Below, piece after piece: positions 1 through 64,000 of a stretch of 64,000 bases of DNA. Position 1 is the stretch's first letter; each line of letters begins with the position of its first letter. The notes below the pieces were generated by a model. That model was not told the origin of the DNA. It did no database searches and saw only the letters and a list, made by a program, of their open reading frames with translations. This DNA is from Allorhodopirellula heiligendammensis (lineage in GTDB: Bacteria; Planctomycetota; Planctomycetia; Pirellulales; Pirellulaceae): NCBI RefSeq assembly GCF_007860105.1, contig NZ_SJPU01000001.1:2253700-2317699 (forward strand), written 5' to 3'. The position numbers were made by a program, and so were the translations under genes.

Positions 1-1029
1 CCGATCGGATTGAAGCAGACCGTCATTGTCGCCACTTTGCCACGTCTGCAGTGCCGCGATTGCGGGGTCGTTCGTCAGATCAAGGTCGGCTTTGCCGATG
101 CTCGTCGAAGCTACACCAAGGACTGGGCCAACTATGCATTGCAGCTCACTCGCAGCATGACAATCAAAGACGTTGCCGATCTTCTCGGTGTCACATGGGA
201 TGTGATCAAGGAAATCAAGAAAGACGATCTCAGGCGACGATTCGCCAATCCTTCCCTGAAAGATGTTCGCCGAATTGCGATCGACGAGATCTGCATCGGC
301 AAAGGGCATCGCTACGTGACACTGGTAATGAACTTGGATAGTGGAGCGATTATCTTCGTGGGAGACGGGAAATCGGCTGAATCGCTGGTTCCCTTTTGGA
401 AACGCTTGGGGCGTCGGCGGCATCGAATCGAAGCGGTTGCAATGGACATGTCCTCGGCCTACATCTCCGCGGTGCGAGGCAACCTCCCCAAGGCCGACAT
501 CGTCTTTGACCGCTTTCATGTGGTGAAGTTGATGAACGAGAAGCTGACCACGCTGCGTCGACAATTGTACCAAGAGGCGACGGCCGACGAGAAATCGGTG
601 CTCAAGGGGAGCCGCTGGTTGCTGCTGAAGAACCCCGAGAATCTAAGCGAGGATCGGGACGAAGAGGCTCACTTGGCTGCGGCGCTGAAGCTCAATGAAC
701 CGCTGGCCACGGGATACTATCTCAAAGAGGAGTTGCGATTGTTTTGGGGGCACACCTTTCGATGGCCTGCGCAGTTGTTCTTGCGGTCATGGTGCAGGCG
801 AGCGACCGCGACGGGACTCTCACCATTGAAGACGATGGCCAAAACCCTGACGCGGCTTGAGGAAGGGCTATTGAGTTATTTCAAACACCGGATTTCTTCT
901 GGACCGATGGAGGGCACCAATAACAAAATCAAGACGCTCCAACGACAATCCTACGGCATTCGTGATCGCGAATACTTCGAACTACTGCTTTATTCGCTCC
1001 ATCAGAAAAAGTACGCTTTAGTCGGATGA
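1..1029 (+). CDS. ISL3-family transposase, 5' end cut by window edge
   Basis: DDE transposase of the ISL3 family, which moves an insertion sequence by cut-and-paste. The frame is open from the first base, so the true start lies upstream; the first possible start in the window is a TTG at 10. Counting from that TTG, a CxxC pair (C15, C18) is the end of the usual N-terminal zinc finger, a helix-turn-helix follows (about 45-80), and the catalytic triad reads D92 (AIDEICIGKGH), D146 (AMDMSSAY) and E301 (MEGTNNKIK). The C-terminal NNKIKTLQRQSYGIRD block is typical of the family. No frameshift is visible in the part present, so the protein may be active. The gene stops at 1029 and recognisable remains of a different transposase begin almost at once, leaving no room for a normal right end or inverted repeat. 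Confidence 0.93.
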   Translation, partial: PIGLKQTVIVATLPRLQCRDCGVVRQIKVGFADARRSYTKDWANYALQLTRSMTIKDVADLLGVTWDVIKEIKKDDLRRRFANPSLKDVRRIAIDEICIGKGHRYVTLVMNLDSGAIIFVGDGKSAESLVPFWKRLGRRRHRIEAVAMDMSSAYISAVRGNLPKADIVFDRFHVVKLMNEKLTTLRRQLYQEATADEKSVLKGSRWLLLKNPENLSEDRDEEAHLAAALKLNEPLATGYYLKEELRLFWGHTFRWPAQLFLRSWCRRATATGLSPLKTMAKTLTRLEEGLLSYFKHRISSGPMEGTNNKIKTLQRQSYGIRDREYFELLLYSLHQKKYALVG

Positions 1030-1030
1030 G

Positions 1031-1713
1031 CCCGAGAATATTGCTCGACGTAGCAACGCCGAGGATTCAGTTACCGGCCACTACTGGGAAGGTGTTTCCA
1101 TACACAAATTTTGCTCGACGAATCCCGTTTGCGCGTCCGTGCGGCGTATGTGGACCTCAATCCAATCCGGGCTGCATTGGCGGAAACACCGGAGACCAGC
1201 GACTACACCGGAGCGGAGGATCGGATTGACGATCTCAGCGAGCGGGAGGATCGCAGTCGACCGAGTACCCACGATTGGGAGCGGAGTCGTCGGCGACGGC
1301 GTAGCGGATGGATGAGTCGGATCGAAATTGACGAGCGGTCTGGTGAAGTCGGCCCCGCAGTGGAATCGTCTGGACGTCGGTCCAGCAGCAAGGGCTATCT
1401 GCCGGTATCGATGGCGAAGTAGCTGGAACTACTTGGTTGGACGGGGCGTCAGTTGCGAGCCGATTAGATCGACAGTATTTCGATACACCTGCAACCGATT
1501 TTGCAGCGGATAGGATTGGACACGCACGGTTGGTGCGATGTGGTGCGGAAGTATGGTCGCATTTTCACGCGGGCGGCGAGCACGCCCGAGAGTCTCGTGG
1601 GGGAAGCGTGCCGTCGCGGTTTGGGCTGGCTATGCGCCCGCGAAAACCCGCGGGGCCTCTCGTCGGTTAAATCGTGGAACAATCGCATTTCTTTCGAGGT
1701 TGGTTCGGCATGA
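1031..1713 (+). pseudogene. Decayed REP-associated (Y1/IS200-like) transposase remnant
   Basis: Remains of a planctomycete REP-associated tyrosine transposase. In one frame from about 1034 there is a stretch with IARRSNAED and TGHYWEG. A frameshift near 1093 moves the similarity to the next frame, which reads QILLDESRL, AAYVDLNPIRAALAETPE and on to GYLPVSMAK. That frame is broken by two amber codons, TAG at 1420-1422 and TAG at 1465-1467, with LELLGWTGRQLRAD between them. Similarity then continues in the same frame (WCDVVRKYGRIFTRAASTPESL) to about 1680. The N-terminal half with the catalytic tyrosine and HUH motif is missing. Family assignment rests on recognised motifs, not on a search. It is certainly dead: N-terminal loss, one frameshift and two stops. 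Confidence 0.72.
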
Positions 1714-1841
1714 CTGCGGCGCGGTCAGCCACTGCTGCTCAAGCCAGGCGAGCCGAAGAGCCGATTTCGCCGGTGGACGCCCCATTTTCACAGTAAAACT
1801 AGTCGTAGGCTTTGCGCTGACGCACTTAGAAGTTTGGGTGG

Positions 1842-1881
1842 CCCCTTCTTCCCTCCCCTTCTTCCCCCATTCTTCCTCCCC
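1842..1881 (+). repeat. 40-base polypyrimidine tract
   Basis: Seen directly: all C or T except one A at 1869. Low-complexity sequence in the gap between the transposon remnant and dnaE2. No function can be assigned. Confidence 0.8.
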
Positions 1882-2074
1882 GCACGTTGTCATCGAACAG
1901 CGGCGGTTTGGGGGGCGACGTTTTTTTGGGCACAGGCTTCGGCGACATGGTCAGCGCAGTGCGTTCCCAGGCGGGTCTGGGAACGAGTTATCAATGCTTC
2001 CCAGCGCTATCTCGCGGGACTACGCTGGTAATTTCATATCGGACCGGCGACTGATGTTCCTAGCAGAGGGCTGT

Positions 2075-2090
2075 CGTCCTTAGCGGGACG
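2075..2090 (+). promoter_or_regulatory. Short inverted repeat 13 bases before dnaE2
   Basis: CGTCC, six-base spacer, GGACG. It lies where an operator or hairpin could act on dnaE2, a gene that is DNA-damage (LexA) controlled in many bacteria. It does not match the LexA boxes I know from E. coli, Bacillus or alphaproteobacteria, so a regulatory role is only a guess. Confidence 0.25.
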
Positions 2091-2102
2091 GTCAACATTT
2101 TC

Positions 2103-5100
2103 ATGCAATATGTCGAACTCCATTGCCGTAGCAATTTTTCGTTTCTCGAGGCCGCCTCGCACCCCGATGAATTGGTGCAGCGCGCCGCCGAGCTTGGCTA
2201 TGCGGGTCTCGCGTTGACGGACCGCGAGTCCATTGCGGGTGTGGTGCGCGGGCACGCTCCGGCCAAAGAACTCGGACTGCAGTACATCGTTGGGACCGAG
2301 GTGCATCCCATCGATGCACCCGCGATGGTGCTGTGGCCAACCGATCGGGCGGCATATGGGCGTATGTGCCGATTGCTCTCGCTAGGACGCATGCGGTGCG
2401 AGAAGGGACGCTGCGAACTTGGCTTCCACGACATCGCTGCATTCTCCGAGGGCATCTTGGCGGGCGTGATAGTGGACTCCAGCAGCGATGAGGTCGCGCT
2501 GAATCACTCACGATCCTTTCTAAGAGGGCCGTTTCGGGATGTGTTCGACGATGGCGGATACATGCTGGCGTCGTTCCATCGAGGTGTTGACGATGCTGGC
2601 AAAGCCGCTTGGCTGCGTGATCTCTCGCTGGCGTGCGACGTGCCGCTGCTGGCCAGTGGTGATGTGCGTTATCACACGGCCCAGCGGATGTTGCTGCACG
2701 ACTGTCTCACCGCGATCGCCAACCACAGCACCATCGATGATATCTCGGCCGAGCGGCTGCGTAACAGCCAACATCACCTCCGCACCTTGGACGAAATCAG
2801 CGAGCTGTATCGCGACGTTCCCGACGCGATCGCGCGAACGGTTGAGGTCGCCTCACGCTGCAATTTCAGTCTCGATGAGCTTCGCTACGAGTATCCCGTC
2901 GAGCTTGCCCCGCCTGGCAAAACGCCGATCGAGCACCTCAAACGTTTGGCCTGGGAAGGAGCTCAACAGCGCTGGCCCGAGGGCGTGGCTCCGCGTGTGA
3001 TCGAGATGCTGCGTCATGAATTCGCATTGATCGAGGAGCTGCATTACGAGGCATACTTTCTGACGGTATGGGATCTGGTTCGATTTGCTCGCTCGCAAAA
3101 GATTTTGTGCCAGGGCCGGGGCTCAGCGGCCAATTCCGCGGTCTGTTATTGCTTGGGGGTGACCTCTGTCGATCCCACCCAAACCGACCTGCTGTTTGAA
3201 CGTTTCATTAGCCGAGAGCGCAACGAGGCTCCCGACATTGATGTCGATTTTGAGCACCAGCGGCGCGAAGAGGTGCTGCAGTATCTATACGATAAGTATG
3301 GCCGTGATCGAGCCGGCCTGACGGCCACAGTGACGACCTATCGCTCCAAGAGTGCGATTCGGGAAGTCGGAAAATCACTCGGGATTTCGCCGGACCTGAT
3401 CGACGCCGTCGCCAAACTGGCAGGCAGCTATAGCACGGAGCCCGAACTGCCGCAACGCTGCCGAGATGCGGGATTGGATCCCGACACACCGCTGGGCAAA
3501 CGTTTTTTGTATCTCACCCAGACGCTCGTTGGGTTCCCGCGACATTTGTCTCAGCACGTTGGTGGGATGGTGATGACGGCAGGGAATCTGTGTGAACTTT
3601 GTGTTGTCGAGAATGCTGCGATGCCAGGCCGGACGGTCATTCAGTGGAACAAGGACGACCTCGACGAGCTCGGCATTCTAAAAGTCGATGTGCTGGCGTT
3701 GGGGATGCTATCGGCGATTCGCCGATGCTTTGAATTGGTCCAAGAGCACCACGGTCGCAACCTAACCCTCTCGACGATCCCTGCCGACGATGCAGCGACC
3801 TACGACATGATTTGTGCCGCAGACACGATGGGGGTGTTCCAGATTGAGAGCCGGGCGCAGATGAGCATGCTGCCTCGACTCCGCCCACGCTGTTTTTACG
3901 ACTTGGTCATCGAAGTTGCGATCGTTCGCCCGGGCCCCATTCAAGGCAACATGGTGCACCCATTCCTCGCCGCCCGAGAGAACCCGGATGCGGCGGTCTA
4001 CCCTAACGACGCGGTGCGGCGGGTACTCGAGAAAACGCTGGGCGTACCTATTTTTCAAGAGCAGGCAATGCGGCTGGCCGTGGTGGCCGCGGGCTTCACG
4101 CCCGGCGAAGCCGATCAGCTTCGCCGCGCCATGGCGGCCTGGCGACGCCCAGGAGTGATCGACCGTTTTCGCGTGAAGTTACTTGAGGGAATGGCCGCCA
4201 ATGGGTTGAGCGAAGACTTTGCGAAGCAGGTGTTCCATCAAATTCAAGGTTTTGGTGAGTATGGGTTCCCAGAATCGCACGCGGCCAGTTTCGCACTTCT
4301 GGTTTACGCGTCCTGTTATTTAAAATGTCATTTTCCAGCCGCATTCTGTGCGGCATTGCTCGATAGTCAGCCGATGGGGTTTTACGCTCCAGCGCAGCTC
4401 ATTTCCGATGCGCAGAAACATGGAGTTTTCGTCCACGGCGTGGACGTCAATCACAGTGATGTCCGTACGCGTTTGGTCGCAGACGCGGCCCGATCGGGGC
4501 CAGCGATTCGCCTGGGATTGCAGATGATTCGAGGGCTCGCCTCGGCCGCAGCGGAGCGGATTTGCCACGCCCGTGAGTCTGGAGGGGCATTCACGGACCT
4601 AAACGACCTGACCCGCCGGGCGGACCTGCCACGGGGTGTCATCGCGACACTCGCCGATGCCGACGCACTGGCGTCCATCTCTGCCGACCGTCGGGCGGCG
4701 GTCTGGCAGTCTCTGGCGACGGACAATGCGTCGACGTCGATGCCGCTGCTGGCGTCCCTGGAACCGGACTGCAGCGTTCCCGCAGAGCTGATGTCCATGT
4801 CTCCAGTCGAAGAAGTCCACCGAGATTACGAGACGACGGGATTGAGTTTGAAAGCTCATCCGGTATCGTTTCTCCGCAGCCAGTTGGCGGAACTGGGCTG
4901 CCGTGCCGCGGGCGAGCTGCCGTCGCTGCGTGATGGACGGCATGTTCGCGTGGCAGGAATCGTACTGATGCGACAGCGTCCTGCAACCGCCAAAGGAATT
5001 ACATTCGTAACGATCGAAGACGAAACAGGAGCCATGAATTTAGTGATGTTCGCCGCGGTGTGGAAACGTTTTTTTAAGGTCGCACGTGCCAGCAATGCAT

Positions 5101-5219
5101 GGATCGTCGATGGCAAGCTGGAGAACCGCCAAGGCGTGATCCATGTGATTGTCGGTCGCGTCGACGACATGAGTGACATGATGAATAACCTGCCGACCAC
5201 CACCAGGGATTTCCGCTAG
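2103..5219 (+). CDS. dnaE2: Error-prone DNA polymerase III alpha subunit DnaE2 (ImuC)
   Basis: C-family DNA polymerase used for damage-induced mutagenic translesion synthesis. At 1038 residues it has the usual DnaE2 length. It opens with the PHP domain in the DnaE2 form (YVELHCRSNFSFLEAASHP). The polymerase palm carries PDIDVDF at 377-383 (D378, D380) and the third metal ligand D529 in LKVDVLALG. GFPESHAASFALLVYASCYLK, typical of the family, follows in the fingers/beta-binding part, and the C-terminal OB fold (VRVAGIVLMRQRP, about 940) is intact. In most bacteria it works with ImuA and ImuB, encoded just upstream; neither is in this window, and transposon debris sits there instead. The next gene starts 2 bases after the stop, so the two are probably translated from one message. 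Confidence 0.96.
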   Translation: MQYVELHCRSNFSFLEAASHPDELVQRAAELGYAGLALTDRESIAGVVRGHAPAKELGLQYIVGTEVHPIDAPAMVLWPTDRAAYGRMCRLLSLGRMRCEKGRCELGFHDIAAFSEGILAGVIVDSSSDEVALNHSRSFLRGPFRDVFDDGGYMLASFHRGVDDAGKAAWLRDLSLACDVPLLASGDVRYHTAQRMLLHDCLTAIANHSTIDDISAERLRNSQHHLRTLDEISELYRDVPDAIARTVEVASRCNFSLDELRYEYPVELAPPGKTPIEHLKRLAWEGAQQRWPEGVAPRVIEMLRHEFALIEELHYEAYFLTVWDLVRFARSQKILCQGRGSAANSAVCYCLGVTSVDPTQTDLLFERFISRERNEAPDIDVDFEHQRREEVLQYLYDKYGRDRAGLTATVTTYRSKSAIREVGKSLGISPDLIDAVAKLAGSYSTEPELPQRCRDAGLDPDTPLGKRFLYLTQTLVGFPRHLSQHVGGMVMTAGNLCELCVVENAAMPGRTVIQWNKDDLDELGILKVDVLALGMLSAIRRCFELVQEHHGRNLTLSTIPADDAATYDMICAADTMGVFQIESRAQMSMLPRLRPRCFYDLVIEVAIVRPGPIQGNMVHPFLAARENPDAAVYPNDAVRRVLEKTLGVPIFQEQAMRLAVVAAGFTPGEADQLRRAMAAWRRPGVIDRFRVKLLEGMAANGLSEDFAKQVFHQIQGFGEYGFPESHAASFALLVYASCYLKCHFPAAFCAALLDSQPMGFYAPAQLISDAQKHGVFVHGVDVNHSDVRTRLVADAARSGPAIRLGLQMIRGLASAAAERICHARESGGAFTDLNDLTRRADLPRGVIATLADADALASISADRRAAVWQSLATDNASTSMPLLASLEPDCSVPAELMSMSPVEEVHRDYETTGLSLKAHPVSFLRSQLAELGCRAAGELPSLRDGRHVRVAGIVLMRQRPATAKGITFVTIEDETGAMNLVMFAAVWKRFFKVARASNAWIVDGKLENRQGVIHVIVGRVDDMSDMMNNLPTTTRDFR

Positions 5220-5221
5220 CC

Positions 5222-5950
5222 ATGCCAACGAGACTGCTCAATCGCTTTGGCTATCGGATTGTCCGTGAGGTTGTCTCACCGGCAGATTGCGAGCACCTGG
5301 GCGACGCAATCACCAAATTACTAAGCGCAGACGCCGTCAGCCGAATCGAAAACCGACAGGGAGACATTGTCGGCGGTCGCAACTTGATCGAATACGACTG
5401 GTTGTGGGAACCCTGGATTCGCAATATCCAGATTGCCCGCATGATTCGAGACTACGCGAGTCCCAAGGCATGCGTGGTGAGAGTGCTGTATTTCGATAAA
5501 CCGCCCGGCCAGGGCTGGGCGTTGTCGCTGCATCGCGATCGCACGATTGCGGTGCGTGAGCATCACTTGCTCCCCGCGCCGTTCGCCAAACCGACCTGTA
5601 AAGCTGGTGTCCCCCATGTCGAGGCAACCGATGAAGTCATGTCGCAGATGCTGACATTGCGGCTGCACTTGGATCCAATGCGGGCGGATAACGGTCCACT
5701 GTATATCGTGCCGCGATCACATCTCCCACCCCAAAACGGTGGCATCGAGCCAGCCGCAACCGAGGGGATCCAGACGATCTACTGCCGCGCAGGTGATGTA
5801 TTCGCGATGCGTCCGCTGCTCAGCCATGGTTCCCATGCCACGGATCCCAATACGGAATTTCGCCGCCGCGTGCTACATGTGGAGATTGCCCCCCGGGACC
5901 TTCTGCCGGCGCCCTACCAATGGCACACGGCCAAGCTGCTATCATTGTAA
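5222..5950 (+). CDS. Phytanoyl-CoA dioxygenase (PhyH)-like Fe(II)/2-oxoglutarate oxygenase
   Basis: Probably a non-haem iron, 2-oxoglutarate-dependent oxygenase of the PhyH group, acting on an unknown small molecule in the cytoplasm. The iron facial triad can be placed at H104 and D106 (SLHRDRT) and a distal histidine at H202 or H205 (LLSHGSH). Arginines at 214-216 could bind 2-oxoglutarate. NGPLYIVPRSH is the usual PhyH strand before the distal motif. Its 242 residues are short but complete for the family. The ATG lies two bases after the dnaE2 stop, which implies co-transcription and probably translational coupling; a DNA-repair role would be guilt by association only, since DNA-alkylation dioxygenases (AlkB) belong to a different subfamily. 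Confidence 0.78.
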   Translation: MPTRLLNRFGYRIVREVVSPADCEHLGDAITKLLSADAVSRIENRQGDIVGGRNLIEYDWLWEPWIRNIQIARMIRDYASPKACVVRVLYFDKPPGQGWALSLHRDRTIAVREHHLLPAPFAKPTCKAGVPHVEATDEVMSQMLTLRLHLDPMRADNGPLYIVPRSHLPPQNGGIEPAATEGIQTIYCRAGDVFAMRPLLSHGSHATDPNTEFRRRVLHVEIAPRDLLPAPYQWHTAKLLSL

Positions 5951-6149
5951 TAGCGTCGCGACGCTGATTGAAAACCCAATACACTTTTGGGGCGTAGGTT
6001 CTCAAAGCGATCCGAACCGCCGGGGGAAGACCTCCGTAGAGCCAGGATATCACCGTGTTGCTGGGCACTCCTGGCCGAACGTGAACGCCTGACGCCACCG
6101 GCTCGGTGAGCCCGCGACTTCGATCCCCTCTTTCCAGGTTGACTTGCTG

Positions 6150-7415
6150 ATGCAAGAAGATTTACTCGGCTACCTGCTCGGTGCTCTCGAGCCTGACGAA
6201 ATGCGTCGAGTTGAGCAATGGCTGCGCGAGGACGCCGAGGCCCGGCGGGAATTGGCTGAATTGGAGCGTGTGCTCAAGCGTCTCGAGGAAGCAGATGGTT
6301 TCGTTGAGGAACAGGCTCCGAGCCCTGCCGATCTAACCCCACCCGCGGATCTGGTTTCACGAACGTTGGCGAACCTGCCTCCGTTGCCCCCCTTCAACCC
6401 CAGTGCTAACCCTGAGAAGGCAGAGCAGAATGAGGCGGATTCTGAAAATGAGGTGAGCGACAGCGATTGGGAGTTGCCGCATGCCTCGGCGCAAGTTTTC
6501 AGTGATCTCTCACTCAGTAGCACTCATGAAGAAAGCGGGGCCCAATCCTGGAATCTGCGTGATTGGGGTGCATCCGTCGTGGCGGCGATCATTCTCTTGG
6601 CGATCGCACTGCCGATGCTCTTCGAAGGTCGATTCGCGGCCCGCAAGATTGCCTGTCAAAATAATCTGCGAGAGCTGGGTGTTGCGATGACGCAGTACGC
6701 CGACCGCAATGCGCAATCACGCCTGCCCTCGGTCGCGCCGACTGGCTACCAAGCATTCGCGGGCATTTACGCTCTGCTACTCCACGAGGCTGGATTGCTC
6801 GATCGTCCCCAACAAACCCTTTGTCCGTCGATCGGCACCCGTAGGTTCGAAGCAGTGAATTGGCCGTTGAGCTTGGCACCACAGGAACCCAGCGTCGCCC
6901 AGCGAGTACCGCCGATGTTCGTGACCTTGGAAACTCTCGACGAAGTCGGCCGGGAATTATCGCTCGCCCGCAGCGGCACCGTTGGTGAGCCCGGTAATCG
7001 ACACCGCTTGAGGCTGGCGATTGATAATCTACATGGGATCCAAATGAAATCTGGTGGACACTATTCTTACACGCTGGGCGTTCGCGATGAGGGACGGTTC
7101 TCGTCGCCTCGATTCGAATCGCGATCTCGGTTTGCGGTGATGAGTGACGCTGTGATCGTACGAACCCATGCTCCCAATCCCACGACGGCCAGTCACGCCT
7201 CGTATCGATTTAACGTAATCAGCCACGGTGGGCGGGGCATCAACCTCCTCTACGAAGATGGCCATGTTGGTTTTATACCCAGTGGTTCGTTGGACCGTAT
7301 TCCCGACAATCCCCTCGTCAACCACGAAGGGCTACTAGAAGCGGGTGTGACGGTCGATGACGCGTCACTGGGGCCGAGTTGGCAGCCACCGTTTATCCAC
7401 GCGAGCCAACGTTAG
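6150..7415 (+). CDS. Anti-sigma-like head fused to membrane segment and DUF1559-like domain
   Basis: A three-part membrane protein. Residues 1-45 (LLGYLLGALEPDEMRRVEQWL) resemble the N-terminal helices of anti-sigma factors. A proline- and acid-rich linker follows. One membrane segment lies near 145-165 (SVVAAIILLAIALPML). The outer part begins ARKIACQNNLRELGVAMTQY, the pattern of planctomycete DUF1559/type IV pilin-like proteins, and ends with GGRGINLLYEDGHVGFI, the matching DUF1559 C-terminal motif. I chose the ATG at 6150 over the TTG two codons earlier. No sigma factor gene is adjacent, so a partner is not identified. Role inferred: sensing at the envelope and holding a sigma factor. It could instead be a structural surface protein whose head only looks anti-sigma-like. 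Confidence 0.65.
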   Translation: MQEDLLGYLLGALEPDEMRRVEQWLREDAEARRELAELERVLKRLEEADGFVEEQAPSPADLTPPADLVSRTLANLPPLPPFNPSANPEKAEQNEADSENEVSDSDWELPHASAQVFSDLSLSSTHEESGAQSWNLRDWGASVVAAIILLAIALPMLFEGRFAARKIACQNNLRELGVAMTQYADRNAQSRLPSVAPTGYQAFAGIYALLLHEAGLLDRPQQTLCPSIGTRRFEAVNWPLSLAPQEPSVAQRVPPMFVTLETLDEVGRELSLARSGTVGEPGNRHRLRLAIDNLHGIQMKSGGHYSYTLGVRDEGRFSSPRFESRSRFAVMSDAVIVRTHAPNPTTASHASYRFNVISHGGRGINLLYEDGHVGFIPSGSLDRIPDNPLVNHEGLLEAGVTVDDASLGPSWQPPFIHASQR

Positions 7416-7429
7416 CCGCGAAACCAAGA

Positions 7430-9715
7430 TTACTTGGTGGGCGACGTCACGAACTCAATGAGTTCCTTCACAGGCAGCTGGTCGTCTGCCGGCTTTAATC
7501 GCTGTAAATTTTCAGCTCGGCCCGTGAGCGCATACATCTGATTCGCCCGACCTTCGATGCTCTCGGTATCGCGGATCAACAGCGCACGCGGTGCCGCCAG
7601 CACCATGAGTGATTCGACGTCGCCATACTTAACCGCCCCCGGCACAAAACTCGGTGAGGCATACGAATCGGCGTGTATGAATCGGAACCCATCAAGCATC
7701 ACGGCCGCTTTGGCCACCTCTTCCTCCGTCAATGCTGCCGCGGCGAGTGCCACCGGAGCCGCGGCGCCCGTACCGAGGATTGACACGGATTTCGCGTCCT
7801 GCTGACTGCAGTAGGCCAGCAGATCAAGTGCGTCGGCGACTTGATCTGCCATCCAGGTGCGGTTGTAGCCAAATGTGAATGCAGCGAAGGGGCGTGGGTC
7901 GGCAATCACGCGTTGCCGATCAGCGGTGTTGCCATCGCAGGCAAGCTCTCCCTGGCCGAACAAGTCGGGGACGATCAACTCGCCTCCAAAGCTTATCCAT
8001 TGCTTCACGAATTTTCGCTCGTCTGATGACATCTGCTCGAGCGATTGCTTGCCCCCGTCCCGCAACCACACCAACACATGCCGCTGCGATGCGTTGGAGC
8101 TGTCGTGGGTACTCGCACGCAGTGAGGCGAACGGGACCGCAGAATCTCGTCGCGAGTTGAGGAGCAACCCGGAGGTTACGTTCACTCCATCGAACGCCAG
8201 CACATCTCCCCGGGTCTCGACGTGGGACGCGTTCAGGTCTTCTGTAGAACTCATGGGCAGCGAGAGAATTGTCCGCCAAGCCTGTCCCAGCCGTGCTTGG
8301 TAGTCCGCCACCTGATCTGCGGAATTTGGCCACCACGCTTGAAGGCCCGCAGCTGCCTGCTCATCCATCCACTCGCAGACGGCTTGCTCATGCGAGACGC
8401 CGACCTGGGTGGGCTGCGGATGCTGCACGTTCCAAACCGCACCATCAGCGTCGGTGATCACAGCGAAGTCGTCCTCCACAATCGGCGTATCGATGCCCAG
8501 ACCGAGGTGACCATTCATCCAGGGATACATGACACTGCGTGAGACATAATTGTAGTTGTGCGGGAATCTCAGCATATCCGCGCATTCAACGTTCTCCGTC
8601 TGGCCGAACAATTCGTACAATTGCTGCAGTTCGGGGTAGCCGTCATCGAGCATGTCTTTCGTCCAGTCATTCGCCGCCGTGCATGCCATCGGTCGCGGCG
8701 CCATGAGTGCGGCGAGTTCCACGTTGCCTGCCTCGACTCGCAGTAGCGAACAATTCTCGCAATAACATCCGCCCTGCATGGAAGTCGAGACCATGCCATT
8801 GGGAAAGCTAACTTTCACTCGTGGGTCGATCGCGCCGAGCAGAATCGTCTGCGTCCCGCCGCCGCTGCCCCCGGTCACGCCCAATCGCTCTGGATCGACA
8901 TCGGCCAGACTCGCCAAAAAATCAAGGGCGCGAATGGCATTCCATGTTTGAAGTCCCATCACGGTTTGCAGTCGCAGTTCCGCATCCATACTGAACAGCG
9001 GCCATGACGTCGGCAGCGAGCCATCAGCGGGTCGCTGGTCTTCAGGTCGCAGTGCCGCGTGCTTGTGCACAGTGTCCTGGGAAATCTGCTGAGAGTCGCC
9101 ATAACCGAGCATGTCGAACATGAATGTCACGCAGCCCATCCGCGCCAGCTGAGCACAGCGTGCTAGCTTCGGCGTTTGACCGGATTGCACAAATCGCTCC
9201 GCACCAGCAGCGATCTCCTTCTCAATCTGGGCGTCGGAGAATCGCTGCATCCGACCGCCGTGCCCGTGCGGACACAGCACAGCAGCGTGCTTACCATCCA
9301 CTGGATTGCCAAGGTTCTTGCTAGCACCATCGGGACGGAACAACAAACCCGTGACGAAATGTCCGGGAAGACTCTCAAAATACACTCGCTCGACGGTAAA
9401 TCCATCACGTTGCAAACGGCCGTGGATCACTGCATTGAGCGGTGTCCGTGCTGGCATCGGTGAGAGTCCCGTCGCCACCAAAATCGTATTTCGTAATTGG
9501 TCTGCGCGAGCCAACCACTCCTCCTTGGTAGCCGGAACTTCAAATGGAAAATGACCGTTGAGAGTTTGAAGCTCACCGAGCCGGCTGTCAGGCGGTCGCT
9601 GCCCATCGGGCATCACCTGAAGTGAAGAGGTGGTCTGACCACCTGCCATTGGCGCAAGTGCCGCGAATACGAAGGCGATGGCGGCATAGATTGCTAGCGT
9701 GGAACGAAGTCGCAT
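7430..9715 (-). CDS. Secreted tandem alpha/beta-hydrolase (acetylxylan-esterase-like)
   Basis: Exported 761-residue hydrolase with an N-terminal signal peptide (hydrophobic 8-26, ending near MAGG). The first catalytic unit is of the dienelactone hydrolase/acetylxylan esterase type. It has CPHGHGG near 148-154, the nucleophile elbow TGGSGGGTQ with S284, an acid candidate D350 and H386 (RFPHNYNY). CYCENC (318-322) is a cysteine cluster seen in related planctomycete enzymes. The second half, from about 500, again reads like an alpha/beta-hydrolase. Its elbow is ILGTGAAAP at 646-654, so the serine is replaced by glycine and it should be inactive. Substrate unknown; esters on algal polysaccharides are plausible given the sulfatase next door, whose gene starts divergently about 220 bases away. 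Confidence 0.8.
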   Translation of the reverse strand: MRLRSTLAIYAAIAFVFAALAPMAGGQTTSSLQVMPDGQRPPDSRLGELQTLNGHFPFEVPATKEEWLARADQLRNTILVATGLSPMPARTPLNAVIHGRLQRDGFTVERVYFESLPGHFVTGLLFRPDGASKNLGNPVDGKHAAVLCPHGHGGRMQRFSDAQIEKEIAAGAERFVQSGQTPKLARCAQLARMGCVTFMFDMLGYGDSQQISQDTVHKHAALRPEDQRPADGSLPTSWPLFSMDAELRLQTVMGLQTWNAIRALDFLASLADVDPERLGVTGGSGGGTQTILLGAIDPRVKVSFPNGMVSTSMQGGCYCENCSLLRVEAGNVELAALMAPRPMACTAANDWTKDMLDDGYPELQQLYELFGQTENVECADMLRFPHNYNYVSRSVMYPWMNGHLGLGIDTPIVEDDFAVITDADGAVWNVQHPQPTQVGVSHEQAVCEWMDEQAAAGLQAWWPNSADQVADYQARLGQAWRTILSLPMSSTEDLNASHVETRGDVLAFDGVNVTSGLLLNSRRDSAVPFASLRASTHDSSNASQRHVLVWLRDGGKQSLEQMSSDERKFVKQWISFGGELIVPDLFGQGELACDGNTADRQRVIADPRPFAAFTFGYNRTWMADQVADALDLLAYCSQQDAKSVSILGTGAAAPVALAAAALTEEEVAKAAVMLDGFRFIHADSYASPSFVPGAVKYGDVESLMVLAAPRALLIRDTESIEGRANQMYALTGRAENLQRLKPADDQLPVKELIEFVTSPTK

Positions 9716-9937
9716 CGGAAATACTCAAAGACAGTGAATGAAAATACCCAGCGGCCATTCTATGCCGATTACACACGGTTGGGTTGGCGCGCGTCGTGAT
9801 GATGGCAACTTCGACAACGTCATGTGGGCTCCGCGGAGAGTCATCACCCCACTTCCCGACTCGTCTGTTGAATGTCGAGCTGGAGGGATCTATGCTGCGA
9901 GTCCAAATGTTCTCATTGTCTCCCGAGGTTTTCAGCC

Positions 9938-11488
9938 ATGCAGTTTGTCCACGCGGCCACTCCCGTGATCCTCGCCCTCGCGTTGTCAACGCAGTTGGCA
10001 GCACCGAAGCGATCCGCAGCCGCAGAGCTCAAACCAACGGATCGGCCAAATTTTGTGTTGATCATCGCTGACGACATTGGGTTTCGCGATATTGGATGCT
10101 ATGGCAGCGCGAACGCGCGGACCCCGCGTCTGGACGAACTCGCTGGCGAGAGCCTACGTTTGACCAACGCCTTTCTGACGGCGAGCAGTTGCAGTCCGTC
10201 GCGGGCGTCCATCATCACGGGACGCTATCCGCATAACAATGGTCCAGCGTCTGAACTCCACAAGCCGATCCCGTGGCACTTGCCTTCAGTAACGGGCGTC
10301 TTACGTGCCAATGGCTATTACACGGCGCTCTCGGGCAAGAACCACCTGTCGTGGGACGATGCACCCCAGGACGCGGACTCACCACCATCCGCCTTTGACC
10401 ATATCGACCGAGGAATTAATAAAAACGCGTCCGTTAAAAATACCGGCGGGCACGGAAATTGGGTCCAGACGATTGAAGATCTTCCGGCCGACCAACCTTT
10501 CATGCTGTGGTTGGCCAGCTTCGACGCTCATCGCAATTGGGATGCAGACGGACAGTGGGACGAATCCAAATATGGACCGCAGCATCGGGGCGACGATCTG
10601 CAGTTGCCGCCCGCGTTCGTGGATACTCCCGCAACCCGCGATGACTTTGCATCCTACCTCAATGAAGTCACACGGTTTGACCACTACGTCGGCGAGGTAA
10701 TCGACAAATTGAAAGCAGACGATTTGTGGAGCAACACGTACTTGTTCGTGTTAGCGGACAATGGCCGGCCCTTCCCACGCGGCAAAACACGCTTGAACGA
10801 CGACGGTATGCAGACATTCCTATTCTTGGCGGGGCCGACCCTCGCGGCGCCGGGAACGGCGTCGAATTCATTGGTCAGCGTCATCGATATTGCTCCCACC
10901 ATCTTAGACCTCGCCAAGGTGGATCGTCCGGAAACGTTTCAAGGCCGATCGTTGACGCCGCTCTATACGGACTCCCTAGCGACGATTCGCCCCTACGCAT
11001 TTTCTGAGCACAATTGGCACGACTACGAAGCGTTAGGTCGAGCAGTCCGCGACGATCGGTTTTTGTATGTTCAAAACGATCGCCCGCAACTGCCCTCTCA
11101 GGGGCCCGCTGACTCGGTCCGCAGCCCCACGCATCAGGACCTCTTGAAGGCGGCAGCGAAGGGAAGCGCGCTGACCGATGCCCAGGCAGACGTCCTCCGA
11201 GCGCCGCGGCCTGCTCAAGAACTCTACGATCGCCAAACCGATCCATTTCAGACAAACAATCTGATCAGTTTGCCAGAGTACGCGTCGACCCGCGATCGAC
11301 TCGCCGCAGCGCTATTGAAGTGGCGGGATGAAACGGGTGACTCTGCCCCGGACCGCATCACTCCCGACGGATTCGATCGCCAAACCGGGCTGGCGTTGAA
11401 GTTGGGCAAGAAAAAGCGTGCTGAGGCGAATCAGCCGCCACCGGGACACGATCGTGAGGCGACGCGTCGCAACGCCGAGGGCATCTAG
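9938..11488 (+). CDS. Secreted sulfatase (type I, formylglycine)
   Basis: Arylsulfatase-family hydrolase that removes sulfate esters, probably from polysaccharides. I start at the ATG at 9938 (516 residues) because it opens directly into a signal peptide (MQFVHAATPVILALALS); the longer frame from 9872 adds residues unlike a signal. NFVLIIADDIG gives the first metal-binding aspartates. The active-site motif is CSPSR in SSCSPSRASIITG, matching CxPxR, whose cysteine is matured to formylglycine. LSGKNH and LADNGRPF supply further conserved metal and substrate sites. The C-terminal tail is basic (LKLGKKKRAEA). It is divergent from the hydrolase gene on the left and convergent with gatB on the right. 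Maturation needs a sulfatase-modifying enzyme, not present in this window. Confidence 0.93.
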   Translation: MQFVHAATPVILALALSTQLAAPKRSAAAELKPTDRPNFVLIIADDIGFRDIGCYGSANARTPRLDELAGESLRLTNAFLTASSCSPSRASIITGRYPHNNGPASELHKPIPWHLPSVTGVLRANGYYTALSGKNHLSWDDAPQDADSPPSAFDHIDRGINKNASVKNTGGHGNWVQTIEDLPADQPFMLWLASFDAHRNWDADGQWDESKYGPQHRGDDLQLPPAFVDTPATRDDFASYLNEVTRFDHYVGEVIDKLKADDLWSNTYLFVLADNGRPFPRGKTRLNDDGMQTFLFLAGPTLAAPGTASNSLVSVIDIAPTILDLAKVDRPETFQGRSLTPLYTDSLATIRPYAFSEHNWHDYEALGRAVRDDRFLYVQNDRPQLPSQGPADSVRSPTHQDLLKAAAKGSALTDAQADVLRAPRPAQELYDRQTDPFQTNNLISLPEYASTRDRLAAALLKWRDETGDSAPDRITPDGFDRQTGLALKLGKKKRAEANQPPPGHDREATRRNAEGI

Positions 11489-11563
11489 AAGGTTGCCCTC
11501 GATCTCAACCGGGCCCTTGCGCTCACTCACGAGCAGGGCCTCCATGCGTCAGCCGAGTGGTTC

Positions 11564-13060
11564 CTAGGCTTCGGCGATCAGGTCGAGCAGGGTCTGCCGT
11601 ACGGCTTGCGGGTTCGCGTTGGGATTCTTCCCCCGGGCCTTCCCGATCAATGCGCCAACGGCTTGCTGTTTGCCTGCTTTGACGTCGGCGATGACCTGTG
11701 GGTTATCCGCTAACAACTCGCGGCACAGTTCGAGCAAATCGTTGTCGTCGACCGACTCAATCCCAAGGGCAGCCAGGGCCGCGTCAACACTTTCATCGTG
11801 GTCGAGTAAATACTCAAACACATCTCGTGCCCGAGCATTGTCGAGTTTGCCATCAACGATCTTATGAATCAGCTCGCCAAGCCGAGTCGGCGGCACGGGA
11901 AATGACTCCACATCAACATCACGGTCCTTGATCGTCCGCATGACCTCTTGCATGATCCATGAGGACGCCTTTTTCGGATCACCGCTGCGTTCTGCGGCCG
12001 TTTCGAAATAAGCGATCATTGCGGGCCCTTGATTGACGATCACATCGGCATCATAGAACTTCAATCCGTATTGGTTCTGAAGCCGCGTCCGGGTGATGGC
12101 GGGCAATTCGCCGAGTGATTCCCGAATTTCCTCAATCCACTCTCGCGGCAACCGCACGGGCAGCAAATCGGGATCGGGGAAGTACCGATAATCTGCAGAT
12201 TCTTCCTTTTCGCGCTGCGGGAAAGTCCGCTCACCAACATCGTCCCAACCGAACGTTCGTTTGGGAGCATCGTCAATGGTTTTTCCAGCATCCTCCCACT
12301 CGATCAGCTGCCGCTCAATCTCGTAATCGATCGCCCGCTGAACATTGCGAAAGCTATTGAGGTTCTTGACTTCCACGATCGGCGTTGCGACCTTCTTGCC
12401 ATCGACATCGAGGTGCAGGTTCACATTGGCGTCGGCACGCAAACTCCCTTCTTGCATCTCGCAATCGGAGACATCCAGATGGGTGAGCAGCAATTTGAGC
12501 TCACTCAGATACTCTTTCGCTTCGGCAGACGACCGCAAGTCAGGCTGACTGACAATCTCCAACAAGGGAGTGCCGCACCGATTCAGATCGATCTTGGTGT
12601 CCAAAACTCCCGCTGACTCGTCGTGCATGCTCTTGCCCGCATCCTCTTCCAAGTGAGCGCGGAGGATCCCGATGTGACGTGTGGCGTCGGGGTCGGCAGG
12701 ATCGGCGATATTGAGGTATCCATCGGCACAAATTGGCAGATCAAATTGGCTGATTTGATAGCCCTTGGGCAAGTCTGGATAAAAATACTGCTTGCGGTCC
12801 CACTTGGTCAGCGGGGGAATCGAGCAATTCAACGCCAGGCCCGTGCGTACCGACAGGCGAATGGCCTCGCGATTGATCACCGGCAACGCCCCCGGCATTC
12901 CCAGACACACCGGACAGACCTGGGTGTTCGCGGGCATCCCGAACTGGGTCGTGCAGCCACAGAACAGCTTGGTCTTGGTCTTCAGCTGGGCGTGCACTTC
13001 CAATCCGATGACGACGGTCACGGGGTAGCGGTTCGCGGCGAGGCGGTTGGATGTCGACAT
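11564..13060 (-). CDS. gatB: Asp-tRNA(Asn)/Glu-tRNA(Gln) amidotransferase subunit B
   Basis: Subunit B of the GatCAB amidotransferase, which converts misacylated Glu-tRNA(Gln) and Asp-tRNA(Asn) to the correct aminoacyl-tRNAs in the cytoplasm. It has the full usual length (498). The GatB kinase-like domain is shown by VVIGLEVHAQLKTKTKLFCG, the cysteines of VCPVCLGMPGALP, and KWDRKQYFYPDLPKGYQISQ. The C-terminal GatB/YqeY tail domain ends GKNPNANPQAVRQTLLDLI. The ATG at 13060 is well placed before the first strand. gatA and gatC are not adjacent. The gene faces the sulfatase gene convergently with 75 bases between stops. Confidence 0.97.
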   Translation of the reverse strand: MSTSNRLAANRYPVTVVIGLEVHAQLKTKTKLFCGCTTQFGMPANTQVCPVCLGMPGALPVINREAIRLSVRTGLALNCSIPPLTKWDRKQYFYPDLPKGYQISQFDLPICADGYLNIADPADPDATRHIGILRAHLEEDAGKSMHDESAGVLDTKIDLNRCGTPLLEIVSQPDLRSSAEAKEYLSELKLLLTHLDVSDCEMQEGSLRADANVNLHLDVDGKKVATPIVEVKNLNSFRNVQRAIDYEIERQLIEWEDAGKTIDDAPKRTFGWDDVGERTFPQREKEESADYRYFPDPDLLPVRLPREWIEEIRESLGELPAITRTRLQNQYGLKFYDADVIVNQGPAMIAYFETAAERSGDPKKASSWIMQEVMRTIKDRDVDVESFPVPPTRLGELIHKIVDGKLDNARARDVFEYLLDHDESVDAALAALGIESVDDNDLLELCRELLADNPQVIADVKAGKQQAVGALIGKARGKNPNANPQAVRQTLLDLIAEA

Positions 13061-13195
13061 GAAGATTCGTGAGAGAGAGACATGATGAACGCAACACCGC
13101 GAAACATACCAGACTGAAAAAACGGAGAACAGGCTTCGACCGCGTCGCCGGGGAGCTGAAACGCCTTGAGCTCCTCAATTCAACTGAGAAGCCGC

Positions 13196-13984
13196 TTATA
13201 CCAGGGCGATGGGAGGGCACGGATATGCCAGGCGAAACTCTTGTACGCTACCGAGGAACCCAGGGTCGAGCCGCGCGCTGGCAGACGACCAGATGGATGC
13301 GGGAACGCCTTGATAGTACGGCTCAGCGATCGCGCCGGCGATGCACGCCATGGTGTCGGAATCACCGCCAAGAGAGACCGCGAGGCGAATCGCATGTTCG
13401 AAGGAATTCGAATCAAGAAATGCCGTGATGGACTCGGGCACCGACCCCTCACAAGAAACATCGAATTCGTAATAGGGGCGAATTTCGTCGATGGATCTCG
13501 AGAGATCGTAACCGATCTCGGCATCTACGAATCGCCGAACATCGTCCTTCGAACCGCCCGTCCGCGCAATGAAAACGCAGCCAGCTGTCGCCATCGCCCC
13601 AAGAATACCGTTGGGATGATTGTGCGTGACCCGGGCACTCTGCTCGGCAAGGTCGAGTACCTCCGCAAGTGTATCGGCTGCGTACGCCACCGGCGACACA
13701 CGCATCGCCGAACCATTTCCCCAACTGCCGTACGGCTCGCGGTCCCGTCCACCCGCCCAATGAATGAAAGTGCCACCGTAGCCGGCCCGGGGATAGCGGT
13801 CGACGTACTCATGAAAATAGTCAACCAGGTCGCCACCGAGCCGCATCCAGTCCGCGACAGCAACCGTCAGCACGGAATCATCTGTGAATCGCGAGTCCGG
13901 TGAAAACAGTTCGAAATCAATGTACTTCGTCGGAGAGCATTCAAAACGCGAACCAACGATGTCACCAACAATGGCGCCGATCAC
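13196..13984 (-). CDS. ADP-ribosylglycohydrolase family protein
   Basis: Enzyme of the DraG/ARH family, which removes ADP-ribose from proteins or small molecules using two magnesium ions. MIGAIVGDIVGSRFE is the standard opening. The first metal site is TDDS at 34-37 and the second is the C-terminal GGDSDTMACIAGAIA. At 262 residues it is a complete single domain with no signal peptide, so it should be cytoplasmic. WGNGSAMRVSPVAY is a conserved family block. The target is unknown, and no ADP-ribosyltransferase is recognisable nearby. It shares strand with gatB downstream, 135 bases apart, and with the oxidoreductase gene upstream. Confidence 0.92.
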   Translation of the reverse strand: MIGAIVGDIVGSRFECSPTKYIDFELFSPDSRFTDDSVLTVAVADWMRLGGDLVDYFHEYVDRYPRAGYGGTFIHWAGGRDREPYGSWGNGSAMRVSPVAYAADTLAEVLDLAEQSARVTHNHPNGILGAMATAGCVFIARTGGSKDDVRRFVDAEIGYDLSRSIDEIRPYYEFDVSCEGSVPESITAFLDSNSFEHAIRLAVSLGGDSDTMACIAGAIAEPYYQGVPASIWSSASARLDPGFLGSVQEFRLAYPCPPIALV

Positions 13985-14050
13985 GTGCGATCCCCCATCT
14001 CGAAGTTACGAAGTCGACGATGTCGTTAGAACACGCAGCCCGCTACCGCT

Positions 14051-15349
14051 CTATATCTCCCAGCCCTGACGATACGGCGTACGAATGAGCGACTGCGCTT
14101 TGGGATTGTCACCGGTGGTCATCGTGGCGGCGTCCCAGCTGAATCCGCCAGCGCGATAGGCAACATTGCCGAGCAGTACGGACTCAGCCATGGGGCCGGT
14201 GTAGTCAAAGTGACAAGTCGATGCGGGGCCGCCTTTGCATGCGGCGATCCATTCATTGTAAAAACCGGGAGAATCGGGAACAAAGGGTTCGGGGGCCTTG
14301 AAGTCCGCAAACTTCTCTTCTGGATACAGTTTCCGGCTGCCAAATCCACATACTAAAATCCCGTCGCTGCCCAAGAACACCGTATTCATGCCTTTGCCTG
14401 AGAGACCATGCTGCTGCAGTAAGTCTGTGGGCGTTCCCAGGTACCAATGCAGATCAATCGGTGCATCTTGATTGTTCTCATTGAAACGATAGGTCACATG
14501 CATCGACTTGGGCGTTCGCAACTCATCAACGGGAGGACCGCTAGCGTCAACACGCTCGGGATGCTTTAGGCCGAGTGACCAATAGGGGATGTCCAAGATA
14601 TGACAGCCCCAATTACCCGTTTCACCGGTTCCAAACTCCCACCAAAATCGCCATCCGTACGGACAGATCGTGGGCTCGTATGGAAAGAATTTTGCCGGGC
14701 CAACCCATAAATCGTAATCCAGCGTTTTGGGCACCGGGGGTTTGGAAGTCGGCACGGCAGGCATACCTCGGTCTCCCCCGATCCAACTGTGCACCTCACG
14801 GACTTTGCCAATCGCTCCAGACTGAACCAACTCCACGACACGATGCATATTGGGCATCGCATGCCGTTGATTGCCCAGCTGGGTGGCAATCTTTTTCTCC
14901 CTCGCGAGATCACACAGCGTGCGTGTCTCGAACACGTTATGTGCCAGCGGTTTTTCGAGATATACGTTCAGATCATGTTCCATCGCGATGTACGTCGGAT
15001 GAAAATGGGTATGGTCCGGCGTGCTGATAACGACCCCATCCAGTTCGCCGCCAATCTTGTCGAACATTTTGCGGTAGTCGGTGTACCGGGTGACGTTCGG
15101 GAACTTTTCAAACGTGCCGCCGGCCCGGACTTCGTCGACATCGCAGAATGCCACCATGTCTTGGCTCTGGACGCCTGATACATTGGCAGCACCACGCCCC
15201 CCCACACCGATGCATGCCAGCCTCAGTTTTTCATTGGGACTCTCCGCCGCCGAAATACGACGCGGCGAAGCACCATGATAGAAGGCCAACCCGGCGGCCG
15301 CGGCCGTGGACGTTTTGAGTATATCGCGGCGAGAATGTTTGACTGTCAT
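14051..15349 (-). CDS. Tat-exported Gfo/Idh/MocA-family oxidoreductase
   Basis: NAD(P)-dependent oxidoreductase of the Gfo/Idh/MocA family. I use the ATG at 15349 because it opens a twin-arginine signal (HSRRDILKTSTAAAAGLAF); a longer frame starts at 15412. The Rossmann motif is LACIGVGGRGAAN. EKPLAHNVFETRTL contains the conserved EKP lysine. The C-terminal domain (GGFSWDAATMTTGDNPKAQ) is the form common in planctomycete periplasmic members. Such proteins are exported folded with cofactor bound. The substrate is probably a sugar derivative, which would fit the neighbouring hydrolase and sulfatase genes, but nothing in the sequence fixes it. Confidence 0.92.
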   Translation of the reverse strand: MTVKHSRRDILKTSTAAAAGLAFYHGASPRRISAAESPNEKLRLACIGVGGRGAANVSGVQSQDMVAFCDVDEVRAGGTFEKFPNVTRYTDYRKMFDKIGGELDGVVISTPDHTHFHPTYIAMEHDLNVYLEKPLAHNVFETRTLCDLAREKKIATQLGNQRHAMPNMHRVVELVQSGAIGKVREVHSWIGGDRGMPAVPTSKPPVPKTLDYDLWVGPAKFFPYEPTICPYGWRFWWEFGTGETGNWGCHILDIPYWSLGLKHPERVDASGPPVDELRTPKSMHVTYRFNENNQDAPIDLHWYLGTPTDLLQQHGLSGKGMNTVFLGSDGILVCGFGSRKLYPEEKFADFKAPEPFVPDSPGFYNEWIAACKGGPASTCHFDYTGPMAESVLLGNVAYRAGGFSWDAATMTTGDNPKAQSLIRTPYRQGWEI

Positions 15350-15544
15350 GGTTCCATCGGTCTCGAAATGGGAGGTAGACGTGTTCGGCAGCACTTGCAT
15401 CATAACACGCAAGATTGCCGTAGTGAATCTTGTGAGCGTTCCTGTTTAGCTATTCGTCAAACCTGGCCTGATCGCGTCACTTTGAAATGCAAAGGACACA
15501 TTTTGCAGATCCTACCAACAGTTTGGAGGATCGCGGCTGTGCGG

Positions 15545-17464
15545 CTAGACATCAATTTCGCTGGCGTCCTCGGCTCGCTCCATGATAAACCGAAATCGTG
15601 CTGAGGCATCGCGGCCCATCAGGTCACTGATCGCTTTATCGGTTTCGAGATGATCGTCAATTTCGACCTTCAGAAGTCTCCGCTTGCTAGGATCGAGCGT
15701 CGTGTTCCAAAGCACCTTCGGATCCATTTCACCGAGACCTTTAAAGCGTGTGATTTTGGGTTCGGCGCGGCCGCCATGTTCGCCGACGATTTGATCGCGA
15801 GCAGCTTCATCGGCGGCCCAAAAGGTTTCTTTACCGATGTCAACGCGGTAGAGCGGCGGCACCGCGATGAACAAGCGACCGTCGGCGATGAGGGCCGGCA
15901 TGTGCCGATAGAAAAATGTGAGCAAGAGCGTCGTAATGTGGTGCCCGTCAGAGTCCGCATCCGCCAGTAGGATAACGCGATCGTATCGCAGATCAGGCAA
16001 GTTGACGTGAGCGCCGATACCGCAACCGAGCGTGGCGATCAAATCTTGGATTTCCTTGTTGTCGAGAATTTTCTTTAGCGTCGCCGACTCGGTATTGAGC
16101 ACCTTGCCGCGCAGTGGCAAGATCGCTTGGTAGTTGCGGTCCCGTCCTTGCTTCGCACTACCGCCGGCGGAGTCGCCTTCGACGATGAATAATTCCGTTT
16201 TACCTTTCCCTCCCGAAACACAATCCCCGAGTTTGCTGGGAAGCATCACACGTTTGGAGCCACCTTTCCGTGACACCGCGTCACTCGCTGCCCGCGAGGC
16301 CGCGCGAGCCCGGGCGGCCGCGATTACCCGCGCAATCACTCCGTCAGCGATACTGGGATTGTTATTGAGCCACTGCTCCATCGCGCCACGAACGTGGGAC
16401 TCGACCAGTCCTTGCGCCTCGGGATTATTCAGCCTGTCTTTTGTTTGCCCCTGGAACTGGGGCTCGGAAATGAACAGTGAGACAATCGCAATCAAGCCCT
16501 CACGAATATCCTCGTGAGTAATCTTGACACCGCGGGGAGTTAGATCGTGGGTGTCAATGTAGTTGCGGGCGGCCTTGACGAGCCCGCTACGAAAACCGTT
16601 TTCGTGTGATCCACCGCTGGCAGTCGGGATCCCGTTGACATACGAGCGGACATGCTCATCCGTCGATTCCGTCCACTGCAGGGCTACCTCGAGGCGTTCA
16701 TTGTCGTCGATCCGATAGGTAAAGGGCGTGTCATGAATGGCCCGCGCACCGCGTTCCTTCATCACTTTGGCGAGATAATCGACGATGCCATTCTCATGCA
16801 GGTACGTGACCTTCGTACCGGCAACTTCATCAACATAGGTGACCTTCACACCGCGATGCAAGAATGATGCGGTTTCAAGTCGGGCCGAGATCGTCTCGCC
16901 ATTAAACGTCGTCTTGGGAAAGATCGTCGGATCGGGCTTGAACGTGATCGTCGTCCCCGTCCCGCGAACGGTGCCTTTGAGTTTTTGCAACTTGGACGTC
17001 GCAACGCCCCTGGCAAAGGTCATGCGGTACTGCGCCCCATCGCGTTTGACGACGGCCGTCAGTTCCTTGCTGAGCGCATTAACGACGGACGCGCCGACAC
17101 CGTGCAAACCACCGGAGGTTTTATAGTTAGCACCCTCGAACTTGCCCCCCGCGTGCAGCACCGTCAGCACCATCTCGAGGGCTGGTTTCTTTGTCTTGGG
17201 GTGTTTGTCGATCGGAATCCCGCGTCCGTTGTCACTGACTGTAATCGTCTGTTCGTCTTTGTGCAGCGTCACGGTGATCTCGCTGGCGTAGCCATTCATG
17301 GCTTCGTCCACCGAGTTATCAACGATTTCCCAAATTAAATGATGTAGCCCCGCCGAGTTCACGCCACCGATGTACATCCCGGGGCGTTTGCGAACGGGAT
17401 CGAGCCCCTCGAGCGCGATGATGTCTTTCGCGTTGTACGTGCTCGGTGGAGTTGCAGTCGACAT
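15545..17464 (-). CDS. Type IIA DNA topoisomerase subunit B (GyrB/ParE type)
   Basis: ATPase subunit of a type IIA topoisomerase (gyrase or topoisomerase IV). The GHKL ATPase has EIVDNSVDEAMNGYA, DNGRGIP and TSGGLHGVGASVVNALS. The transducer follows, then the TOPRIM domain with EGDSAGGSAKQGRDR and DADSDGHH, and the GyrB C-terminal tail (ITRFKGLGEMDP). Its 639 residues fit the short form without the E. coli insert. The tail ARFRFIMERAEDASEIDV differs from typical gyrases. It lies 66 bases downstream of the A subunit gene on the same strand, so the pair is one operon in A-B order. Which of gyrase or topoisomerase IV it is cannot be decided here, so no symbol is given. Confidence 0.95.
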   Translation of the reverse strand: MSTATPPSTYNAKDIIALEGLDPVRKRPGMYIGGVNSAGLHHLIWEIVDNSVDEAMNGYASEITVTLHKDEQTITVSDNGRGIPIDKHPKTKKPALEMVLTVLHAGGKFEGANYKTSGGLHGVGASVVNALSKELTAVVKRDGAQYRMTFARGVATSKLQKLKGTVRGTGTTITFKPDPTIFPKTTFNGETISARLETASFLHRGVKVTYVDEVAGTKVTYLHENGIVDYLAKVMKERGARAIHDTPFTYRIDDNERLEVALQWTESTDEHVRSYVNGIPTASGGSHENGFRSGLVKAARNYIDTHDLTPRGVKITHEDIREGLIAIVSLFISEPQFQGQTKDRLNNPEAQGLVESHVRGAMEQWLNNNPSIADGVIARVIAAARARAASRAASDAVSRKGGSKRVMLPSKLGDCVSGGKGKTELFIVEGDSAGGSAKQGRDRNYQAILPLRGKVLNTESATLKKILDNKEIQDLIATLGCGIGAHVNLPDLRYDRVILLADADSDGHHITTLLLTFFYRHMPALIADGRLFIAVPPLYRVDIGKETFWAADEAARDQIVGEHGGRAEPKITRFKGLGEMDPKVLWNTTLDPSKRRLLKVEIDDHLETDKAISDLMGRDASARFRFIMERAEDASEIDV

Positions 17465-17530
17465 ATTTCGGTATCAGCGGAGAATCAAGAAAAGAGAAAT
17501 TAAAAACTAACGAGCAGCTGGCGGCTCTCG

Positions 17531-19969
17531 TCACTCGTCGAAATTCGTGGGCGGCTCAATCGGGGCTTGGACAATCTCGGCGATCTTGCCATTCTTCTGT
17601 AGTTCAATCCCCCGCCCACCCCGGGAGGTCGTACGATACTTGGCGGTGGAGATTGTCTTCTTGGCACCGCGGTTCGTAACGACCGTCATCAGATCACGAT
17701 CAGCAACGGATGTCTTGAAACCGAGTAAGCGATCAGTGTTCGCGAGCTTGATTAGCAGAACGCCTTTTCCTGCACCGGAGAGGTAATTGACCTCGTCGAC
17801 AGGACACACCATCGCCCGGGCGTCGGCAGAAACCGCGAGCACCGTCTCGGTACCATGCACCGTGACGACATCGACGATCGACGCACCGGCCGTCAGCCGG
17901 GCGAACCGGCGTCCGGCGCGGGTGGAGGGTTCCGCAAATGAGGGCAAGCCAAACCGGAGGGAATAACCATCGCTCGAGACTGCCAGCGCATGCGTTTCAG
18001 GGTAGTACACGCCTTTGGGATCCTCGCTGATGTTACCGATCACGCGTGGATCAAACGACAGTGCCGCAACGATCCGCTCGCCATCTTTGAATTTAAATAG
18101 CTTCTGGATCGGTTCGCCAAATCCTGTCGACGCCGGGATGTCCTGCATGCGAGCGGTGTAGCAAACCCCGAGCGAGCTGAAAAATGCGATCGTTTCTCGA
18201 GTGTTGCCTGCCACACAGGCGAGTACCTGGTCGCCCTGGCGTAGTCGACTCTTGGATGGATCCGCGATCAGCTTTTGGCGTTTCACCCAGCCATCGACGG
18301 TGACCATCACGTGGCAGTTCTCTGCGACGATGAAATCCTCCTCGGTATACTCGACTTCTTCAGTCGGCACGGTGATCTTGGTTCGTCGCCGACCTTCGTC
18401 GCCTTTACCGTAGTCGGTCACGAGCGAGGTGAGTTCGTCACGGATGATGTTCCATCGTCCTGAGGAGGCAAAATCCTCGTGGTCATCGGCGAGCAGTTTT
18501 TCGATCTCCGTGACGCGTTTCCGCTTGGCTTTGAGTTCGTCGAGGATCACGTTGATTTCCAGACGTGCCAACCGATAGAGTTTCAGCTCGAGAATGGCAT
18601 CGGTTTGTTCCGCATCGAGCCCCCCCTTTTCAGCAGGGAACCGCTTCATGATCTTGGCAGCCGCATCGGCTTTACCGTCGCTGCCGCGGATGATCTTGAT
18701 GATTGTATCGAGAGCGTCGAAGACAATCGCAAAACCCTCGAGGATGTGGATCCGCCGCAGCAAGGAGTTCAGTTCGTTCGTCAGGCGTGCGGTGAGGACG
18801 TCGAACCGGAACTTAAGGAAATACCACAGGATCTCTTTGAGGGACAATCGGCGGGGCGAACCGACCTCAGGATTCTCAGTGGGTGTCAGACATGTCAGGT
18901 TGACATTGAAGTTCGTCTGCAGAGGTGTGTGCTTGTAGAGAAACGCGAGCACCTTCTCGGGATCCGCATTCTTTTTCAGCAGCAGATCCACCCGAATGTC
19001 TTCGCTCGAGAGATCACGGACTTCCTCGACAAGCGGCAGTTTGTTGGCGTAAACGAGTTCGGTAATCCGTTCCACCATCTGAGCTTTGTTGACGCCGAAC
19101 GGGATCTCCGTGATGCGCAGGATATCACCAGTCTTCGTCGATTCCGCGACTTCACCAACGCCGCGCAGTTTGATCGTGCCCGTCCCCGTCGCGTAGATCT
19201 CTCGCAGTTCGTCCTTGCTATTGACGATCAGCCCACCGGTGGGAAAGTCCGGGCCAGAGATCGCGTCGGCAGCAACAAGCTGGTAGTCCTTGATCTCAGG
19301 GTCTCGCAGCAATTTCAATAAAGCGTTGCAGACTTCCTTCAAGTTGTGTGGCGGTATGTTCGTGGCCATGCCGACGGCGATCCCCGTGGCACCGTTGACG
19401 AGCATGTTCGGAACACGTGAGGGCAGTACGACAGGTTCTTCACGGGTGCCGTCGTAGCTCGGTTTGAACGCGACGGTTCGCGTCGCAAGGTCCGCCAGAA
19501 CTTCCGAGGCGATCGGCATCATGCGGCATTCGGTATACCGCATCGCCGCGGCGTTGTCGCCGTCAATGCTGCCGAAGTTGCCGCTGCCGTCGATCATCGG
19601 CATGCGGAGCGAGAACGACTGACTCATCCGCACGAGGGCTTCGTAAATCGAGCTATCACCATGGGGGTGGTAATTACCCATCACGTCGCCGACGACTTTG
19701 GCACACTTGCGGTGCTTCGCAGTGGAGTCGAGTCGCTGCTGGAACATCGTATAGAGGATCCGCCGCTGAACCGGCTTGAGTCCATCCCGGACATCGGGAA
19801 GGGCGCGTGATGTGATCACCGAGAGCGAATAGTTCAGATATCGATCCTGAGCCGCCATCCGCAGAGGGATGTTCTCAATCTCACGGAACATGGATTCGTC
19901 AGGGACGCCGCCACGTTTGGATTTTCTGTTATTCGTGCCGTTTGTGGAGGAAGAACGCCGTTTTGCCAC
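17531..19969 (-). CDS. Type IIA DNA topoisomerase subunit A (GyrA/ParC type)
   Basis: DNA breakage-reunion subunit. The catalytic tyrosine is Y145 in AAMRYTECRM. The quinolone-region block is HPHGDSSIYEALV, with S106 and E110 at the positions of E. coli GyrA S83 and D87. The coiled-coil tower and C-gate follow, then beta-pinwheel blades from about 510. The canonical GyrA box (QRRGGKG) is absent from the first blade, which reads LIADPSKSRLRQGDQV. A partial look-alike, SRGGRG, occurs only in the last blade near the C-terminus. This argues for topoisomerase IV-like or unusual gyrase activity. The N-terminus has a basic Ser/Asn-rich extension of about 25 residues. First gene of the A-B operon, reading away from the secreted-protein genes at 20.4 kb. 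Confidence 0.95.
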   Translation of the reverse strand: MAKRRSSSTNGTNNRKSKRGGVPDESMFREIENIPLRMAAQDRYLNYSLSVITSRALPDVRDGLKPVQRRILYTMFQQRLDSTAKHRKCAKVVGDVMGNYHPHGDSSIYEALVRMSQSFSLRMPMIDGSGNFGSIDGDNAAAMRYTECRMMPIASEVLADLATRTVAFKPSYDGTREEPVVLPSRVPNMLVNGATGIAVGMATNIPPHNLKEVCNALLKLLRDPEIKDYQLVAADAISGPDFPTGGLIVNSKDELREIYATGTGTIKLRGVGEVAESTKTGDILRITEIPFGVNKAQMVERITELVYANKLPLVEEVRDLSSEDIRVDLLLKKNADPEKVLAFLYKHTPLQTNFNVNLTCLTPTENPEVGSPRRLSLKEILWYFLKFRFDVLTARLTNELNSLLRRIHILEGFAIVFDALDTIIKIIRGSDGKADAAAKIMKRFPAEKGGLDAEQTDAILELKLYRLARLEINVILDELKAKRKRVTEIEKLLADDHEDFASSGRWNIIRDELTSLVTDYGKGDEGRRRTKITVPTEEVEYTEEDFIVAENCHVMVTVDGWVKRQKLIADPSKSRLRQGDQVLACVAGNTRETIAFFSSLGVCYTARMQDIPASTGFGEPIQKLFKFKDGERIVAALSFDPRVIGNISEDPKGVYYPETHALAVSSDGYSLRFGLPSFAEPSTRAGRRFARLTAGASIVDVVTVHGTETVLAVSADARAMVCPVDEVNYLSGAGKGVLLIKLANTDRLLGFKTSVADRDLMTVVTNRGAKKTISTAKYRTTSRGGRGIELQKNGKIAEIVQAPIEPPTNFDE

Positions 19970-20447
19970 GCCTGGTGGTTCCTGTCGTATTGGTATGCGA
20001 GCGAATGTGCTGTCCGAAGCCGAGGTTTGGGGGTTATAGCGACCCTGTGCCTAGTAGCGAAACCCTAACGGCTGTCCCGTTACAGGGATCGGAACGAAAC
20101 GCTTCAAACTGAAGCGATTTCTCGATGGAAGGTATGGTGCGTGCCAGAGAGCCCGTGAGCGCAGTTATTAACTTCAATCCACCCTCACTGAATCGGCGTG
20201 CTCTCGGTAGGGCCGAGCGCGACGATCGCGTTCATGCTGACCGAAATTGCAATACCCGGGATAAATCTGCCCGCCGTGGGCGGACATCCGCTTCTAACGA
20301 ATATGCAAATTCGCCCTAAACTGGCGGTCTTAGCGACAGCGGAGGAACATCTGGTGCCCCACCGTCTCGGTTGCCGAAATCATCAAAAGTAAACATCTCA
20401 TCCAGGTCACACTCCCATCCGGGTCGTCGTTCAGGAGGAACGCGCAC
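19970..20447. other. Divergent intergenic region
   Basis: These 478 bases separate the topoisomerase operon (leftward) from a secreted-protein gene (rightward), so promoters for both should lie here. I see a perfect 7-bp hairpin at 20100-20116 and no credible gene; the two short frames at 20.1-20.4 kb show no protein-like pattern. A strong Shine-Dalgarno sequence, AGGAGGA at 20433-20439, precedes the gene at 20448. Confidence 0.6.
20100..20116 (+). promoter_or_regulatory. Perfect 7-bp stem-loop in the divergent region
   Basis: CGCTTCA, loop AAC, TGAAGCG. No T-run follows on either strand, so it is not a good intrinsic terminator. It may be an operator or an mRNA structure in the leader of one of the flanking genes. 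Confidence 0.35.
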
Positions 20448-21059
20448 ATGAAGCGAAACATCAATCAAGCCGTGGCGACGGCCCGCACCGCCGCACGGCG
20501 TTCTAAAAATGTCGTAGTCGCACTGGCGGCGTCGGCGTCGTTATTCTCCTGTGGTACGGCAGCGCACGCCTTCGGCGGTCATGGCTACGCAGGTGGCGAA
20601 CGCATCGTCAGTTCGAGAGTGGTCAGCGATACGGTCGTCGGCGACACCGGCGGCGGTGAGTCAACTCTGACGAGCGACTCAAGTTCCAGCGGTGACTGTG
20701 CCAATGGAAACTGTGGCGGGGGCGGCCTGCACGGCGGACTCGTTGACGGGGGTATGGTGCAGGGGCGTGAATATGGTCAACCCGACCTGTTTTACAACTT
20801 TTACACGCAGGGCGCCGCCAATTCCGCCAACGCGCAAATGTACGTCTCGCCGGTGCCCGTGCCGCAGCACGTCGGGCATACCTACCTGACGTACCAGCCT
20901 TTTTACCCGCATGAGATGCTTTATAAGCACCATGACCGATTCCATAACTATTATGACGGTGGACGCGGGATGAACCGGACGCACGTCTCGTATTACTATC
21001 CGCCAGTTCGGACTGGCCTGAGCAATTTCTACTGGAACGTGCTGCGAATCCCTCGCTAG
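20448..21059 (+). CDS. Secreted Gly/Ser- and Tyr-rich protein, function unknown
   Basis: Exported 203-residue protein that I do not recognise as a named family. The signal region is basic (KRNINQ...RRSK) then hydrophobic (NVVVALAASASLFS), with an AHA cleavage site near 40; a cysteine just before it makes a lipoprotein signal possible but not canonical. The mature part has a Ser/Gly-rich low-complexity stretch with two cysteines (DCANGNCGGGG). Its second half is rich in Tyr, His and Pro (LTYQPFYPHEM, HVSYYYPP), as in small cell-wall or surface proteins of planctomycetes. Start supported by AGGAGGA eight bases upstream. The next gene, 44 bases on, is of the same general kind, and the two are likely co-transcribed. 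Confidence 0.75.
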   Translation: MKRNINQAVATARTAARRSKNVVVALAASASLFSCGTAAHAFGGHGYAGGERIVSSRVVSDTVVGDTGGGESTLTSDSSSSGDCANGNCGGGGLHGGLVDGGMVQGREYGQPDLFYNFYTQGAANSANAQMYVSPVPVPQHVGHTYLTYQPFYPHEMLYKHHDRFHNYYDGGRGMNRTHVSYYYPPVRTGLSNFYWNVLRIPR

Positions 21060-21103
21060 AGGAATTCCCCGGCCCAACTCATTCACCGATCAGGAACTCT
21101 GTC

Positions 21104-21490
21104 ATGATGCGAAAAACGCTACTCTCTCTGGCGCTGGTCGCCGCCTCCGCGTGCGGCGGGGTCACAGGAACATCGTCCGCCCAGGCCGGCGATTTCTATG
21201 GGATGACGAATATTTGGAACATGAATTACGCCCAGACTCGGCCCTGGCATGGCAACTACTACTATGCCCCGTACGGTCAACCCACGGCGCTCGTCGCGCC
21301 GCCGACAGTCAGCATGCGTCAAACGTATTCGTGGGGCGTCAGTCAGAATTTGATGTATCCTGTCCACTCGCAATTCGGACGCAGTGCCACGCAACCCGGT
21401 GCCGCTGCGCCCGGTCAGTTTCTAGCGACACCGAATTGGCCCAGCCATACCGATCAGTACGGCATCTACTACGTGCGCGGTCCTTGGTGA
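21104..21490 (+). CDS. Small secreted Tyr/Trp/Pro-rich protein, function unknown
   Basis: Exported 128-residue protein without a family I can name. The signal peptide (MRKTLLSLALVAASACGG) ends either at AQA near residue 28 or, less canonically, at a lipid-modified cysteine. The mature chain is small and aromatic: FYGMTNIWNMNY, GNYYYAPYGQP, QYGIYYVRGPW. It resembles its upstream neighbour in composition and gene order. Role inferred only as a surface or matrix component. Confidence 0.7.
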   Translation: MMRKTLLSLALVAASACGGVTGTSSAQAGDFYGMTNIWNMNYAQTRPWHGNYYYAPYGQPTALVAPPTVSMRQTYSWGVSQNLMYPVHSQFGRSATQPGAAAPGQFLATPNWPSHTDQYGIYYVRGPW

Positions 21491-21526
21491 GCCCCCTCGC
21501 AATTCCCTGAAGCGGGCAAAGTTCGC

Positions 21527-22951
21527 CTAGGTTTCATAGTGAATCTTGCCGTGCTTTTGCGAACGGCTGATTTTATCAAGGCTGTAGAGTCCAGCGAGAA
21601 TGAATTCGACGCATGAAGCCCGCATGGCTTCGTTCTCGCTGGCGTTGACTTCGAACGCCCGGTCCCAGGCCGGTGGCACGTTTTGCAACCGCTCAGCATA
21701 GTGACTACTGGGCAACATATCGCCAACTTCCACACGAACACCACCGCGAAAGATTTCCGCAATCTCCGCTAAGCCGTGTTCCTCGATGTACTCACTGAAG
21801 ACGATCTGGATGGCTTCGGCGATCACATTGTCGAGCACTTGGCGCTCGCTCATCTGGTGAGTGCCCATCAAGTCAAGTTCGAGTTTGCCGAGTGAGCTCG
21901 CGTAGAGATGCCCGAGATCGCTGATCCGTGGCACCGCAGGCGACTCGCCATGGACAATGCCCCGTTGCCGAGCCGAGGCGACAATGGTGCGGAAATTGGC
22001 CAGCGAGAACCGGGCGGAGACGCCTGAGGATTGATCGACGTATTTACTCTGCCTCGCTCGGTTCGTGATTTCTTCGATGACCTGGTACATGAACAGGGGT
22101 ACGTGCACTGGGTACTCACCACCGAGATCCTCGCCAATCTCCTGTTGCAGGATCTCAATTCCCTGCTCGCGTTCACGTGGATAGTGAGTTTGAACGATCG
22201 TGCCAATTCTATCTTTAAGCTGTGGGATAACCTTGCCACTGCGGTTGTAAGTAGCGGGGTTAGCGGAGAATAGGATCATCACATCGACGTCAAATCGAAT
22301 GGGGTAACCCCGGATCTGCACATCACGCTCTTCGAGAATGTTGAACAGTCCGACTTGCACGAGGTCGTCGAGCTCAGGTAATTCGTTCATCGCAAAGATT
22401 CCCCGGTGCATGCGGGGAATCAGCCCCAAAGCCAGCGCTTCTTCGGAGCTCATGCTGACGCCACCGGTCAGTTTCGCAGGGTCGATTTCGCCAATAATGT
22501 CCGCAAACTTCGTTCCCGGGCTGAGCCGCTCGGCGTACCGCTCACTCCGGGGCCACCATGCGATGGGAATGTCAGCGGGATCGTGCTGCTCGACGAACCG
22601 CCGGCCCGCAGCAGAAATAGGTGCAAGAGGATCCTCATGCACCGGCATCTCCGCGTGGTCGATATAAGGCAGATAGGGATCGAGGAACTGGACAAGCTGC
22701 CGCATCAGGCGGCTCTTGGCTTGACCTTTCTCACCTAAGAACAGCATGTCATGCCCAGCCAAAAGAGCGAGGTTAATCTCGGGGATGACTGTATCTTCGT
22801 AGCCCACGATGCCGGGAAAGAGCTCGTCACCGGCAGCGAGCATTTGCGAAAAGTTGTCGCGAATTTCCCTTTTGACAGTTTTTGACCGCCAGCCTTGGCT
22901 GAGCAGGTCGCGAAGGTTGGTCGGAGCTGGAGGAGATAAATTCGTGCTCAC
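21527..22951 (-). CDS. MoxR/magnesium chelatase I-like AAA+ ATPase
   Basis: AAA+ ATPase of the Mg-chelatase/MoxR branch, a group that remodels proteins, usually with a von Willebrand A partner. The P-loop reads GEKGQAKS, an accepted variant, and Walker B is [31 protein letters not shown] contains sensor 1 and the arginine finger region. Residues 1-45 form a distinct N-terminal extension. At 474 residues it is longer than MoxR (about 330) and matches a planctomycete form often annotated as a magnesium chelatase. No VWA gene lies beside it; downstream on its strand there is only a convergent secreted-protein gene. It is divergent from the ABC-2 permease gene. Confidence 0.85.
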
Positions 22952-23334
22952 GGGGCGTTCTCGTTAGAAAGTTTGAAGTCGATGAGAATCAGTCACGTTC
23001 GTCGTAGTCTTGCGGTGCCCATTGACCAGTCGGCAGGCGGACAACGCAGACCCTCTACACTGAAATAAATACGTCAGTCTGCCTAGCGGTCGACTCACCG
23101 GCGATCGAGACGAGCAACCAGCGCGCCGTCGATCGACCATAGTCAGACCGCAGATGCGAAGGCTCGCGAGAGACCTGCTCATCCCTCGACCATCCATTGC
23201 ATCGCCGCGTGAGTGGAAAATCAACCGCCGCCCACTCACTGCTGCAGAAAATGAGTTTTCGGCAAACCAAACGAGGTCAGGCTGCGTAGCCTCCAGACCT
23301 ATCAAACTTTTTCCTTCGTTTTGAGTTGCCGAGC
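22952..23334. other. Divergent intergenic region, ATPase / ABC permease
   Basis: About 380 bases between two divergent genes. It must contain both promoters, but no clear -35/-10 pair, hairpin or operator stood out. A 202-codon frame on the minus strand crosses it and overlaps the permease start; its composition is not protein-like. Confidence 0.5.
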
Positions 23335-25119
23335 ATGATCGCTGGCCCATCCACCGCACACCTGTCGCCGATGTCGTTTCTCGATTCACTGGGCACTTCG
23401 TCGGATTCATGGCTGATGCTGGGGGCCATCGGAGAATGGTTGCCTTCATTTGCGACGCCAATTTGGGTGCTTTCGATCGGGTTACTGCTCGGTGCCATCG
23501 CCGTGGTCGTGGTTTTTGGCGTGCTCTCGCTACTCTCCTACGTGCCCGCTCTGGGTACGCTGGCGGATTCACCGAATCGCGGCGTGTCGGTGTCGCTCGT
23601 TGTGGGGGCGATCATTTCCGCCATCCTCTGCATTATCTATCTTCCGCAAGGGGGGGATAACCAGCAGTTATTGCTGCTGCCGCTGATCACGATTGGCTTG
23701 GGACTGGGTTTCGGACTGATCTATGGGATGTGGCATCGCACCCGCAGTGAATGGTTGTCAATGCTAGGCGAAGGAGTCGTGCCTTACTTGCTGGGAACGG
23801 CCGGCGTATTCGCTGGTCTGGGACTGCTACTGACGCCCTTTATCGAAAAACCTCAGGCAATTCTGGCAAGCATCCCCGCTGTGAATGTGTTTAGCGACGG
23901 CACGCAGGTGGAGATCGCGACCATTGATCCAGCCTCGGGTGACGAACCAGAGTACTTAGCTGCGGATATTCAATACAACTTCCGCAGTGTGGCTGAACTG
24001 ACCATCGAGAGCGACAAAAAGGTTTTCTTGGCAGACTCCGCTGATCCTGCCACCTTCTCGCGAGCACCGGTCGAATTGAATCCGGGCAGCAACGAAGCGA
24101 TCAAATACAAATACGAAGACCGGGAACAGCCACCGATTCCTGGCGACCCGAGCAAATTGCATATCTACAATCAAGAAATCGATCCAGCGCAAGTGGTGTT
24201 TACCTTCAAAAACTTGCCGCAGGTTCCACAAGCGTCATCCATTGTCTTCACGGCCATCATCTTCTTCTTGGGGATCACGGGATTGATAGCGATGCGTCAA
24301 GCCGCCCCCCGAGTGTGGGCACTTGCATTGTCGACGGCCAAGAACGAGATGGCCCAGCCGCTCTATCTGCTGCTCCTGTCGCTGGGTGGGTTTGGTATCC
24401 TCCTGTTCGGGATCTTCCCGTTTTACACTCTCGGCGACGATATTCGATTGCTCAAGGACAGTGCTGTCACTCTGATCATGATCATGGGCATGCTGTTGGC
24501 CGTTTGGAGTGCGGGTACATCGGTCAGCGATGAAATTGAAGGACGAACCGCACTGACCGTGTTGAGTAAACCTGTGAGCCGTCGATCGTTCGTGTTGGGC
24601 AAGTACGCTGGCATCATGCTGAGTGTGATGGTGTTCTTCGTCATCCTGTCAGCTGTCTTGATGGTCGTGCTCAGTTACAAGCCGATTTACGACGCGCGAG
24701 AATCCAGTGGTGCCACACCCACCTGGCAGGTCGGACATGAAGAGATCATGACCACGCTACCAGTGATTGGGTTGTATTTCATGGAGACGATGGCGATCGG
24801 TGGGATTGCCGTCGCGTTAGCCACACGTTTGCCTCTATTAGCGAACTTCATCACCTGTTTTTCCATCTACGTGATCGGGAACCTCACCAGCCCGTTGGTG
24901 GCCGCGGCCAAGGAGAATACGGAACTCGTAGGGTTTATTGGAAAGTTAATCGCCGTGGTCGTGCCCAACTTGAACTCATTCAACGTCCAGGCGGCGGTGG
25001 ATTCAGGGAGTGCCGTGCCGTTGATCTACCTCGCGGGTGCATTCAACTATCTCTTTGTGTTCGTCGTCGCGGTATGGATGTTGGCGATGTTGATGTTTGA
25101 GGATCGCGACTTGGCGTAG
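23335..25119 (+). CDS. ABC-2-type transport permease
   Basis: Polytopic membrane protein of the ABC-2 permease class. Two N-terminal helices (PIWVLSIGLLLGAIAVV, VSVSLVVGAIISAILC) and two more precede a large extracytoplasmic domain (about 180-300). A six-helix ABC-2 core follows, with the diagnostic cytoplasmic block DEIEGRTALTVLSKPVSRRSFVLGKY. The frame opens with a TTG at 23326; I take the ATG at 23335, and an ATG at 23371 is also possible. No intact ABC ATPase that could power it is encoded nearby. The gene 101 bases downstream is an ABC protein with ruined ATP-binding motifs, so its motor is either elsewhere or absent. Confidence 0.85.
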   Translation: MIAGPSTAHLSPMSFLDSLGTSSDSWLMLGAIGEWLPSFATPIWVLSIGLLLGAIAVVVVFGVLSLLSYVPALGTLADSPNRGVSVSLVVGAIISAILCIIYLPQGGDNQQLLLLPLITIGLGLGFGLIYGMWHRTRSEWLSMLGEGVVPYLLGTAGVFAGLGLLLTPFIEKPQAILASIPAVNVFSDGTQVEIATIDPASGDEPEYLAADIQYNFRSVAELTIESDKKVFLADSADPATFSRAPVELNPGSNEAIKYKYEDREQPPIPGDPSKLHIYNQEIDPAQVVFTFKNLPQVPQASSIVFTAIIFFLGITGLIAMRQAAPRVWALALSTAKNEMAQPLYLLLLSLGGFGILLFGIFPFYTLGDDIRLLKDSAVTLIMIMGMLLAVWSAGTSVSDEIEGRTALTVLSKPVSRRSFVLGKYAGIMLSVMVFFVILSAVLMVVLSYKPIYDARESSGATPTWQVGHEEIMTTLPVIGLYFMETMAIGGIAVALATRLPLLANFITCFSIYVIGNLTSPLVAAAKENTELVGFIGKLIAVVVPNLNSFNVQAAVDSGSAVPLIYLAGAFNYLFVFVVAVWMLAMLMFEDRDLA

Positions 25120-25220
25120 TGATCCATGTCCAGAAAACACCTGCCGACCTGCTTGGTGTAGAATTAGATGTGACGATTTGAGCGGGTCAACGACGATTTG
25201 GATCATGAGGCGGGTGGAAC

Positions 25221-27104
25221 GTGAATCGATTTTCAACTTTGGATCAACCACGCCGAGAAACGGCGGCCTCCGGCGCCGTGTTTCATTGGTTTTGGGCGAT
25301 TGTTGCGGGACTTTCCGTACCCGTATTGATCGTTCTCTTCGGCATGGTTGCAGCGCTCGTTGATGACGGTGAACTCGCCCACCGACCGGGTGACGCCATC
25401 GAGCGTGGGCTCATGGGATCGCACGTTGAACTTGGCACCTACCTCCACATCCCGTTGACCGAGGGTTTCCAACGCCAAACGCCCTTTACACAGCTCCTGG
25501 AATTGGTTGCCCTGTGCGTTGCGGTAGCAGGTATTATTTGCGTAACCGTCTGGATCAATCGCTGGTCGTCGGACAGTCGGACACGAAGCGTAATCAAAAT
25601 GCTGCATCAGCGAGTGTTGCAGCAAAGTCTGAAACGCAGTGAAACCGAAGGGGCTGCGGCTCAACGATCTCGCGCAAAGCAGCTGATCTGCACCGAACTA
25701 CCAAACCTCAGCGTTGGCTTGTCGCTGTGGTATCGCGTGATTCCCCGCAGCGCTGTGATTCTGATCGGTTGTGTCGTCCTGGCGCTGCTTGTCAATATTT
25801 GGTTGGCAATCTTGGCGGTTGTCAGTGGCGCTGCGTTATGGTGGTTGTACGTCTGGCTGCGGAGCACGGGGTGGCTGGAGATGTCACAGTTCGAAATCTC
25901 GCAGATTCGTGAGCGACTCGTAGGACTGATCGGCGATGCACCCATGATGGGCCGCCTCCAAGCAGGCGGGCTCGCCGAGGACGCCTACGAGGGTGAACTC
26001 GATGCCTTGATGAGACGGCTTGCCGCCAATGATGCGAGGCAGGGCCGATTGTGGCCCTTGCTGATGTTTGCGAGCTGCATTGCTGTCGCGGTATTAGTGA
26101 TGGGACTCGGTGCCAATATTCTGCACGGCGAGCAGGGCCTGAGTCTGCCGGCCGCGCTAGTACTCGGAATGGCGCTGACGACGGCCGCGTTGTCGGCGGC
26201 GCGGCTGAACGAACTCGCTCGCCAACTCAAACTTAGCTCGCATGCGGCGGAAGCGGTGTATCTCTACCTGCAGCGTGGAGACGATGTGGCACCGAGCGAA
26301 CGTCTCGTGGGCATCGCCGGGCTGCGGGAATCCGTTGAGCTGCGGGATGTTTCACTATCGGACACAACCGGCAAACCGATTCTGCGGGAGCTGAGTCTAT
26401 CCTTGCGACCGAAATCACTCGTGGCGTTATTGGGTTCCGATGATGTGTCGACGCAGTCGTTAACCGAGTTACTGATGGGCTTCGGCCGGCCGCAGCGAGG
26501 CGTTGTTGAAATTGACGGCGTGACACTGAAAGACGTTCATCCTCAGGCACTCGCCAAACAGGTCATGTGGGTTGCTCCCGACGGGCCACTCTGGGAGGGC
26601 ACGATCACCGAAAACCTGATGTCTGGGGTGAGCAAGTCGGTTGACAAGCGAGACATGGTCAAAGTTCTCGAGCAATTGGGCATTTACGAGCAGATCACGC
26701 GGCTCAGTGATGGGCTCGAAACGATGGTCGGGCCCGTCACCGATTTACGAGATGGTCGCTCCAGCGACGGGTTATCGATGATGTCCCGCTATCTGCTTGG
26801 TATCGCGCGGGCGATGTTGCATCAACCTGCGATCGTATTGGTCAAGGAACCACCCGCGCCCACCGAACACGTCAACAGCGACCCCTGTTTGGTGGCCCTG
26901 CGGAGCCTCGCTGATGCCGGTTCTCTGGTGCTGGTACTGCCACGTCGACTACAGACACTTCGACAAGCCGATCGCGTGGTATTGCTCAACGGCCCCAATC
27001 TTGTTGGAGAGGGTGGTCATGCTGAATTACTCAATAGCAGCGATCTCTATCGCCATTTGAATTACCTCCTGTTCAATCCCTATCGCCATCGCGCGGGGGT
27101 TTGA
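25221..27104 (+). CDS. ABC exporter-like membrane protein with degenerate ATPase domain
   Basis: The layout is that of a type IV ABC half-exporter: transmembrane domain (about 20-330) then nucleotide-binding domain (about 365-610), 627 residues. The ATPase part keeps the fold but not the chemistry. The P-loop at 405-414 reads GSDDVSTQSL, with no lysine and most glycines lost. The Q-loop reads VAPDGPLW. The signature at 518-522 reads LSMMS instead of LSGGQ. Walker B reads IVLVKEPPA with K542 in place of the aspartate, though E543 remains. The H-loop histidine is lost (LPRRLQTL). The frame is otherwise intact and long, so this is a maintained pseudo-ATPase rather than a broken gene. It lies between an ABC-2 permease and a CPBP protease, 6 bases before the latter. 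Confidence 0.85.
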   Translation: MNRFSTLDQPRRETAASGAVFHWFWAIVAGLSVPVLIVLFGMVAALVDDGELAHRPGDAIERGLMGSHVELGTYLHIPLTEGFQRQTPFTQLLELVALCVAVAGIICVTVWINRWSSDSRTRSVIKMLHQRVLQQSLKRSETEGAAAQRSRAKQLICTELPNLSVGLSLWYRVIPRSAVILIGCVVLALLVNIWLAILAVVSGAALWWLYVWLRSTGWLEMSQFEISQIRERLVGLIGDAPMMGRLQAGGLAEDAYEGELDALMRRLAANDARQGRLWPLLMFASCIAVAVLVMGLGANILHGEQGLSLPAALVLGMALTTAALSAARLNELARQLKLSSHAAEAVYLYLQRGDDVAPSERLVGIAGLRESVELRDVSLSDTTGKPILRELSLSLRPKSLVALLGSDDVSTQSLTELLMGFGRPQRGVVEIDGVTLKDVHPQALAKQVMWVAPDGPLWEGTITENLMSGVSKSVDKRDMVKVLEQLGIYEQITRLSDGLETMVGPVTDLRDGRSSDGLSMMSRYLLGIARAMLHQPAIVLVKEPPAPTEHVNSDPCLVALRSLADAGSLVLVLPRRLQTLRQADRVVLLNGPNLVGEGGHAELLNSSDLYRHLNYLLFNPYRHRAGV

Positions 27105-27110
27105 ATCAAC

Positions 27111-27926
27111 GTGCCGGATTCGGAGAGCGACGAAGAGCCACAGACGGCGGATTCCCTGTTTCAGACCGCAGTGGTCGTGGAGGCCGGACTGGGTTTGCTG
27201 GCGGTGGTCTTGGGTTACCTATTCGGCCCCGATCCTCGGCAGTGGATACCAGTACTGGACGAGGTTCCCTCGCTTGCCGGAGGCTTAGGACTAGGCATTC
27301 TGGCAACTTTCCCCTTGTTGCTGTTGATGGCCATCATCCGCCGCATCAATCATCCGGCAGTCCAAGAGCTCGACCAATTGGCCGAGCATCCGATGATGAG
27401 TGTGATGCTCAAGATGGGACCGCTTGAGCTGCTGGCTATCAGCCTATGTGCCGGGGTAGGCGAAGAATTGCTATTTCGTGGCTGGTTGATGCCTGCGATC
27501 GCGGGTCTGCTGCACGGCGATGCTGTGTCACTCCTACCGAGCAACACCGAGTCGGTGCGTCCGTGGTGGGCCTTCGGTGGATATGCGGCAGAGGTTTTTG
27601 CCTCCCTGCCCGCCAATGCTAGCAGCATTCGTGAAAGTGCCGCGTTGACCTGGTCGGGATTTTCCGCGTGGTGGACCAATTCCATCGGCTGGGAACTGAC
27701 CCTGGGCTGGATCGCTTCATCGATCGCGTTCGGTTTCGTTCATCCGATCAGCAAATTGTACGTGGTCGTGACCGGAATCATGGGGCTGTATTTTGGGGCC
27801 CTGCTGATCCTCACGGGTAACTTGCTGATACCTATCGTCGCCCACGCCCTCTACGACGCAATCCAGCTGTGGGCTGCCTCGGCAGAAGCGCAGTCGGAAC
27901 AACGCTCCATCAAACAAACCGCCTAA
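27111..27926 (+). CDS. CPBP-family intramembrane metalloprotease
   Basis: Membrane protease of the CPBP (CaaX protease and bacteriocin-processing, Abi) family. The glutamate pair and arginine are in GVGEELLFRGWLMP, the next motif is AFGFVHPISK, and the third is IVAHALYDAIQ. These match the family's EExxxR, FxxxH and HxxxD/N pattern, so it should be active. It has several membrane segments and an acidic N-terminus. The start is a GTG at 27111, only 6 bases after the pseudo-ABC gene, so the two are almost certainly made together. Candidate role: cleaving a membrane-bound partner or precursor handled by the transporter-like proteins. Confidence 0.88.
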   Translation: MPDSESDEEPQTADSLFQTAVVVEAGLGLLAVVLGYLFGPDPRQWIPVLDEVPSLAGGLGLGILATFPLLLLMAIIRRINHPAVQELDQLAEHPMMSVMLKMGPLELLAISLCAGVGEELLFRGWLMPAIAGLLHGDAVSLLPSNTESVRPWWAFGGYAAEVFASLPANASSIRESAALTWSGFSAWWTNSIGWELTLGWIASSIAFGFVHPISKLYVVVTGIMGLYFGALLILTGNLLIPIVAHALYDAIQLWAASAEAQSEQRSIKQTA

Positions 27927-28161
27927 GGCGAAATTGAGCTGCCGATCGGTGGCGCCGGCTCGATGGTCGACGCATTCATTTCAACCGCCATTGTGCAGGC
28001 GGGTAAGTGCCGATCGAAATGGGTGTTACCGAGCGAGAGAGCGACTTGACCGAATCTTTGTGACATTCCTTTCGGGTAGTTCCCTATCAAAGAAGTGAGA
28101 TGATGCAGCGGCATCGGCCGCCCATCAGCCTTTTCTTCTTTCATGCCCGCGGAGAAACACG

Positions 28162-28605
28162 ATGTCCATGTCCTTTTTGAAGACGTCCGTAGTTTTGGCT
28201 GCCGGACTATTGTCGACAGCTCTGATTGGCGGTGACGCAGCAGCCCAATGCGGCGGCCGCGGTGGTGGTGGTGGAATGCCAACAGGTAGTCCAACGACAC
28301 TTGCCACCACCTCGCCGTACTCGCAAAATTCGCTCGCCTCGTCAAGTTATCCACCATCCAATCTGAAGGCGATGCAGTACCAGCAACGCGCCCTGGCAGC
28401 TCAACAGCAAGTGGCGAGCATGCTGTATCAGAATGCTCAGCTCGAGCGGATGGCGATGATGCAACGTGAGGCCCAAGCCCGACCGTATCGCTTAGCGCGC
28501 GCGGAAGCCAATCGCGCCGCTCGCGCTGAGCGGATTGCCGCGCGGCTTCGCCAGCAAGGTCGATCGTCCGCCGCCTATACACTGGCGTCTACTTATGTCG
28601 ACTGA
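28162..28605 (+). CDS. Small secreted Gly- then Gln/Ala/Arg-rich protein
   Basis: Exported 147-residue protein of unknown function. The signal peptide is clear (FLKTSVVLAAGLLSTALIGG, cut near AAA-QC). A glycine run (CGGRGGGGGMP) and a Ser/Thr/Pro linker follow. Residues 70-135 form a long helical, probably coiled-coil, segment rich in Gln, Ala and Arg (ALAAQQQVASMLYQNAQLER, AEANRAARAERIAARLRQQ). Its last 11 bases overlap the start of the next gene, so expression of the two is linked. Confidence 0.7.
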   Translation: MSMSFLKTSVVLAAGLLSTALIGGDAAAQCGGRGGGGGMPTGSPTTLATTSPYSQNSLASSSYPPSNLKAMQYQQRALAAQQQVASMLYQNAQLERMAMMQREAQARPYRLARAEANRAARAERIAARLRQQGRSSAAYTLASTYVD

Positions 28606-30082
28606 AAACGCGGCAATCGCAAACCGCGATGAGGAGCCCGCTCGAAGAGCTTACCACCTGAACGTGGTCAAACAGCAGATCGACGAGGCCCCCTCGTGGT
28701 TAGTCAGCTTGATCGTCCATGTAGTTCTGTTGCTTACGTTGGCATTGATGTCGGCCGCACCGGGGGTCGTAGGCCGCATCGAGTTAACATTGCAACAGGA
28801 TGTCGACGAATCGACGAGCGACCTGGCGGAGTTCTCGATCGAGCCCATTGAACTAGAACGTCCTCCCTCCAATGAATTGACGGAATCCGAAGTGGAACTG
28901 GAGACGCTGGCGTTTGCCCCACAAGTCGAACTGGTATCCGTCGTTCCTCGACTCGAAACACTTGATCATTGGCATCCGCATGTGGAGATAAAATTTGCTG
29001 AGCCGACGGTGAGTAATATGTTTCGTGGTCGCACTGGAGCGATGAAACAAAAACTGCTCAAGGAGGCCGGAGGTACCGCGACAACCGAGGACGCGGTGTT
29101 GATGGGACTGGAGTGGCTCCGGCACAACCAGCTCAGCGATGGCAGCTGGAGTCTCCGAGGCCCTTATGCCGACGGCGCCCGCAATGAAAACCGGGTCGGT
29201 GCGACCGCGATGGCCATGCTGGCATTCATGGGCTCTGGCAGTACCCATCGAGGTGGCAAATATCAAAAGGAACTCTGGCGGGCGGTGCGATGGCTGGTCC
29301 AGAAGCAAGACAGTCAAGGTTTCATGGCCCTTGATGCGGCACCGCATGAAAGGATGTACGCGCAAGCCCAAGGGATGATTGCGTTGTGCGAACTCTACGC
29401 CATGACCGGGGATTCATGGATTCGCCCCTACGCACAGTCAGCAGTGGACTTCGCCGCTAAATCGCAATCGCCCACGGGTGGTTGGCGGTACCAACCCCGA
29501 TTCGATAGTGATACATCCGTGACAGGCTGGTTCGTGGTTGGACTCAAAAGCGGTGAGGCAGCCGGCCTGGAAGTTGATCGTTACGTCTGGCCCAAAGTCG
29601 AGACGTATTTGGACTCCGTCAGCGCCAATCGCCAAAACGACTACTACGCCGTCGGCTATTCCTACAAGGTCGGCGACGCGCGATCACCCTCGATGACGGC
29701 CGAGGGGTTGCTGTGTCGCCAATACATGGGATGGCGTCGCAATGCTCCGGCAATGGGCCACGGGCTGAACACCCTCGCTGCAAATCATCCGATTGATGTT
29801 GGACAACCCGATGTCTATTACTGGTACTACGCGACCCAAGCTTTGCATCATTTCGGTGGTCCATTGTGGACTCAGTGGAATGAGCAATTGAAAGTTGTCC
29901 TTCCCGCCCGCCAGATCATCCGCGGCAAAGAGCGTGGCAGTTGGCCACCTCACAACGATGCGTGGGGCCGCCATGCTGGCCGGCTCTACACGACATGCTT
30001 CTCGATTTACTGCCTCGAAGTCTACTACAGGCACATGCCCATCTATAACCACGTCCCCGCCGGATCTACGGTCGGCACCTAA
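28595..30082 (+). CDS. Membrane-anchored alpha/alpha-toroid (squalene-cyclase-like) protein
   Basis: Protein with a short cytoplasmic head, one TonB-like membrane anchor (APSWLVSLIVHVVLLLTLAL, about 34-53), an acidic Glu-rich spacer and a C-terminal terpenoid-cyclase-like toroid (about 170-470). The toroid shows repeats such as GLEWLRHNQLSDGSW, AVRWLVQKQDSQG and AAKSQSPTGGWRY, the QW-type pattern of the prenyltransferase/squalene oxidase repeat. The cyclase DxDD acid motif is not seen, so terpene cyclisation is unlikely. I use the ATG at 28595, which overlaps the previous gene by 11 bases; the longer frame from 28535 puts a basic leader before it. Planctomycetes carry many such proteins of unknown role. 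A second, fully secreted one is at 51.9-53.1 kb. Confidence 0.75.
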   Translation: MSTENAAIANRDEEPARRAYHLNVVKQQIDEAPSWLVSLIVHVVLLLTLALMSAAPGVVGRIELTLQQDVDESTSDLAEFSIEPIELERPPSNELTESEVELETLAFAPQVELVSVVPRLETLDHWHPHVEIKFAEPTVSNMFRGRTGAMKQKLLKEAGGTATTEDAVLMGLEWLRHNQLSDGSWSLRGPYADGARNENRVGATAMAMLAFMGSGSTHRGGKYQKELWRAVRWLVQKQDSQGFMALDAAPHERMYAQAQGMIALCELYAMTGDSWIRPYAQSAVDFAAKSQSPTGGWRYQPRFDSDTSVTGWFVVGLKSGEAAGLEVDRYVWPKVETYLDSVSANRQNDYYAVGYSYKVGDARSPSMTAEGLLCRQYMGWRRNAPAMGHGLNTLAANHPIDVGQPDVYYWYYATQALHHFGGPLWTQWNEQLKVVLPARQIIRGKERGSWPPHNDAWGRHAGRLYTTCFSIYCLEVYYRHMPIYNHVPAGSTVGT

Positions 30083-30120
30083 ACCTCCGATCGTGTCCTG
30101 GCTCGCCCCGGCAGCGATGT

Positions 30121-30369
30121 TTGAAAGCAGGTCTTTTTTCAACTGTGAACGTTTCATCCCAACGGTGCCTTCAGAACTGGATGCTGTCGCACAGCGTGCT
30201 CGCCCCGTTTGTCTCCCCGAGCCAGTCTTTTGTCAGTCTGAGCGATGAGGACGTCGCGGCCATCCAGTCACTGTATAGCGCTGCCCCCAGCGAGCCGACC
30301 ACGGCCTTCGACCATTCAGCAGATACTACCGACGGCCAGCATGATCGCTCGATTGAGCGCCGTCGATAA
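30121..30369 (+). pseudogene. Possible C-terminal fragment of a matrixin-type metalloprotease
   Basis: An 82-codon frame whose middle, SHSVLAPFVSPSQ then SLSDEDVAAIQSLY, looks like the end of matrixin (M10) peptidases, where a Met-turn region is followed by LSxDDIxxIQxLYG. The zinc-binding HExxHxxGxxH helix is not present before it. If real, it is a relic of a secreted protease once beside the sigma/kinase operon. No ribosome-binding site is evident. The rest of 30083-30506 shows nothing else, and the sigma factor promoter should lie there. The match is a pattern judgement on about 30 residues only. Confidence 0.3.
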
Positions 30370-30506
30370 CGCCCTCGGCAGGTATTTTGAGCTGGATGAT
30401 GCGATCCGCGGCACATCTCCACTGGTTTTTCTTCAGAACACGCGGCGGATCTTGATCTCGCTCGCAACTTATTAGGTACGCAACCAATTCTCCACAGGGA
30501 CTCCCC

Positions 30507-31172
30507 ATGGTCGCCACTGACTCATCCAGCGCTCCACCTTTGGCTAGTTCGCCAGATCCAACATCCGGTTCGAACCATGCCGGTTTTGCCAGTCTGCTAG
30601 CTCAAGCGAGGGCCGGAAACCGTGACGCGCTCGGCGAGCTCCTCCAGTGGTACGCCAACTACCTGACGATTCTGGCCAGCACCCAACTCGACCGTCGGCT
30701 TCGCCGCCGCTTGAACCCCTCTGATATTGTCCAAGAAGCGATGATGGCGGCCCACCAGGACTTCGGCGACTTCCGCGGCACCAGCCAAGGCGAACTGCTG
30801 TGCTGGCTACGGACGATCCTCATTCACACACTGCATCGCAGCTTCAAGAGAAACGTCACTGTCGAAAAGCGAGATATCCGCCGTGAGGTCTCACTGGATT
30901 CCGTCAGCAACCGGCTTGAAGAGTCTGCGGGCAACTTAGCCGCCATATTGCCCGCCAACAGTCCGTCGCCCAGCGCGCCCATGCAAGCTCGTGAACGCGC
31001 CGTCGCGTTGGCGGATCAACTCAGTGAGCTGAAGCCCCACTACCGTGAAGTGATCGTCCTACGGGTACTGCAGGGTCTCTCGTTTGATGAGATTGCTCAA
31101 CGTATGGACCGCAACTGTGGTGCAGTCCGCATGCTCTGGCTGCGTGCACTGGAGAGTTTTAAAAACAAATAG
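30507..31172 (+). CDS. ECF-type RNA polymerase sigma factor
   Basis: Extracytoplasmic-function sigma factor of the planctomycete type. Region 2 is seen in RRLNPSDIVQEAMMAAHQDF and the core-binding/-10 stretch CWLRTILIHTLHRSFKR. Region 4 carries the helix-turn-helix HYREVIVLRVLQGLSFDEIA. A 25-residue Ser/Pro-rich head precedes region 2. At 221 residues it has the normal length. A Ser/Thr kinase with TPR repeats starts 99 bases downstream on the same strand, a pairing common in planctomycetes, where the kinase is thought to take the place of an anti-sigma factor. No separate anti-sigma gene is present. Confidence 0.92.
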   Translation: MVATDSSSAPPLASSPDPTSGSNHAGFASLLAQARAGNRDALGELLQWYANYLTILASTQLDRRLRRRLNPSDIVQEAMMAAHQDFGDFRGTSQGELLCWLRTILIHTLHRSFKRNVTVEKRDIRREVSLDSVSNRLEESAGNLAAILPANSPSPSAPMQARERAVALADQLSELKPHYREVIVLRVLQGLSFDEIAQRMDRNCGAVRMLWLRALESFKNK

Positions 31173-31271
31173 TGTCCGAACACCTGCTCGTCAGCGTCCA
31201 CTTAAATTCATTTCATTGACCCTATTGAGTCCAAAATCCACCCGTGAGGGTCGGCCGAAAACGAGAGAGCG

Positions 31272-33896
31272 ATGGTTGCATTGAACAGTTCCAGCATAGC
31301 ATTGAGCGCAGGTGATCCGTCCTTAATCGATGGGTTGAACGCAGACCAACAGTCTTGTTTGACCGAGTTGCTTGACCGGTATCTCGTTGGGTTGGAAAAC
31401 GGCGAGCGGCTCGACGCGGAGCTCATCAATCGTGAGAACCCGGACCTCGCCGAGGTGTTCACGAGCTATCTGGAGAAACTCGACGCACTCTACGGCGTGT
31501 CGGTCGGCTTCCACGATTTCCAAAACGACGAACATGACGCCGCCGGCTCCAGCGTCAAGATGACGCTCGGCGACTTTACGATCCATCGCGAAATTGGTCG
31601 TGGCGGCATGGGCGTGGTCTATGAAGCCAACCAAGTTTCGCTTGATCGGAAAGTTGCCATCAAGCTATTGCCGCTGGCGTCACTGTTGGATTCGCGTCAA
31701 ATCTCGCGCTTTAAGAACGAAGCCCACGCTGCGGGCCTGTTGCAGCATCCTAGCATCGTTCCCATTCACAGTGTCGGCAGTGATCGCGGTGTGCACTACT
31801 ATGCGATGCAATTCATCGACGGCGTGTCAATGGACGAGTGGTGTGCAAACGAGCGTTCCGCTGTCGCGGCGGAACGACATGCCCGCCTGACTGACAGCAC
31901 TCCGTCCCAGTGGCGAACGACGATTCAGTGGGCCATCGAGATCGCCGGCGCGCTACACAATGCACATGAGAATGGCGTCATCCATCGCGACGTCAAACCA
32001 TCCAATCTGATGCTCGATCGGTGTGGCAAAATCTGGATCACCGATTTCGGTCTGGCCCGCTGTCAATCCGAGGTTTCGCTAACTCAATCAGGCGACGTTA
32101 TTGGTACGATGCGTTACATGAGCCCCGAGCAAGCGCGGGGTCAATCTGCGCTCATTGATGGTCGCGCCGATGTGTACTCGCTCGCGGTGACGCTGTATGA
32201 AATGCTGACGTTGCATCCCGCCCACGATGGCGCAGACGCACCTTCCATTTTGCAGATGATCGACCAACACGACGTCACGCCGCTGCGCCAACTGCGTCCT
32301 GACTTACCGCGTGATCTCGAAACGGTTATTTCCAAGGCCATGGCGAAATCACGCGAAGGACGGTATGAGACGGCGGCTGCATTTGCCGACGACCTCGGCC
32401 GCGTGTTGGCGGCCGAGCCCACCCTCGCTCGCCCCGCCAATCTCGGCGACCGCGTGGGTCGACTGGCTGCCAAGCATCGCAGCGTGGTGTTGACCGGCGC
32501 CGTAATTGTTGCGTTCGGTTTTGTTGGCTCCGCTGTCGCGACTGCAAAATTAGCAGTGGCAAAACAAGTTTCTGACGCGAATGCCGCCAGAGCCCTCAGT
32601 GGCGAAATGCTTGCTCGCGACGCCGTCGACCGACTGGGTTCCCAAATGGCCGAACTCCTGTCAGGCATCCCCGCCGCCGATTCCGTACGCCGACAACTTT
32701 TAATCGAAACGCTCGACTATTACGAACGATTCGCTGCCGACGTCAGGAACGATCCCACCCTGCGTGCGGACCTCGCGATCACGCTCGGCAAGTCGGGATC
32801 CTTGCAATCTGAGCTTGGTGACAACGACAAAGCCATCGACTCGCTCGGTCGCAGCGAATCGATATATCGACAGCTTGCTCACGAAACTCCCGGAGACGAT
32901 GCGCTTCTTCTAGAGTGGTCAACCAGCCAAAACAATCTTGCCGAGACGCTCGTCCGAGGCGGCAAGCTCGAAGACGCCGCACGCTACTACGCCCGCGCGA
33001 TCACGACACAGAAAAGCGTAGCCGAACACTCTGCGGCCAAGGCGTTCTCCCGCCACGCAGTGCCTGCCGCCAAGGCCAATCTCGCGTTGGCAACAACACT
33101 CAACAACCTGGGCCTGTTGTTATCGCAAACCGGTGCTGTCGAACAATCGGAAAAAGCATACCTCGAAGCAATTGAACTGCTCGAAAACCAACAAATCATC
33201 CCTGAGACAACCCACCAAATCTCGGTCGCCGAACATCCTGCCGCCATCCAACTCGCCACTGTGCGGGCCAATCTCAGTGGGCTATTAACGCCGACATCAC
33301 CCGAGAGGGCGATTGAGTACGCCCGCGAAGCACTCTCGGGCCAACTCGACGCCCTCGAAGCCGACAGGGGCAACGCGAAACTGGCAACGCAGACCATCGT
33401 GACACTCAATACTCTGGGCGCCGCCCAATCCGCGGCCAAGCAAAATGCGTCCGCCATCGAAACGTTCCGTCAAGCGATTGTGGTCGGCGATCAGTTGCTC
33501 GCACGATGGCCCGACCAAGCTACCTACCAACGTGACATGGTGCTCAGTTTAAATCACCTGGGGCTTTCGTTGTCCAAGACAGGTCAGTTGAGCGAAGCCA
33601 GCGACGCGTTTGAGAAAGCACTCGATTACGGTCGGCCGCTCGCGGCCAGGTTTGTCACCGACGCCGAAACTCGCAGCATGGTCGGCGGTGTGCTGAACAA
33701 TCTCGGCTTCCTTCGCCAACAACTCGGAGACCGTAACGCCGCCGCCGCTGCCTACGATGAAGCCATCCAGCATCAATCTGCTGCGGTGAGGCTGGCTCCT
33801 GAAGTCAACCGCTATCGCGAATACCTGAGAAAACACAAAGACAACTATCAAACCGTCGCCTTCCAATCAGCGACCCATCGGAGAACCGCATCATGA
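31272..33896 (+). CDS. Transmembrane Ser/Thr protein kinase with C-terminal TPR repeats
   Basis: Hanks-type kinase of 874 residues. A 100-residue N-terminal region precedes the kinase domain (about 100-385). That domain has the glycine loop IGRGGMGVVYEAN, K131 in VAIK, HRDVKPSN at 238-245, DFG at 258-260 and GTMRYMSPEQARG, so all catalytic residues are present. One membrane segment lies near 404-426. The outer part (about 440-860) is built of TPR units, for example TTLNNLGLLLSQTGAVEQSEKAY and GGVLNNLGFLRQQLGDRNAAAAAY. It probably senses an external or periplasmic partner and phosphorylates cytoplasmic targets, perhaps the sigma factor encoded upstream. Its stop overlaps the next start by four bases (ATGA), giving tight translational coupling to the LEPR-XLL protein. 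Confidence 0.94.
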   Translation: MVALNSSSIALSAGDPSLIDGLNADQQSCLTELLDRYLVGLENGERLDAELINRENPDLAEVFTSYLEKLDALYGVSVGFHDFQNDEHDAAGSSVKMTLGDFTIHREIGRGGMGVVYEANQVSLDRKVAIKLLPLASLLDSRQISRFKNEAHAAGLLQHPSIVPIHSVGSDRGVHYYAMQFIDGVSMDEWCANERSAVAAERHARLTDSTPSQWRTTIQWAIEIAGALHNAHENGVIHRDVKPSNLMLDRCGKIWITDFGLARCQSEVSLTQSGDVIGTMRYMSPEQARGQSALIDGRADVYSLAVTLYEMLTLHPAHDGADAPSILQMIDQHDVTPLRQLRPDLPRDLETVISKAMAKSREGRYETAAAFADDLGRVLAAEPTLARPANLGDRVGRLAAKHRSVVLTGAVIVAFGFVGSAVATAKLAVAKQVSDANAARALSGEMLARDAVDRLGSQMAELLSGIPAADSVRRQLLIETLDYYERFAADVRNDPTLRADLAITLGKSGSLQSELGDNDKAIDSLGRSESIYRQLAHETPGDDALLLEWSTSQNNLAETLVRGGKLEDAARYYARAITTQKSVAEHSAAKAFSRHAVPAAKANLALATTLNNLGLLLSQTGAVEQSEKAYLEAIELLENQQIIPETTHQISVAEHPAAIQLATVRANLSGLLTPTSPERAIEYAREALSGQLDALEADRGNAKLATQTIVTLNTLGAAQSAAKQNASAIETFRQAIVVGDQLLARWPDQATYQRDMVLSLNHLGLSLSKTGQLSEASDAFEKALDYGRPLAARFVTDAETRSMVGGVLNNLGFLRQQLGDRNAAAAAYDEAIQHQSAAVRLAPEVNRYREYLRKHKDNYQTVAFQSATHRRTAS

Positions 33897-35065
33897 CCGA
33901 TCACGACGCTTCCCGTATCTTGTTGCTAGAACAACTGGAGTCTCGCTGCATGCTAGCAAGCGGCGTGCTTCTGTTCTCAGCAAGCAACGACCTTAATGAA
34001 GGGCCCGCGCAGGAAACCCTGCAGAGCAATCGCGAGCAGTCATCGAACCGTGACAGCGACGCCTCACGTTCCTCCCGCAACAATCTCGATACTCCCCGTC
34101 GCGGCGAACCCGATCGGGGGCCCACGAGTGCAGGGTTGCATGACGATCAGTTTGCGAGCAATCCATCTGGGTTAACCCCACCTCCGCAATCAAGTCGGCC
34201 AGGGAACAACGTTCCCGACAGCGGCAGCAACAGCAGCGGGTTGCCCCCGAGTCCGCAGCCTCCCGAGACTCCGAGCGTCGAATCACCCAGCAATCGACCA
34301 GACGTTTCGACGCCGCCTGGTCAGGCAACGCTCGATCGGGATGACAGCAAGACCGGCGATGCGGCGGTCCTAATCCAACGCGTACCAGACGTCACCGACA
34401 CCATCCGATCGACTGGCGATGAATCCACCGTGAATTGGACAACGGACAATACCACGTCGAACCCAGGGACCAACAATCAGAAACCAGCGACCGGGGCCGC
34501 TGGGGATCCACAACGCGGCGCTGCTCCCGGTGGCGTAATCGAAACACTGCCACTGCTGCGCCACAGCGTGATGGCCCCGGAGGACCGCGACGCGGACGAG
34601 CCCTGGGAGATGGATAGCCAATCGCTGCGACAACTTCGCAGCGTTACCGGCAGCGGCCATGACGACAATAACGCGGCCGACCCCGAGAGCATCGATTCCG
34701 CAATTGCGTCTTGGTTCGGGGGCACGACTGGTTTGATCGACAACATTCAGGGCGGACATGAGCTTCCTGGGGTCATTGATAACCTCACCCCGTCGATCGT
34801 CGACGTCGTTCTCGATGCCACCATTGGGCTACACCGATCGGTCGGCTTGATCGCAGCGGCCGAAACGAGCAGCGATCCCACGCAGATCCGCGACGCCATC
34901 CTGGCGGCGATCGCTAGCGAACAACCGGTCCTTTCTGAAGGGATCGGTGGCCCCACGCAGTCCCGCTATTCAGGTCTCGCGTACCCCGGCGCCGCGATCA
35001 TCGCAGGCACCCTGGCACTCGCCACCCATCGCCGCAAGACCGCCAATCTCCTATCGTCCCGCTAA
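33893..35065 (+). CDS. LEPR-XLL-type disordered surface protein with C-terminal membrane helix
   Basis: Protein of 390 residues beginning with LLLEQLESRCMLAS (about 10-22), a variant of the planctomycete LEPR-XLL motif found at the N-terminus of very large surface proteins. The body (30-260) is low-complexity and rich in Ser, Pro, Asp, Asn and Gly (PPPQSSRPGNNVPDSGSNSS). A more ordered stretch (260-350) and a C-terminal hydrophobic helix with basic tail (AYPGAAIIAGTLALATHRRK) follow. It is translationally coupled to the kinase. Being cotranscribed with a kinase and sigma factor, it may be a partner or substrate of the kinase's outer TPR domain; that is inference. It is much shorter than usual LEPR-XLL proteins. 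Its stop overlaps the stop of the convergent NDH-2 gene. Confidence 0.72.
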   Translation: MTDHDASRILLLEQLESRCMLASGVLLFSASNDLNEGPAQETLQSNREQSSNRDSDASRSSRNNLDTPRRGEPDRGPTSAGLHDDQFASNPSGLTPPPQSSRPGNNVPDSGSNSSGLPPSPQPPETPSVESPSNRPDVSTPPGQATLDRDDSKTGDAAVLIQRVPDVTDTIRSTGDESTVNWTTDNTTSNPGTNNQKPATGAAGDPQRGAAPGGVIETLPLLRHSVMAPEDRDADEPWEMDSQSLRQLRSVTGSGHDDNNAADPESIDSAIASWFGGTTGLIDNIQGGHELPGVIDNLTPSIVDVVLDATIGLHRSVGLIAAAETSSDPTQIRDAILAAIASEQPVLSEGIGGPTQSRYSGLAYPGAAIIAGTLALATHRRKTANLLSSR

Positions 35066-36342
35066 GGGTCTGACTCACATCTTGGGGCCGCATGCTGTTG
35101 TGCGTAGTCCCGCCGAAAAAACAGATCGGTGGTCCAATCCATGGCGACTCGAATCTTCCGTCCCCAACCCGGCATGATGCCCAGGTAAACGCCTCGCCAT
35201 AGCATCCATGCGATTAACCCTGTCAGATGCATCCCGAAGACGTTCGCAATCGCTTGTCGCCCACCCAGCGGCGCCATGGTGCCTTTATTGTGATAGTCCA
35301 GCGGTTTCGTCGGTGCACCTTGTAACACCGCAGCGAGATTCGTAGCCGCCTGACGGCCCTCACGCAGCGCATGTTGCGCGGTGGGCGGGTAGGGGTTGCC
35401 GTCTCCATCGGGATTCGAAGCGCAATCCCCGACGCCCCACACGTTGTCATGCCCCTGGACCCGCAAATCGCGATCACATTGCAGGTACCCACGCGGGTTC
35501 GTGGGCAACCCGGAGTCCCTGAGCAGTGCTGGCGGGGCGACACCTGCGGACCAGATTACGGTGTGCGAATTCACTTTCTCGCCGCTCTTGAGCATGAATG
35601 AAGTCTCTGAAATCTCGGCGACGCTCTCATTCAACCGGATATCGACGCCATCGCGCCGCAAGACTTTACTCGCCTTCTCCGACATTGCCTCATCCAGTGC
35701 ATCAAGTATCCGACCAGATCGTTGCAGCAACATCACGCGAATATCCGTCTCGCGGACATTCGGATAGTTTCGAATTGCCTCTTTCAGGAATGCGTTGAAC
35801 TCGCCGGCAGCCTCCACACCGGTGTATCCGGCGCCGACGATGGCGAACGTTAACCAACTCTGACGATGGGCGTGATCGGGAGCCAGGTTGGCCATTTCCA
35901 GCATTCCGATGGCGCGATCTCTTAACACCGTTGCATCGGCGAGCGTTTTCAGCCCGAAGGCAAACTCATGAACGCCTGGGACGTCCGGCATGCTCGTCAC
36001 GCTGCCCAGCGACATCACTAGATGGTCAAACGGCAGCACAACATGACTTCCAAACTCCGGTTGAGTCGTCACCGTTTTGCCAGCGATATCGATCGAACTG
36101 ATACGGGCCATTACAAATCGGCTTGTGCGGAGAAAACCTCGTAGCGGGACGACGACGTGCCTGGCTTCCAACGCAGAAGTGGCTGCCTCCACGAGCATGG
36201 GAGTGAACACAAAATAGTTTTGCTCGTTCACCAGAGTGATTTCAACATCCACTCCGCGTAGGGATTTCTCGAGTTGTTTGACACAATAGGCACCGGCGAA
36301 TCCGCCACCGAGCACGACAATTCGGGTTGGATGAGTATTCAT
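35062..36342 (-). CDS. ndh: Type II NADH dehydrogenase (NDH-2), FAD-dependent
   Basis: Single-subunit, non-proton-pumping NADH:quinone oxidoreductase bound to the inner face of the membrane. The FAD-binding dinucleotide fold is IVVLGGGFAGAYCVKQL and the NADH fold is FAIVGAGYTGVEAAGEF. VWGVGDCAS binds the flavin. A C-terminal amphipathic/hydrophobic stretch (MHLTGLIAWMLWRGVYLGIMPGW by position about 370-395) would give membrane attachment. It is complete at 426 residues. Its TAG stop (35062-35064 on the complement) overlaps the TAA of the convergent gene, so there is no room for a separate terminator. The CPBP protease gene upstream on the same strand ends 133 bases away. Confidence 0.93.
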   Translation of the reverse strand: MNTHPTRIVVLGGGFAGAYCVKQLEKSLRGVDVEITLVNEQNYFVFTPMLVEAATSALEARHVVVPLRGFLRTSRFVMARISSIDIAGKTVTTQPEFGSHVVLPFDHLVMSLGSVTSMPDVPGVHEFAFGLKTLADATVLRDRAIGMLEMANLAPDHAHRQSWLTFAIVGAGYTGVEAAGEFNAFLKEAIRNYPNVRETDIRVMLLQRSGRILDALDEAMSEKASKVLRRDGVDIRLNESVAEISETSFMLKSGEKVNSHTVIWSAGVAPPALLRDSGLPTNPRGYLQCDRDLRVQGHDNVWGVGDCASNPDGDGNPYPPTAQHALREGRQAATNLAAVLQGAPTKPLDYHNKGTMAPLGGRQAIANVFGMHLTGLIAWMLWRGVYLGIMPGWGRKIRVAMDWTTDLFFRRDYAQQHAAPRCESDP

Positions 36343-36475
36343 ATATCGTTTTCAACCGTTCCGATGCACCGGACAATATGGATTGGCGTCACAACCAAAG
36401 ACGGAAATTAAAAGTTTAATCGCGCCGTCAACCCTCCAGTGTAGCCGTTGCGTGTGGCCATGAGAGCTAGCGTCC

Positions 36476-37249
36476 TTACCAGAGGTGCCAGTTGCCTGTG
36501 GACATGACATAAATCCCCAACAACAGATTGGTAACCATGTGCGCAGTGATGCAGTCCCAGATGTTGCCGGTGCGTAACATCAGCCAACTGACCATTGAGA
36601 ACCACGCCATCGCGGCGAACAGCTCGCCAGGGTGCATGAGCATCGGGAACACGGTCCCGGTAATCAACGCCGGCCAGCCCAACTGACTCAACGGCAAGGT
36701 GTTCCACCGATCAGGGTCTTCGACATAGCGGATGAGGAAGCCTCGCAAAAACATCTCCTCTGCCACCGCAATCACCACGGCCAGCCCGAAGAACCGCACC
36801 GCGAGGAAGGCGTAAGCTAACACCGGGCTGTGCTGGAGAGCTGCGAGCGGGTTGTATGCGACGCGTTCCCCTCGGTCAGCCAACCAACCGAATCCGAGCA
36901 TCTGTTCGATATCCAGGGCATCAATCCCGATCCATATGATCACTCCCATCACGCCCACTCCAATCGCGGCGGGACTCAACCGCATTGGGAAGACGCGATA
37001 TGCAGGCCAGACCAGGACCAGGGCAATGATAGTGAGTAAGATTTTGACCGTGTACACAACCGGATAAAGTTCGACGCCAACCAAGCCAAAGAGAGTCGCC
37101 CCAGATCGCTCCGTCGCTTCGAGCGTCCCAACCAACATAAACACCACCAGCGGAAGCACGAACGCCACCCACGGATGCTGCTCGAGCAGATGCTCTCGGG
37201 AGGAGGTCGCAGTGGGCGGCTCGTGGGACGTCTCAGACAGCGAGTTCAT
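36476..37249 (-). CDS. CPBP-family protease of the exosortase-linked CAAX-protease-related type
   Basis: Polytopic intramembrane metalloprotease, 257 residues, about eight membrane segments. Motifs are AEEMFLRGFLIRY, FPMLMHPGELFAA and CITAHMVTNLLLG, which match the EExxxR, H and H/N sites of the CPBP family. The opening HPWVAFVLPLVVFMLVGTLE is like the CAAX-protease-related group found beside exosortase/PEP-CTERM systems. A PEP-CTERM substrate is encoded at 53.8 kb, but no exosortase is in the window. It shares strand with the GH15 gene upstream (48 bases) and the NDH-2 gene downstream; whether they form one operon is not clear. Confidence 0.85.
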   Translation of the reverse strand: MNSLSETSHEPPTATSSREHLLEQHPWVAFVLPLVVFMLVGTLEATERSGATLFGLVGVELYPVVYTVKILLTIIALVLVWPAYRVFPMRLSPAAIGVGVMGVIIWIGIDALDIEQMLGFGWLADRGERVAYNPLAALQHSPVLAYAFLAVRFFGLAVVIAVAEEMFLRGFLIRYVEDPDRWNTLPLSQLGWPALITGTVFPMLMHPGELFAAMAWFSMVSWLMLRTGNIWDCITAHMVTNLLLGIYVMSTGNWHLW

Positions 37250-37297
37250 AAAAATGATCGGGGCAGCGCAGAACGAAAAATGGGACAGTAACAGCTT

Positions 37298-39679
37298 TCA
37301 CGACGAAATCTTAACGACGTAGTTGGTATCTTCCCATCGATCATCGGCACTCCAGTGAAATGTGAACACGCACTCCTGGCCGCCGAGTAAGTCTTCAATC
37401 GGCAGGTCGATGAAGTGAAGTCCAAACGCAGCGTTCGTGAGCTCCGAGTCGTGACGCGTTGCCCACTGATCCGTAGTCCAGTGAACCCGGCCGCGATGCT
37501 CGCAAATGAGTCGCAATCGCTTGCCCGCTGAAATTCGGATGGGCTGGTGTGCGAAGGTCCACACTTCCAGGTGATTCTCGGGTTGGTTGATCGAGTAGCG
37601 GCGGTAGACTGGCTCGATACGATCATAGCACCTCTCGTCCTTTTGACTCCGCACGAGGGAGATGAATTCGGCATGCGCCCAGCACAGCGGCATGGCTGAG
37701 CCAGCTGGTTTACCAAAATACATGCCTCGTTGAGGGATATCGTCGGTATCCCACAACTGCTCGGCAAACAGTCCACTGCCACTGGCGAATCCCTTCATCG
37801 CTTCGATGTAACGAGTTACATCGCGACCGCAAGCGAGTTCATAATGTCCCCGTTCGCCAGTCAGAAGTGGCCATACACGGCCCTCACCGGTCCCATTGAA
37901 AGCGCTGCCATCGGTGTGCTGTCCGTAGCCATCATGATTGTACCGTCGCCAGCATGGGCCTTGCGGCAATTCGCGTTTGAGCATGGCATCGACCACCGCC
38001 ACCGAGTCGACGATGACTGGGTCATCCCACCGCCGGATCCCCAATCGCACGAGCTGCAGGAACCCCGCATCGACAACGTTCCGCGCCGGAAACTCCCCAC
38101 CACCGTTGGCAATATTGATCGTCGCGATGTTCGGATTGGGTTCCACTGGTCCCGATTGGGGTGCCTCGGGAGTAATGCGAATGTAATGCCGTGGCTTGCC
38201 GGGGACGAGCTCGCCGCAGTTGGTCACTGTCCAACCTTCCAATGACGCGACCATCCAATCGGCATAGTCGAGCAGAAAGCGGGTATCCTCATTATCGGTT
38301 GCCTCTGCCCTCTCCGAGCGAACCAGATCGGCAGCGCAAACGATTGCTGAAATGATGATCGCCAGCGTGGATGGTGAGTAGCCGGAGTTCTCCTCCCAGC
38401 GTTCCTGAGCCGTCACGGGTCCGTGCAACAAGAGGAAACGCATCGCTCGACGCACCATCGGCATGGGATCGAAGTTCTGCAATGCATTGGCGTCTTGCAG
38501 CCGCCACGCCAACAGTACTGGAGCAGCAACTTCGTCAAGTTGCACGCCCTCCCAATACGGCGATCCATCGATTCTGCTGTTTTGGGGCATGCCACCATCT
38601 TCGCCCTGCACACACGCTAGCCAAACGAGTGATCGCAACGGCAAATCGGTTTCTCCGCTCGCGAGCAGTGCAGTCGTCGTTTGCACCATGTCACGTGCCC
38701 AGACGAGATGATACCCGCCGGAGTCGCTATCATCCTTGGTCTCGCCCCACGGGATGCTCATCGACGCCACGGTGGCTCCGGCGAACTCCTTGTCTTCATG
38801 AGCTAATAGCACATGCTGGCTCAATTGGACCAACGCCTGAGTGTCGGGATCATGCGAAAGCTCAGGGAGGGGAACCCGCTTCCACTGTTCGATGAACTTG
38901 GTTCGCTGCTGGGCGAAAGGAATGGCAAAGGCCTGCAATAGAGACGTCGCAGCACTTTGACGACTATCACCGAGACTGACGCCGATGGTGAACTCCCTTC
39001 CTCGGGACAGATCCACCTCACCCATCATTGCCACATTGCCACCGGCGGCTTCCTCGTATTGCCAGTCCATTTGGAAATTATCCTGCAGGTCATTCCAACC
39101 ATCACTGGCACCAACAAATCCAACGCTGCGGCGAACAAACTCGGTATTGACCCCGAGTACCAAATGCACCTGTTCGCGTTCGGCATGCAACAGGCGGCTG
39201 CCACCGACCTCGCATGTCCTAGCCGTATTGTTTCCACCGGTATCCTTCACGTGCGGGGCGAGCAAAACGTAGACCTTCAACTTGTCAGCTAGCGTCGCAT
39301 CGAGAATCTCCATCTTCACCGACACCAGAACCACGTCGGAGTGAGGCTCTCCAATGACCTCCTTGATAATCCGGTAGCGTTGATCGGGGGCTGTGTTGGT
39401 CTGTCGATAGAGCAAAGCCTGTGGGTCGGGGCGTTCACTGGAATGAATTAAGTCGCACTTTTCTTCATGCACAAATGTCTCACCGTCGGAGATCAATAAT
39501 TGCAAATCACGCGTGTTCGGCGAATCCACGTGTGGGTAGTATATTTCGTTGACGATCCCATGGCTCAACGTGAACCAAACTCGAGATCCGGTGCTGTAGG
39601 CGGTGCCGATGCCCTCTTTGGCGCTGGACGTCCAACGTGGAGCGATGCCGGGAGCACCGGGAGCTTGGGAGATTGTCAT
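37298..39679 (-). CDS. Glycoside hydrolase family 15 glucoamylase/glucodextranase-like
   Basis: Exo-acting alpha-glucosidase that releases glucose from alpha-glucans. An N-terminal beta-sandwich domain (GIGTAYSTGSRVWFTLSHGIVNEIYYPHVD) is followed by an (alpha/alpha)6 barrel. Family signatures are GYHLVWARDMVQTTTALLA, the acid-bearing YWEGVQLDEVAAPVLLAW and the base-bearing GLFAEQLWD. I start at the ATG at 39679 (793 residues), because the frame from 39811 only adds a poorly conserved leader. No signal peptide is visible from that start, so it is probably cytoplasmic and used for glycogen or maltodextrins. A C-terminal beta domain (HRGRVHWTTDQW) completes it. First gene of a minus-strand series. 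Confidence 0.93.
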   Translation of the reverse strand: MTISQAPGAPGIAPRWTSSAKEGIGTAYSTGSRVWFTLSHGIVNEIYYPHVDSPNTRDLQLLISDGETFVHEEKCDLIHSSERPDPQALLYRQTNTAPDQRYRIIKEVIGEPHSDVVLVSVKMEILDATLADKLKVYVLLAPHVKDTGGNNTARTCEVGGSRLLHAEREQVHLVLGVNTEFVRRSVGFVGASDGWNDLQDNFQMDWQYEEAAGGNVAMMGEVDLSRGREFTIGVSLGDSRQSAATSLLQAFAIPFAQQRTKFIEQWKRVPLPELSHDPDTQALVQLSQHVLLAHEDKEFAGATVASMSIPWGETKDDSDSGGYHLVWARDMVQTTTALLASGETDLPLRSLVWLACVQGEDGGMPQNSRIDGSPYWEGVQLDEVAAPVLLAWRLQDANALQNFDPMPMVRRAMRFLLLHGPVTAQERWEENSGYSPSTLAIIISAIVCAADLVRSERAEATDNEDTRFLLDYADWMVASLEGWTVTNCGELVPGKPRHYIRITPEAPQSGPVEPNPNIATINIANGGGEFPARNVVDAGFLQLVRLGIRRWDDPVIVDSVAVVDAMLKRELPQGPCWRRYNHDGYGQHTDGSAFNGTGEGRVWPLLTGERGHYELACGRDVTRYIEAMKGFASGSGLFAEQLWDTDDIPQRGMYFGKPAGSAMPLCWAHAEFISLVRSQKDERCYDRIEPVYRRYSINQPENHLEVWTFAHQPIRISAGKRLRLICEHRGRVHWTTDQWATRHDSELTNAAFGLHFIDLPIEDLLGGQECVFTFHWSADDRWEDTNYVVKISS

Positions 39680-40075
39680 TGGAATGGGTTCATGGAGGAC
39701 GGGGGTGGCGAAGCGTGTGTACCAATTCGGGATGCATGCGTTGTACCAGTATATCCCCGGTGGCATGCTTTCGCCTCGATCCGATCGGCTCGCGAAAGGT
39801 GGGCGCATCATCGAGATTCGCCGGAGCGGAAACGCGCGCTCCCGCCGCCGACCTCGTCACAACCGCAGCGATCGATGTGTTGAGGCCGTACCCGATCGTA
39901 ACGTTGCCGAGAACGCATATTTTCTAGCCACACCGAACAATCACTAACCACATGGGATCATTCAACAGCGTCGATCTCCTGCTAATTGCGTTTGGCACTG
40001 TGTGTGCGTTAGGATTACCCACGCTGAATTCGGCACGAAAGTGCATCTCCCTATTTCCCTGAAAGGTATCCGCCA
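39680..40075. other. Divergent intergenic region with one possible short ORF
   Basis: About 400 bases between the GH15 gene (leftward) and a SpoIIAA-like gene (rightward). Longer plus-strand frames here are shadows running out of the GH15 gene. The only other candidate is a 36-codon frame at 39952-40062. No clear promoter hexamers were identified. Confidence 0.5.
39952..40062 (+). CDS. Possible 36-residue hydrophobic peptide
   Basis: ATG to TGA frame with one hydrophobic stretch (VDLLLIAFGTVCALGLP) that could span a membrane. It ends 13 bases before the SpoIIAA-like gene, so it could be a leader or small membrane peptide of that transcript. There is no good ribosome-binding site upstream, and it may be chance. 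Confidence 0.2.
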   Translation: MGSFNSVDLLLIAFGTVCALGLPTLNSARKCISLFP

Positions 40076-40453
40076 ATGTCATTCAATATCATCGAACACG
40101 CTGAAGGTAAAATCATCGAGGTTCAGCTGAGCGGAAAACTATCCAAAGAGGCCTACGAAGCCTTCGTGCCCGCGACCGAGGCTCGGATCAAAGAGTTCGG
40201 CAAGGTCCGCATGCTTGTCGTACTGCACGACTTCCATGGGTGGGAAGCCGGAGCCTTGTGGGAAGACATTAAGTTTGATGTCAAGCACCACAGCCACATC
40301 GAACGACTGGCCATCGTGGGTGAGTCCAAGTGGGAGAAAGGCATGTCCACATTCTGCAAGCCGTTCACGTCTGCTAAAATCGAGTACTTCGATATTGCAG
40401 ACCTGGAAGCCGCTCGACAGTGGATCCATGCAGACATGTCCAACGCCTCCTGA
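40076..40453 (+). CDS. SpoIIAA-like (STAS-fold) protein
   Basis: Small cytoplasmic protein, 125 residues, of the SpoIIAA-like family (DUF3478 type). Landmarks are VQLSGKLSKEAYEAFVPATE at the first strand and helix, MLVVLHDFHGWEAGALWEDIKFD in the middle and RLAIVGESKWEKGMSTFCKPF towards the end, then a final helix ARQWIHAD. The conserved serine that is phosphorylated in true anti-anti-sigma factors is not evident. The family is thought to bind lipids or partner proteins under stress. A universal stress protein follows after 171 bases, and a second SpoIIAA-like gene lies on the opposite strand just beyond it. Confidence 0.82.
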   Translation: MSFNIIEHAEGKIIEVQLSGKLSKEAYEAFVPATEARIKEFGKVRMLVVLHDFHGWEAGALWEDIKFDVKHHSHIERLAIVGESKWEKGMSTFCKPFTSAKIEYFDIADLEAARQWIHADMSNAS

Positions 40454-40624
40454 TCGGGCAGCCGAAGGAAGCGCGCCGACCTCTCGGTAGCAGCCGTCGA
40501 TCGGCAAGGAACCCCGCCCGTCGGATTCCACCTCGCCGTCGCGGCCTGACAGTAAAGGCCGCGTTCGAGTCGAACGCAGCGACGCCCACGCACTTCCACT
40601 GAGACCATCCCGATAGGCCCTGCC

Positions 40625-41104
40625 ATGAACCACTTTGAAAACTCAAAGATCCTCGCGCCCTACGATTTCTCAAAGTTCTCCCTCGAAGCCGTCGAGACGG
40701 CGATGAAGATCGCCGGCAAGAACGAGAATGTCACGGTGTTGCACGTCGTGGACCCTGTGCCGCTCTACGGATATTCCGGGGACACGGGATTGGGCATGGC
40801 TGGAGGTGCGGACTGGGGGTTGCCAGAGATCGGTCTGGCGGCCCAAATCGATGACGACCATGTGCATCGTGCACTCAAGACGATGCAAGCGGAATTCAAT
40901 AATGCCCGTCACCAGGGCCTCAATTACGACACTGTCGTCAATGACCCAACCCATGGAATTACCGAGTACGCTGAACAAAACGCGTTTGATTTGATCGTGC
41001 TGCCGTCTCACGGCCGCACGGGTGTGACGCGATTGTTAATCGGCTCGACTGCCGAACGCGTCGTACGTTTTGCCCACTGTCCGGTACTCGTTCTGCGTAG
41101 CTAG
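40625..41104 (+). CDS. Universal stress protein (UspA family)
   Basis: Single-domain UspA-type protein, 159 residues. It opens KILAPYDFSKFSLEAVETAM, the usual first strand and helix. The nucleotide-binding loop near the end is SHGRTGVTRLLIGSTAERV, with the G-x9-G-S spacing of ATP-binding members, followed by CPVLVLR. A stretch with GMAGGADWGLPEIGL is an insertion after strand 2. It lies between two SpoIIAA-like genes, which together suggest a stress-response group. The next gene is convergent with 23 bases between stops. Confidence 0.92.
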   Translation: MNHFENSKILAPYDFSKFSLEAVETAMKIAGKNENVTVLHVVDPVPLYGYSGDTGLGMAGGADWGLPEIGLAAQIDDDHVHRALKTMQAEFNNARHQGLNYDTVVNDPTHGITEYAEQNAFDLIVLPSHGRTGVTRLLIGSTAERVVRFAHCPVLVLRS

Positions 41105-41127
41105 CAAACGCCTATGTCTTACGTGGG

Positions 41128-41499
41128 TTAATCCTCTTGCTGCTCGAGCCAGACGAAGGCTTCGTCGTAACCCGATTCGGGAAAGTGTCTGACGTCCACA
41201 TCAATCAGATGACCGACCAATGACGGGAACTCCCTCAACAGAAGGTTGTCACTGACAACGGCCAGCTTGCTGATTTTCGCATGGTGACTTTCGACGAAGC
41301 GCAGGTGGGCAATCGCGGCGGCGATACTGGCCCATCCTGGGAATGACACGGCATGGATCAGCACTCCCGGCAATTTGCCGCGTTCGGCGATGTACGGGTC
41401 CACCTCCGCGACAACAGCTTCAAAATCGCTGACCTCGAGCGGTTCGGTGGGTTCGAGCAGCAAGATACCCTCAGGCAAAATCAATCGGTGTTTCAACAT
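41128..41499 (-). CDS. SpoIIAA-like (STAS-fold) protein
   Basis: A second SpoIIAA-like protein, 123 residues from the ATG at 41499. That start is preceded by GAGGAG about 9 bases upstream; the longer frame from 41580 lacks a site and adds an unlikely leader. Features are GILLLEPTEPLEVSDFEAVVAEVD, VLIHAVSFPGWASIAAAIAH and KLAVVSDNLLLREFPSL, then an acidic C-terminus. It belongs to the same broad family as the gene at 40.1 kb but is only distantly similar. It is convergent with the universal stress protein gene. Confidence 0.78.
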   Translation of the reverse strand: MLKHRLILPEGILLLEPTEPLEVSDFEAVVAEVDPYIAERGKLPGVLIHAVSFPGWASIAAAIAHLRFVESHHAKISKLAVVSDNLLLREFPSLVGHLIDVDVRHFPESGYDEAFVWLEQQED

Positions 41500-41690
41500 T
41501 TCAAGATCTCCTCGACAGGATGGGGTCACCTGCATTATGCCAGGCGTGCCCGACCGGAAATAGTCATTCGTTGGAAGCAATGCCCACGCGTCGGCCCCCT
41601 TGGGAGAAGGTGACCTCGCGTTCTAGGGATGGACTCAAGCGAAGGGGCGTCTCGGTTCGATATCAGACCGAGGAGGCGCAGCCTGTAAAA

Positions 41691-41963
41691 ATGACACCAC
41701 CCGAAAATACGGCACAATCCGACTACCAACGGCGACTGCTGAGCGTGCCAACGCCGGTAATCGTCACCTTGGCCGAGCGCAAACAAACGCTCGGCAGCCT
41801 GCTAGCCCTCAGCCCGGGCTCGATCCTGCCCTTAGAAACGGATTGTGATCAACCGCTGCAGCTGTCGGTCGGCGGACGGTCGATGGGCACGGTCGACGTG
41901 GTCAAGGTCGGCGACAAGTTCGGCGTCCGGATTCGCCAATGGCCAGCGTCGAAAACGGGCTAG
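41691..41963 (+). CDS. FliN/SpoA-domain (SpoA/FliMN C-terminal) protein
   Basis: A 90-residue protein that is nearly all SpoA domain, as in the flagellar motor switch protein FliN or type III secretion C-ring proteins. Characteristic parts are VPTPVIVTLAERKQTLGSLL, LSPGSILPLETDCDQPLQL, GRSMGTVDVVKVGDKFGVRI. The ATG at 41691 has AGGAGG 14 bases upstream, somewhat far; the longer open frame from 41520 is not conserved-looking. No other flagellar gene is in the window, so it is an isolated fliN-like gene. It could act in the motor, or as a stand-alone scaffold. A CheY-like receiver is encoded 1.1 kb downstream. Confidence 0.8.
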   Translation: MTPPENTAQSDYQRRLLSVPTPVIVTLAERKQTLGSLLALSPGSILPLETDCDQPLQLSVGGRSMGTVDVVKVGDKFGVRIRQWPASKTG

Positions 41964-42062
41964 CCCCACTTGCCCAGACGGAGCTGAGACCGCATTCTGT
42001 GCCGCAGCGATCGATCCCTCGATCGAGTTATCTGCGATTTTCCTCTACTCTCAGCTACCATC

Positions 42063-43052
42063 ATGACCCACGACGTCTACGCCGTCGGCAACGCCCTCGT
42101 CGACATCCAAGCCCAAGTGAACGACGACTTGCTCGAGCGTCTCGCCTTCGATAAGGGCATCATGACGCTGGTCGACGACGAGCGGCAAGCGGGTGTGCTG
42201 GCTAATTTTGACCTGCCATCGCTGCATCGCTGCGCAGGTGGCTCAGCTGCTAATACCGTCGCTGCCGTCGCGGATTTCGGTGGTCAGGCCGCCTTCGTGG
42301 GCAAGATCGGTGCTGATGAAACCGGAGAATTCTTCTTGAAAGATCTGCGAGCCCTGGGGGTAACAATCGACGTAGCACCGCTCCCGGGCTCGCCCACGGG
42401 CACGTGCGCGATTTTGATCACGGACGATGCCGAGCGGACGATGCTGACCAACCTCGGTGCGTCGTCGCAGTTATCAGCCGACGACATCGACGAAGCCGCG
42501 ATTGCAGCGGCGCAGTATATCTACATCGAAGGCTACCTGTTCACCGGCGAGACAACCAAAGCAGCGGCTTACCGGGCCATGGAATTGGCAAAGAAAAATA
42601 ATGTCAAAGTCGCCTTCACAGCGTCGGACCCGTTTCTGGTGAACATGATTCGCGACGAGATCTGGGATCTGATTCGGGGGCCCGTGGACCTGTTTTTCTG
42701 CAACGAGGAGGAGGCGATGAGCCTCACAGGTTTGACCGATCCCGTTGCCTGTGCGAATAAAATTCACGAATCCGCCGAAAACGTCGCCATGACGCTCGGC
42801 GCCAAAGGATCACTGTTGATGCATGGTGGCGAAGCGATTCCCATCGAAGGCGTCAACATCAAGGCAATTGATACGACCGGGGCGGGCGACGTGTACGCCG
42901 GAGGTGTTTTATATGGCATCACCAATGGACTATCATGGAAGCAGTCTGGGCACCTCGCTTCGCATGCCGCCGCTCGGATTGTCGGTCAGCTCGGTGCCCG
43001 GCTGGCAACCCCGTTCACGAACGACGAAGTCCGTGAGCTGACCAACGTATGA
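42063..43052 (+). CDS. PfkB-family sugar/adenosine kinase
   Basis: Ribokinase-fold kinase, 329 residues. The N-terminal motif is [13 protein letters not shown]. The substrate-binding [16 protein letters not shown] and the C-terminal anion hole and catalytic base [16 protein letters not shown] (D in TGAGD) are both present. [13 protein letters not shown] is usual for adenosine kinase-like members of the family, which is the best guess for the substrate; fructokinase or ribokinase are alternatives. It starts a run of four genes: a receiver domain begins 3 bases after its stop, then TrkH and an NfeD protease. The link between a metabolic kinase and these is not obvious. Confidence 0.9.
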
Positions 43053-43055
43053 TCC

Positions 43056-43439
43056 ATGGTTCCAAACATTCTGATCACCGATGATGACGCCGGCTTTCGC
43101 CGGACCCTGTGCGACGCCTTGTCTGACCGAGGTCTGACCTTGCATCAGGCCGGCGACGGTGAGGAGGCTCTCGCGGTCATCAATCAAAAATCAATTCATC
43201 TTGTTTTGGTGGACGTTCATATGCCTCGCGTGACAGGAATCGACGTCATCCGCGAGCTCGCTGGCCGCCCGCTGCGAATTCCCGCCATCTTGATGAGCGC
43301 GATGATGGATGAGGAGATCGAGCGGGAAGCGGCGCGAATGCGAGCCTACCGAATTCTGCACAAACCGATCCGTTTGACGGATCTGCGCAACATCGTCTGT
43401 GGCTCGTTGGCCGAGACGTATGGGTGGCGTCCCTCTTGA
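43056..43439 (+). CDS. Stand-alone response regulator receiver domain (CheY-like)
   Basis: Single receiver domain, 127 residues, no output domain. Acidic pocket D9-D11 (ILITDDDAGF), phosphoacceptor D53 (LVLVDVHMPRVTG), Thr/Ser switch in LMSAMM and the conserved lysine in LHKPIR are all present. No histidine kinase is encoded nearby. It starts 3 bases after the PfkB kinase gene, and its last 16 bases overlap the start of trkH, so its translation is physically tied to a potassium channel subunit. It could regulate TrkH or a partner protein by binding; that is inference. Confidence 0.93.
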   Translation: MVPNILITDDDAGFRRTLCDALSDRGLTLHQAGDGEEALAVINQKSIHLVLVDVHMPRVTGIDVIRELAGRPLRIPAILMSAMMDEEIEREAARMRAYRILHKPIRLTDLRNIVCGSLAETYGWRPS

Positions 43440-45049
43440 ATTTCCCACTGCTGCTACGATTTCTGGGAACGATCTGCTTGCTCATTGGCGCGTCGATGAG
43501 TTTCAGCTTTCCCTTTGCGTTCCCCATGATGGCCGAGCGCACGCACCTGCCCCCGGCCACCGCCTTCGAACAGCGGGCAACCTACGGACTCCTCGCCAGC
43601 ATGGCGGTGTGCTTCAGTGTCGGGTTTCTGTTCCGCTTTCTCGGACGCAGCCACCGCCAGGGCAGCCACTTGTTTCGAAAAGAGGCGATGGCAATTGTCG
43701 GTTTGTCGTGGGTTTGCGCCACGATCCTAGGCGCCCTGCCGTACTACTTCAGTGGCACCCAAACGGCCGCTGGGATGCCGATCACCTTCATCGAGTCCAT
43801 GTTCGAGTCCCAGTCAGGATTCAGCACCACGGGCGCGACCGTGCTGACGGACCTCGACACCCCCGGCTTGGTTCCCCACTGCATTTTGTTTTGGCGATCT
43901 TGGACGCACTTTCTTGGCGGACTGGGTATCGTCGTGCTGTTCGTCGCGATCCTGGGTCAAGGATCTGCGGGCAAGGCGATGATGCGGGCTGAGATGCCGG
44001 GGCCCACCAAAGACGGCAGCATGCCGCGCATGCAGCACACCGCACTGGTATTCGCAGCGATCTACCTCGGACTGAATATATTGCTGACGATCATCTATTT
44101 CTTTGAGGGCATGAGCGCCTTCGACGCTCTCTGCCACGCGTTTGGAACGATGGCGACCGGCGGATTCAGCACTTACAACCGTTCCCTCGGCGGATTCGAC
44201 AGCCCTCTGATCGAGTCAACCACAATCGGATTCATGGTGCTCGCAGGCACCAACTTCACGTTGCTGTACCTGAGTTTGATCGGCCGCCCTCGCCGGATGC
44301 TGCGCGACGCGGAGTTTCGCGCTTACATTGGCATCATCGCGATCGTCACCGCAGGCGTGGTGTTTTTTGGAATGCGCGCCCACGACGAAGGTTTCAGTAC
44401 GCTCACGTCCGCCTTTCGCAATGGACTTTTTCAAGTCGTTTCGGTGATGACCACAACTGGCTACGGAACGGCCGATTTCGATCATTGGAACAACTTCGGG
44501 CGCGGCATATTGCTATTGTTGATGTTCGTCGGTGGCTGTGCGGGCAGTACCGGCGGCGGACTGAAGGTCATTCGGATCGTTTTATTCTGCAAAATTCTGC
44601 GATTGGAGATGGAGCGCGCCCACCGCCCGCGAGTAATCCGGCCTTTGAGGATTAGTGGTCAAGCTGTCGACGACCCGACCCTTGCTCACAATATCCTTCT
44701 GTACTTTTGTTTAGTACTGGCGATCTTTGTGGTCTCGTGGCTGGCATTGGTCACGTTCGAGCCCAATTCGACCTGGGGCGTTGTCGAGAGCAGTGTGGCA
44801 AATCAATCCGAACAGGGCAAAGAGTTGCTCAAGGGGACGCTCGATGACAAACTGGTGGATTGTGCCAGTGCGGTCGCTGCGACGCTCAATAACATTGGGC
44901 CCGGATTGGGCGTGGTCGGCGCCACCCGGAATTACGCCGGGTTCAGCCAAGGGGCCAAACTGCTGTTCGTGTGGTTGATGGTACTTGGACGAGTTGAAAT
45001 TTTCAGTGTGCTATTGTTGTTCGTACCGTCGTTTTGGCGAAGGGCGTGA
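43424..45049 (+). CDS. trkH: Trk-type potassium uptake channel subunit TrkH
   Basis: Potassium-translocating membrane protein, 541 residues, of the TrkH/KtrB family. The four pore loops are readable: SGFSTTGATVL, ATGGFSTYN, TTTGYGTADF and GSTGGGLKVIR, each with the filter glycine. The start is a GTG at 43424, overlapping the receiver gene by 16 bases, as no ATG fits. An extended loop lies near 440-490 (SVANQSEQGKELLKGTLDD). No trkA/ktrA gating subunit gene is in the window, which is unusual since these are needed for regulated uptake. The NfeD protease gene begins 1 base after its stop. Confidence 0.94.
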   Translation: MASLLNFPLLLRFLGTICLLIGASMSFSFPFAFPMMAERTHLPPATAFEQRATYGLLASMAVCFSVGFLFRFLGRSHRQGSHLFRKEAMAIVGLSWVCATILGALPYYFSGTQTAAGMPITFIESMFESQSGFSTTGATVLTDLDTPGLVPHCILFWRSWTHFLGGLGIVVLFVAILGQGSAGKAMMRAEMPGPTKDGSMPRMQHTALVFAAIYLGLNILLTIIYFFEGMSAFDALCHAFGTMATGGFSTYNRSLGGFDSPLIESTTIGFMVLAGTNFTLLYLSLIGRPRRMLRDAEFRAYIGIIAIVTAGVVFFGMRAHDEGFSTLTSAFRNGLFQVVSVMTTTGYGTADFDHWNNFGRGILLLLMFVGGCAGSTGGGLKVIRIVLFCKILRLEMERAHRPRVIRPLRISGQAVDDPTLAHNILLYFCLVLAIFVVSWLALVTFEPNSTWGVVESSVANQSEQGKELLKGTLDDKLVDCASAVAATLNNIGPGLGVVGATRNYAGFSQGAKLLFVWLMVLGRVEIFSVLLLFVPSFWRRA

Positions 45050-45050
45050 G

Positions 45051-46559
45051 ATGTTAATTCAGAATTTCCGATGGATACCGATTCCCGTGACCATGGCCCT
45101 GTTGGTGTGCCTGATGTGGGGAGCGGCCCAAGCGGAAATTCCAATGCAGGCCGCCGATGAAGCGGCTCACGAGGCGAAACGCACCGCCGTGATCCTGCCG
45201 TTCCAAGAGGACATCAACCCACTCAGTGGCGAGTTGCTCAAACGGAAGTTCCGCGCGGCAGTGGATTCAGGCGTCGACGTCATCATCTTTGATCTCCACT
45301 CCCCGGGTGGATTCACATTGGTGACGTTCGAGCTGATGGACATGGTCCTCGATGCCAAGGACGTCGAGACCGTCGCCTACATTGGCAAAGATGCCATCAG
45401 CGGCGCGGCACTCCTCGCGCTGTCCATGGATACGATCTTGATGAAGCCCGGCGCGCGGATTGGAGATGCCGGCGAAATCGTGATGGGCCAAGATGGAGCG
45501 TATCGTTACACCGAAGCCAAGAGTCGCAGCGTTCTGGCCCAGAAGGCCCGCGACACTGCCGCGGCCACGGGCCGCTCCGTGGCACTCGCCGAAAAAATGA
45601 CAGACCAGGACATGGTCGTGTTTCGGGTGACCAACAAGAACACCGGAGAACAGAAATACTTCTCCGACAAAGAACTTGCCGCGATGAAGGACGCCGATGA
45701 CTGGGAGGTCGGCAAGCCTATTCGCGAAGCCGGTAAAGACATGTTCTTCATCGCCAACGGCCGCCGCGCCGTGGAACTGGGCATCGCGGACCAACTTGTC
45801 TCCGGCAAAGAGGATTTGGCGCGCGTGCTGAATGTGCAGGCGCCCATTCCGGAGGAACACCGCAGTTGGGTCGACACATTTGTCCTGATATTGAACATGA
45901 AGTTCTTCACGTTCTTGCTCCTGCTCGCAGGTCTGATCGCATTGGCGGTAGAACTCAGCGCCCCCGGTCTGGGTGTGGGTGGATTGCTCAGTCTCCTGTG
46001 CTTCGGCCTGTTTTTCTGGAGCCGCTTCCTAGGTGGCACATCAGGCTGGCTCGAAGTCCTGTTGTTTGTCGTCGGACTGCTCTGCATCGCCGCCGAGGTG
46101 TTCGTGATCCCGGGATTCGGGGTCGCGGGAATCCTGGGGCTCGCCTTGACGGTAGGATCGCTGGTGATGGCGTCGGGGCATCTATCGATATCCGACGGTC
46201 AAGTGAACTGGATGGCCCTTGGTGACGACCTGTTAACGGTGTTGGGGGCGTTCCTGGTATTCCTGATTTCCATCTTCATTATCACCAGCTACATGGGGAA
46301 AATCCCCATTCTGAGCCGGCTCACACTGCAGGCCGAAGTCGCCTCTGACGATGCGTACCTCGCTGAATCAGCGCCCGCTTGGCAACGCGTCGAACTCGGG
46401 CAGACCGGCACGACCGTCTCCCCTCTCAATCCGGGCGGCCGGATGCAGGTTGACGACATGCTCGTTGACGTGGTCAGCGAAGGCGACTACATCGACTCGG
46501 GCAGCCCGGTGAGAGTCATCGCCAAGCAAGGCACCCGCGTGGTCGTGCGAGTTCTGTAG
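45051..46559 (+). CDS. NfeD-type membrane-bound serine protease (ClpP-class)
   Basis: Membrane protein with a ClpP-like protease domain and a C-terminal NfeD OB fold. I start at the ATG at 45051, which opens a signal peptide (PIPVTMALLVCLMWGAAQAE); the frame is open upstream to 44985. DLHSPGG supplies the oxyanion loop. The candidate nucleophile serine is in DAISGAALLALSMD, and the dyad lysine may lie in SVLAQKARDTAAATG. Membrane helices follow (about 310-420), then the OB domain (LGQTGTTVSPLNPGGRMQVDD). Such proteases cleave membrane partners, often stomatins; no stomatin gene is seen. Last gene of the tight run beginning at 42063. Confidence 0.88.
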   Translation: MLIQNFRWIPIPVTMALLVCLMWGAAQAEIPMQAADEAAHEAKRTAVILPFQEDINPLSGELLKRKFRAAVDSGVDVIIFDLHSPGGFTLVTFELMDMVLDAKDVETVAYIGKDAISGAALLALSMDTILMKPGARIGDAGEIVMGQDGAYRYTEAKSRSVLAQKARDTAAATGRSVALAEKMTDQDMVVFRVTNKNTGEQKYFSDKELAAMKDADDWEVGKPIREAGKDMFFIANGRRAVELGIADQLVSGKEDLARVLNVQAPIPEEHRSWVDTFVLILNMKFFTFLLLLAGLIALAVELSAPGLGVGGLLSLLCFGLFFWSRFLGGTSGWLEVLLFVVGLLCIAAEVFVIPGFGVAGILGLALTVGSLVMASGHLSISDGQVNWMALGDDLLTVLGAFLVFLISIFIITSYMGKIPILSRLTLQAEVASDDAYLAESAPAWQRVELGQTGTTVSPLNPGGRMQVDDMLVDVVSEGDYIDSGSPVRVIAKQGTRVVVRVL

Positions 46560-46619
46560 CAACCGTGGATGGCTACGTGAAATGGATCCTCACGCAGCTG
46601 CCCTCACCGGACGTCCGAG

Positions 46620-48095
46620 TCATTTCGCCTTGGTGTTCTTCTTTTTTGGGATCGTATAATCGGCTGCCGCCAACGATGTCATTGGATCGCCGAGGGTATC
46701 CATTGCAGACTCCAACCGATTCATCAACATCTGAAGTTTAGCAGCATGGTCAGGCACAGCTGCGAGATCATGCATCTCGCGGGGATCATTCTCCAAGTCA
46801 AACAGCCGCGAGACATGAATGTTCGGGTAGTGAATCAATTTCCATCCATCGTGCGTGATCATTCGTTGCGTACCCAGGTAGGCCCCGTAGATATCCTCAT
46901 AGTGGGATGACTCCTCACCGCCCAACAACGGCAGCAGGCTCTTGAACTCAACACCGGCCGGTTCTAATTCACCGGCAAGTTCCAGCGAGGTGGGCATTAC
47001 ATCTTGCAAATAGATGGGCGTGTCAATCGTGGCCCCCGCCGCGACACCGGGGCCGACGACCAGGAACGGGACCCGCACACTGTGGTCATACATGTTCTGC
47101 TTGCCCACCAAGCCATGATGACCGACCGCAAGGCCATGATCGGCAGTGAAAAACAGATAGGTGTTGTCGGATTTCCCTGATTCTTTGAGCGCTGCGAGAA
47201 TGCGGCCAATCTGCTCATCCATATGCGTGATCAGAGCGAAATACTCTTGCCGATTGACCTTTACCGCGTATTCGGTTCGTGGGTAGGGCATCAGTTTCTC
47301 GTCACGCAATCCCTTGCCGCAGATGGCCTCGGCGTAGGGGTACTCCGGCAGCATGTTTTCGGGCGTCTGCACGCGATCAAGCGGGTAGCGATCAACGAAC
47401 TCTTTCGGCGATTGACGAGGATCGTGCGGTGCATTGAACGCGAGATAAATGAAGAACGGCGTGTCGTCCGCAGCGGCTTGTTCGATGTACTCGAGCCCAT
47501 CATCACCGACGACCTCACTCCAGTGCTTCCCACCCTGCCAAAAACCACCGTACTTCGGATCCCACGGTTTCCAACCAGCGGCATAGTCGGCTTCATCTTT
47601 GGGGCGATTGTAACCTGCGGGCGTTTGAGCAGGCATCCCGGCTCGCACATTCTTCACGACGTCAAAAACCGACTCTGGAGGCTGGGAAACGTGCCACTTG
47701 CCGGTCATATACGTCCGATACCCAGCCGCTTGCATACGCTGAGCCCAGAACTGATTCTGTTGAGCGTATTGCGCCAAATCGGTTGCCTGCGCGTTCCAAA
47801 TCTGACGCCCGGTGTTGAGCATCGTGCGGCTGGCCACACACACGGCGCCGCTCCAGGAACCCATGTTGTAGGCGTGGGTAAAGCGTGTCCCCTGCTTGGC
47901 AAGTTGATCTAGATGGGGTGTTTCAATGTCGAGCATGTCCGCGGCACCAATGGCTTCATAGCTCATGTCATCGGCGAACACGAAAACAATATTGGGCTGG
48001 TCCGCGTGAACGACCGACGCGACCACCAAAGTAGCGAAGATACTGAACGACGTAATGAATGATTGCATGGCGTGAGCAATGGCCTCGTGTGTCAT
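46620..48095 (-). CDS. Secreted sulfatase (type I, formylglycine)
   Basis: Arylsulfatase-family enzyme, 491 residues. Export signal SFITSFSIFATLVVASVVHA, with the cut near ADQ. Metal ligands in NIVFVFADDMS. Active-site motif CVASR in GAVCVASRTMLNTGR, the CxAxR variant whose cysteine can also be made into formylglycine. MTGKWHVS, FFTADHGLAVGHHG and KQNMYDHSVRVPF follow in order. The start at 48095 or the ATG at 48068 are both possible; neither has a strong ribosome-binding site. It differs clearly from the sulfatase at 9.9 kb. Convergent with the NfeD gene. Confidence 0.93.
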   Translation of the reverse strand: MTHEAIAHAMQSFITSFSIFATLVVASVVHADQPNIVFVFADDMSYEAIGAADMLDIETPHLDQLAKQGTRFTHAYNMGSWSGAVCVASRTMLNTGRQIWNAQATDLAQYAQQNQFWAQRMQAAGYRTYMTGKWHVSQPPESVFDVVKNVRAGMPAQTPAGYNRPKDEADYAAGWKPWDPKYGGFWQGGKHWSEVVGDDGLEYIEQAAADDTPFFIYLAFNAPHDPRQSPKEFVDRYPLDRVQTPENMLPEYPYAEAICGKGLRDEKLMPYPRTEYAVKVNRQEYFALITHMDEQIGRILAALKESGKSDNTYLFFTADHGLAVGHHGLVGKQNMYDHSVRVPFLVVGPGVAAGATIDTPIYLQDVMPTSLELAGELEPAGVEFKSLLPLLGGEESSHYEDIYGAYLGTQRMITHDGWKLIHYPNIHVSRLFDLENDPREMHDLAAVPDHAAKLQMLMNRLESAMDTLGDPMTSLAAADYTIPKKKNTKAK

Positions 48096-48366
48096 GAGGG
48101 GGCAGAGAGAGGATAGATCCTGACAAACCAGGACCCAGTTCCACCGAACAGCTTACGAGGCATCCCGTCACCCGAGATCCATTAAAACAGAGGTGGACCC
48201 CGACAATCTTAACCCAGGCCAATCGTGGTGTGCGCGACGACGCAAAAATATCCAGCGTGTTCAGGACCCACTTGTCGAAACATCATCGCTGCGATAGCGA
48301 CAGCAAATTGGCGTGAGGCCGTCGCGGCTGTACTCCCGCCGAGCGATTACCTCCCGTCGGCCCCGC

Positions 48367-49767
48367 TCACTGCTGCGGAGCATCAGGGCTTTTGGGTTTT
48401 AGCAATCCAGCCTTAACTGCTTTCTCAACTTCAGCCTGCAGATCAACGTACTCTGGCTCAGGTAGATCGGCACCAAAACGCACAATCTCCGCTCGCAAAA
48501 CAGCGTCGGGCGGCAACTGAATTTGGCCCTGCTCCTTCTTCTTCGTGGGATCGATTCGTCGCAGACGGGACACGACGTCCATGCCTTCGATCACGCGCCC
48601 GATCACCGACTGAGACTCAGAAATTCCCGGAATCGGCAAAAACAGGATGGCTATTTGTGAGCTCCCGGAATGCTCGATGAACTTGCCCTCACCGATCGGG
48701 AGCTTTGCCATCACGACCGAACCTCGCAGTCCCGGCCGGGACTCCTCATGGCCATGTTCATCAATCAGAAACTCTCCGGAGTTCCCCCGTCCATCATTGC
48801 TAGAGTCACCCGTCATCGCCAACAGGTTTTGCGAAACAGCCGAGAAATCCATGCCATCATAGAATCCCTCTTTGACGAGCTTGCGAAAGTGGGCTACCGC
48901 CGAGGGAGCCGCCTCGGGGAACAGCTCAATCAGTACGTCGCCTTGGGTTGTTTCGATGCGAATGTGCGGCAACGAATCAGCGTCGGTGCGTTCGATCGCT
49001 GCTTGCTCTACATCGTACTGTTCTTCCAAAATCTGTAACTGATACTTCAGTCTCCGGTCAGCTTCCTCCAAACCCTCGTCATTCAACACATCGTAAAGAT
49101 TTTTGGCCGCTTCAAACTCTCCCGAGACGACGGCAGACCGGGCTGCAGCCAAAAACAAAAACTGATAGTTCTGCCCCAAATCCAACATTCGAGCGGCTGC
49201 TTCGTAAGTCTCCGCATCGTAAATATCGTGCTCCAGGCGGTGCTGAACCATCGTGACGAGATATCGAGCAGCGTCGATGCTCGGCAAGAATCGGATCAGC
49301 TCCAGCGCGTTAGTGAACTGTTCCTGCATCAGTTGCCAGGTTCGAGTGCGTTGCTCACGAAAACGCACGGCAGCTTCGGGGGTTTGCTCCAAACCATTGC
49401 GATATCGCAGCTGATCGGTTCGTAACGCTAACATCGCCGCCGCCAGCGTCTTCCCGGTTTCCTGAAACCGATCGAGGGCGGTTTGAGCGTCCTCGCGAAC
49501 TTCCTCCGGCAACGCCTCCATCGCCTTCTGCAGTTCCTTGGGGTCGTCGCGGACGTCATCAGCGGGCGCTGGGCCCTCGCTGGTAGCGCGGTCAGAGGTC
49601 GTCGAATTGCTCGCGGTCGCCGAATTGTCTGCGGAAGCCGCTGCGGCGGCGTCTGATTCTGCCGCCGCCTCAGATTCCTGTGCCGATGCCCACCCGGCGG
49701 AGATCACGACAACCGCCAGGGCAACCATCGCGAGGGCCATGTGGCGCACTGACGCCAGCGACGTCAT
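48367..49767 (-). CDS. Secreted cyclophilin-like protein with lost catalytic residues
   Basis: Exported 466-residue protein with a C-terminal cyclophilin fold. I start at the ATG at 49767; the open frame continues to a TTG at 49836. Signal peptide MALAMVALAVVVISAGWASA, then an Ala/Ser/Asp-rich linker and a helical domain (about 80-260). The cyclophilin part (about 275-445) has HIRIETTQGDVLIELFPEAAP and GRVIEGMDVVSRL. The active-site block reads FSAVSQNLLAM where FHRIIPGFMCQ is expected, so the key arginine, phenylalanine and glutamine are gone. The fold is likely kept for binding rather than isomerisation. It lies downstream of a SurA-like parvulin gene on the same strand. Confidence 0.78.
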   Translation of the reverse strand: MTSLASVRHMALAMVALAVVVISAGWASAQESEAAAESDAAAAASADNSATASNSTTSDRATSEGPAPADDVRDDPKELQKAMEALPEEVREDAQTALDRFQETGKTLAAAMLALRTDQLRYRNGLEQTPEAAVRFREQRTRTWQLMQEQFTNALELIRFLPSIDAARYLVTMVQHRLEHDIYDAETYEAAARMLDLGQNYQFLFLAAARSAVVSGEFEAAKNLYDVLNDEGLEEADRRLKYQLQILEEQYDVEQAAIERTDADSLPHIRIETTQGDVLIELFPEAAPSAVAHFRKLVKEGFYDGMDFSAVSQNLLAMTGDSSNDGRGNSGEFLIDEHGHEESRPGLRGSVVMAKLPIGEGKFIEHSGSSQIAILFLPIPGISESQSVIGRVIEGMDVVSRLRRIDPTKKKEQGQIQLPPDAVLRAEIVRFGADLPEPEYVDLQAEVEKAVKAGLLKPKSPDAPQQ

Positions 49768-49963
49768 GATTCCATCGGAGGAGGTGCCGACATCGACGAC
49801 GGTCGGATCTTGGCGGGACGATGTAAACACTGGCAATTCGCGGTTCGAGGGACAGCTGTCGAGGCCAAAGTGGTCCTCATCGGGCTGATACGCACGTACC
49901 GGCGGAAGTGTTTTGATGGTTCGCGTTTGATAATCTCAGAGAGTCCGACGACCCGGCAGCGGA

Positions 49964-51790
49964 CTACTGCTGACGGGCCTCATCAGGTCGTGTGGCAACT
50001 CGCGGCTCGTCCTTGGTGGCTACGAAAAAGTTATCAATCTCAGCACCCTGTTTGAGCTCGTCAAACTTCAGCCCCATCGCGATGTTGATTTTCTTTTCCA
50101 GCAGATCACGCTCCAGTTCTCCGCGTACAGCTTCGATGTCATCGACGACAGGGCTGGTGAAGCCTTGGGACCGCATGATGATGTACTTGTCCCCCGTCGC
50201 GATGATGCCGCTGAGCTCACCGGGCTTCATCGCAAAAGCTTCCTTTTCAATCGATGCCTGCCCGCCAAACTTACGAATCGGTGGTACTTTGCCGAAGTTG
50301 CTCGCCGAGGTTGGCTCGATGCTGTATTGGCCGGCGAGCTGTCCAAAGAACTCGTCGGTGGGATTATCGCGTGCCAGTTCCCAAACCTTTTGAGCAGTGC
50401 GTTGGTCCGAGAGCACGACCGCGAGTACTTCCGCACGCGGCCCGAATGCGGAGGCAAAACCGTGTTGGATATCTTGCGAGCTCAAGCTCACGTTGTCTTC
50501 CACCAATGTCTTCAACGCTACGCTGGGCCATACGGAGTCTTCGATATATAGCTCCCGAGTGGTTTGGCCCTGGGATAGAACCGCTTCCATCCATGCTTCA
50601 ACGTCAGCGGTGCCATTGTCACGAACGTAACCGTAACTGACAGCAGCGCGTCCGATCTCCTCGTCGATCTGCTGTTTCGAAACCGTCTTCCCGGCTTTCT
50701 TGAGAGCCTGTGTCAGCAGTTTACGATTGATCTCTCCCTCGAGTACCGCTTCGCCATGGCGTTTGACACACTTTGCGGCGACCGATGCGATGGTCAGCTG
50801 CTGACCGTTGATGATTGCGGCGACACCGGGGTACTGTTTCTCGGCGACTGGATCCTTGAGCACCTTGACCACTTGCGCGTCTTTTTGCAACTTCGCAAAC
50901 AGTTCGGACGCCGCACCTTTCATTTTCTCATCGCGAATCCGATCGTTGATTTGTTCCTTGATGATCGGCAGGGCCTGCGGGCTCGGCTGGCTCGCGGGCA
51001 TCCGCCGGACCGACTGCATGAAAACCCATTGGTCGCCGATTTGAATCATTGGGGAGACGTCACCCTCAGCGAGCGAAAACGCCGCTTCTTCAAGACGCGA
51101 ATCACCCATGTAGCGACGAATCGGTGGGATCAGGCCGCCGACACTGGCGCTCGTTTCGTCTTCACTGTATTCTTTCGCCAGCTTTGTGAAGCTCTGCGGA
51201 TCAGCCTTGGCTTGCGAATAAACCTGATTCGCTTTGGCCTGGTCGCTGATCATGATCATCCGGCATTTGACCGCTTCGCCGTACTGGGCCACAAATGCTC
51301 GGTTGAATTCATCCTGGGTCACTTCGACCTGATCACTGACGAGGCTGCGTAGCGCCAGCATCGGCCAAATGATCTCATTGCTGTACTGTTCCGGCGTGAT
51401 GTCACGCTCCTCCCGCAAGAGTTGCAGGTAACTATCGACCGATAGGGCGAACTTTTTCGCGACCCGGACAATTTCAGCACGCACGTCTTCGTTGGTCACC
51501 ACGATCCCGCGGCGCTTGCATTCCTGCATGATCAAGTGCTGGTTGACAAGTGTGTCGAGCACGTCGACTCCGTACCGCTCCAACGTCGCGGTCGCCAAGG
51601 CGTCCCGACTGATCGGATCGGCGTTGACGACGGCGACCACAGACGACTCCGCAGCGTCAACCCGCACCTGGGAACTAGCACCCGCCACGGCAATCGCGAC
51701 AGCGATCATTCCAATGGATCGCCGAAAACGACGGCCGGGATGCGAGATCAGTTGCGAAGATCTTGTATAGAATTCGAGCAAGGTCGACAT
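49964..51790 (-). CDS. Periplasmic SurA-like chaperone with two parvulin units
   Basis: 608-residue exported protein made of two similar halves, each a SurA-type helical part plus a PpiC/parvulin domain. Half one (about 45-310) ends with FTKLAKEYSEDETSASVGG and PPIRRYMGDSRLEEAAF. Half two (about 325-590) has the matching FGQLAGQYSIEPTSASNFG and PPIRKFGGQASIEKEAF. This shows an internal duplication. The signal is a basic N-terminus (RRFRRSIG) then MIAVAIAVAGASSQ. It should fold or escort outer-envelope proteins. It lies between the secreted toroid gene upstream (148 bases) and the cyclophilin-like gene downstream (196 bases), all on the minus strand. Confidence 0.88.
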   Translation of the reverse strand: MSTLLEFYTRSSQLISHPGRRFRRSIGMIAVAIAVAGASSQVRVDAAESSVVAVVNADPISRDALATATLERYGVDVLDTLVNQHLIMQECKRRGIVVTNEDVRAEIVRVAKKFALSVDSYLQLLREERDITPEQYSNEIIWPMLALRSLVSDQVEVTQDEFNRAFVAQYGEAVKCRMIMISDQAKANQVYSQAKADPQSFTKLAKEYSEDETSASVGGLIPPIRRYMGDSRLEEAAFSLAEGDVSPMIQIGDQWVFMQSVRRMPASQPSPQALPIIKEQINDRIRDEKMKGAASELFAKLQKDAQVVKVLKDPVAEKQYPGVAAIINGQQLTIASVAAKCVKRHGEAVLEGEINRKLLTQALKKAGKTVSKQQIDEEIGRAAVSYGYVRDNGTADVEAWMEAVLSQGQTTRELYIEDSVWPSVALKTLVEDNVSLSSQDIQHGFASAFGPRAEVLAVVLSDQRTAQKVWELARDNPTDEFFGQLAGQYSIEPTSASNFGKVPPIRKFGGQASIEKEAFAMKPGELSGIIATGDKYIIMRSQGFTSPVVDDIEAVRGELERDLLEKKINIAMGLKFDELKQGAEIDNFFVATKDEPRVATRPDEARQQ

Positions 51791-51938
51791 GGGCGGACAC
51801 TCCTTTATCCGTGCGGTGCGGTGGATCGAGCCGCTTGCGATCCCAAGCAGTGGTCCATCGCTGGCCCACCTTGACGCAATCGCGGCTACATCGCGCGAAC
51901 TTTAGAGAAATCCGAATTTTTTCTCAAGTCGGATTTGG

Positions 51939-53144
51939 CTACTTCTTGGCATGGGCGAGGGCGAGCAAGCAATACGCCGTGACCAGCTGGCGGTCACCCT
52001 CCATCCACCGATCACTTTCGCGGTTCACCCACGAACCGTCTTCTTGCTGGGATGCCTCAAGCGTAGCGACGAGATCTTCACGCCAATCATGCACCGTGCC
52101 GCCTTCGACATCAACGACTTCGAGGCCAGCCACATCGAGCGCTTTGGCAAATGTGTGGTAGTAGTAATACAGACCCGACGGGCCCATTCCGGGGTTCGTA
52201 TCGAGCGCATAGTTTTTACGGATGAAATCCAACGCAGCTGCCACGCGTGGATCCTCGGGAGTCAAACCAGCATAGATCATGCTTTTCAGCCCCGCATACG
52301 TCATCGATCCGTAACTCCGCAGACCGCCCCCAGCCGCCTCCCCTGCTTGACTCTGACCACCAGCGGCAGGTGTGTAGTAAAACCCACCATCATTCACGTC
52401 ATCAGCATACTTCGTGTCGTTGACGTCCTCGACGCCTTGCGGGGCGGCGAGATTTTGCGTCCGGGCCACAAAACGCAGTGCCTTTTGAATGGCTTCGTCA
52501 TCGGCATCGTTGCCGAGTTCGTGCAATGCGTCGAGCATGAACGATGTGTTCGATAAATCGGGCCGCGAATGGCTGCCGTACCCAGCACCACCATACGCAG
52601 GGTCCGCCGGCGTGAGTCCCTCGCCTTCATCCCATTGAATGTCTTTGAGGAACGCCTCAGCACGCCTCAGAATACTATCGTACTTTTGCTGCGACTCGCG
52701 ATCAGCCTGGTCACCAGCCTCTTTCGCAGCCACAAGTGCCAGCACGGATGTCGACGTCTCATAGTTACGATGCTTCGAACCAACTTCATAAATTCCACCA
52801 TCGGGCTGGACCTTTGTCTCGACGAACTTCAGCGCGTCCCTCACAACGGGATCCGTCGTCACGGCGGAAGGCCGATGTTCAAGGATCGCGCGAACGCACA
52901 GGCCAGTCACGGCGGCACCCGTCGCCCCACTGAAGGCACCCGTATCGCTCTGACCGCGGGTTCGCAAAAATTCAATACCGCGATCGGCCATCCGGTCGAT
53001 CCGCGCGTCCAAGCTCGCCGAGTTTTGCGAATTCGCGGCGGCTGGCTCTGTTGGGGAATCGGCAAAGGCCATCGATGTGGTACCTGCCGTGGACATACAC
53101 AGGGCTAGCAAAAGAGGAGACGTCAAGGGAAATCGCATGTTCAT
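51939..53144 (-). CDS. Secreted alpha/alpha-toroid (squalene-cyclase-like repeat) protein
   Basis: Exported 401-residue protein that is nearly all prenyltransferase/squalene oxidase repeat. Signal peptide RFPLTSPLLLALCMSTAGTTSMAFA (about 4-28). Repeats include IEFLRTRGQSDTGAF, ALKFVETKVQPDGGIYE, ALRFVARTQNLAAP, ALDFIRKNYALDTNPGMG and LEASQQEDGSW. No DxDD acid motif, so probably not a terpene cyclase. This is a large unexplained planctomycete family; the lengths and repeat pattern fit. It may bind glycans or proteins in the periplasm. First gene of a series with two periplasmic isomerase-like proteins, so it may be their client or partner. It is related in fold to the anchored protein at 28.6-30.1 kb. 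Confidence 0.8.
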   Translation of the reverse strand: MNMRFPLTSPLLLALCMSTAGTTSMAFADSPTEPAAANSQNSASLDARIDRMADRGIEFLRTRGQSDTGAFSGATGAAVTGLCVRAILEHRPSAVTTDPVVRDALKFVETKVQPDGGIYEVGSKHRNYETSTSVLALVAAKEAGDQADRESQQKYDSILRRAEAFLKDIQWDEGEGLTPADPAYGGAGYGSHSRPDLSNTSFMLDALHELGNDADDEAIQKALRFVARTQNLAAPQGVEDVNDTKYADDVNDGGFYYTPAAGGQSQAGEAAGGGLRSYGSMTYAGLKSMIYAGLTPEDPRVAAALDFIRKNYALDTNPGMGPSGLYYYYHTFAKALDVAGLEVVDVEGGTVHDWREDLVATLEASQQEDGSWVNRESDRWMEGDRQLVTAYCLLALAHAKK

Positions 53145-53521
53145 GGTCGCTAGAGGGAGTCTGAGTTAAAAACGCGGATCGTAAGTTGGCCACGGTGGAA
53201 ATTTGTCACCACACGACGGTTTTCCCGTCGCATGTCGCTATTAAACGGTCTACCACCGATAGCCCGCGCACGGTCGACGGCTCGAGTGAATGATAGTCAA
53301 TCTCGTCGGGGATCCTGGTGCAACCGATTCTCAATGGATCGGCGCTTAGAGCCTCGCGGCTAATACGCCGCAACCTTTGCAAAGTATCTTGGAGCAAACT
53401 CAGCAAAGTTTGTGCCGCCTCCTGAGCGTGTCACCCCAATTTGATTCCATTCCCCTACTCGCCGCCGGGAATGCGACGCGAATGCAGTGCTTCGCAACCC
53501 GCCATCCCTTCTGCAGCGCCA

Positions 53522-53554
53522 AAGCACACCTCTCCTCCGCTAAGCACACCTCTC
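53522..53554 (+). repeat. 13-base direct repeat, two copies
   Basis: AAGCACACCTCTC at 53522-53534 and again at 53542-53554, a 20-base period. Non-coding context. Too short to be an attachment site on its own. Confidence 0.7.
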
Positions 53555-53745
53555 TTAGACGCTGATGAAAAGGCTACCACCAGCGTTGCAGTGACAGCAA
53601 CCGAGCGCCACTGGGCGACGTGCCCCCTCGCATGAAAAACCTGCCCCCCCTTCAGCACACGTCCGCCAATATCGCAATTTGCGTCATGACCGATAGAGAT
53701 AACTAGGAAACCTGGGTGCTTTACGTCGAGTTTACAGTCAAGCGG

Positions 53746-53773
53746 TTGATTTCCCCACTTCTAGTGCTAGGAT
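53746..53773 (+). promoter_or_regulatory. Candidate sigma-70-type promoter for the PEP-CTERM gene
   Basis: TTGATT, 16-base spacer, TAGGAT, ending about 70 bases before the GTG start of the gene at 53843. Planctomycete consensus is not well fixed, so this is a match to the general bacterial pattern only. Confidence 0.3.
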
Positions 53774-53842
53774 GAACTTCCTGGCGAAACCCTCCGTCCG
53801 GCAATACCCAGCGGTAGATTGCCATCATGAAAGACAAATAGC

Positions 53843-54565
53843 GTGCTACGAATAATTCAAATCGCGGTAGCGTGGGCAGTAGTAGCGGTCACATCAGCTG
53901 GCCAACTGCAGGCGGCTGTCGTCACCAAGATAAACTCCACCGACGGGTTCTTCGATAACTCCAGCGGCACGCGGAACTTCTCATTCACCATTGGTGACTT
54001 CGGAGGCGACTCGACAGTCGTAACTGACATCAACCTCTCCATTTTCTTTGCCAAAAGCAATAATGATGCTTTCGTGCCTGAGGGTACTCCCATTACCGCA
54101 GGCATTGCTTACTTCGAAGAGATCGAATTTGCCTTGACGAGTCCTTCGGGAACAACTTTTACGCTGATCTCCAATCCCAACGACATTGAACTCGTTCCCG
54201 CCGACAATTTTTCATCGTTCACTTCCGGTACGGTCGGCTTCAAGGGGACCATTTTGTTTGATCAATCTGCGCTGACACCGGTAAATGCCAATCCAGGTTT
54301 AGTTACTGCCGGCACCTTCCGGCCGGATGATGCCACCCTCAATAGCCTCGATATTTTCAATGGACAATCCGCCCAGGGAACTTGGTCGCTGTTTATCGAA
54401 GACGACGTGGCACAGGATGGCCTGAGCTTCTATGAAGCTTCGCTGACGATCACCACAGCTTCAGCCGTGCCGGAACCCTCCTCGCTCGCCCTGCTCGGCA
54501 TCGCAGTGTGCGCCGCTGGGGCGCTCGCGGCTCGTCGCCGCAAGGCCCATGAGGCTGCGGGGTAG
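53843..54565 (+). CDS. PEP-CTERM secreted protein with P-domain-like fold
   Basis: Exported 240-residue protein ending in a PEP-CTERM sorting signal: VPEPSSLALLGIAVCAAG then a basic tail AARRRKAHE. Exosortase is expected to cut it and place it at the cell surface. The N-terminal signal is IIQIAVAWAVVAVTSAGQLQA. The middle (about 35-205) looks like a proprotein convertase P domain, with EFALTSPSGTTFTLIS and GTWSLFIEDDVAQDGLSFYEASLTI. The start is a GTG at 53843; an in-frame stop lies 13 bases upstream, so no earlier start is possible. No exosortase gene is in the window, but a CAAX-protease-related gene is at 36.5 kb. Confidence 0.87.
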   Translation: MLRIIQIAVAWAVVAVTSAGQLQAAVVTKINSTDGFFDNSSGTRNFSFTIGDFGGDSTVVTDINLSIFFAKSNNDAFVPEGTPITAGIAYFEEIEFALTSPSGTTFTLISNPNDIELVPADNFSSFTSGTVGFKGTILFDQSALTPVNANPGLVTAGTFRPDDATLNSLDIFNGQSAQGTWSLFIEDDVAQDGLSFYEASLTITTASAVPEPSSLALLGIAVCAAGALAARRRKAHEAAG

Positions 54566-54880
54566 TCCGTAAACGCTAGTCGGCAGTCAATCCGCTCGGA
54601 TGACTATTGCGATCGTCCGCATTTCGCCACCGGAATGAGACGGTTGAAACGCAGCGGTAGCCATGGGGTGGACAGTAGCTACTCAATCAGGAGCCTGTAT
54701 TTCATCCGCCACGGGCGCCCTCGAGCAAAGTTTGCGCCACTTTGACCTGCAGCGATTTTGATATTCTCCCGGAAATTGCTGGTGAAGGCGGGGTTGAGTG
54801 CGCAGCACCCCCTAGAAAAGATTGTTTTTCGACGTGATACTGGGACCGTTGACTCCCGCACCCACCAAAACGCCTGTTAA
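54566..54880. other. Intergenic region before carA
   Basis: Nothing convincing in 315 bases. Only short non-protein-like frames on the minus strand. The carA promoter should lie here. I see no recognisable attenuator or riboswitch. Confidence 0.5.
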
Positions 54881-56062
54881 ATGACTGATTCGAATAATCG
54901 CTCGCGACCAGCAAAACTCGCGCTCGCTGACGGTACCGTTTATTTGGGCCGTTCCCTCGGCGCGTGCGGTGAGGTCACGGGAGAGGTTGTCTTCAACACG
55001 TCCATGACCGGATACCAAGAAATCCTGACGGACCCCAGCTACTGCGGTCAAATTGTCACGATGACTTACCCGGAAATTGGCAATTACGGGGTCAATTCGA
55101 TCGACGTCGAGCGACACGGCACGGCCTTGTCCGGGTTTGTCATTCGCAACGAGAGCCGAATTCACAGTAACTACCGCTCCGAAGGCACGTTGAACGACTA
55201 TCTCCAGCAACACAACGTGATGGGGCTGATGGGAATCGATACGCGATCGCTCGTCAGACGCATTCGCAGCGTGGGTGCCATGCAAGGGATACTGTCCACG
55301 GACGACCTCGATGATGCATCACTGATCGCCAAAGCGAAGGCCGCACCGAGCTTGGTCGGTCGCGACCTGGTGAAGGAGGTCATGCCCAGCCAGCAGGAAA
55401 TGTGGACCACCGAACTCGATGAGTGGACCGCCATCGAATGTGCTCACGGCGCCAAGATCGTCAGCAATGCCGACGGGCTCGCCGATGCCGATCGACCGCA
55501 CGTTGTGTGCATGGACTTCGGCATGAAATGGAACATTCCTCGCCATCTTCGCTCGCGGGGAAATCGCGTCACCATCGTTCCGGGCAACACCTCTGCCGAA
55601 GAAATCCTGCGACTCCAACCCGCTGGCGTGTTCCTGTCCAATGGCCCCGGCGATCCCGAACCGCTGACCTACGCTCAGCAGACAATCTCCGAGTTGATCG
55701 GCAAGGTCCCTGTGTTCGGCATTTGCCTGGGACACCAGTTAATCGCTCTGGCCTGTGGCGCGAAGACATTTAAATTGAAGTTCGGTCACCGGGGTGCGAA
55801 CCAGCCTGTGTTGAACTTGAAGACCGAAAAAGTCGAAATCACGACGCAGAACCATGGCTTCGCCGTCGACGATCAGGACTTGCCCGAGTGCTTGGAAGTC
55901 ACCCACCGGCATCTCAACGACGATACGATCGCAGGAATCCGTCATCGCACTGCCAACGTCTTCGGGGTGCAGTACCACCCCGAAGCTGCCGCCGGACCGC
56001 ACGACAGCCACTATCTATTCGAGCAGTTCCAGCAACAACTCACGGCGACCGCAAACGCCTAG
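54881..56062 (+). CDS. carA: Carbamoyl-phosphate synthase small (glutaminase) subunit
   Basis: Glutamine-hydrolysing subunit that feeds ammonia to CarB for arginine and pyrimidine synthesis. At 393 residues it has the normal length. N-terminal domain: LALADGTVYLGRSLGACGEVTGEVVFNTSMTGYQEIL by position 7-45. The class I amidotransferase half has the nucleophile cysteine in VFGICLGHQLIALACG and the histidine-glutamate pair in YHPEAAAGPHD. SNGPGDPEPL is also conserved. carB is not adjacent, the usual case in planctomycetes being a separate location. The proS gene begins about 210 bases downstream on the same strand. Confidence 0.97.
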   Translation: MTDSNNRSRPAKLALADGTVYLGRSLGACGEVTGEVVFNTSMTGYQEILTDPSYCGQIVTMTYPEIGNYGVNSIDVERHGTALSGFVIRNESRIHSNYRSEGTLNDYLQQHNVMGLMGIDTRSLVRRIRSVGAMQGILSTDDLDDASLIAKAKAAPSLVGRDLVKEVMPSQQEMWTTELDEWTAIECAHGAKIVSNADGLADADRPHVVCMDFGMKWNIPRHLRSRGNRVTIVPGNTSAEEILRLQPAGVFLSNGPGDPEPLTYAQQTISELIGKVPVFGICLGHQLIALACGAKTFKLKFGHRGANQPVLNLKTEKVEITTQNHGFAVDDQDLPECLEVTHRHLNDDTIAGIRHRTANVFGVQYHPEAAAGPHDSHYLFEQFQQQLTATANA

Positions 56063-56227
56063 GCTGCGGGCACCACTCTCGTCACGGCAGCATACATTTC
56101 CTGCCTGTTGTTCGCCGCAGCAGTTGCCACCGCTTCACTGCCTCGCGGGCGCGGCAGAGCATCTCGCAACTGGCGAGAGGCCTACCTGCGAGCCACTCGA
56201 CGACGCGTCTCCAGGGTGACGCGCCTT

Positions 56228-56267
56228 CCCACTCTCCCACTCTCCCACTCTCCCACTCTCCCACTCT
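56228..56267 (+). repeat. Five perfect copies of CCCACTCT abutting proS
   Basis: Tandem octamer repeat, 40 bases, ending 4 bases before the proS ATG at 56272. It fills the place of the ribosome-binding site, and no Shine-Dalgarno sequence is visible. Such octamers can change copy number by slippage. Confidence 0.92.
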
Positions 56268-56271
56268 CCGC

Positions 56272-57774
56272 ATGCCCGCACCGAAAACCGCGATCAGCCC
56301 CACCCGCGAGGCCGACTATCCCGAATGGTACCAACAGGTGATCAAGGCCGCTGACTTAGCGGAGAACTCTCCGGTGCGCGGCTGCATGGTGATCAAGCCG
56401 TGGGGATACCAGCTCTGGGAAAACATCCAGCGTGCGTTGGATGATATGTTCAAGGCCACCGGGCATCAGAATGCGTACTTCCCGCTGTTCATCCCGATGA
56501 GCTATCTCGAAAAGGAAGCCGAGCATGTCGAGGGCTTCGCCAAAGAGTGCGCCGTCGTCACGCATCACCGACTCGAACCGGACCCCAATGGCGGGCTGCG
56601 TCCAGCGGGCAAATTGGAAGAGCCTCTGATCGTGCGCCCCACAAGCGAGACGATCATCGGCGCCACGTACGCCAAATGGGTCCAGAGCTATCGCGACCTG
56701 CCCATCCTGATCAATCAGTGGGCCAACGTGGTGCGTTGGGAAATGCGGACGCGCATGTTCCTACGCACCGCCGAATTCCTCTGGCAGGAAGGCCACACGG
56801 TGCACGCCACCGCCGCCGAAGCGATCGCGGAAACCGAGCAGATGGTTGAGGTCTATCGCGACTTTGCCGAGAACTGGATGGCGATGCCTGTAATCGTGGG
56901 CAGCAAAACACCGAAAGAGAGATTCCCCGGCGCCGTCGAGACGCTGTCCATCGAAGCGATGATGCAGGACCGCAAAGCATTGCAAGCGGGCACGAGCCAC
57001 TTCCTTGGCCAAAATTTTGCCAAGGCGCAAGAAATTAAATTCCAGAGTGAGACCGGTGGGATCGAGTTTGCTTGGACCACTTCGTGGGGTGTCAGCACAC
57101 GCTTGGTGGGCGCATTGATCATGACCCACAGCGACGATGACGGACTCGTACTGCCGCCACGACTGGCGCCGATCCACGTGGTCATCCAACCCATCTACAA
57201 GGCCGACTCGCGGGACGCGGTACTCGCCGAAGCGCAGTCGCTTCGTGATGAGATCGCGGCCCAGTCGTACGCGGGCGCTCCGATCCGTGTTTCGATTGAC
57301 GATCGCGACATCCGCGGCGGTGAAAAGAAATGGTATCACGTCAAACGCGGCGTCCCAATCCGCTTGGAGATCGGTCCGAAGGATATCGCCGCAGGCACCG
57401 TCTTCTGCGGCATTCGAAACCAACCCAAGAGCTTTGGAATTTCACGCGAAGAATTGATTGCCACAATTGGCACCAAACTGGAGACATTGCAAAGCGAACT
57501 GTTTGCCGCCGCCCTGCATCTTCGTGAGTCCAACACTGTCACGATCACCAACGAGAGTGAGTTCCGAGACTTTTTCAGTACTCAGAACGAAGATGGGATT
57601 CACGGTGGTTTTGCCAATGCCTACTTTGCTGATGAGGATGCCCTCGATCCGTTGCTGAAGGAACTCAAGGTCACGATTCGTTGCGTTCCACGTGACAACA
57701 ATACAACGCCCGGCACCTGTTTCCTGACCGGTCGCCCGGCTGAGAAAATGGCCGTCTTCGCGAAGGCCTATTGA
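56272..57774 (+). CDS. proS: Prolyl-tRNA synthetase, archaeal/eukaryotic type
   Basis: Class II aminoacyl-tRNA synthetase charging tRNA(Pro). The protein is 500 residues and lacks the YbaK-like editing insert of the bacterial type. It ends in a single tyrosine (AVFAKAY), typical of the archaeal/eukaryotic-like form. Motif 2 is WEMRTRMFLRTAEFLWQEGH; motif 3 lies in TTSWGVSTRLVGALIMTH; the anticodon domain follows (IHVVIQPIYK). The frame is open far upstream to 55888, overlapping carA, but similarity begins at the ATG at 56272 (MPAPKTAISPTREADYPEWY). The octamer repeat just upstream replaces a normal ribosome-binding site, so initiation may be leaderless-like or reinitiation. Confidence 0.96.
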   Translation: MPAPKTAISPTREADYPEWYQQVIKAADLAENSPVRGCMVIKPWGYQLWENIQRALDDMFKATGHQNAYFPLFIPMSYLEKEAEHVEGFAKECAVVTHHRLEPDPNGGLRPAGKLEEPLIVRPTSETIIGATYAKWVQSYRDLPILINQWANVVRWEMRTRMFLRTAEFLWQEGHTVHATAAEAIAETEQMVEVYRDFAENWMAMPVIVGSKTPKERFPGAVETLSIEAMMQDRKALQAGTSHFLGQNFAKAQEIKFQSETGGIEFAWTTSWGVSTRLVGALIMTHSDDDGLVLPPRLAPIHVVIQPIYKADSRDAVLAEAQSLRDEIAAQSYAGAPIRVSIDDRDIRGGEKKWYHVKRGVPIRLEIGPKDIAAGTVFCGIRNQPKSFGISREELIATIGTKLETLQSELFAAALHLRESNTVTITNESEFRDFFSTQNEDGIHGGFANAYFADEDALDPLLKELKVTIRCVPRDNNTTPGTCFLTGRPAEKMAVFAKAY

Positions 57775-57902
57775 GCCGGCGTGGCCGGAGGCACCCCAGC
57801 GCGCACCTCCGCATCGAACCGCGTTAGCTACGCATGGTTCAAAAAAGTTTTTTCCCGCACTTTCCTGATTTTGCCTCAAGTTTCTCTGGCGATTGCTCTT
57901 GA

Positions 57903-57918
57903 CTCGTTTTTAAACGAG
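57903..57918 (+). promoter_or_regulatory. 16-base palindrome, possible operator upstream of dnaG
   Basis: CTCGTTT, TT, AAACGAG: two perfect 7-base arms with a 2-base centre. This is the shape of a dimeric repressor site rather than of a terminator. It lies about 350 bases before dnaG and about 130 bases after proS. Which protein binds is unknown. Confidence 0.4.
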
Positions 57919-58254
57919 GCCCAAACTAGGAACTTGCTTGTAACGAAGCGGCCTACCGGCGTGACAGGGAGATGACCCGCCCCGGTTGAGACTCGACGCT
58001 ACAGGGACGTACCGTAATCGAAATTTGCCTCGGCACTTCGTTCGGATCACCGTGCATAGGAAGGTTGCTTCGGCTTACTTTTCGAGCGGCGGGTGGTTGG
58101 GACGAGCCGGTCACCTAGGAAGGGTGATGAGACGATCGCAGTCGCGATCAAACGGGTTGACCGATTCACTCAAACCGCCATTGTGTCGGTATCATACAGA
58201 ACGCTTCTCCGCCAAGGCGAGATTTTGATTCTGCGTGTTATCGACGTTACTAGC

Positions 58255-58259
58255 AGGAG
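58255..58259 (+). promoter_or_regulatory. Shine-Dalgarno AGGAG fixing a TTG start for dnaG
   Basis: AGGAG with 7 bases to TTG at 58267. No ATG or GTG between 58093 and the first conserved residues fits better, so this site decides the start. Confidence 0.65.
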
Positions 58260-58266
58260 CGCTGGC

Positions 58267-60324
58267 TTGTCATTCCAGACCGACTTCGACGTAAAAGAGC
58301 GAGTGCGCAACGCGTCCGACATCATTGATGTCATCGGTCGGGATTTGGAATTACGTCCACAGGGCCGGAACTTTGTAACCCGCTGCCCGTTCCACAACGA
58401 CACCAAGCCGTCGATGACGGTCAACCCCGAGCGACAATCGTGGAAGTGTTGGGTGTGCGACATTGGCGGAGACGTCTTTAGTTTTGTGATGCAGCGTGAG
58501 GGACTCGATTTTCCCGCGGCGCTGCGGTTGCTTGCCGAACGAGCCGGCATCGAACTGCCCGAATATCGCAGCGGCCCCAAAACTCAACCTGGCAGCCCCG
58601 ACGATAAAGCGACGCTCTCGTCGGCGATCGAAGAGGTCGCACAGGCCTACTACGAACAACTTGACGCTCGCAAGACCGATGACGCCAAGGTTGCCTGGGA
58701 CTATCTGGCCTCCCGGGGCGTCAACGATGAGAACCGGCGTCGATTCCGAATTGGGTTCGCACCGGACTCCTGGGATTTTGCCGTCAACCTGCTCCATCGT
58801 AAAAACTACTCCAATGCGGTCGCTGTGGCCTGTGGCGTTGCGAAATCACGCCGTGGCCCCTCCGGTGCAGATGGGTGTTACGATTTCTTCCGCGGTCGGC
58901 TGATGTTCCCGATCAATAACTCGCACGGCAAAGTCATCTCGCTCGGTGGGCGAATCATCCCGGCAATCGCCGCACGAACCGTTGCGGCGTCGGGAGGCAC
59001 AGCGACGGCCGGAGCCAAATATTTCAACGGTCCCGAAACACTGCTCTATCGCAAGTCCGCTGAATTATATGGTCTCGACTTGGCTCGCGACGCCATTCGT
59101 ACCGCTGGCGAAGTTCTGGTGATGGAAGGCTACACCGACGTCGTCGCCGCCCGCATGGCGGGAATTGAGAATGCCGTCGCAGTGCTCGGGACCGCCCTGA
59201 CGCAGCAGCACGTGCGCGTCCTCAAGCGATTTGCCCCCCGCGTGGTACTGGTGCTCGACGGAGATGATGCTGGAAGGCGCCGTGCCGAGGAAGTGCTTGA
59301 TCTGTTTGTGACCGCCGAAGCAGACCTGCGAATCCTCACCCTACCTGATGATGCCGACCCAGCCGATTTTCTCACTTCTCATTCCAAAGACGCGTTACTG
59401 GAACTAGCAGCAGCCGCTCCTGATGCCATCGATCATAAAATCGCATGCTTAATCGAAGGCGTTGATCTGACACGCGATACGCACCGCGTAACCGCGGCGA
59501 TCGAATCGCTCCTGGCGCTATTTGTCAAAGTCCCGCAGAATGATGACCGAGCCTCACTGCGGGTCGATCAGCTGCTGATGCGAATCAGTCGCACCTTCGA
59601 CCTGCCCGTCGAACGATTGTCGCGGCGACTCGATGCCCTACGAGCGTCGCGGAAAGAGAGCGAGACGAAGAAGGCTCGGTATCAACAACAGCAATCCAAA
59701 CGCTCGCTGCCCGAACACGCACCGAACGCCAGCGGCCCCAACGCCGATTTCTCAAACGACGATCCGTTTGCATCGGCCGCCATGGAAGATGCCGCCATGT
59801 TTGGGATCGACGAGTACACGCAGTCCACTGCACCCCGGGACTCGTCGCCCAATCCACGCCGCCGCGATGACGCTTCGCCCGCCGCTAGCCTATCGGGCGT
59901 CGACCGAGAACTCTTTGAGACATTGCTGGAAAGTCCTGAGGTCGCGGCGATGGCCATCGAAGCGATCGACACCGAGTGGCTGCAATCCACCACCGCAAAA
60001 ATGCTCCTCTCGGCATATCAGGAACTGGATCTCAATGGATACGACCTCAACGCCGACTCGTTGCTGACCCTGATCGAAAACGATTTCCTCAAACTTCAGA
60101 TCGTGTCTTTGCAGCAGCGCATCGATCAAAGAGGCGAGCGTTCGACAGTGACTCCACATGAACGATACACAGCAATCCTCACGCGGTTTCACGAACGCGC
60201 GTTTGAAGCAGAAAAGTCACGCCAGATAACTCAACTCGAATCGGCAACACTGGCCGAGGACGAAGAGATGGCCGTCTTGCGGGCGATTATCGACGCTGAA
60301 CGCATTCGACATACCCCTCGCTGA
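58267..60324 (+). CDS. dnaG: DNA primase
   Basis: Makes RNA primers for chromosome replication; works with the DnaB helicase. 685 residues from a TTG start at 58267, chosen for its AGGAG site and because the conserved opening FDVKERVRNASDIIDVIG follows at once. Zinc site C40, H43, C61, C64 (CPFHND, CWVC). The RNA polymerase/TOPRIM core has LVMEGYTDVVAARMAGI and VLDGDDAGRRRAEE. A Gln/Ser/Pro-rich low-complexity linker (about 465-540) joins it to the C-terminal helicase-binding domain (LFETLLESPEVAAMAIEAID). The rpoD gene follows on the same strand after 261 bases, as in the widespread macromolecular synthesis operon. The TTG start should keep primase levels low. Confidence 0.95.
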   Translation: MSFQTDFDVKERVRNASDIIDVIGRDLELRPQGRNFVTRCPFHNDTKPSMTVNPERQSWKCWVCDIGGDVFSFVMQREGLDFPAALRLLAERAGIELPEYRSGPKTQPGSPDDKATLSSAIEEVAQAYYEQLDARKTDDAKVAWDYLASRGVNDENRRRFRIGFAPDSWDFAVNLLHRKNYSNAVAVACGVAKSRRGPSGADGCYDFFRGRLMFPINNSHGKVISLGGRIIPAIAARTVAASGGTATAGAKYFNGPETLLYRKSAELYGLDLARDAIRTAGEVLVMEGYTDVVAARMAGIENAVAVLGTALTQQHVRVLKRFAPRVVLVLDGDDAGRRRAEEVLDLFVTAEADLRILTLPDDADPADFLTSHSKDALLELAAAAPDAIDHKIACLIEGVDLTRDTHRVTAAIESLLALFVKVPQNDDRASLRVDQLLMRISRTFDLPVERLSRRLDALRASRKESETKKARYQQQQSKRSLPEHAPNASGPNADFSNDDPFASAAMEDAAMFGIDEYTQSTAPRDSSPNPRRRDDASPAASLSGVDRELFETLLESPEVAAMAIEAIDTEWLQSTTAKMLLSAYQELDLNGYDLNADSLLTLIENDFLKLQIVSLQQRIDQRGERSTVTPHERYTAILTRFHERAFEAEKSRQITQLESATLAEDEEMAVLRAIIDAERIRHTPR

Positions 60325-60585
60325 TAACAACACCACCGCGACGGAGCCTCCACACTCAGGCGAACGTAGCGACCTCAATTCAATCTCATATTCGCATCAT
60401 CTCGACCCATCCCACGAACCCCAGGCTGTTCCGAAACCTTTCTCCCTCTGCTCTATTTGTACTCCCGCTTTCGGGCTTGGATTGGTTGGTTTTGACGAGC
60501 GTTCCCGCTCTCGTTGATCCGGCACGCCAATTCAAACCCAGCGTCCTATGATGGGACGTGACCCTTTTAACACGAAGTTAGAAAC

Positions 60586-62394
60586 ATGCAATTGATGGAC
60601 CAAGACCTCTCGCAACTCATCGCCCGTGGTGCCAAGGACGGCTACCTGACCTACGATGAAGTCAACTCTTATCTCCCCGATGAAGACGTCAACCCGGAGA
60701 AGCTCAACACACTGCTGCTGGCGCTTGAGCGGCGTGGCATCGCGTTGATCGAAGCGACCGAGAAACAAGCTCGAGTGGCGGCGGCCAAACAAACTCGTCG
60801 CGTTGCGATGCCGAGCATTGCGGGTCCTGAAGCGGGAGAAGAACTGTACAACGAGAGTCGGATCTCCGACGAAGACTTTGAACCCACAGCCGAAGATACC
60901 GCTGACTTGGACGCGGAAGTCGACGCCGAGGACGTCTCCCGCGCCGCCTCGTTGGCCCTCACCGAAGCGGAGGAGTCCAGCGGCCCCGTGCTGGGCACGG
61001 CGAGCGATCTGCCGAAGGCGAGCGACGATCCGATTCGCATGTACCTGAGCCAGATGGCGGAAATTCCGCTGCTGACCCGCGAGCAAGAGATCTCACTGGC
61101 AAAGAAAATTGAGATCACCCGCAAACAGTATCGACGCTCATTGCTCGAGAGCGATTACGCGCTCCGCGCCACCGTGGAAGTACTTCAGAAAGTTCATAGC
61201 GGTGAACTGCCCTTCGATCGCACGATCAAGGTTTCACTGACCGAGCGATTAACCAAAGAGCAGATTTCACAGCGGATGCCGCACAACCTGCGCACCCTTG
61301 AGCCGTTGATCGCTCAAAACCAAGCCGATTTCGAGGTGCTGGTCCGCCGCAGCGTTTCACCACGACTCAAAGCCGAAATTCGCAAGCGTTTTCTTCGCCG
61401 TCGCCGCAAGTGCCTCGAAATGGTGGAAGAACTGAGTCTGCGAAGCCGCCGGGTCACGCCGCTGCTGCACCAACTTGAGAAAATTTCTGGACGAATGAAC
61501 TTTATCCGCGAGCGTCTCGATTCGCTCGGCATGGATGCGATGAGCCGCGACGAAGCCGCTGACCTGCGTCAAGAACTGCGCGAACTGATGCTAGTTACCC
61601 AGGAAAGCCCGCGCAGCCTCCACAATCGCATGGTTCGCACACGCAAGTTTTTCGATCAATACGAATCGACGAAGCGAGAACTCAGTGCCGGAAACCTGCG
61701 ATTGGTCGTTTCAATCGCAAAAAAATATCGCAACCGAGGACTGTCGTTCTTGGACCTGATCCAAGAGGGTAACACCGGCCTGATGCGGGCAGTGGACAAA
61801 TATGAGTACCGCCGTGGTTTTAAGTTCAGCACCTACGCCACCTGGTGGATTCGCCAAGCGATCACGCGTGCAATCGCTGACCAAGCACGCACGATTCGCA
61901 TTCCCGTGCACATGATCGACGTACTGAGCAAATTGCGCCAGGCCCAGAAACGCCTCACCCAGACCCTGCGCCGCGAACCCACTTACGAAGAGATTGCGGA
62001 GGCGACCGACGTCGCGATCGAGGAAGTCCGCAGGGTCATGGATATCGGACGTCACCCGGTCAGCTTGGACCGTCCCGTCGGCGAAGGTGAAGACAGCAGC
62101 TTTGGCGAGTTCGTGCAGGATAACGAGAACGACAATCCCGTACGGATGGCCGCCAGCGGCATGTTGCGAACGAAAATTGACGAATTGCTCAAGACGTTGA
62201 CCTTCCGCGAGCGCGAAATCATTCGCCTGCGTTATGGACTCGTCGATGGATACAGCTACACGCTCGAAGAGTGCGGCCGGATTTTCAAGGTCACTCGCGA
62301 ACGCGTGCGACAAATCGAAGCCAAAGCGGTGGCAAAGTTGCAGAGCCCATCACGCGCCGAGAGATTGTCGTCGTATCTCAATCCCGCTGCTTGA
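60586..62394 (+). CDS. rpoD: Primary sigma factor RpoD (sigma-70)
   Basis: Housekeeping sigma factor, 602 residues. Region 1.1 is recognisable ([21 protein letters not shown]), then an acidic spacer and region 1.2 ([21 protein letters not shown]). A large non-conserved region lies between 1.2 and 2. Region 2 reads [27 protein letters not shown] and [13 protein letters not shown]. Region 3 has [13 protein letters not shown] and [15 protein letters not shown]. Region 4.2 has [21 protein letters not shown]. The ATG at 60586 has only a weak ribosome-binding site; another ATG is three codons later. A stem-loop terminator lies 24 bases after its stop. Confidence 0.97.
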
Positions 62395-62417
62395 TCGCTG
62401 CAGATAAGTTGAAAAGA

Positions 62418-62461
62418 ACGGCGGGAACGACGTGCCCAAACGCCGTCCCGCCGTCTCTTTA
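62418..62461 (+). terminator. Intrinsic terminator of the dnaG-rpoD operon
   Basis: Outer stem ACGGCGGGA (62418-62426) pairs perfectly with TCCCGCCGT (62446-62454). An inner imperfect stem (CG A CG against CG C CG) closes a loop of about 8 bases. A weak T-run (CTCTTTA) follows. It starts 24 bases after the rpoD stop. Confidence 0.72.
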
Positions 62462-62784
62462 TCAACTTCGAGAAGCTTTCGTTCCAACAATCCTTGTCGC
62501 AATCCCACACCACGACAATTCGCTGGTCCGACCTCTTCGGACTGGCGCCGGGTCCTCCACTCGGTTGACCGCGCCGGCTATGACTATTGTTCGGCAGTTC
62601 ACGCGTGGAGGACGGAATCCAAATACACCAGAAAAGTGGTTTCGTCGGCGCCAGTTGTTAATCCATGCCGGTTAAGCAACTCGCAGCACACCGGGAACCG
62701 ACCGGCGGGCCTAACCTCGCAACACCAGGCAGGATAGCGCGGCCGCCTTGCGGCGCCGGCAGTCCCCTGCGCTCCTTGCCCGGT

Positions 62785-62828
62785 TGTAATTCCCCGGCGC
62801 CACTTCTGTAATTCCCGGGGGCAACTTC
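62785..62828 (+). repeat. Tandem pair of a 22-base repeat
   Basis: Copy one 62785-62806 and copy two 62807-62828, adjoining, both beginning TGTAATTCCC and ending ACTTC, 19 of 22 bases the same. Non-coding. Confidence 0.75.
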
Positions 62829-63056
62829 CCGGACGCCGCAGCCTGACACCTCTTTCCCGGCATCCACTACCCGAGCGCCGGAAGTCAGCGCGCGTTTTGG
62901 TATCTGCTGCTTCCACGTTTTCCCTCTTGCCGCCGCTCCAGTGGGTTTGAGATACTCGGCTGTACCGGATGCCCAACCGAGTCGTGGGTCGGCTGTTTGG
63001 AGCCAATGCCAGGACTCATCTCTCCCCCGCAACCCGCTACCAGCAAGGATGCTCCC

Positions 63057-63365
63057 GTGGCTATTGGACCTCTCATGGATGTTTCGTCGTTCACCATCGA
63101 CGAGATCTACGACCTGTACTATGCGATTGCCGAGAAGGATCATGCCTTTCGTCTGCAATCTCTCTACGGCAACGAAGCGCCGCCGGTAGGACACTGCGAA
63201 TTCAGGCCACTTTGCCGCGAATCTTTCAAACGGCGTATCGATCACTACGATGCCCTGGACCAGGGCCAGATTGGACGCTCACTCCGCGAGCGATTGGCTC
63301 GGCAAGCTGCCGCTTACGGCGTGGAATACCAAGTTGCTCGAAAGAGTCTTCGTCGTGCGGCTTAA
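63057..63365 (+). CDS. Small conserved-looking cytoplasmic protein, unknown function
   Basis: I do not recognise this family. From the GTG at 63057 (AAGGA seven bases upstream) it has 102 residues; an ATG at 63075 would give 96. It has no signal or membrane segment. It is helical and charged: TIDEIYDLYYAIAEKDHAF, then a segment with two cysteines and arginines (HCEFRPLCRESFKRRIDHYD), then a basic C-terminal helix (RSLRERLARQAAAYG). Coding is suggested by the ribosome-binding site and the protein-like pattern. It is followed 19 bases on by the phospholipase C-like gene, so they may be co-transcribed. Confidence 0.6.
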   Translation: MAIGPLMDVSSFTIDEIYDLYYAIAEKDHAFRLQSLYGNEAPPVGHCEFRPLCRESFKRRIDHYDALDQGQIGRSLRERLARQAAAYGVEYQVARKSLRRAA

Positions 63366-63384
63366 TGCGACGGGATGCTAGGTG

Positions 63385-64000
63385 ATGTTGTCCTGGCCTT
63401 CCAATCTGTTGCTTTCCATGCTGCGAGCAGTCCACTGCCGCAGCACGCATCATCGATTTGCTGTCGATGCCCTCCCCCTCGTCCGCACGCCTGCGGGTGA
63501 GCGGCTGGTCGGTCATCTGCTGCGTCATCATCACCGCTACCTGGATGGGGCCAAAGATCCAGACCTACGATTCCGCGACTTTCACAATCATGTCATTCAC
63601 GTCCGTGACGGCTATTGGGGTGGTGCACCACGGGTCGCCCATCAATGGTACGAGCGCATGCAACGATACTTGCGAACCAATCGCTGGAGTGATGCTGCCC
63701 ACGCCGCCGGTGTCCTCAGCCACTATTTCACAGACCCTGTGCAGCCCCTGCACACCGTACAAACTCCGGTCGAGCGGGTGCTCCATCGTCCACTGGAATG
63801 GAGTGTGACGAAATCCTATCCAGCGCTGCTGGCCCAGTGGCACGACAACTCCAGCCGCACCGTCTTTCAGCTCTCCGATCGCCCAGGCTGGTTGGGCGAA
63901 GCTATTTTGACAGCCGCGAGTATCGCCCACGAACACCGCGATACCCTGTTGGGACACTTTGATTTAAAGTCCGCCCAACAGCATCCGGCAGCTGGGTTGG
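63385..64000 (+). CDS. Zinc-dependent phospholipase C/S1-P1 nuclease-like protein, 3' end beyond window
   Basis: Open frame from the ATG at 63385 to the edge, at least 205 residues and unfinished. Histidine-rich blocks match the zinc-dependent phospholipase C superfamily: AVHCRSTHHRFAVDAL (around 15-30), FHNHVIHVRDGYWGGAPR with the H-x-H and aspartate, and AAGVLSHYFTDPVQPLHT with the HxxxD zinc motif. IAHEHRDTL may be a later metal ligand. There is a possible weak hydrophobic N-terminus (SWPSNLLLSML) but no clear signal peptide. Substrate is unknown; planctomycetes have such domains fused to others, and the C-terminus is not visible here. Confidence 0.75.
   Translation, partial: MLSWPSNLLLSMLRAVHCRSTHHRFAVDALPLVRTPAGERLVGHLLRHHHRYLDGAKDPDLRFRDFHNHVIHVRDGYWGGAPRVAHQWYERMQRYLRTNRWSDAAHAAGVLSHYFTDPVQPLHTVQTPVERVLHRPLEWSVTKSYPALLAQWHDNSSRTVFQLSDRPGWLGEAILTAASIAHEHRDTLLGHFDLKSAQQHPAAGL

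Follow-up and report, generated by a model that had tools for sequence, protein, structure and literature searches.

What does an ABC exporter do once the ATPase that would drive it has lost its catalytic motifs, and why would such a gene be kept? The question is raised by a gene in the 64,000-nucleotide stretch of planctomycete DNA analysed here (hereafter, the window), where positions 25221..27104 (+ strand) encode a 627-aa protein that we call psABC, a pseudo-ABC half-exporter, on the strength of its open frame, an ABC_tran match, its exporter fold and its orthologues. The frame runs for 627 codons from a GTG start, and the orthologues in all 13 of 13 members of the genus begin at a GTG in the same place. 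A sequence-only reading of this DNA had described an open frame of that length with an intact transmembrane domain (TMD) and a nucleotide-binding domain (NBD) that kept its fold; we found zero internal stops, and both domains are present in the structure that we predicted with AlphaFold2.

A predicted exporter fold with a faint ATPase profile

By sequence profile, psABC is barely recognizable as an ABC ATPase. The Pfam ABC_tran match is weak (33 bits, residues 388-544) and, at 36 bits, ranks 65th among the 73 ABC_tran stretches listed for its own genome, the 64th scoring 56 bits; each of the eight stretches ranked below it is a partial match, sits in a frame of 853-2252 codons or scores under the cut-off. 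Among the best 25 of 75 NCBIfam models, none passed its cut-off. The AlphaFold2 model, built from an alignment of 44 family members, is that of an ABC half-exporter (pLDDT 78.7, pTM 0.74), with six long transmembrane helices in residues 1-365 (25221..26315, +; TMD assigned from the secondary structure of the model) followed by an NBD fold in residues 366-627 (26316..27101, +; assigned from Pfam, alignments and the model), in which the motifs are lost. Foldseek placed the model closest to TM287/288 (PDB 4q4j, E 3.4e-23, with a whole-chain TM-score of only 0.50), and TM287/288, P-glycoprotein and TmrAB all matched over the whole length at E ~1e-23 to 1e-22 with TM-scores of at most 0.5. A profile search against PDB sequences agreed, relating psABC to half-size exporters over most of its length, and a viral fold search returned general ABC proteins only. 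psABC is thus predicted to have the layout that defines type IV ABC exporters, a six-helix TMD and then an NBD in one chain, which it has in common with half-size members such as MsbA, Sav1866 and TM287/288. Unlike them, it lacks the Walker A motif, the signature, the Walker B aspartate, the Q-loop and the H-loop, and it carries a tail of its own, LYRHxxYxxF.

Catalytic motifs are lost across the family, except for one glutamate

We located each relic by alignment with canonical exporters. Walker A is reduced to GSDDVSTQSL (residues 405-414; 26433..26462, +), with its lysine replaced by T411; the Q-loop glutamine is P453 (26577..26579, +); the signature reads LSMMS (residues 518-522; 26772..26786, +); and the Walker B aspartate is K542, followed by an invariant glutamate, E543 (26844..26849, +). 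The residues named in the sequence-only reading for Walker A, the signature and Walker B were therefore correct. Its claim that every catalytic motif was gone does not hold, as it overlooked E543, and its report of a lost H-loop histidine applies to psABC (R575; 26943..26945, +) but not to the family as a trait, since 10 of 13 genus members have the histidine at this position.

For a family-wide census, we reduced 126 family rows to 94 distinct relatives by removing rows identical in the last 480 residues and compared these with 22 distinct canonical exporters from planctomycetes. An intact Walker A (GxxGxGK[ST]) occurred in 0/94 family members versus 22/22 controls, with GSDDVSTQS in psABC where controls have GPNGCGKST-type sequences; a single member (L114) has lysine in the lysine column, without the glycine loop. 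The signature SGG[QE] was found in 0/94 versus 21/22 (LSMMS replaces LSGGQ in psABC) and the Walker B aspartate in 0/94 versus 22/22. Losses were less complete for the Q-loop glutamine (8/94 versus 22/22) and the H-loop histidine (17/94 versus 22/22), so H-loop loss is not family-wide. By contrast, the catalytic glutamate after Walker B was present throughout (94/94 and 22/22), psABC included. R530 and G427 are likewise invariant in the family alignments, and D432 nearly so.

The C-terminus presents the opposite picture. A family-specific motif, LYRHLNYLLFNPYR (residues 609-622; 27045..27086, +), emerged from the alignment of family against canonical sequences, and its R611, H612, Y615 and F618 (R-H-x2-Y-x2-F) are each present in 94/94 family members; among the 22 controls R611 occurs in 13 and F618 in 14, and H612 and Y615 never. 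Judging from these alignments, the positions once used for catalysis are drifting, and fixation has instead occurred at a new motif in the tail. With neither a Walker side nor a signature side to contribute, psABC could not complete an ATP site from its own motifs, whether paired with itself or with a canonical partner, and the motif data strongly support its status as a non-ATPase.

Four deep-lying members, L114 (genome G415) and L163-L165 (G469, G451 and G439), keep the H-loop histidine (IAHRL or VAHRL) and have lost Walker A and B; they may be witnesses to the order in which the motifs were lost.

A probably old, patchily distributed lineage

Counts by order below refer to Pirellulales (in the NCBI taxonomy, Rhodopirellula belongs to Pirellulaceae, Pirellulales, Planctomycetia). 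By motif and score, orthologues were present in 22 of 40 genomes, including 13 of 13 in the genus, where the other 12 are 66-85% identical to psABC and have open frames. In a phylum sample of 392 genomes, all 28 of the 28 class genomes outside the order carry psABC (E <= 1e-100), and the best match in the 352 more distant genomes was a canonical exporter (L121, motifs read). Within Pirellulales, psABC was found in 15 of 127 sampled genomes, absence being set by a gap between bit scores of at least 448 for the family and at most 380 for canonical exporters, so that a very diverged member could be missed. Named genomes yielded 45 psABC loci, one of them a fragment, with carriers including Rhodopirellula, Neorhodopirellula, Rubripirellula, Stieleria, Roseiconus and Roseimaritima. 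Overall, psABC is common in the genus and patchy across the rest of Pirellulales, and none of the 28 class genomes sampled outside that order lacks it. Three of the 28 class-level matches were flagged for one stop inside the matched span; in each of these (L130, L132 and L133), psABC falls within a stop-to-stop frame (738, 653 and 622 codons).

We built a maximum-likelihood tree from 41 family and 24 canonical rows, in which one branch with support of 100/100 parts the two groups; a quick tree of the TMD alone, which contains no motif columns, gave the same split with an SH-aLRT of 93. The rows were chosen among fetched sequences and the tree is unrooted, which makes one origin the simplest reading and no proof. 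On that simplest reading of the sequences, the motif loss would predate the divergence of Pirellulales and the other carrier order(s), barring gene transfer between these orders.

psABC evolves under the constraint of a working gene

Pairwise Nei-Gojobori dN/dS for psABC, computed for 13 pairs and two domains, lay between 0.012 and 0.062 in 23 of 26 estimates, the other three being saturated; given the high synonymous divergence of many pairs, these values are approximate. For the same three pairs, psABC gave 0.033-0.053 and the permease encoded next to it 0.042-0.055. Two other genes provide comparison: a neighbouring CPBP protease (0.059 and 0.094 in two finite pairs) and MoxR (0.014 and 0.031 in two pairs). 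At the sequence level, the constraint on psABC appears to be that of a working gene.

The sequence-only reading had argued that open frames despite lost motifs imply selection for a non-ATPase role, and had proposed homologue alignments and dN/dS as checks. Both favour that argument: the lysine, signature and Walker B losses are common to 12 of 12 other genus genomes with open frames, and dN/dS is like that of the intact neighbouring permease. It had associated decay with relaxed selection and with close homologues whose motifs are intact; neither was seen, and 0/94 relatives have an intact Walker A, LSGGQ or Walker B aspartate.

psABC adjoins a predicted ABC-2 permease for which no adjacent ATPase was found

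Upstream of psABC lies a gene (23326..25119, +) for a predicted ABC-2, NosY-like permease that is extended at its N-terminus and is predicted to contain a beta-rich domain. We regard this permease as the probable partner of psABC on the basis of Pfam, fold and adjacency. Its length of 597 aa is counted from the first TTG, and the start is approximate. ABC2_membrane_2 was detected in 33 of 35 permease members scanned (E <= 0.001), and the copy in the window scores 24.9 bits against a cut-off of 27.2. In Foldseek, its AlphaFold2 model (pLDDT 74.7) came closest to the NosY chains of NosDFY, at prob 0.99-1.00, a best E of 0.02 and a TM-score to target of 0.49-0.64; no match reached E <= 0.001, and unrelated folds appear from E 0.1. 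The resemblance to NosY is low-scoring, and a search against PDB sequences gave no match at E <= 0.01.

The earlier suggestion of a link to the neighbouring permease, then a guess, gains support from the finding that the two genes adjoin in most carriers. By coordinates, the permease adjoins psABC in 15/15 carriers among the 127 Pirellulales genomes, in 14/16 further regions (L031-L046), in 18/19 regions from outside the order (L122-L140) and in 34/44 named loci (L047-L090), where one of the ten misses is a contig broken off; these sets overlap in species and the counts are not additive, and some of the searches covered short flanks. Three unlinked genomes that we searched (G018, G022 and G322) have the permease present once, elsewhere. 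The permease itself is far more widespread, with one strong match in each of 119 of the 127 Pirellulales genomes, and it occurs in 104 of the 112 scored without psABC, so psABC is not needed by the permease, and its presence adds little statistically beyond adjacency. In nine regions outside the order where the permease frame was read, the protein is 308-354 aa long and has no N-terminal extension, and it is still paired with psABC. Taken together, psABC appears to be a partner that the orphan permease can do without but that itself mostly stays beside the permease.

Orphan here refers to the ATPase. We scanned all frames near the permease for a Walker A plus signature pattern, a crude search that would miss odd ATPases, and found no such ATPase directly beside it in 80 loci (79 with psABC frames, plus the fragment L091). 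Frames with both motifs occurred in 3 of the 80 (L087, L122 and L129), 1.6-6 kb away, and two loci had weak ATPase profile matches, one overlapping psABC (L045, 56 bits) and one on the opposite strand ~1.5 kb from psABC (L139, 42 bits). Fourteen regions from genomes lacking psABC also had no ATPase of this pattern beside the permease, with frames ~4 kb away in L209 and L211; the permease frame itself is unlabelled in L202 and L209, where the scan still covered all frames. Within 1.5-kb flanks of 29 further permease loci (7 in the class, 22 outside), no frame had both motifs. Among the 73 ABC ATPase matches listed for the window's own genome, none stands out as a partner of the permease in trans. 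At L087, from one metagenome-assembled genome, the permease-psABC pair is preceded, at a distance of ~1.6 kb, by an intact ABC ATPase frame (1101-2025), which in this single case is possibly the cognate ATPase of the permease.

A scan of the psABC locus for promoters and terminators detected no sigma-70-like promoter, and terminator-like sites were near the shuffle mean.

A probable helper subunit rather than a pump

psABC has lost the fuel-burning parts of an exporter, is kept unbroken in many planctomycetes and usually lies beside the permease, a combination that points to a helper subunit rather than a pump. We therefore favour the interpretation that psABC is probably a non-catalytic (pseudo-ATPase) half-exporter acting as an accessory subunit of the upstream NosY-like permease, where it would serve as a regulator, scaffold or adaptor. 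The permease is its most likely partner, a pairing drawn from synteny. psABC would dimerize through its TMDs, its NBDs no longer going through an ATP cycle, and might dock on the permease, perhaps via the invariant C-terminal segment; once docked, it could tune, stabilize or localize the permease, which would be powered by an ATPase encoded elsewhere. A bolder version, which we put forward tentatively and think less likely than not, is a hybrid ABC machine in which a type IV exporter fold that has given up catalysis would be a dedicated and conserved subunit of a NosY-like permease, with a third component, an ATPase encoded in trans, as the motor. Such a complex would combine two ABC architectures, would predate the divergence of Pirellulales and the other carrier order(s), and would amount to a bacterial version of the SUR principle.

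By analogy, the sulfonylurea receptors would be the nearest working model. SUR1 and SUR2 (ABCC8/9) are described, in the portion of PMC9700523 consulted, as having an ABC-exporter fold that does not transport and serves as an obligate regulatory subunit of another membrane protein. For psABC, the motif loss argues for a similarly non-transporting ABC core, and a complex with the permease is suggested by synteny only. The differences are substantial: SUR has two NBDs in one chain, a TMD0 and a consensus nucleotide site, whereas psABC has 627 aa, one NBD and no consensus site, its proposed partner is an ABC-2 permease, and it is not a homologue of SUR (ABCC8/9). The comparison with NosDFY is similarly partial. 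The fold of the C-terminal half of the permease is predicted to come closest to that of NosY (prob 1.00, E 0.02), but pattern scans found no ATPase gene beside it, it is paired here with psABC, and it has an extra N-terminal region in Rhodopirellula and in many, though not all, Pirellulales.

The psABC lineage offers a clean natural case of an ABC-exporter fold used without its motor, as Walker A, the Walker B aspartate and the signature are lost in every member read, yet the gene evolves about as slowly as its working neighbour. It makes testable what an NBD scaffold does when ATP hydrolysis is impossible, and it opens a way into the study of a permease that is widespread in planctomycetes and for which our scans found no ATPase. 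A search of the titles and abstract openings of open-licence papers found no description of the family, which is weak evidence of absence.

Alternative roles for psABC

ABC-exporter folds have changed trade before, CFTR being an example alongside SUR, and psABC could by the same route be an ATP-independent transporter, flippase or channel (CFTR-like, without nucleotides) that is co-expressed with the permease for a common pathway. Its TMD is predicted to be complete and is under selection, and P175 within it is invariant in alignment set A1 and conserved in set A3. We nevertheless consider this unlikely, since NBD dN was lower than TMD dN in 12 of 13 psABC pairs, which would be odd if the TMD did the work alone.

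ABC proteins with one degenerate site are common. psABC might pair with a canonical half-exporter from another locus and form the degenerate half of the heterodimer, as in TM287/288 or TAP, a suggestion that fits both its best PDB fold match and the presence of canonical exporter-type matches in the same genome. TM287/288, TAP1/2 and ABCG5/G8 do resemble psABC in having partly inactive ABC sites kept by selection. However, the degenerate exporters covered in the sections of the review consulted pair one degenerate with one active composite site (PMC7756269), and psABC could complete neither; the few Walker A plus signature frames and the two weak profile matches described above also speak against a partner encoded nearby. 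A heterodimer with a neighbouring exporter was set aside, as no canonical half-transporter gene is adjacent in the loci read, and one with a partner in trans is possible, leaving heterodimerization as a whole quite unlikely.

Less likely still is an energy-state sensor, in which psABC would bind nucleotide without hydrolysis at a remodelled site and report to the permease. The invariance of E543, R530 and G427 and near-invariance of D432 would suit such a site, and E543, together with the H-loop histidine and Q-loop glutamine that some relatives keep, makes a residual nucleotide role possible. At the columns of the Walker A lysine and glycines and of the Q-loop, however, the family varies widely, which is unlike a binding pocket under selection. 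Simple decay of a former exporter, with the lost motifs in its favour, is hardly credible and we reject it, as the low dN/dS and the same losses and invariant columns in 94 distinct relatives contradict it.

Other genes in the window

Six bases after psABC, a CPBP/CAAX-type intramembrane protease (27111..27926, +) was identified by an Rce1-like match of 55 bits. We considered it as a third subunit alongside psABC and the permease and set this aside, because it adjoins psABC in close relatives only (detected in 5/7 genus regions and 0/9 regions from other genera). The protease also has a weak match, well short of the cut-off (E 3.8e-9), to the C-terminal region of NF041647; the name of this model, ABC permease subunit/CPBP protease, is a hint that protease and permease may be functionally linked. 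Further downstream, at 30507-33896, a sigma-factor-like frame (read by eye) is followed by a Ser/Thr kinase with TPR repeats. On the opposite strand, genes for the B and A subunits of a type II topoisomerase lie side by side at 15545-19969, as identified by Pfam DNA gyrase models.
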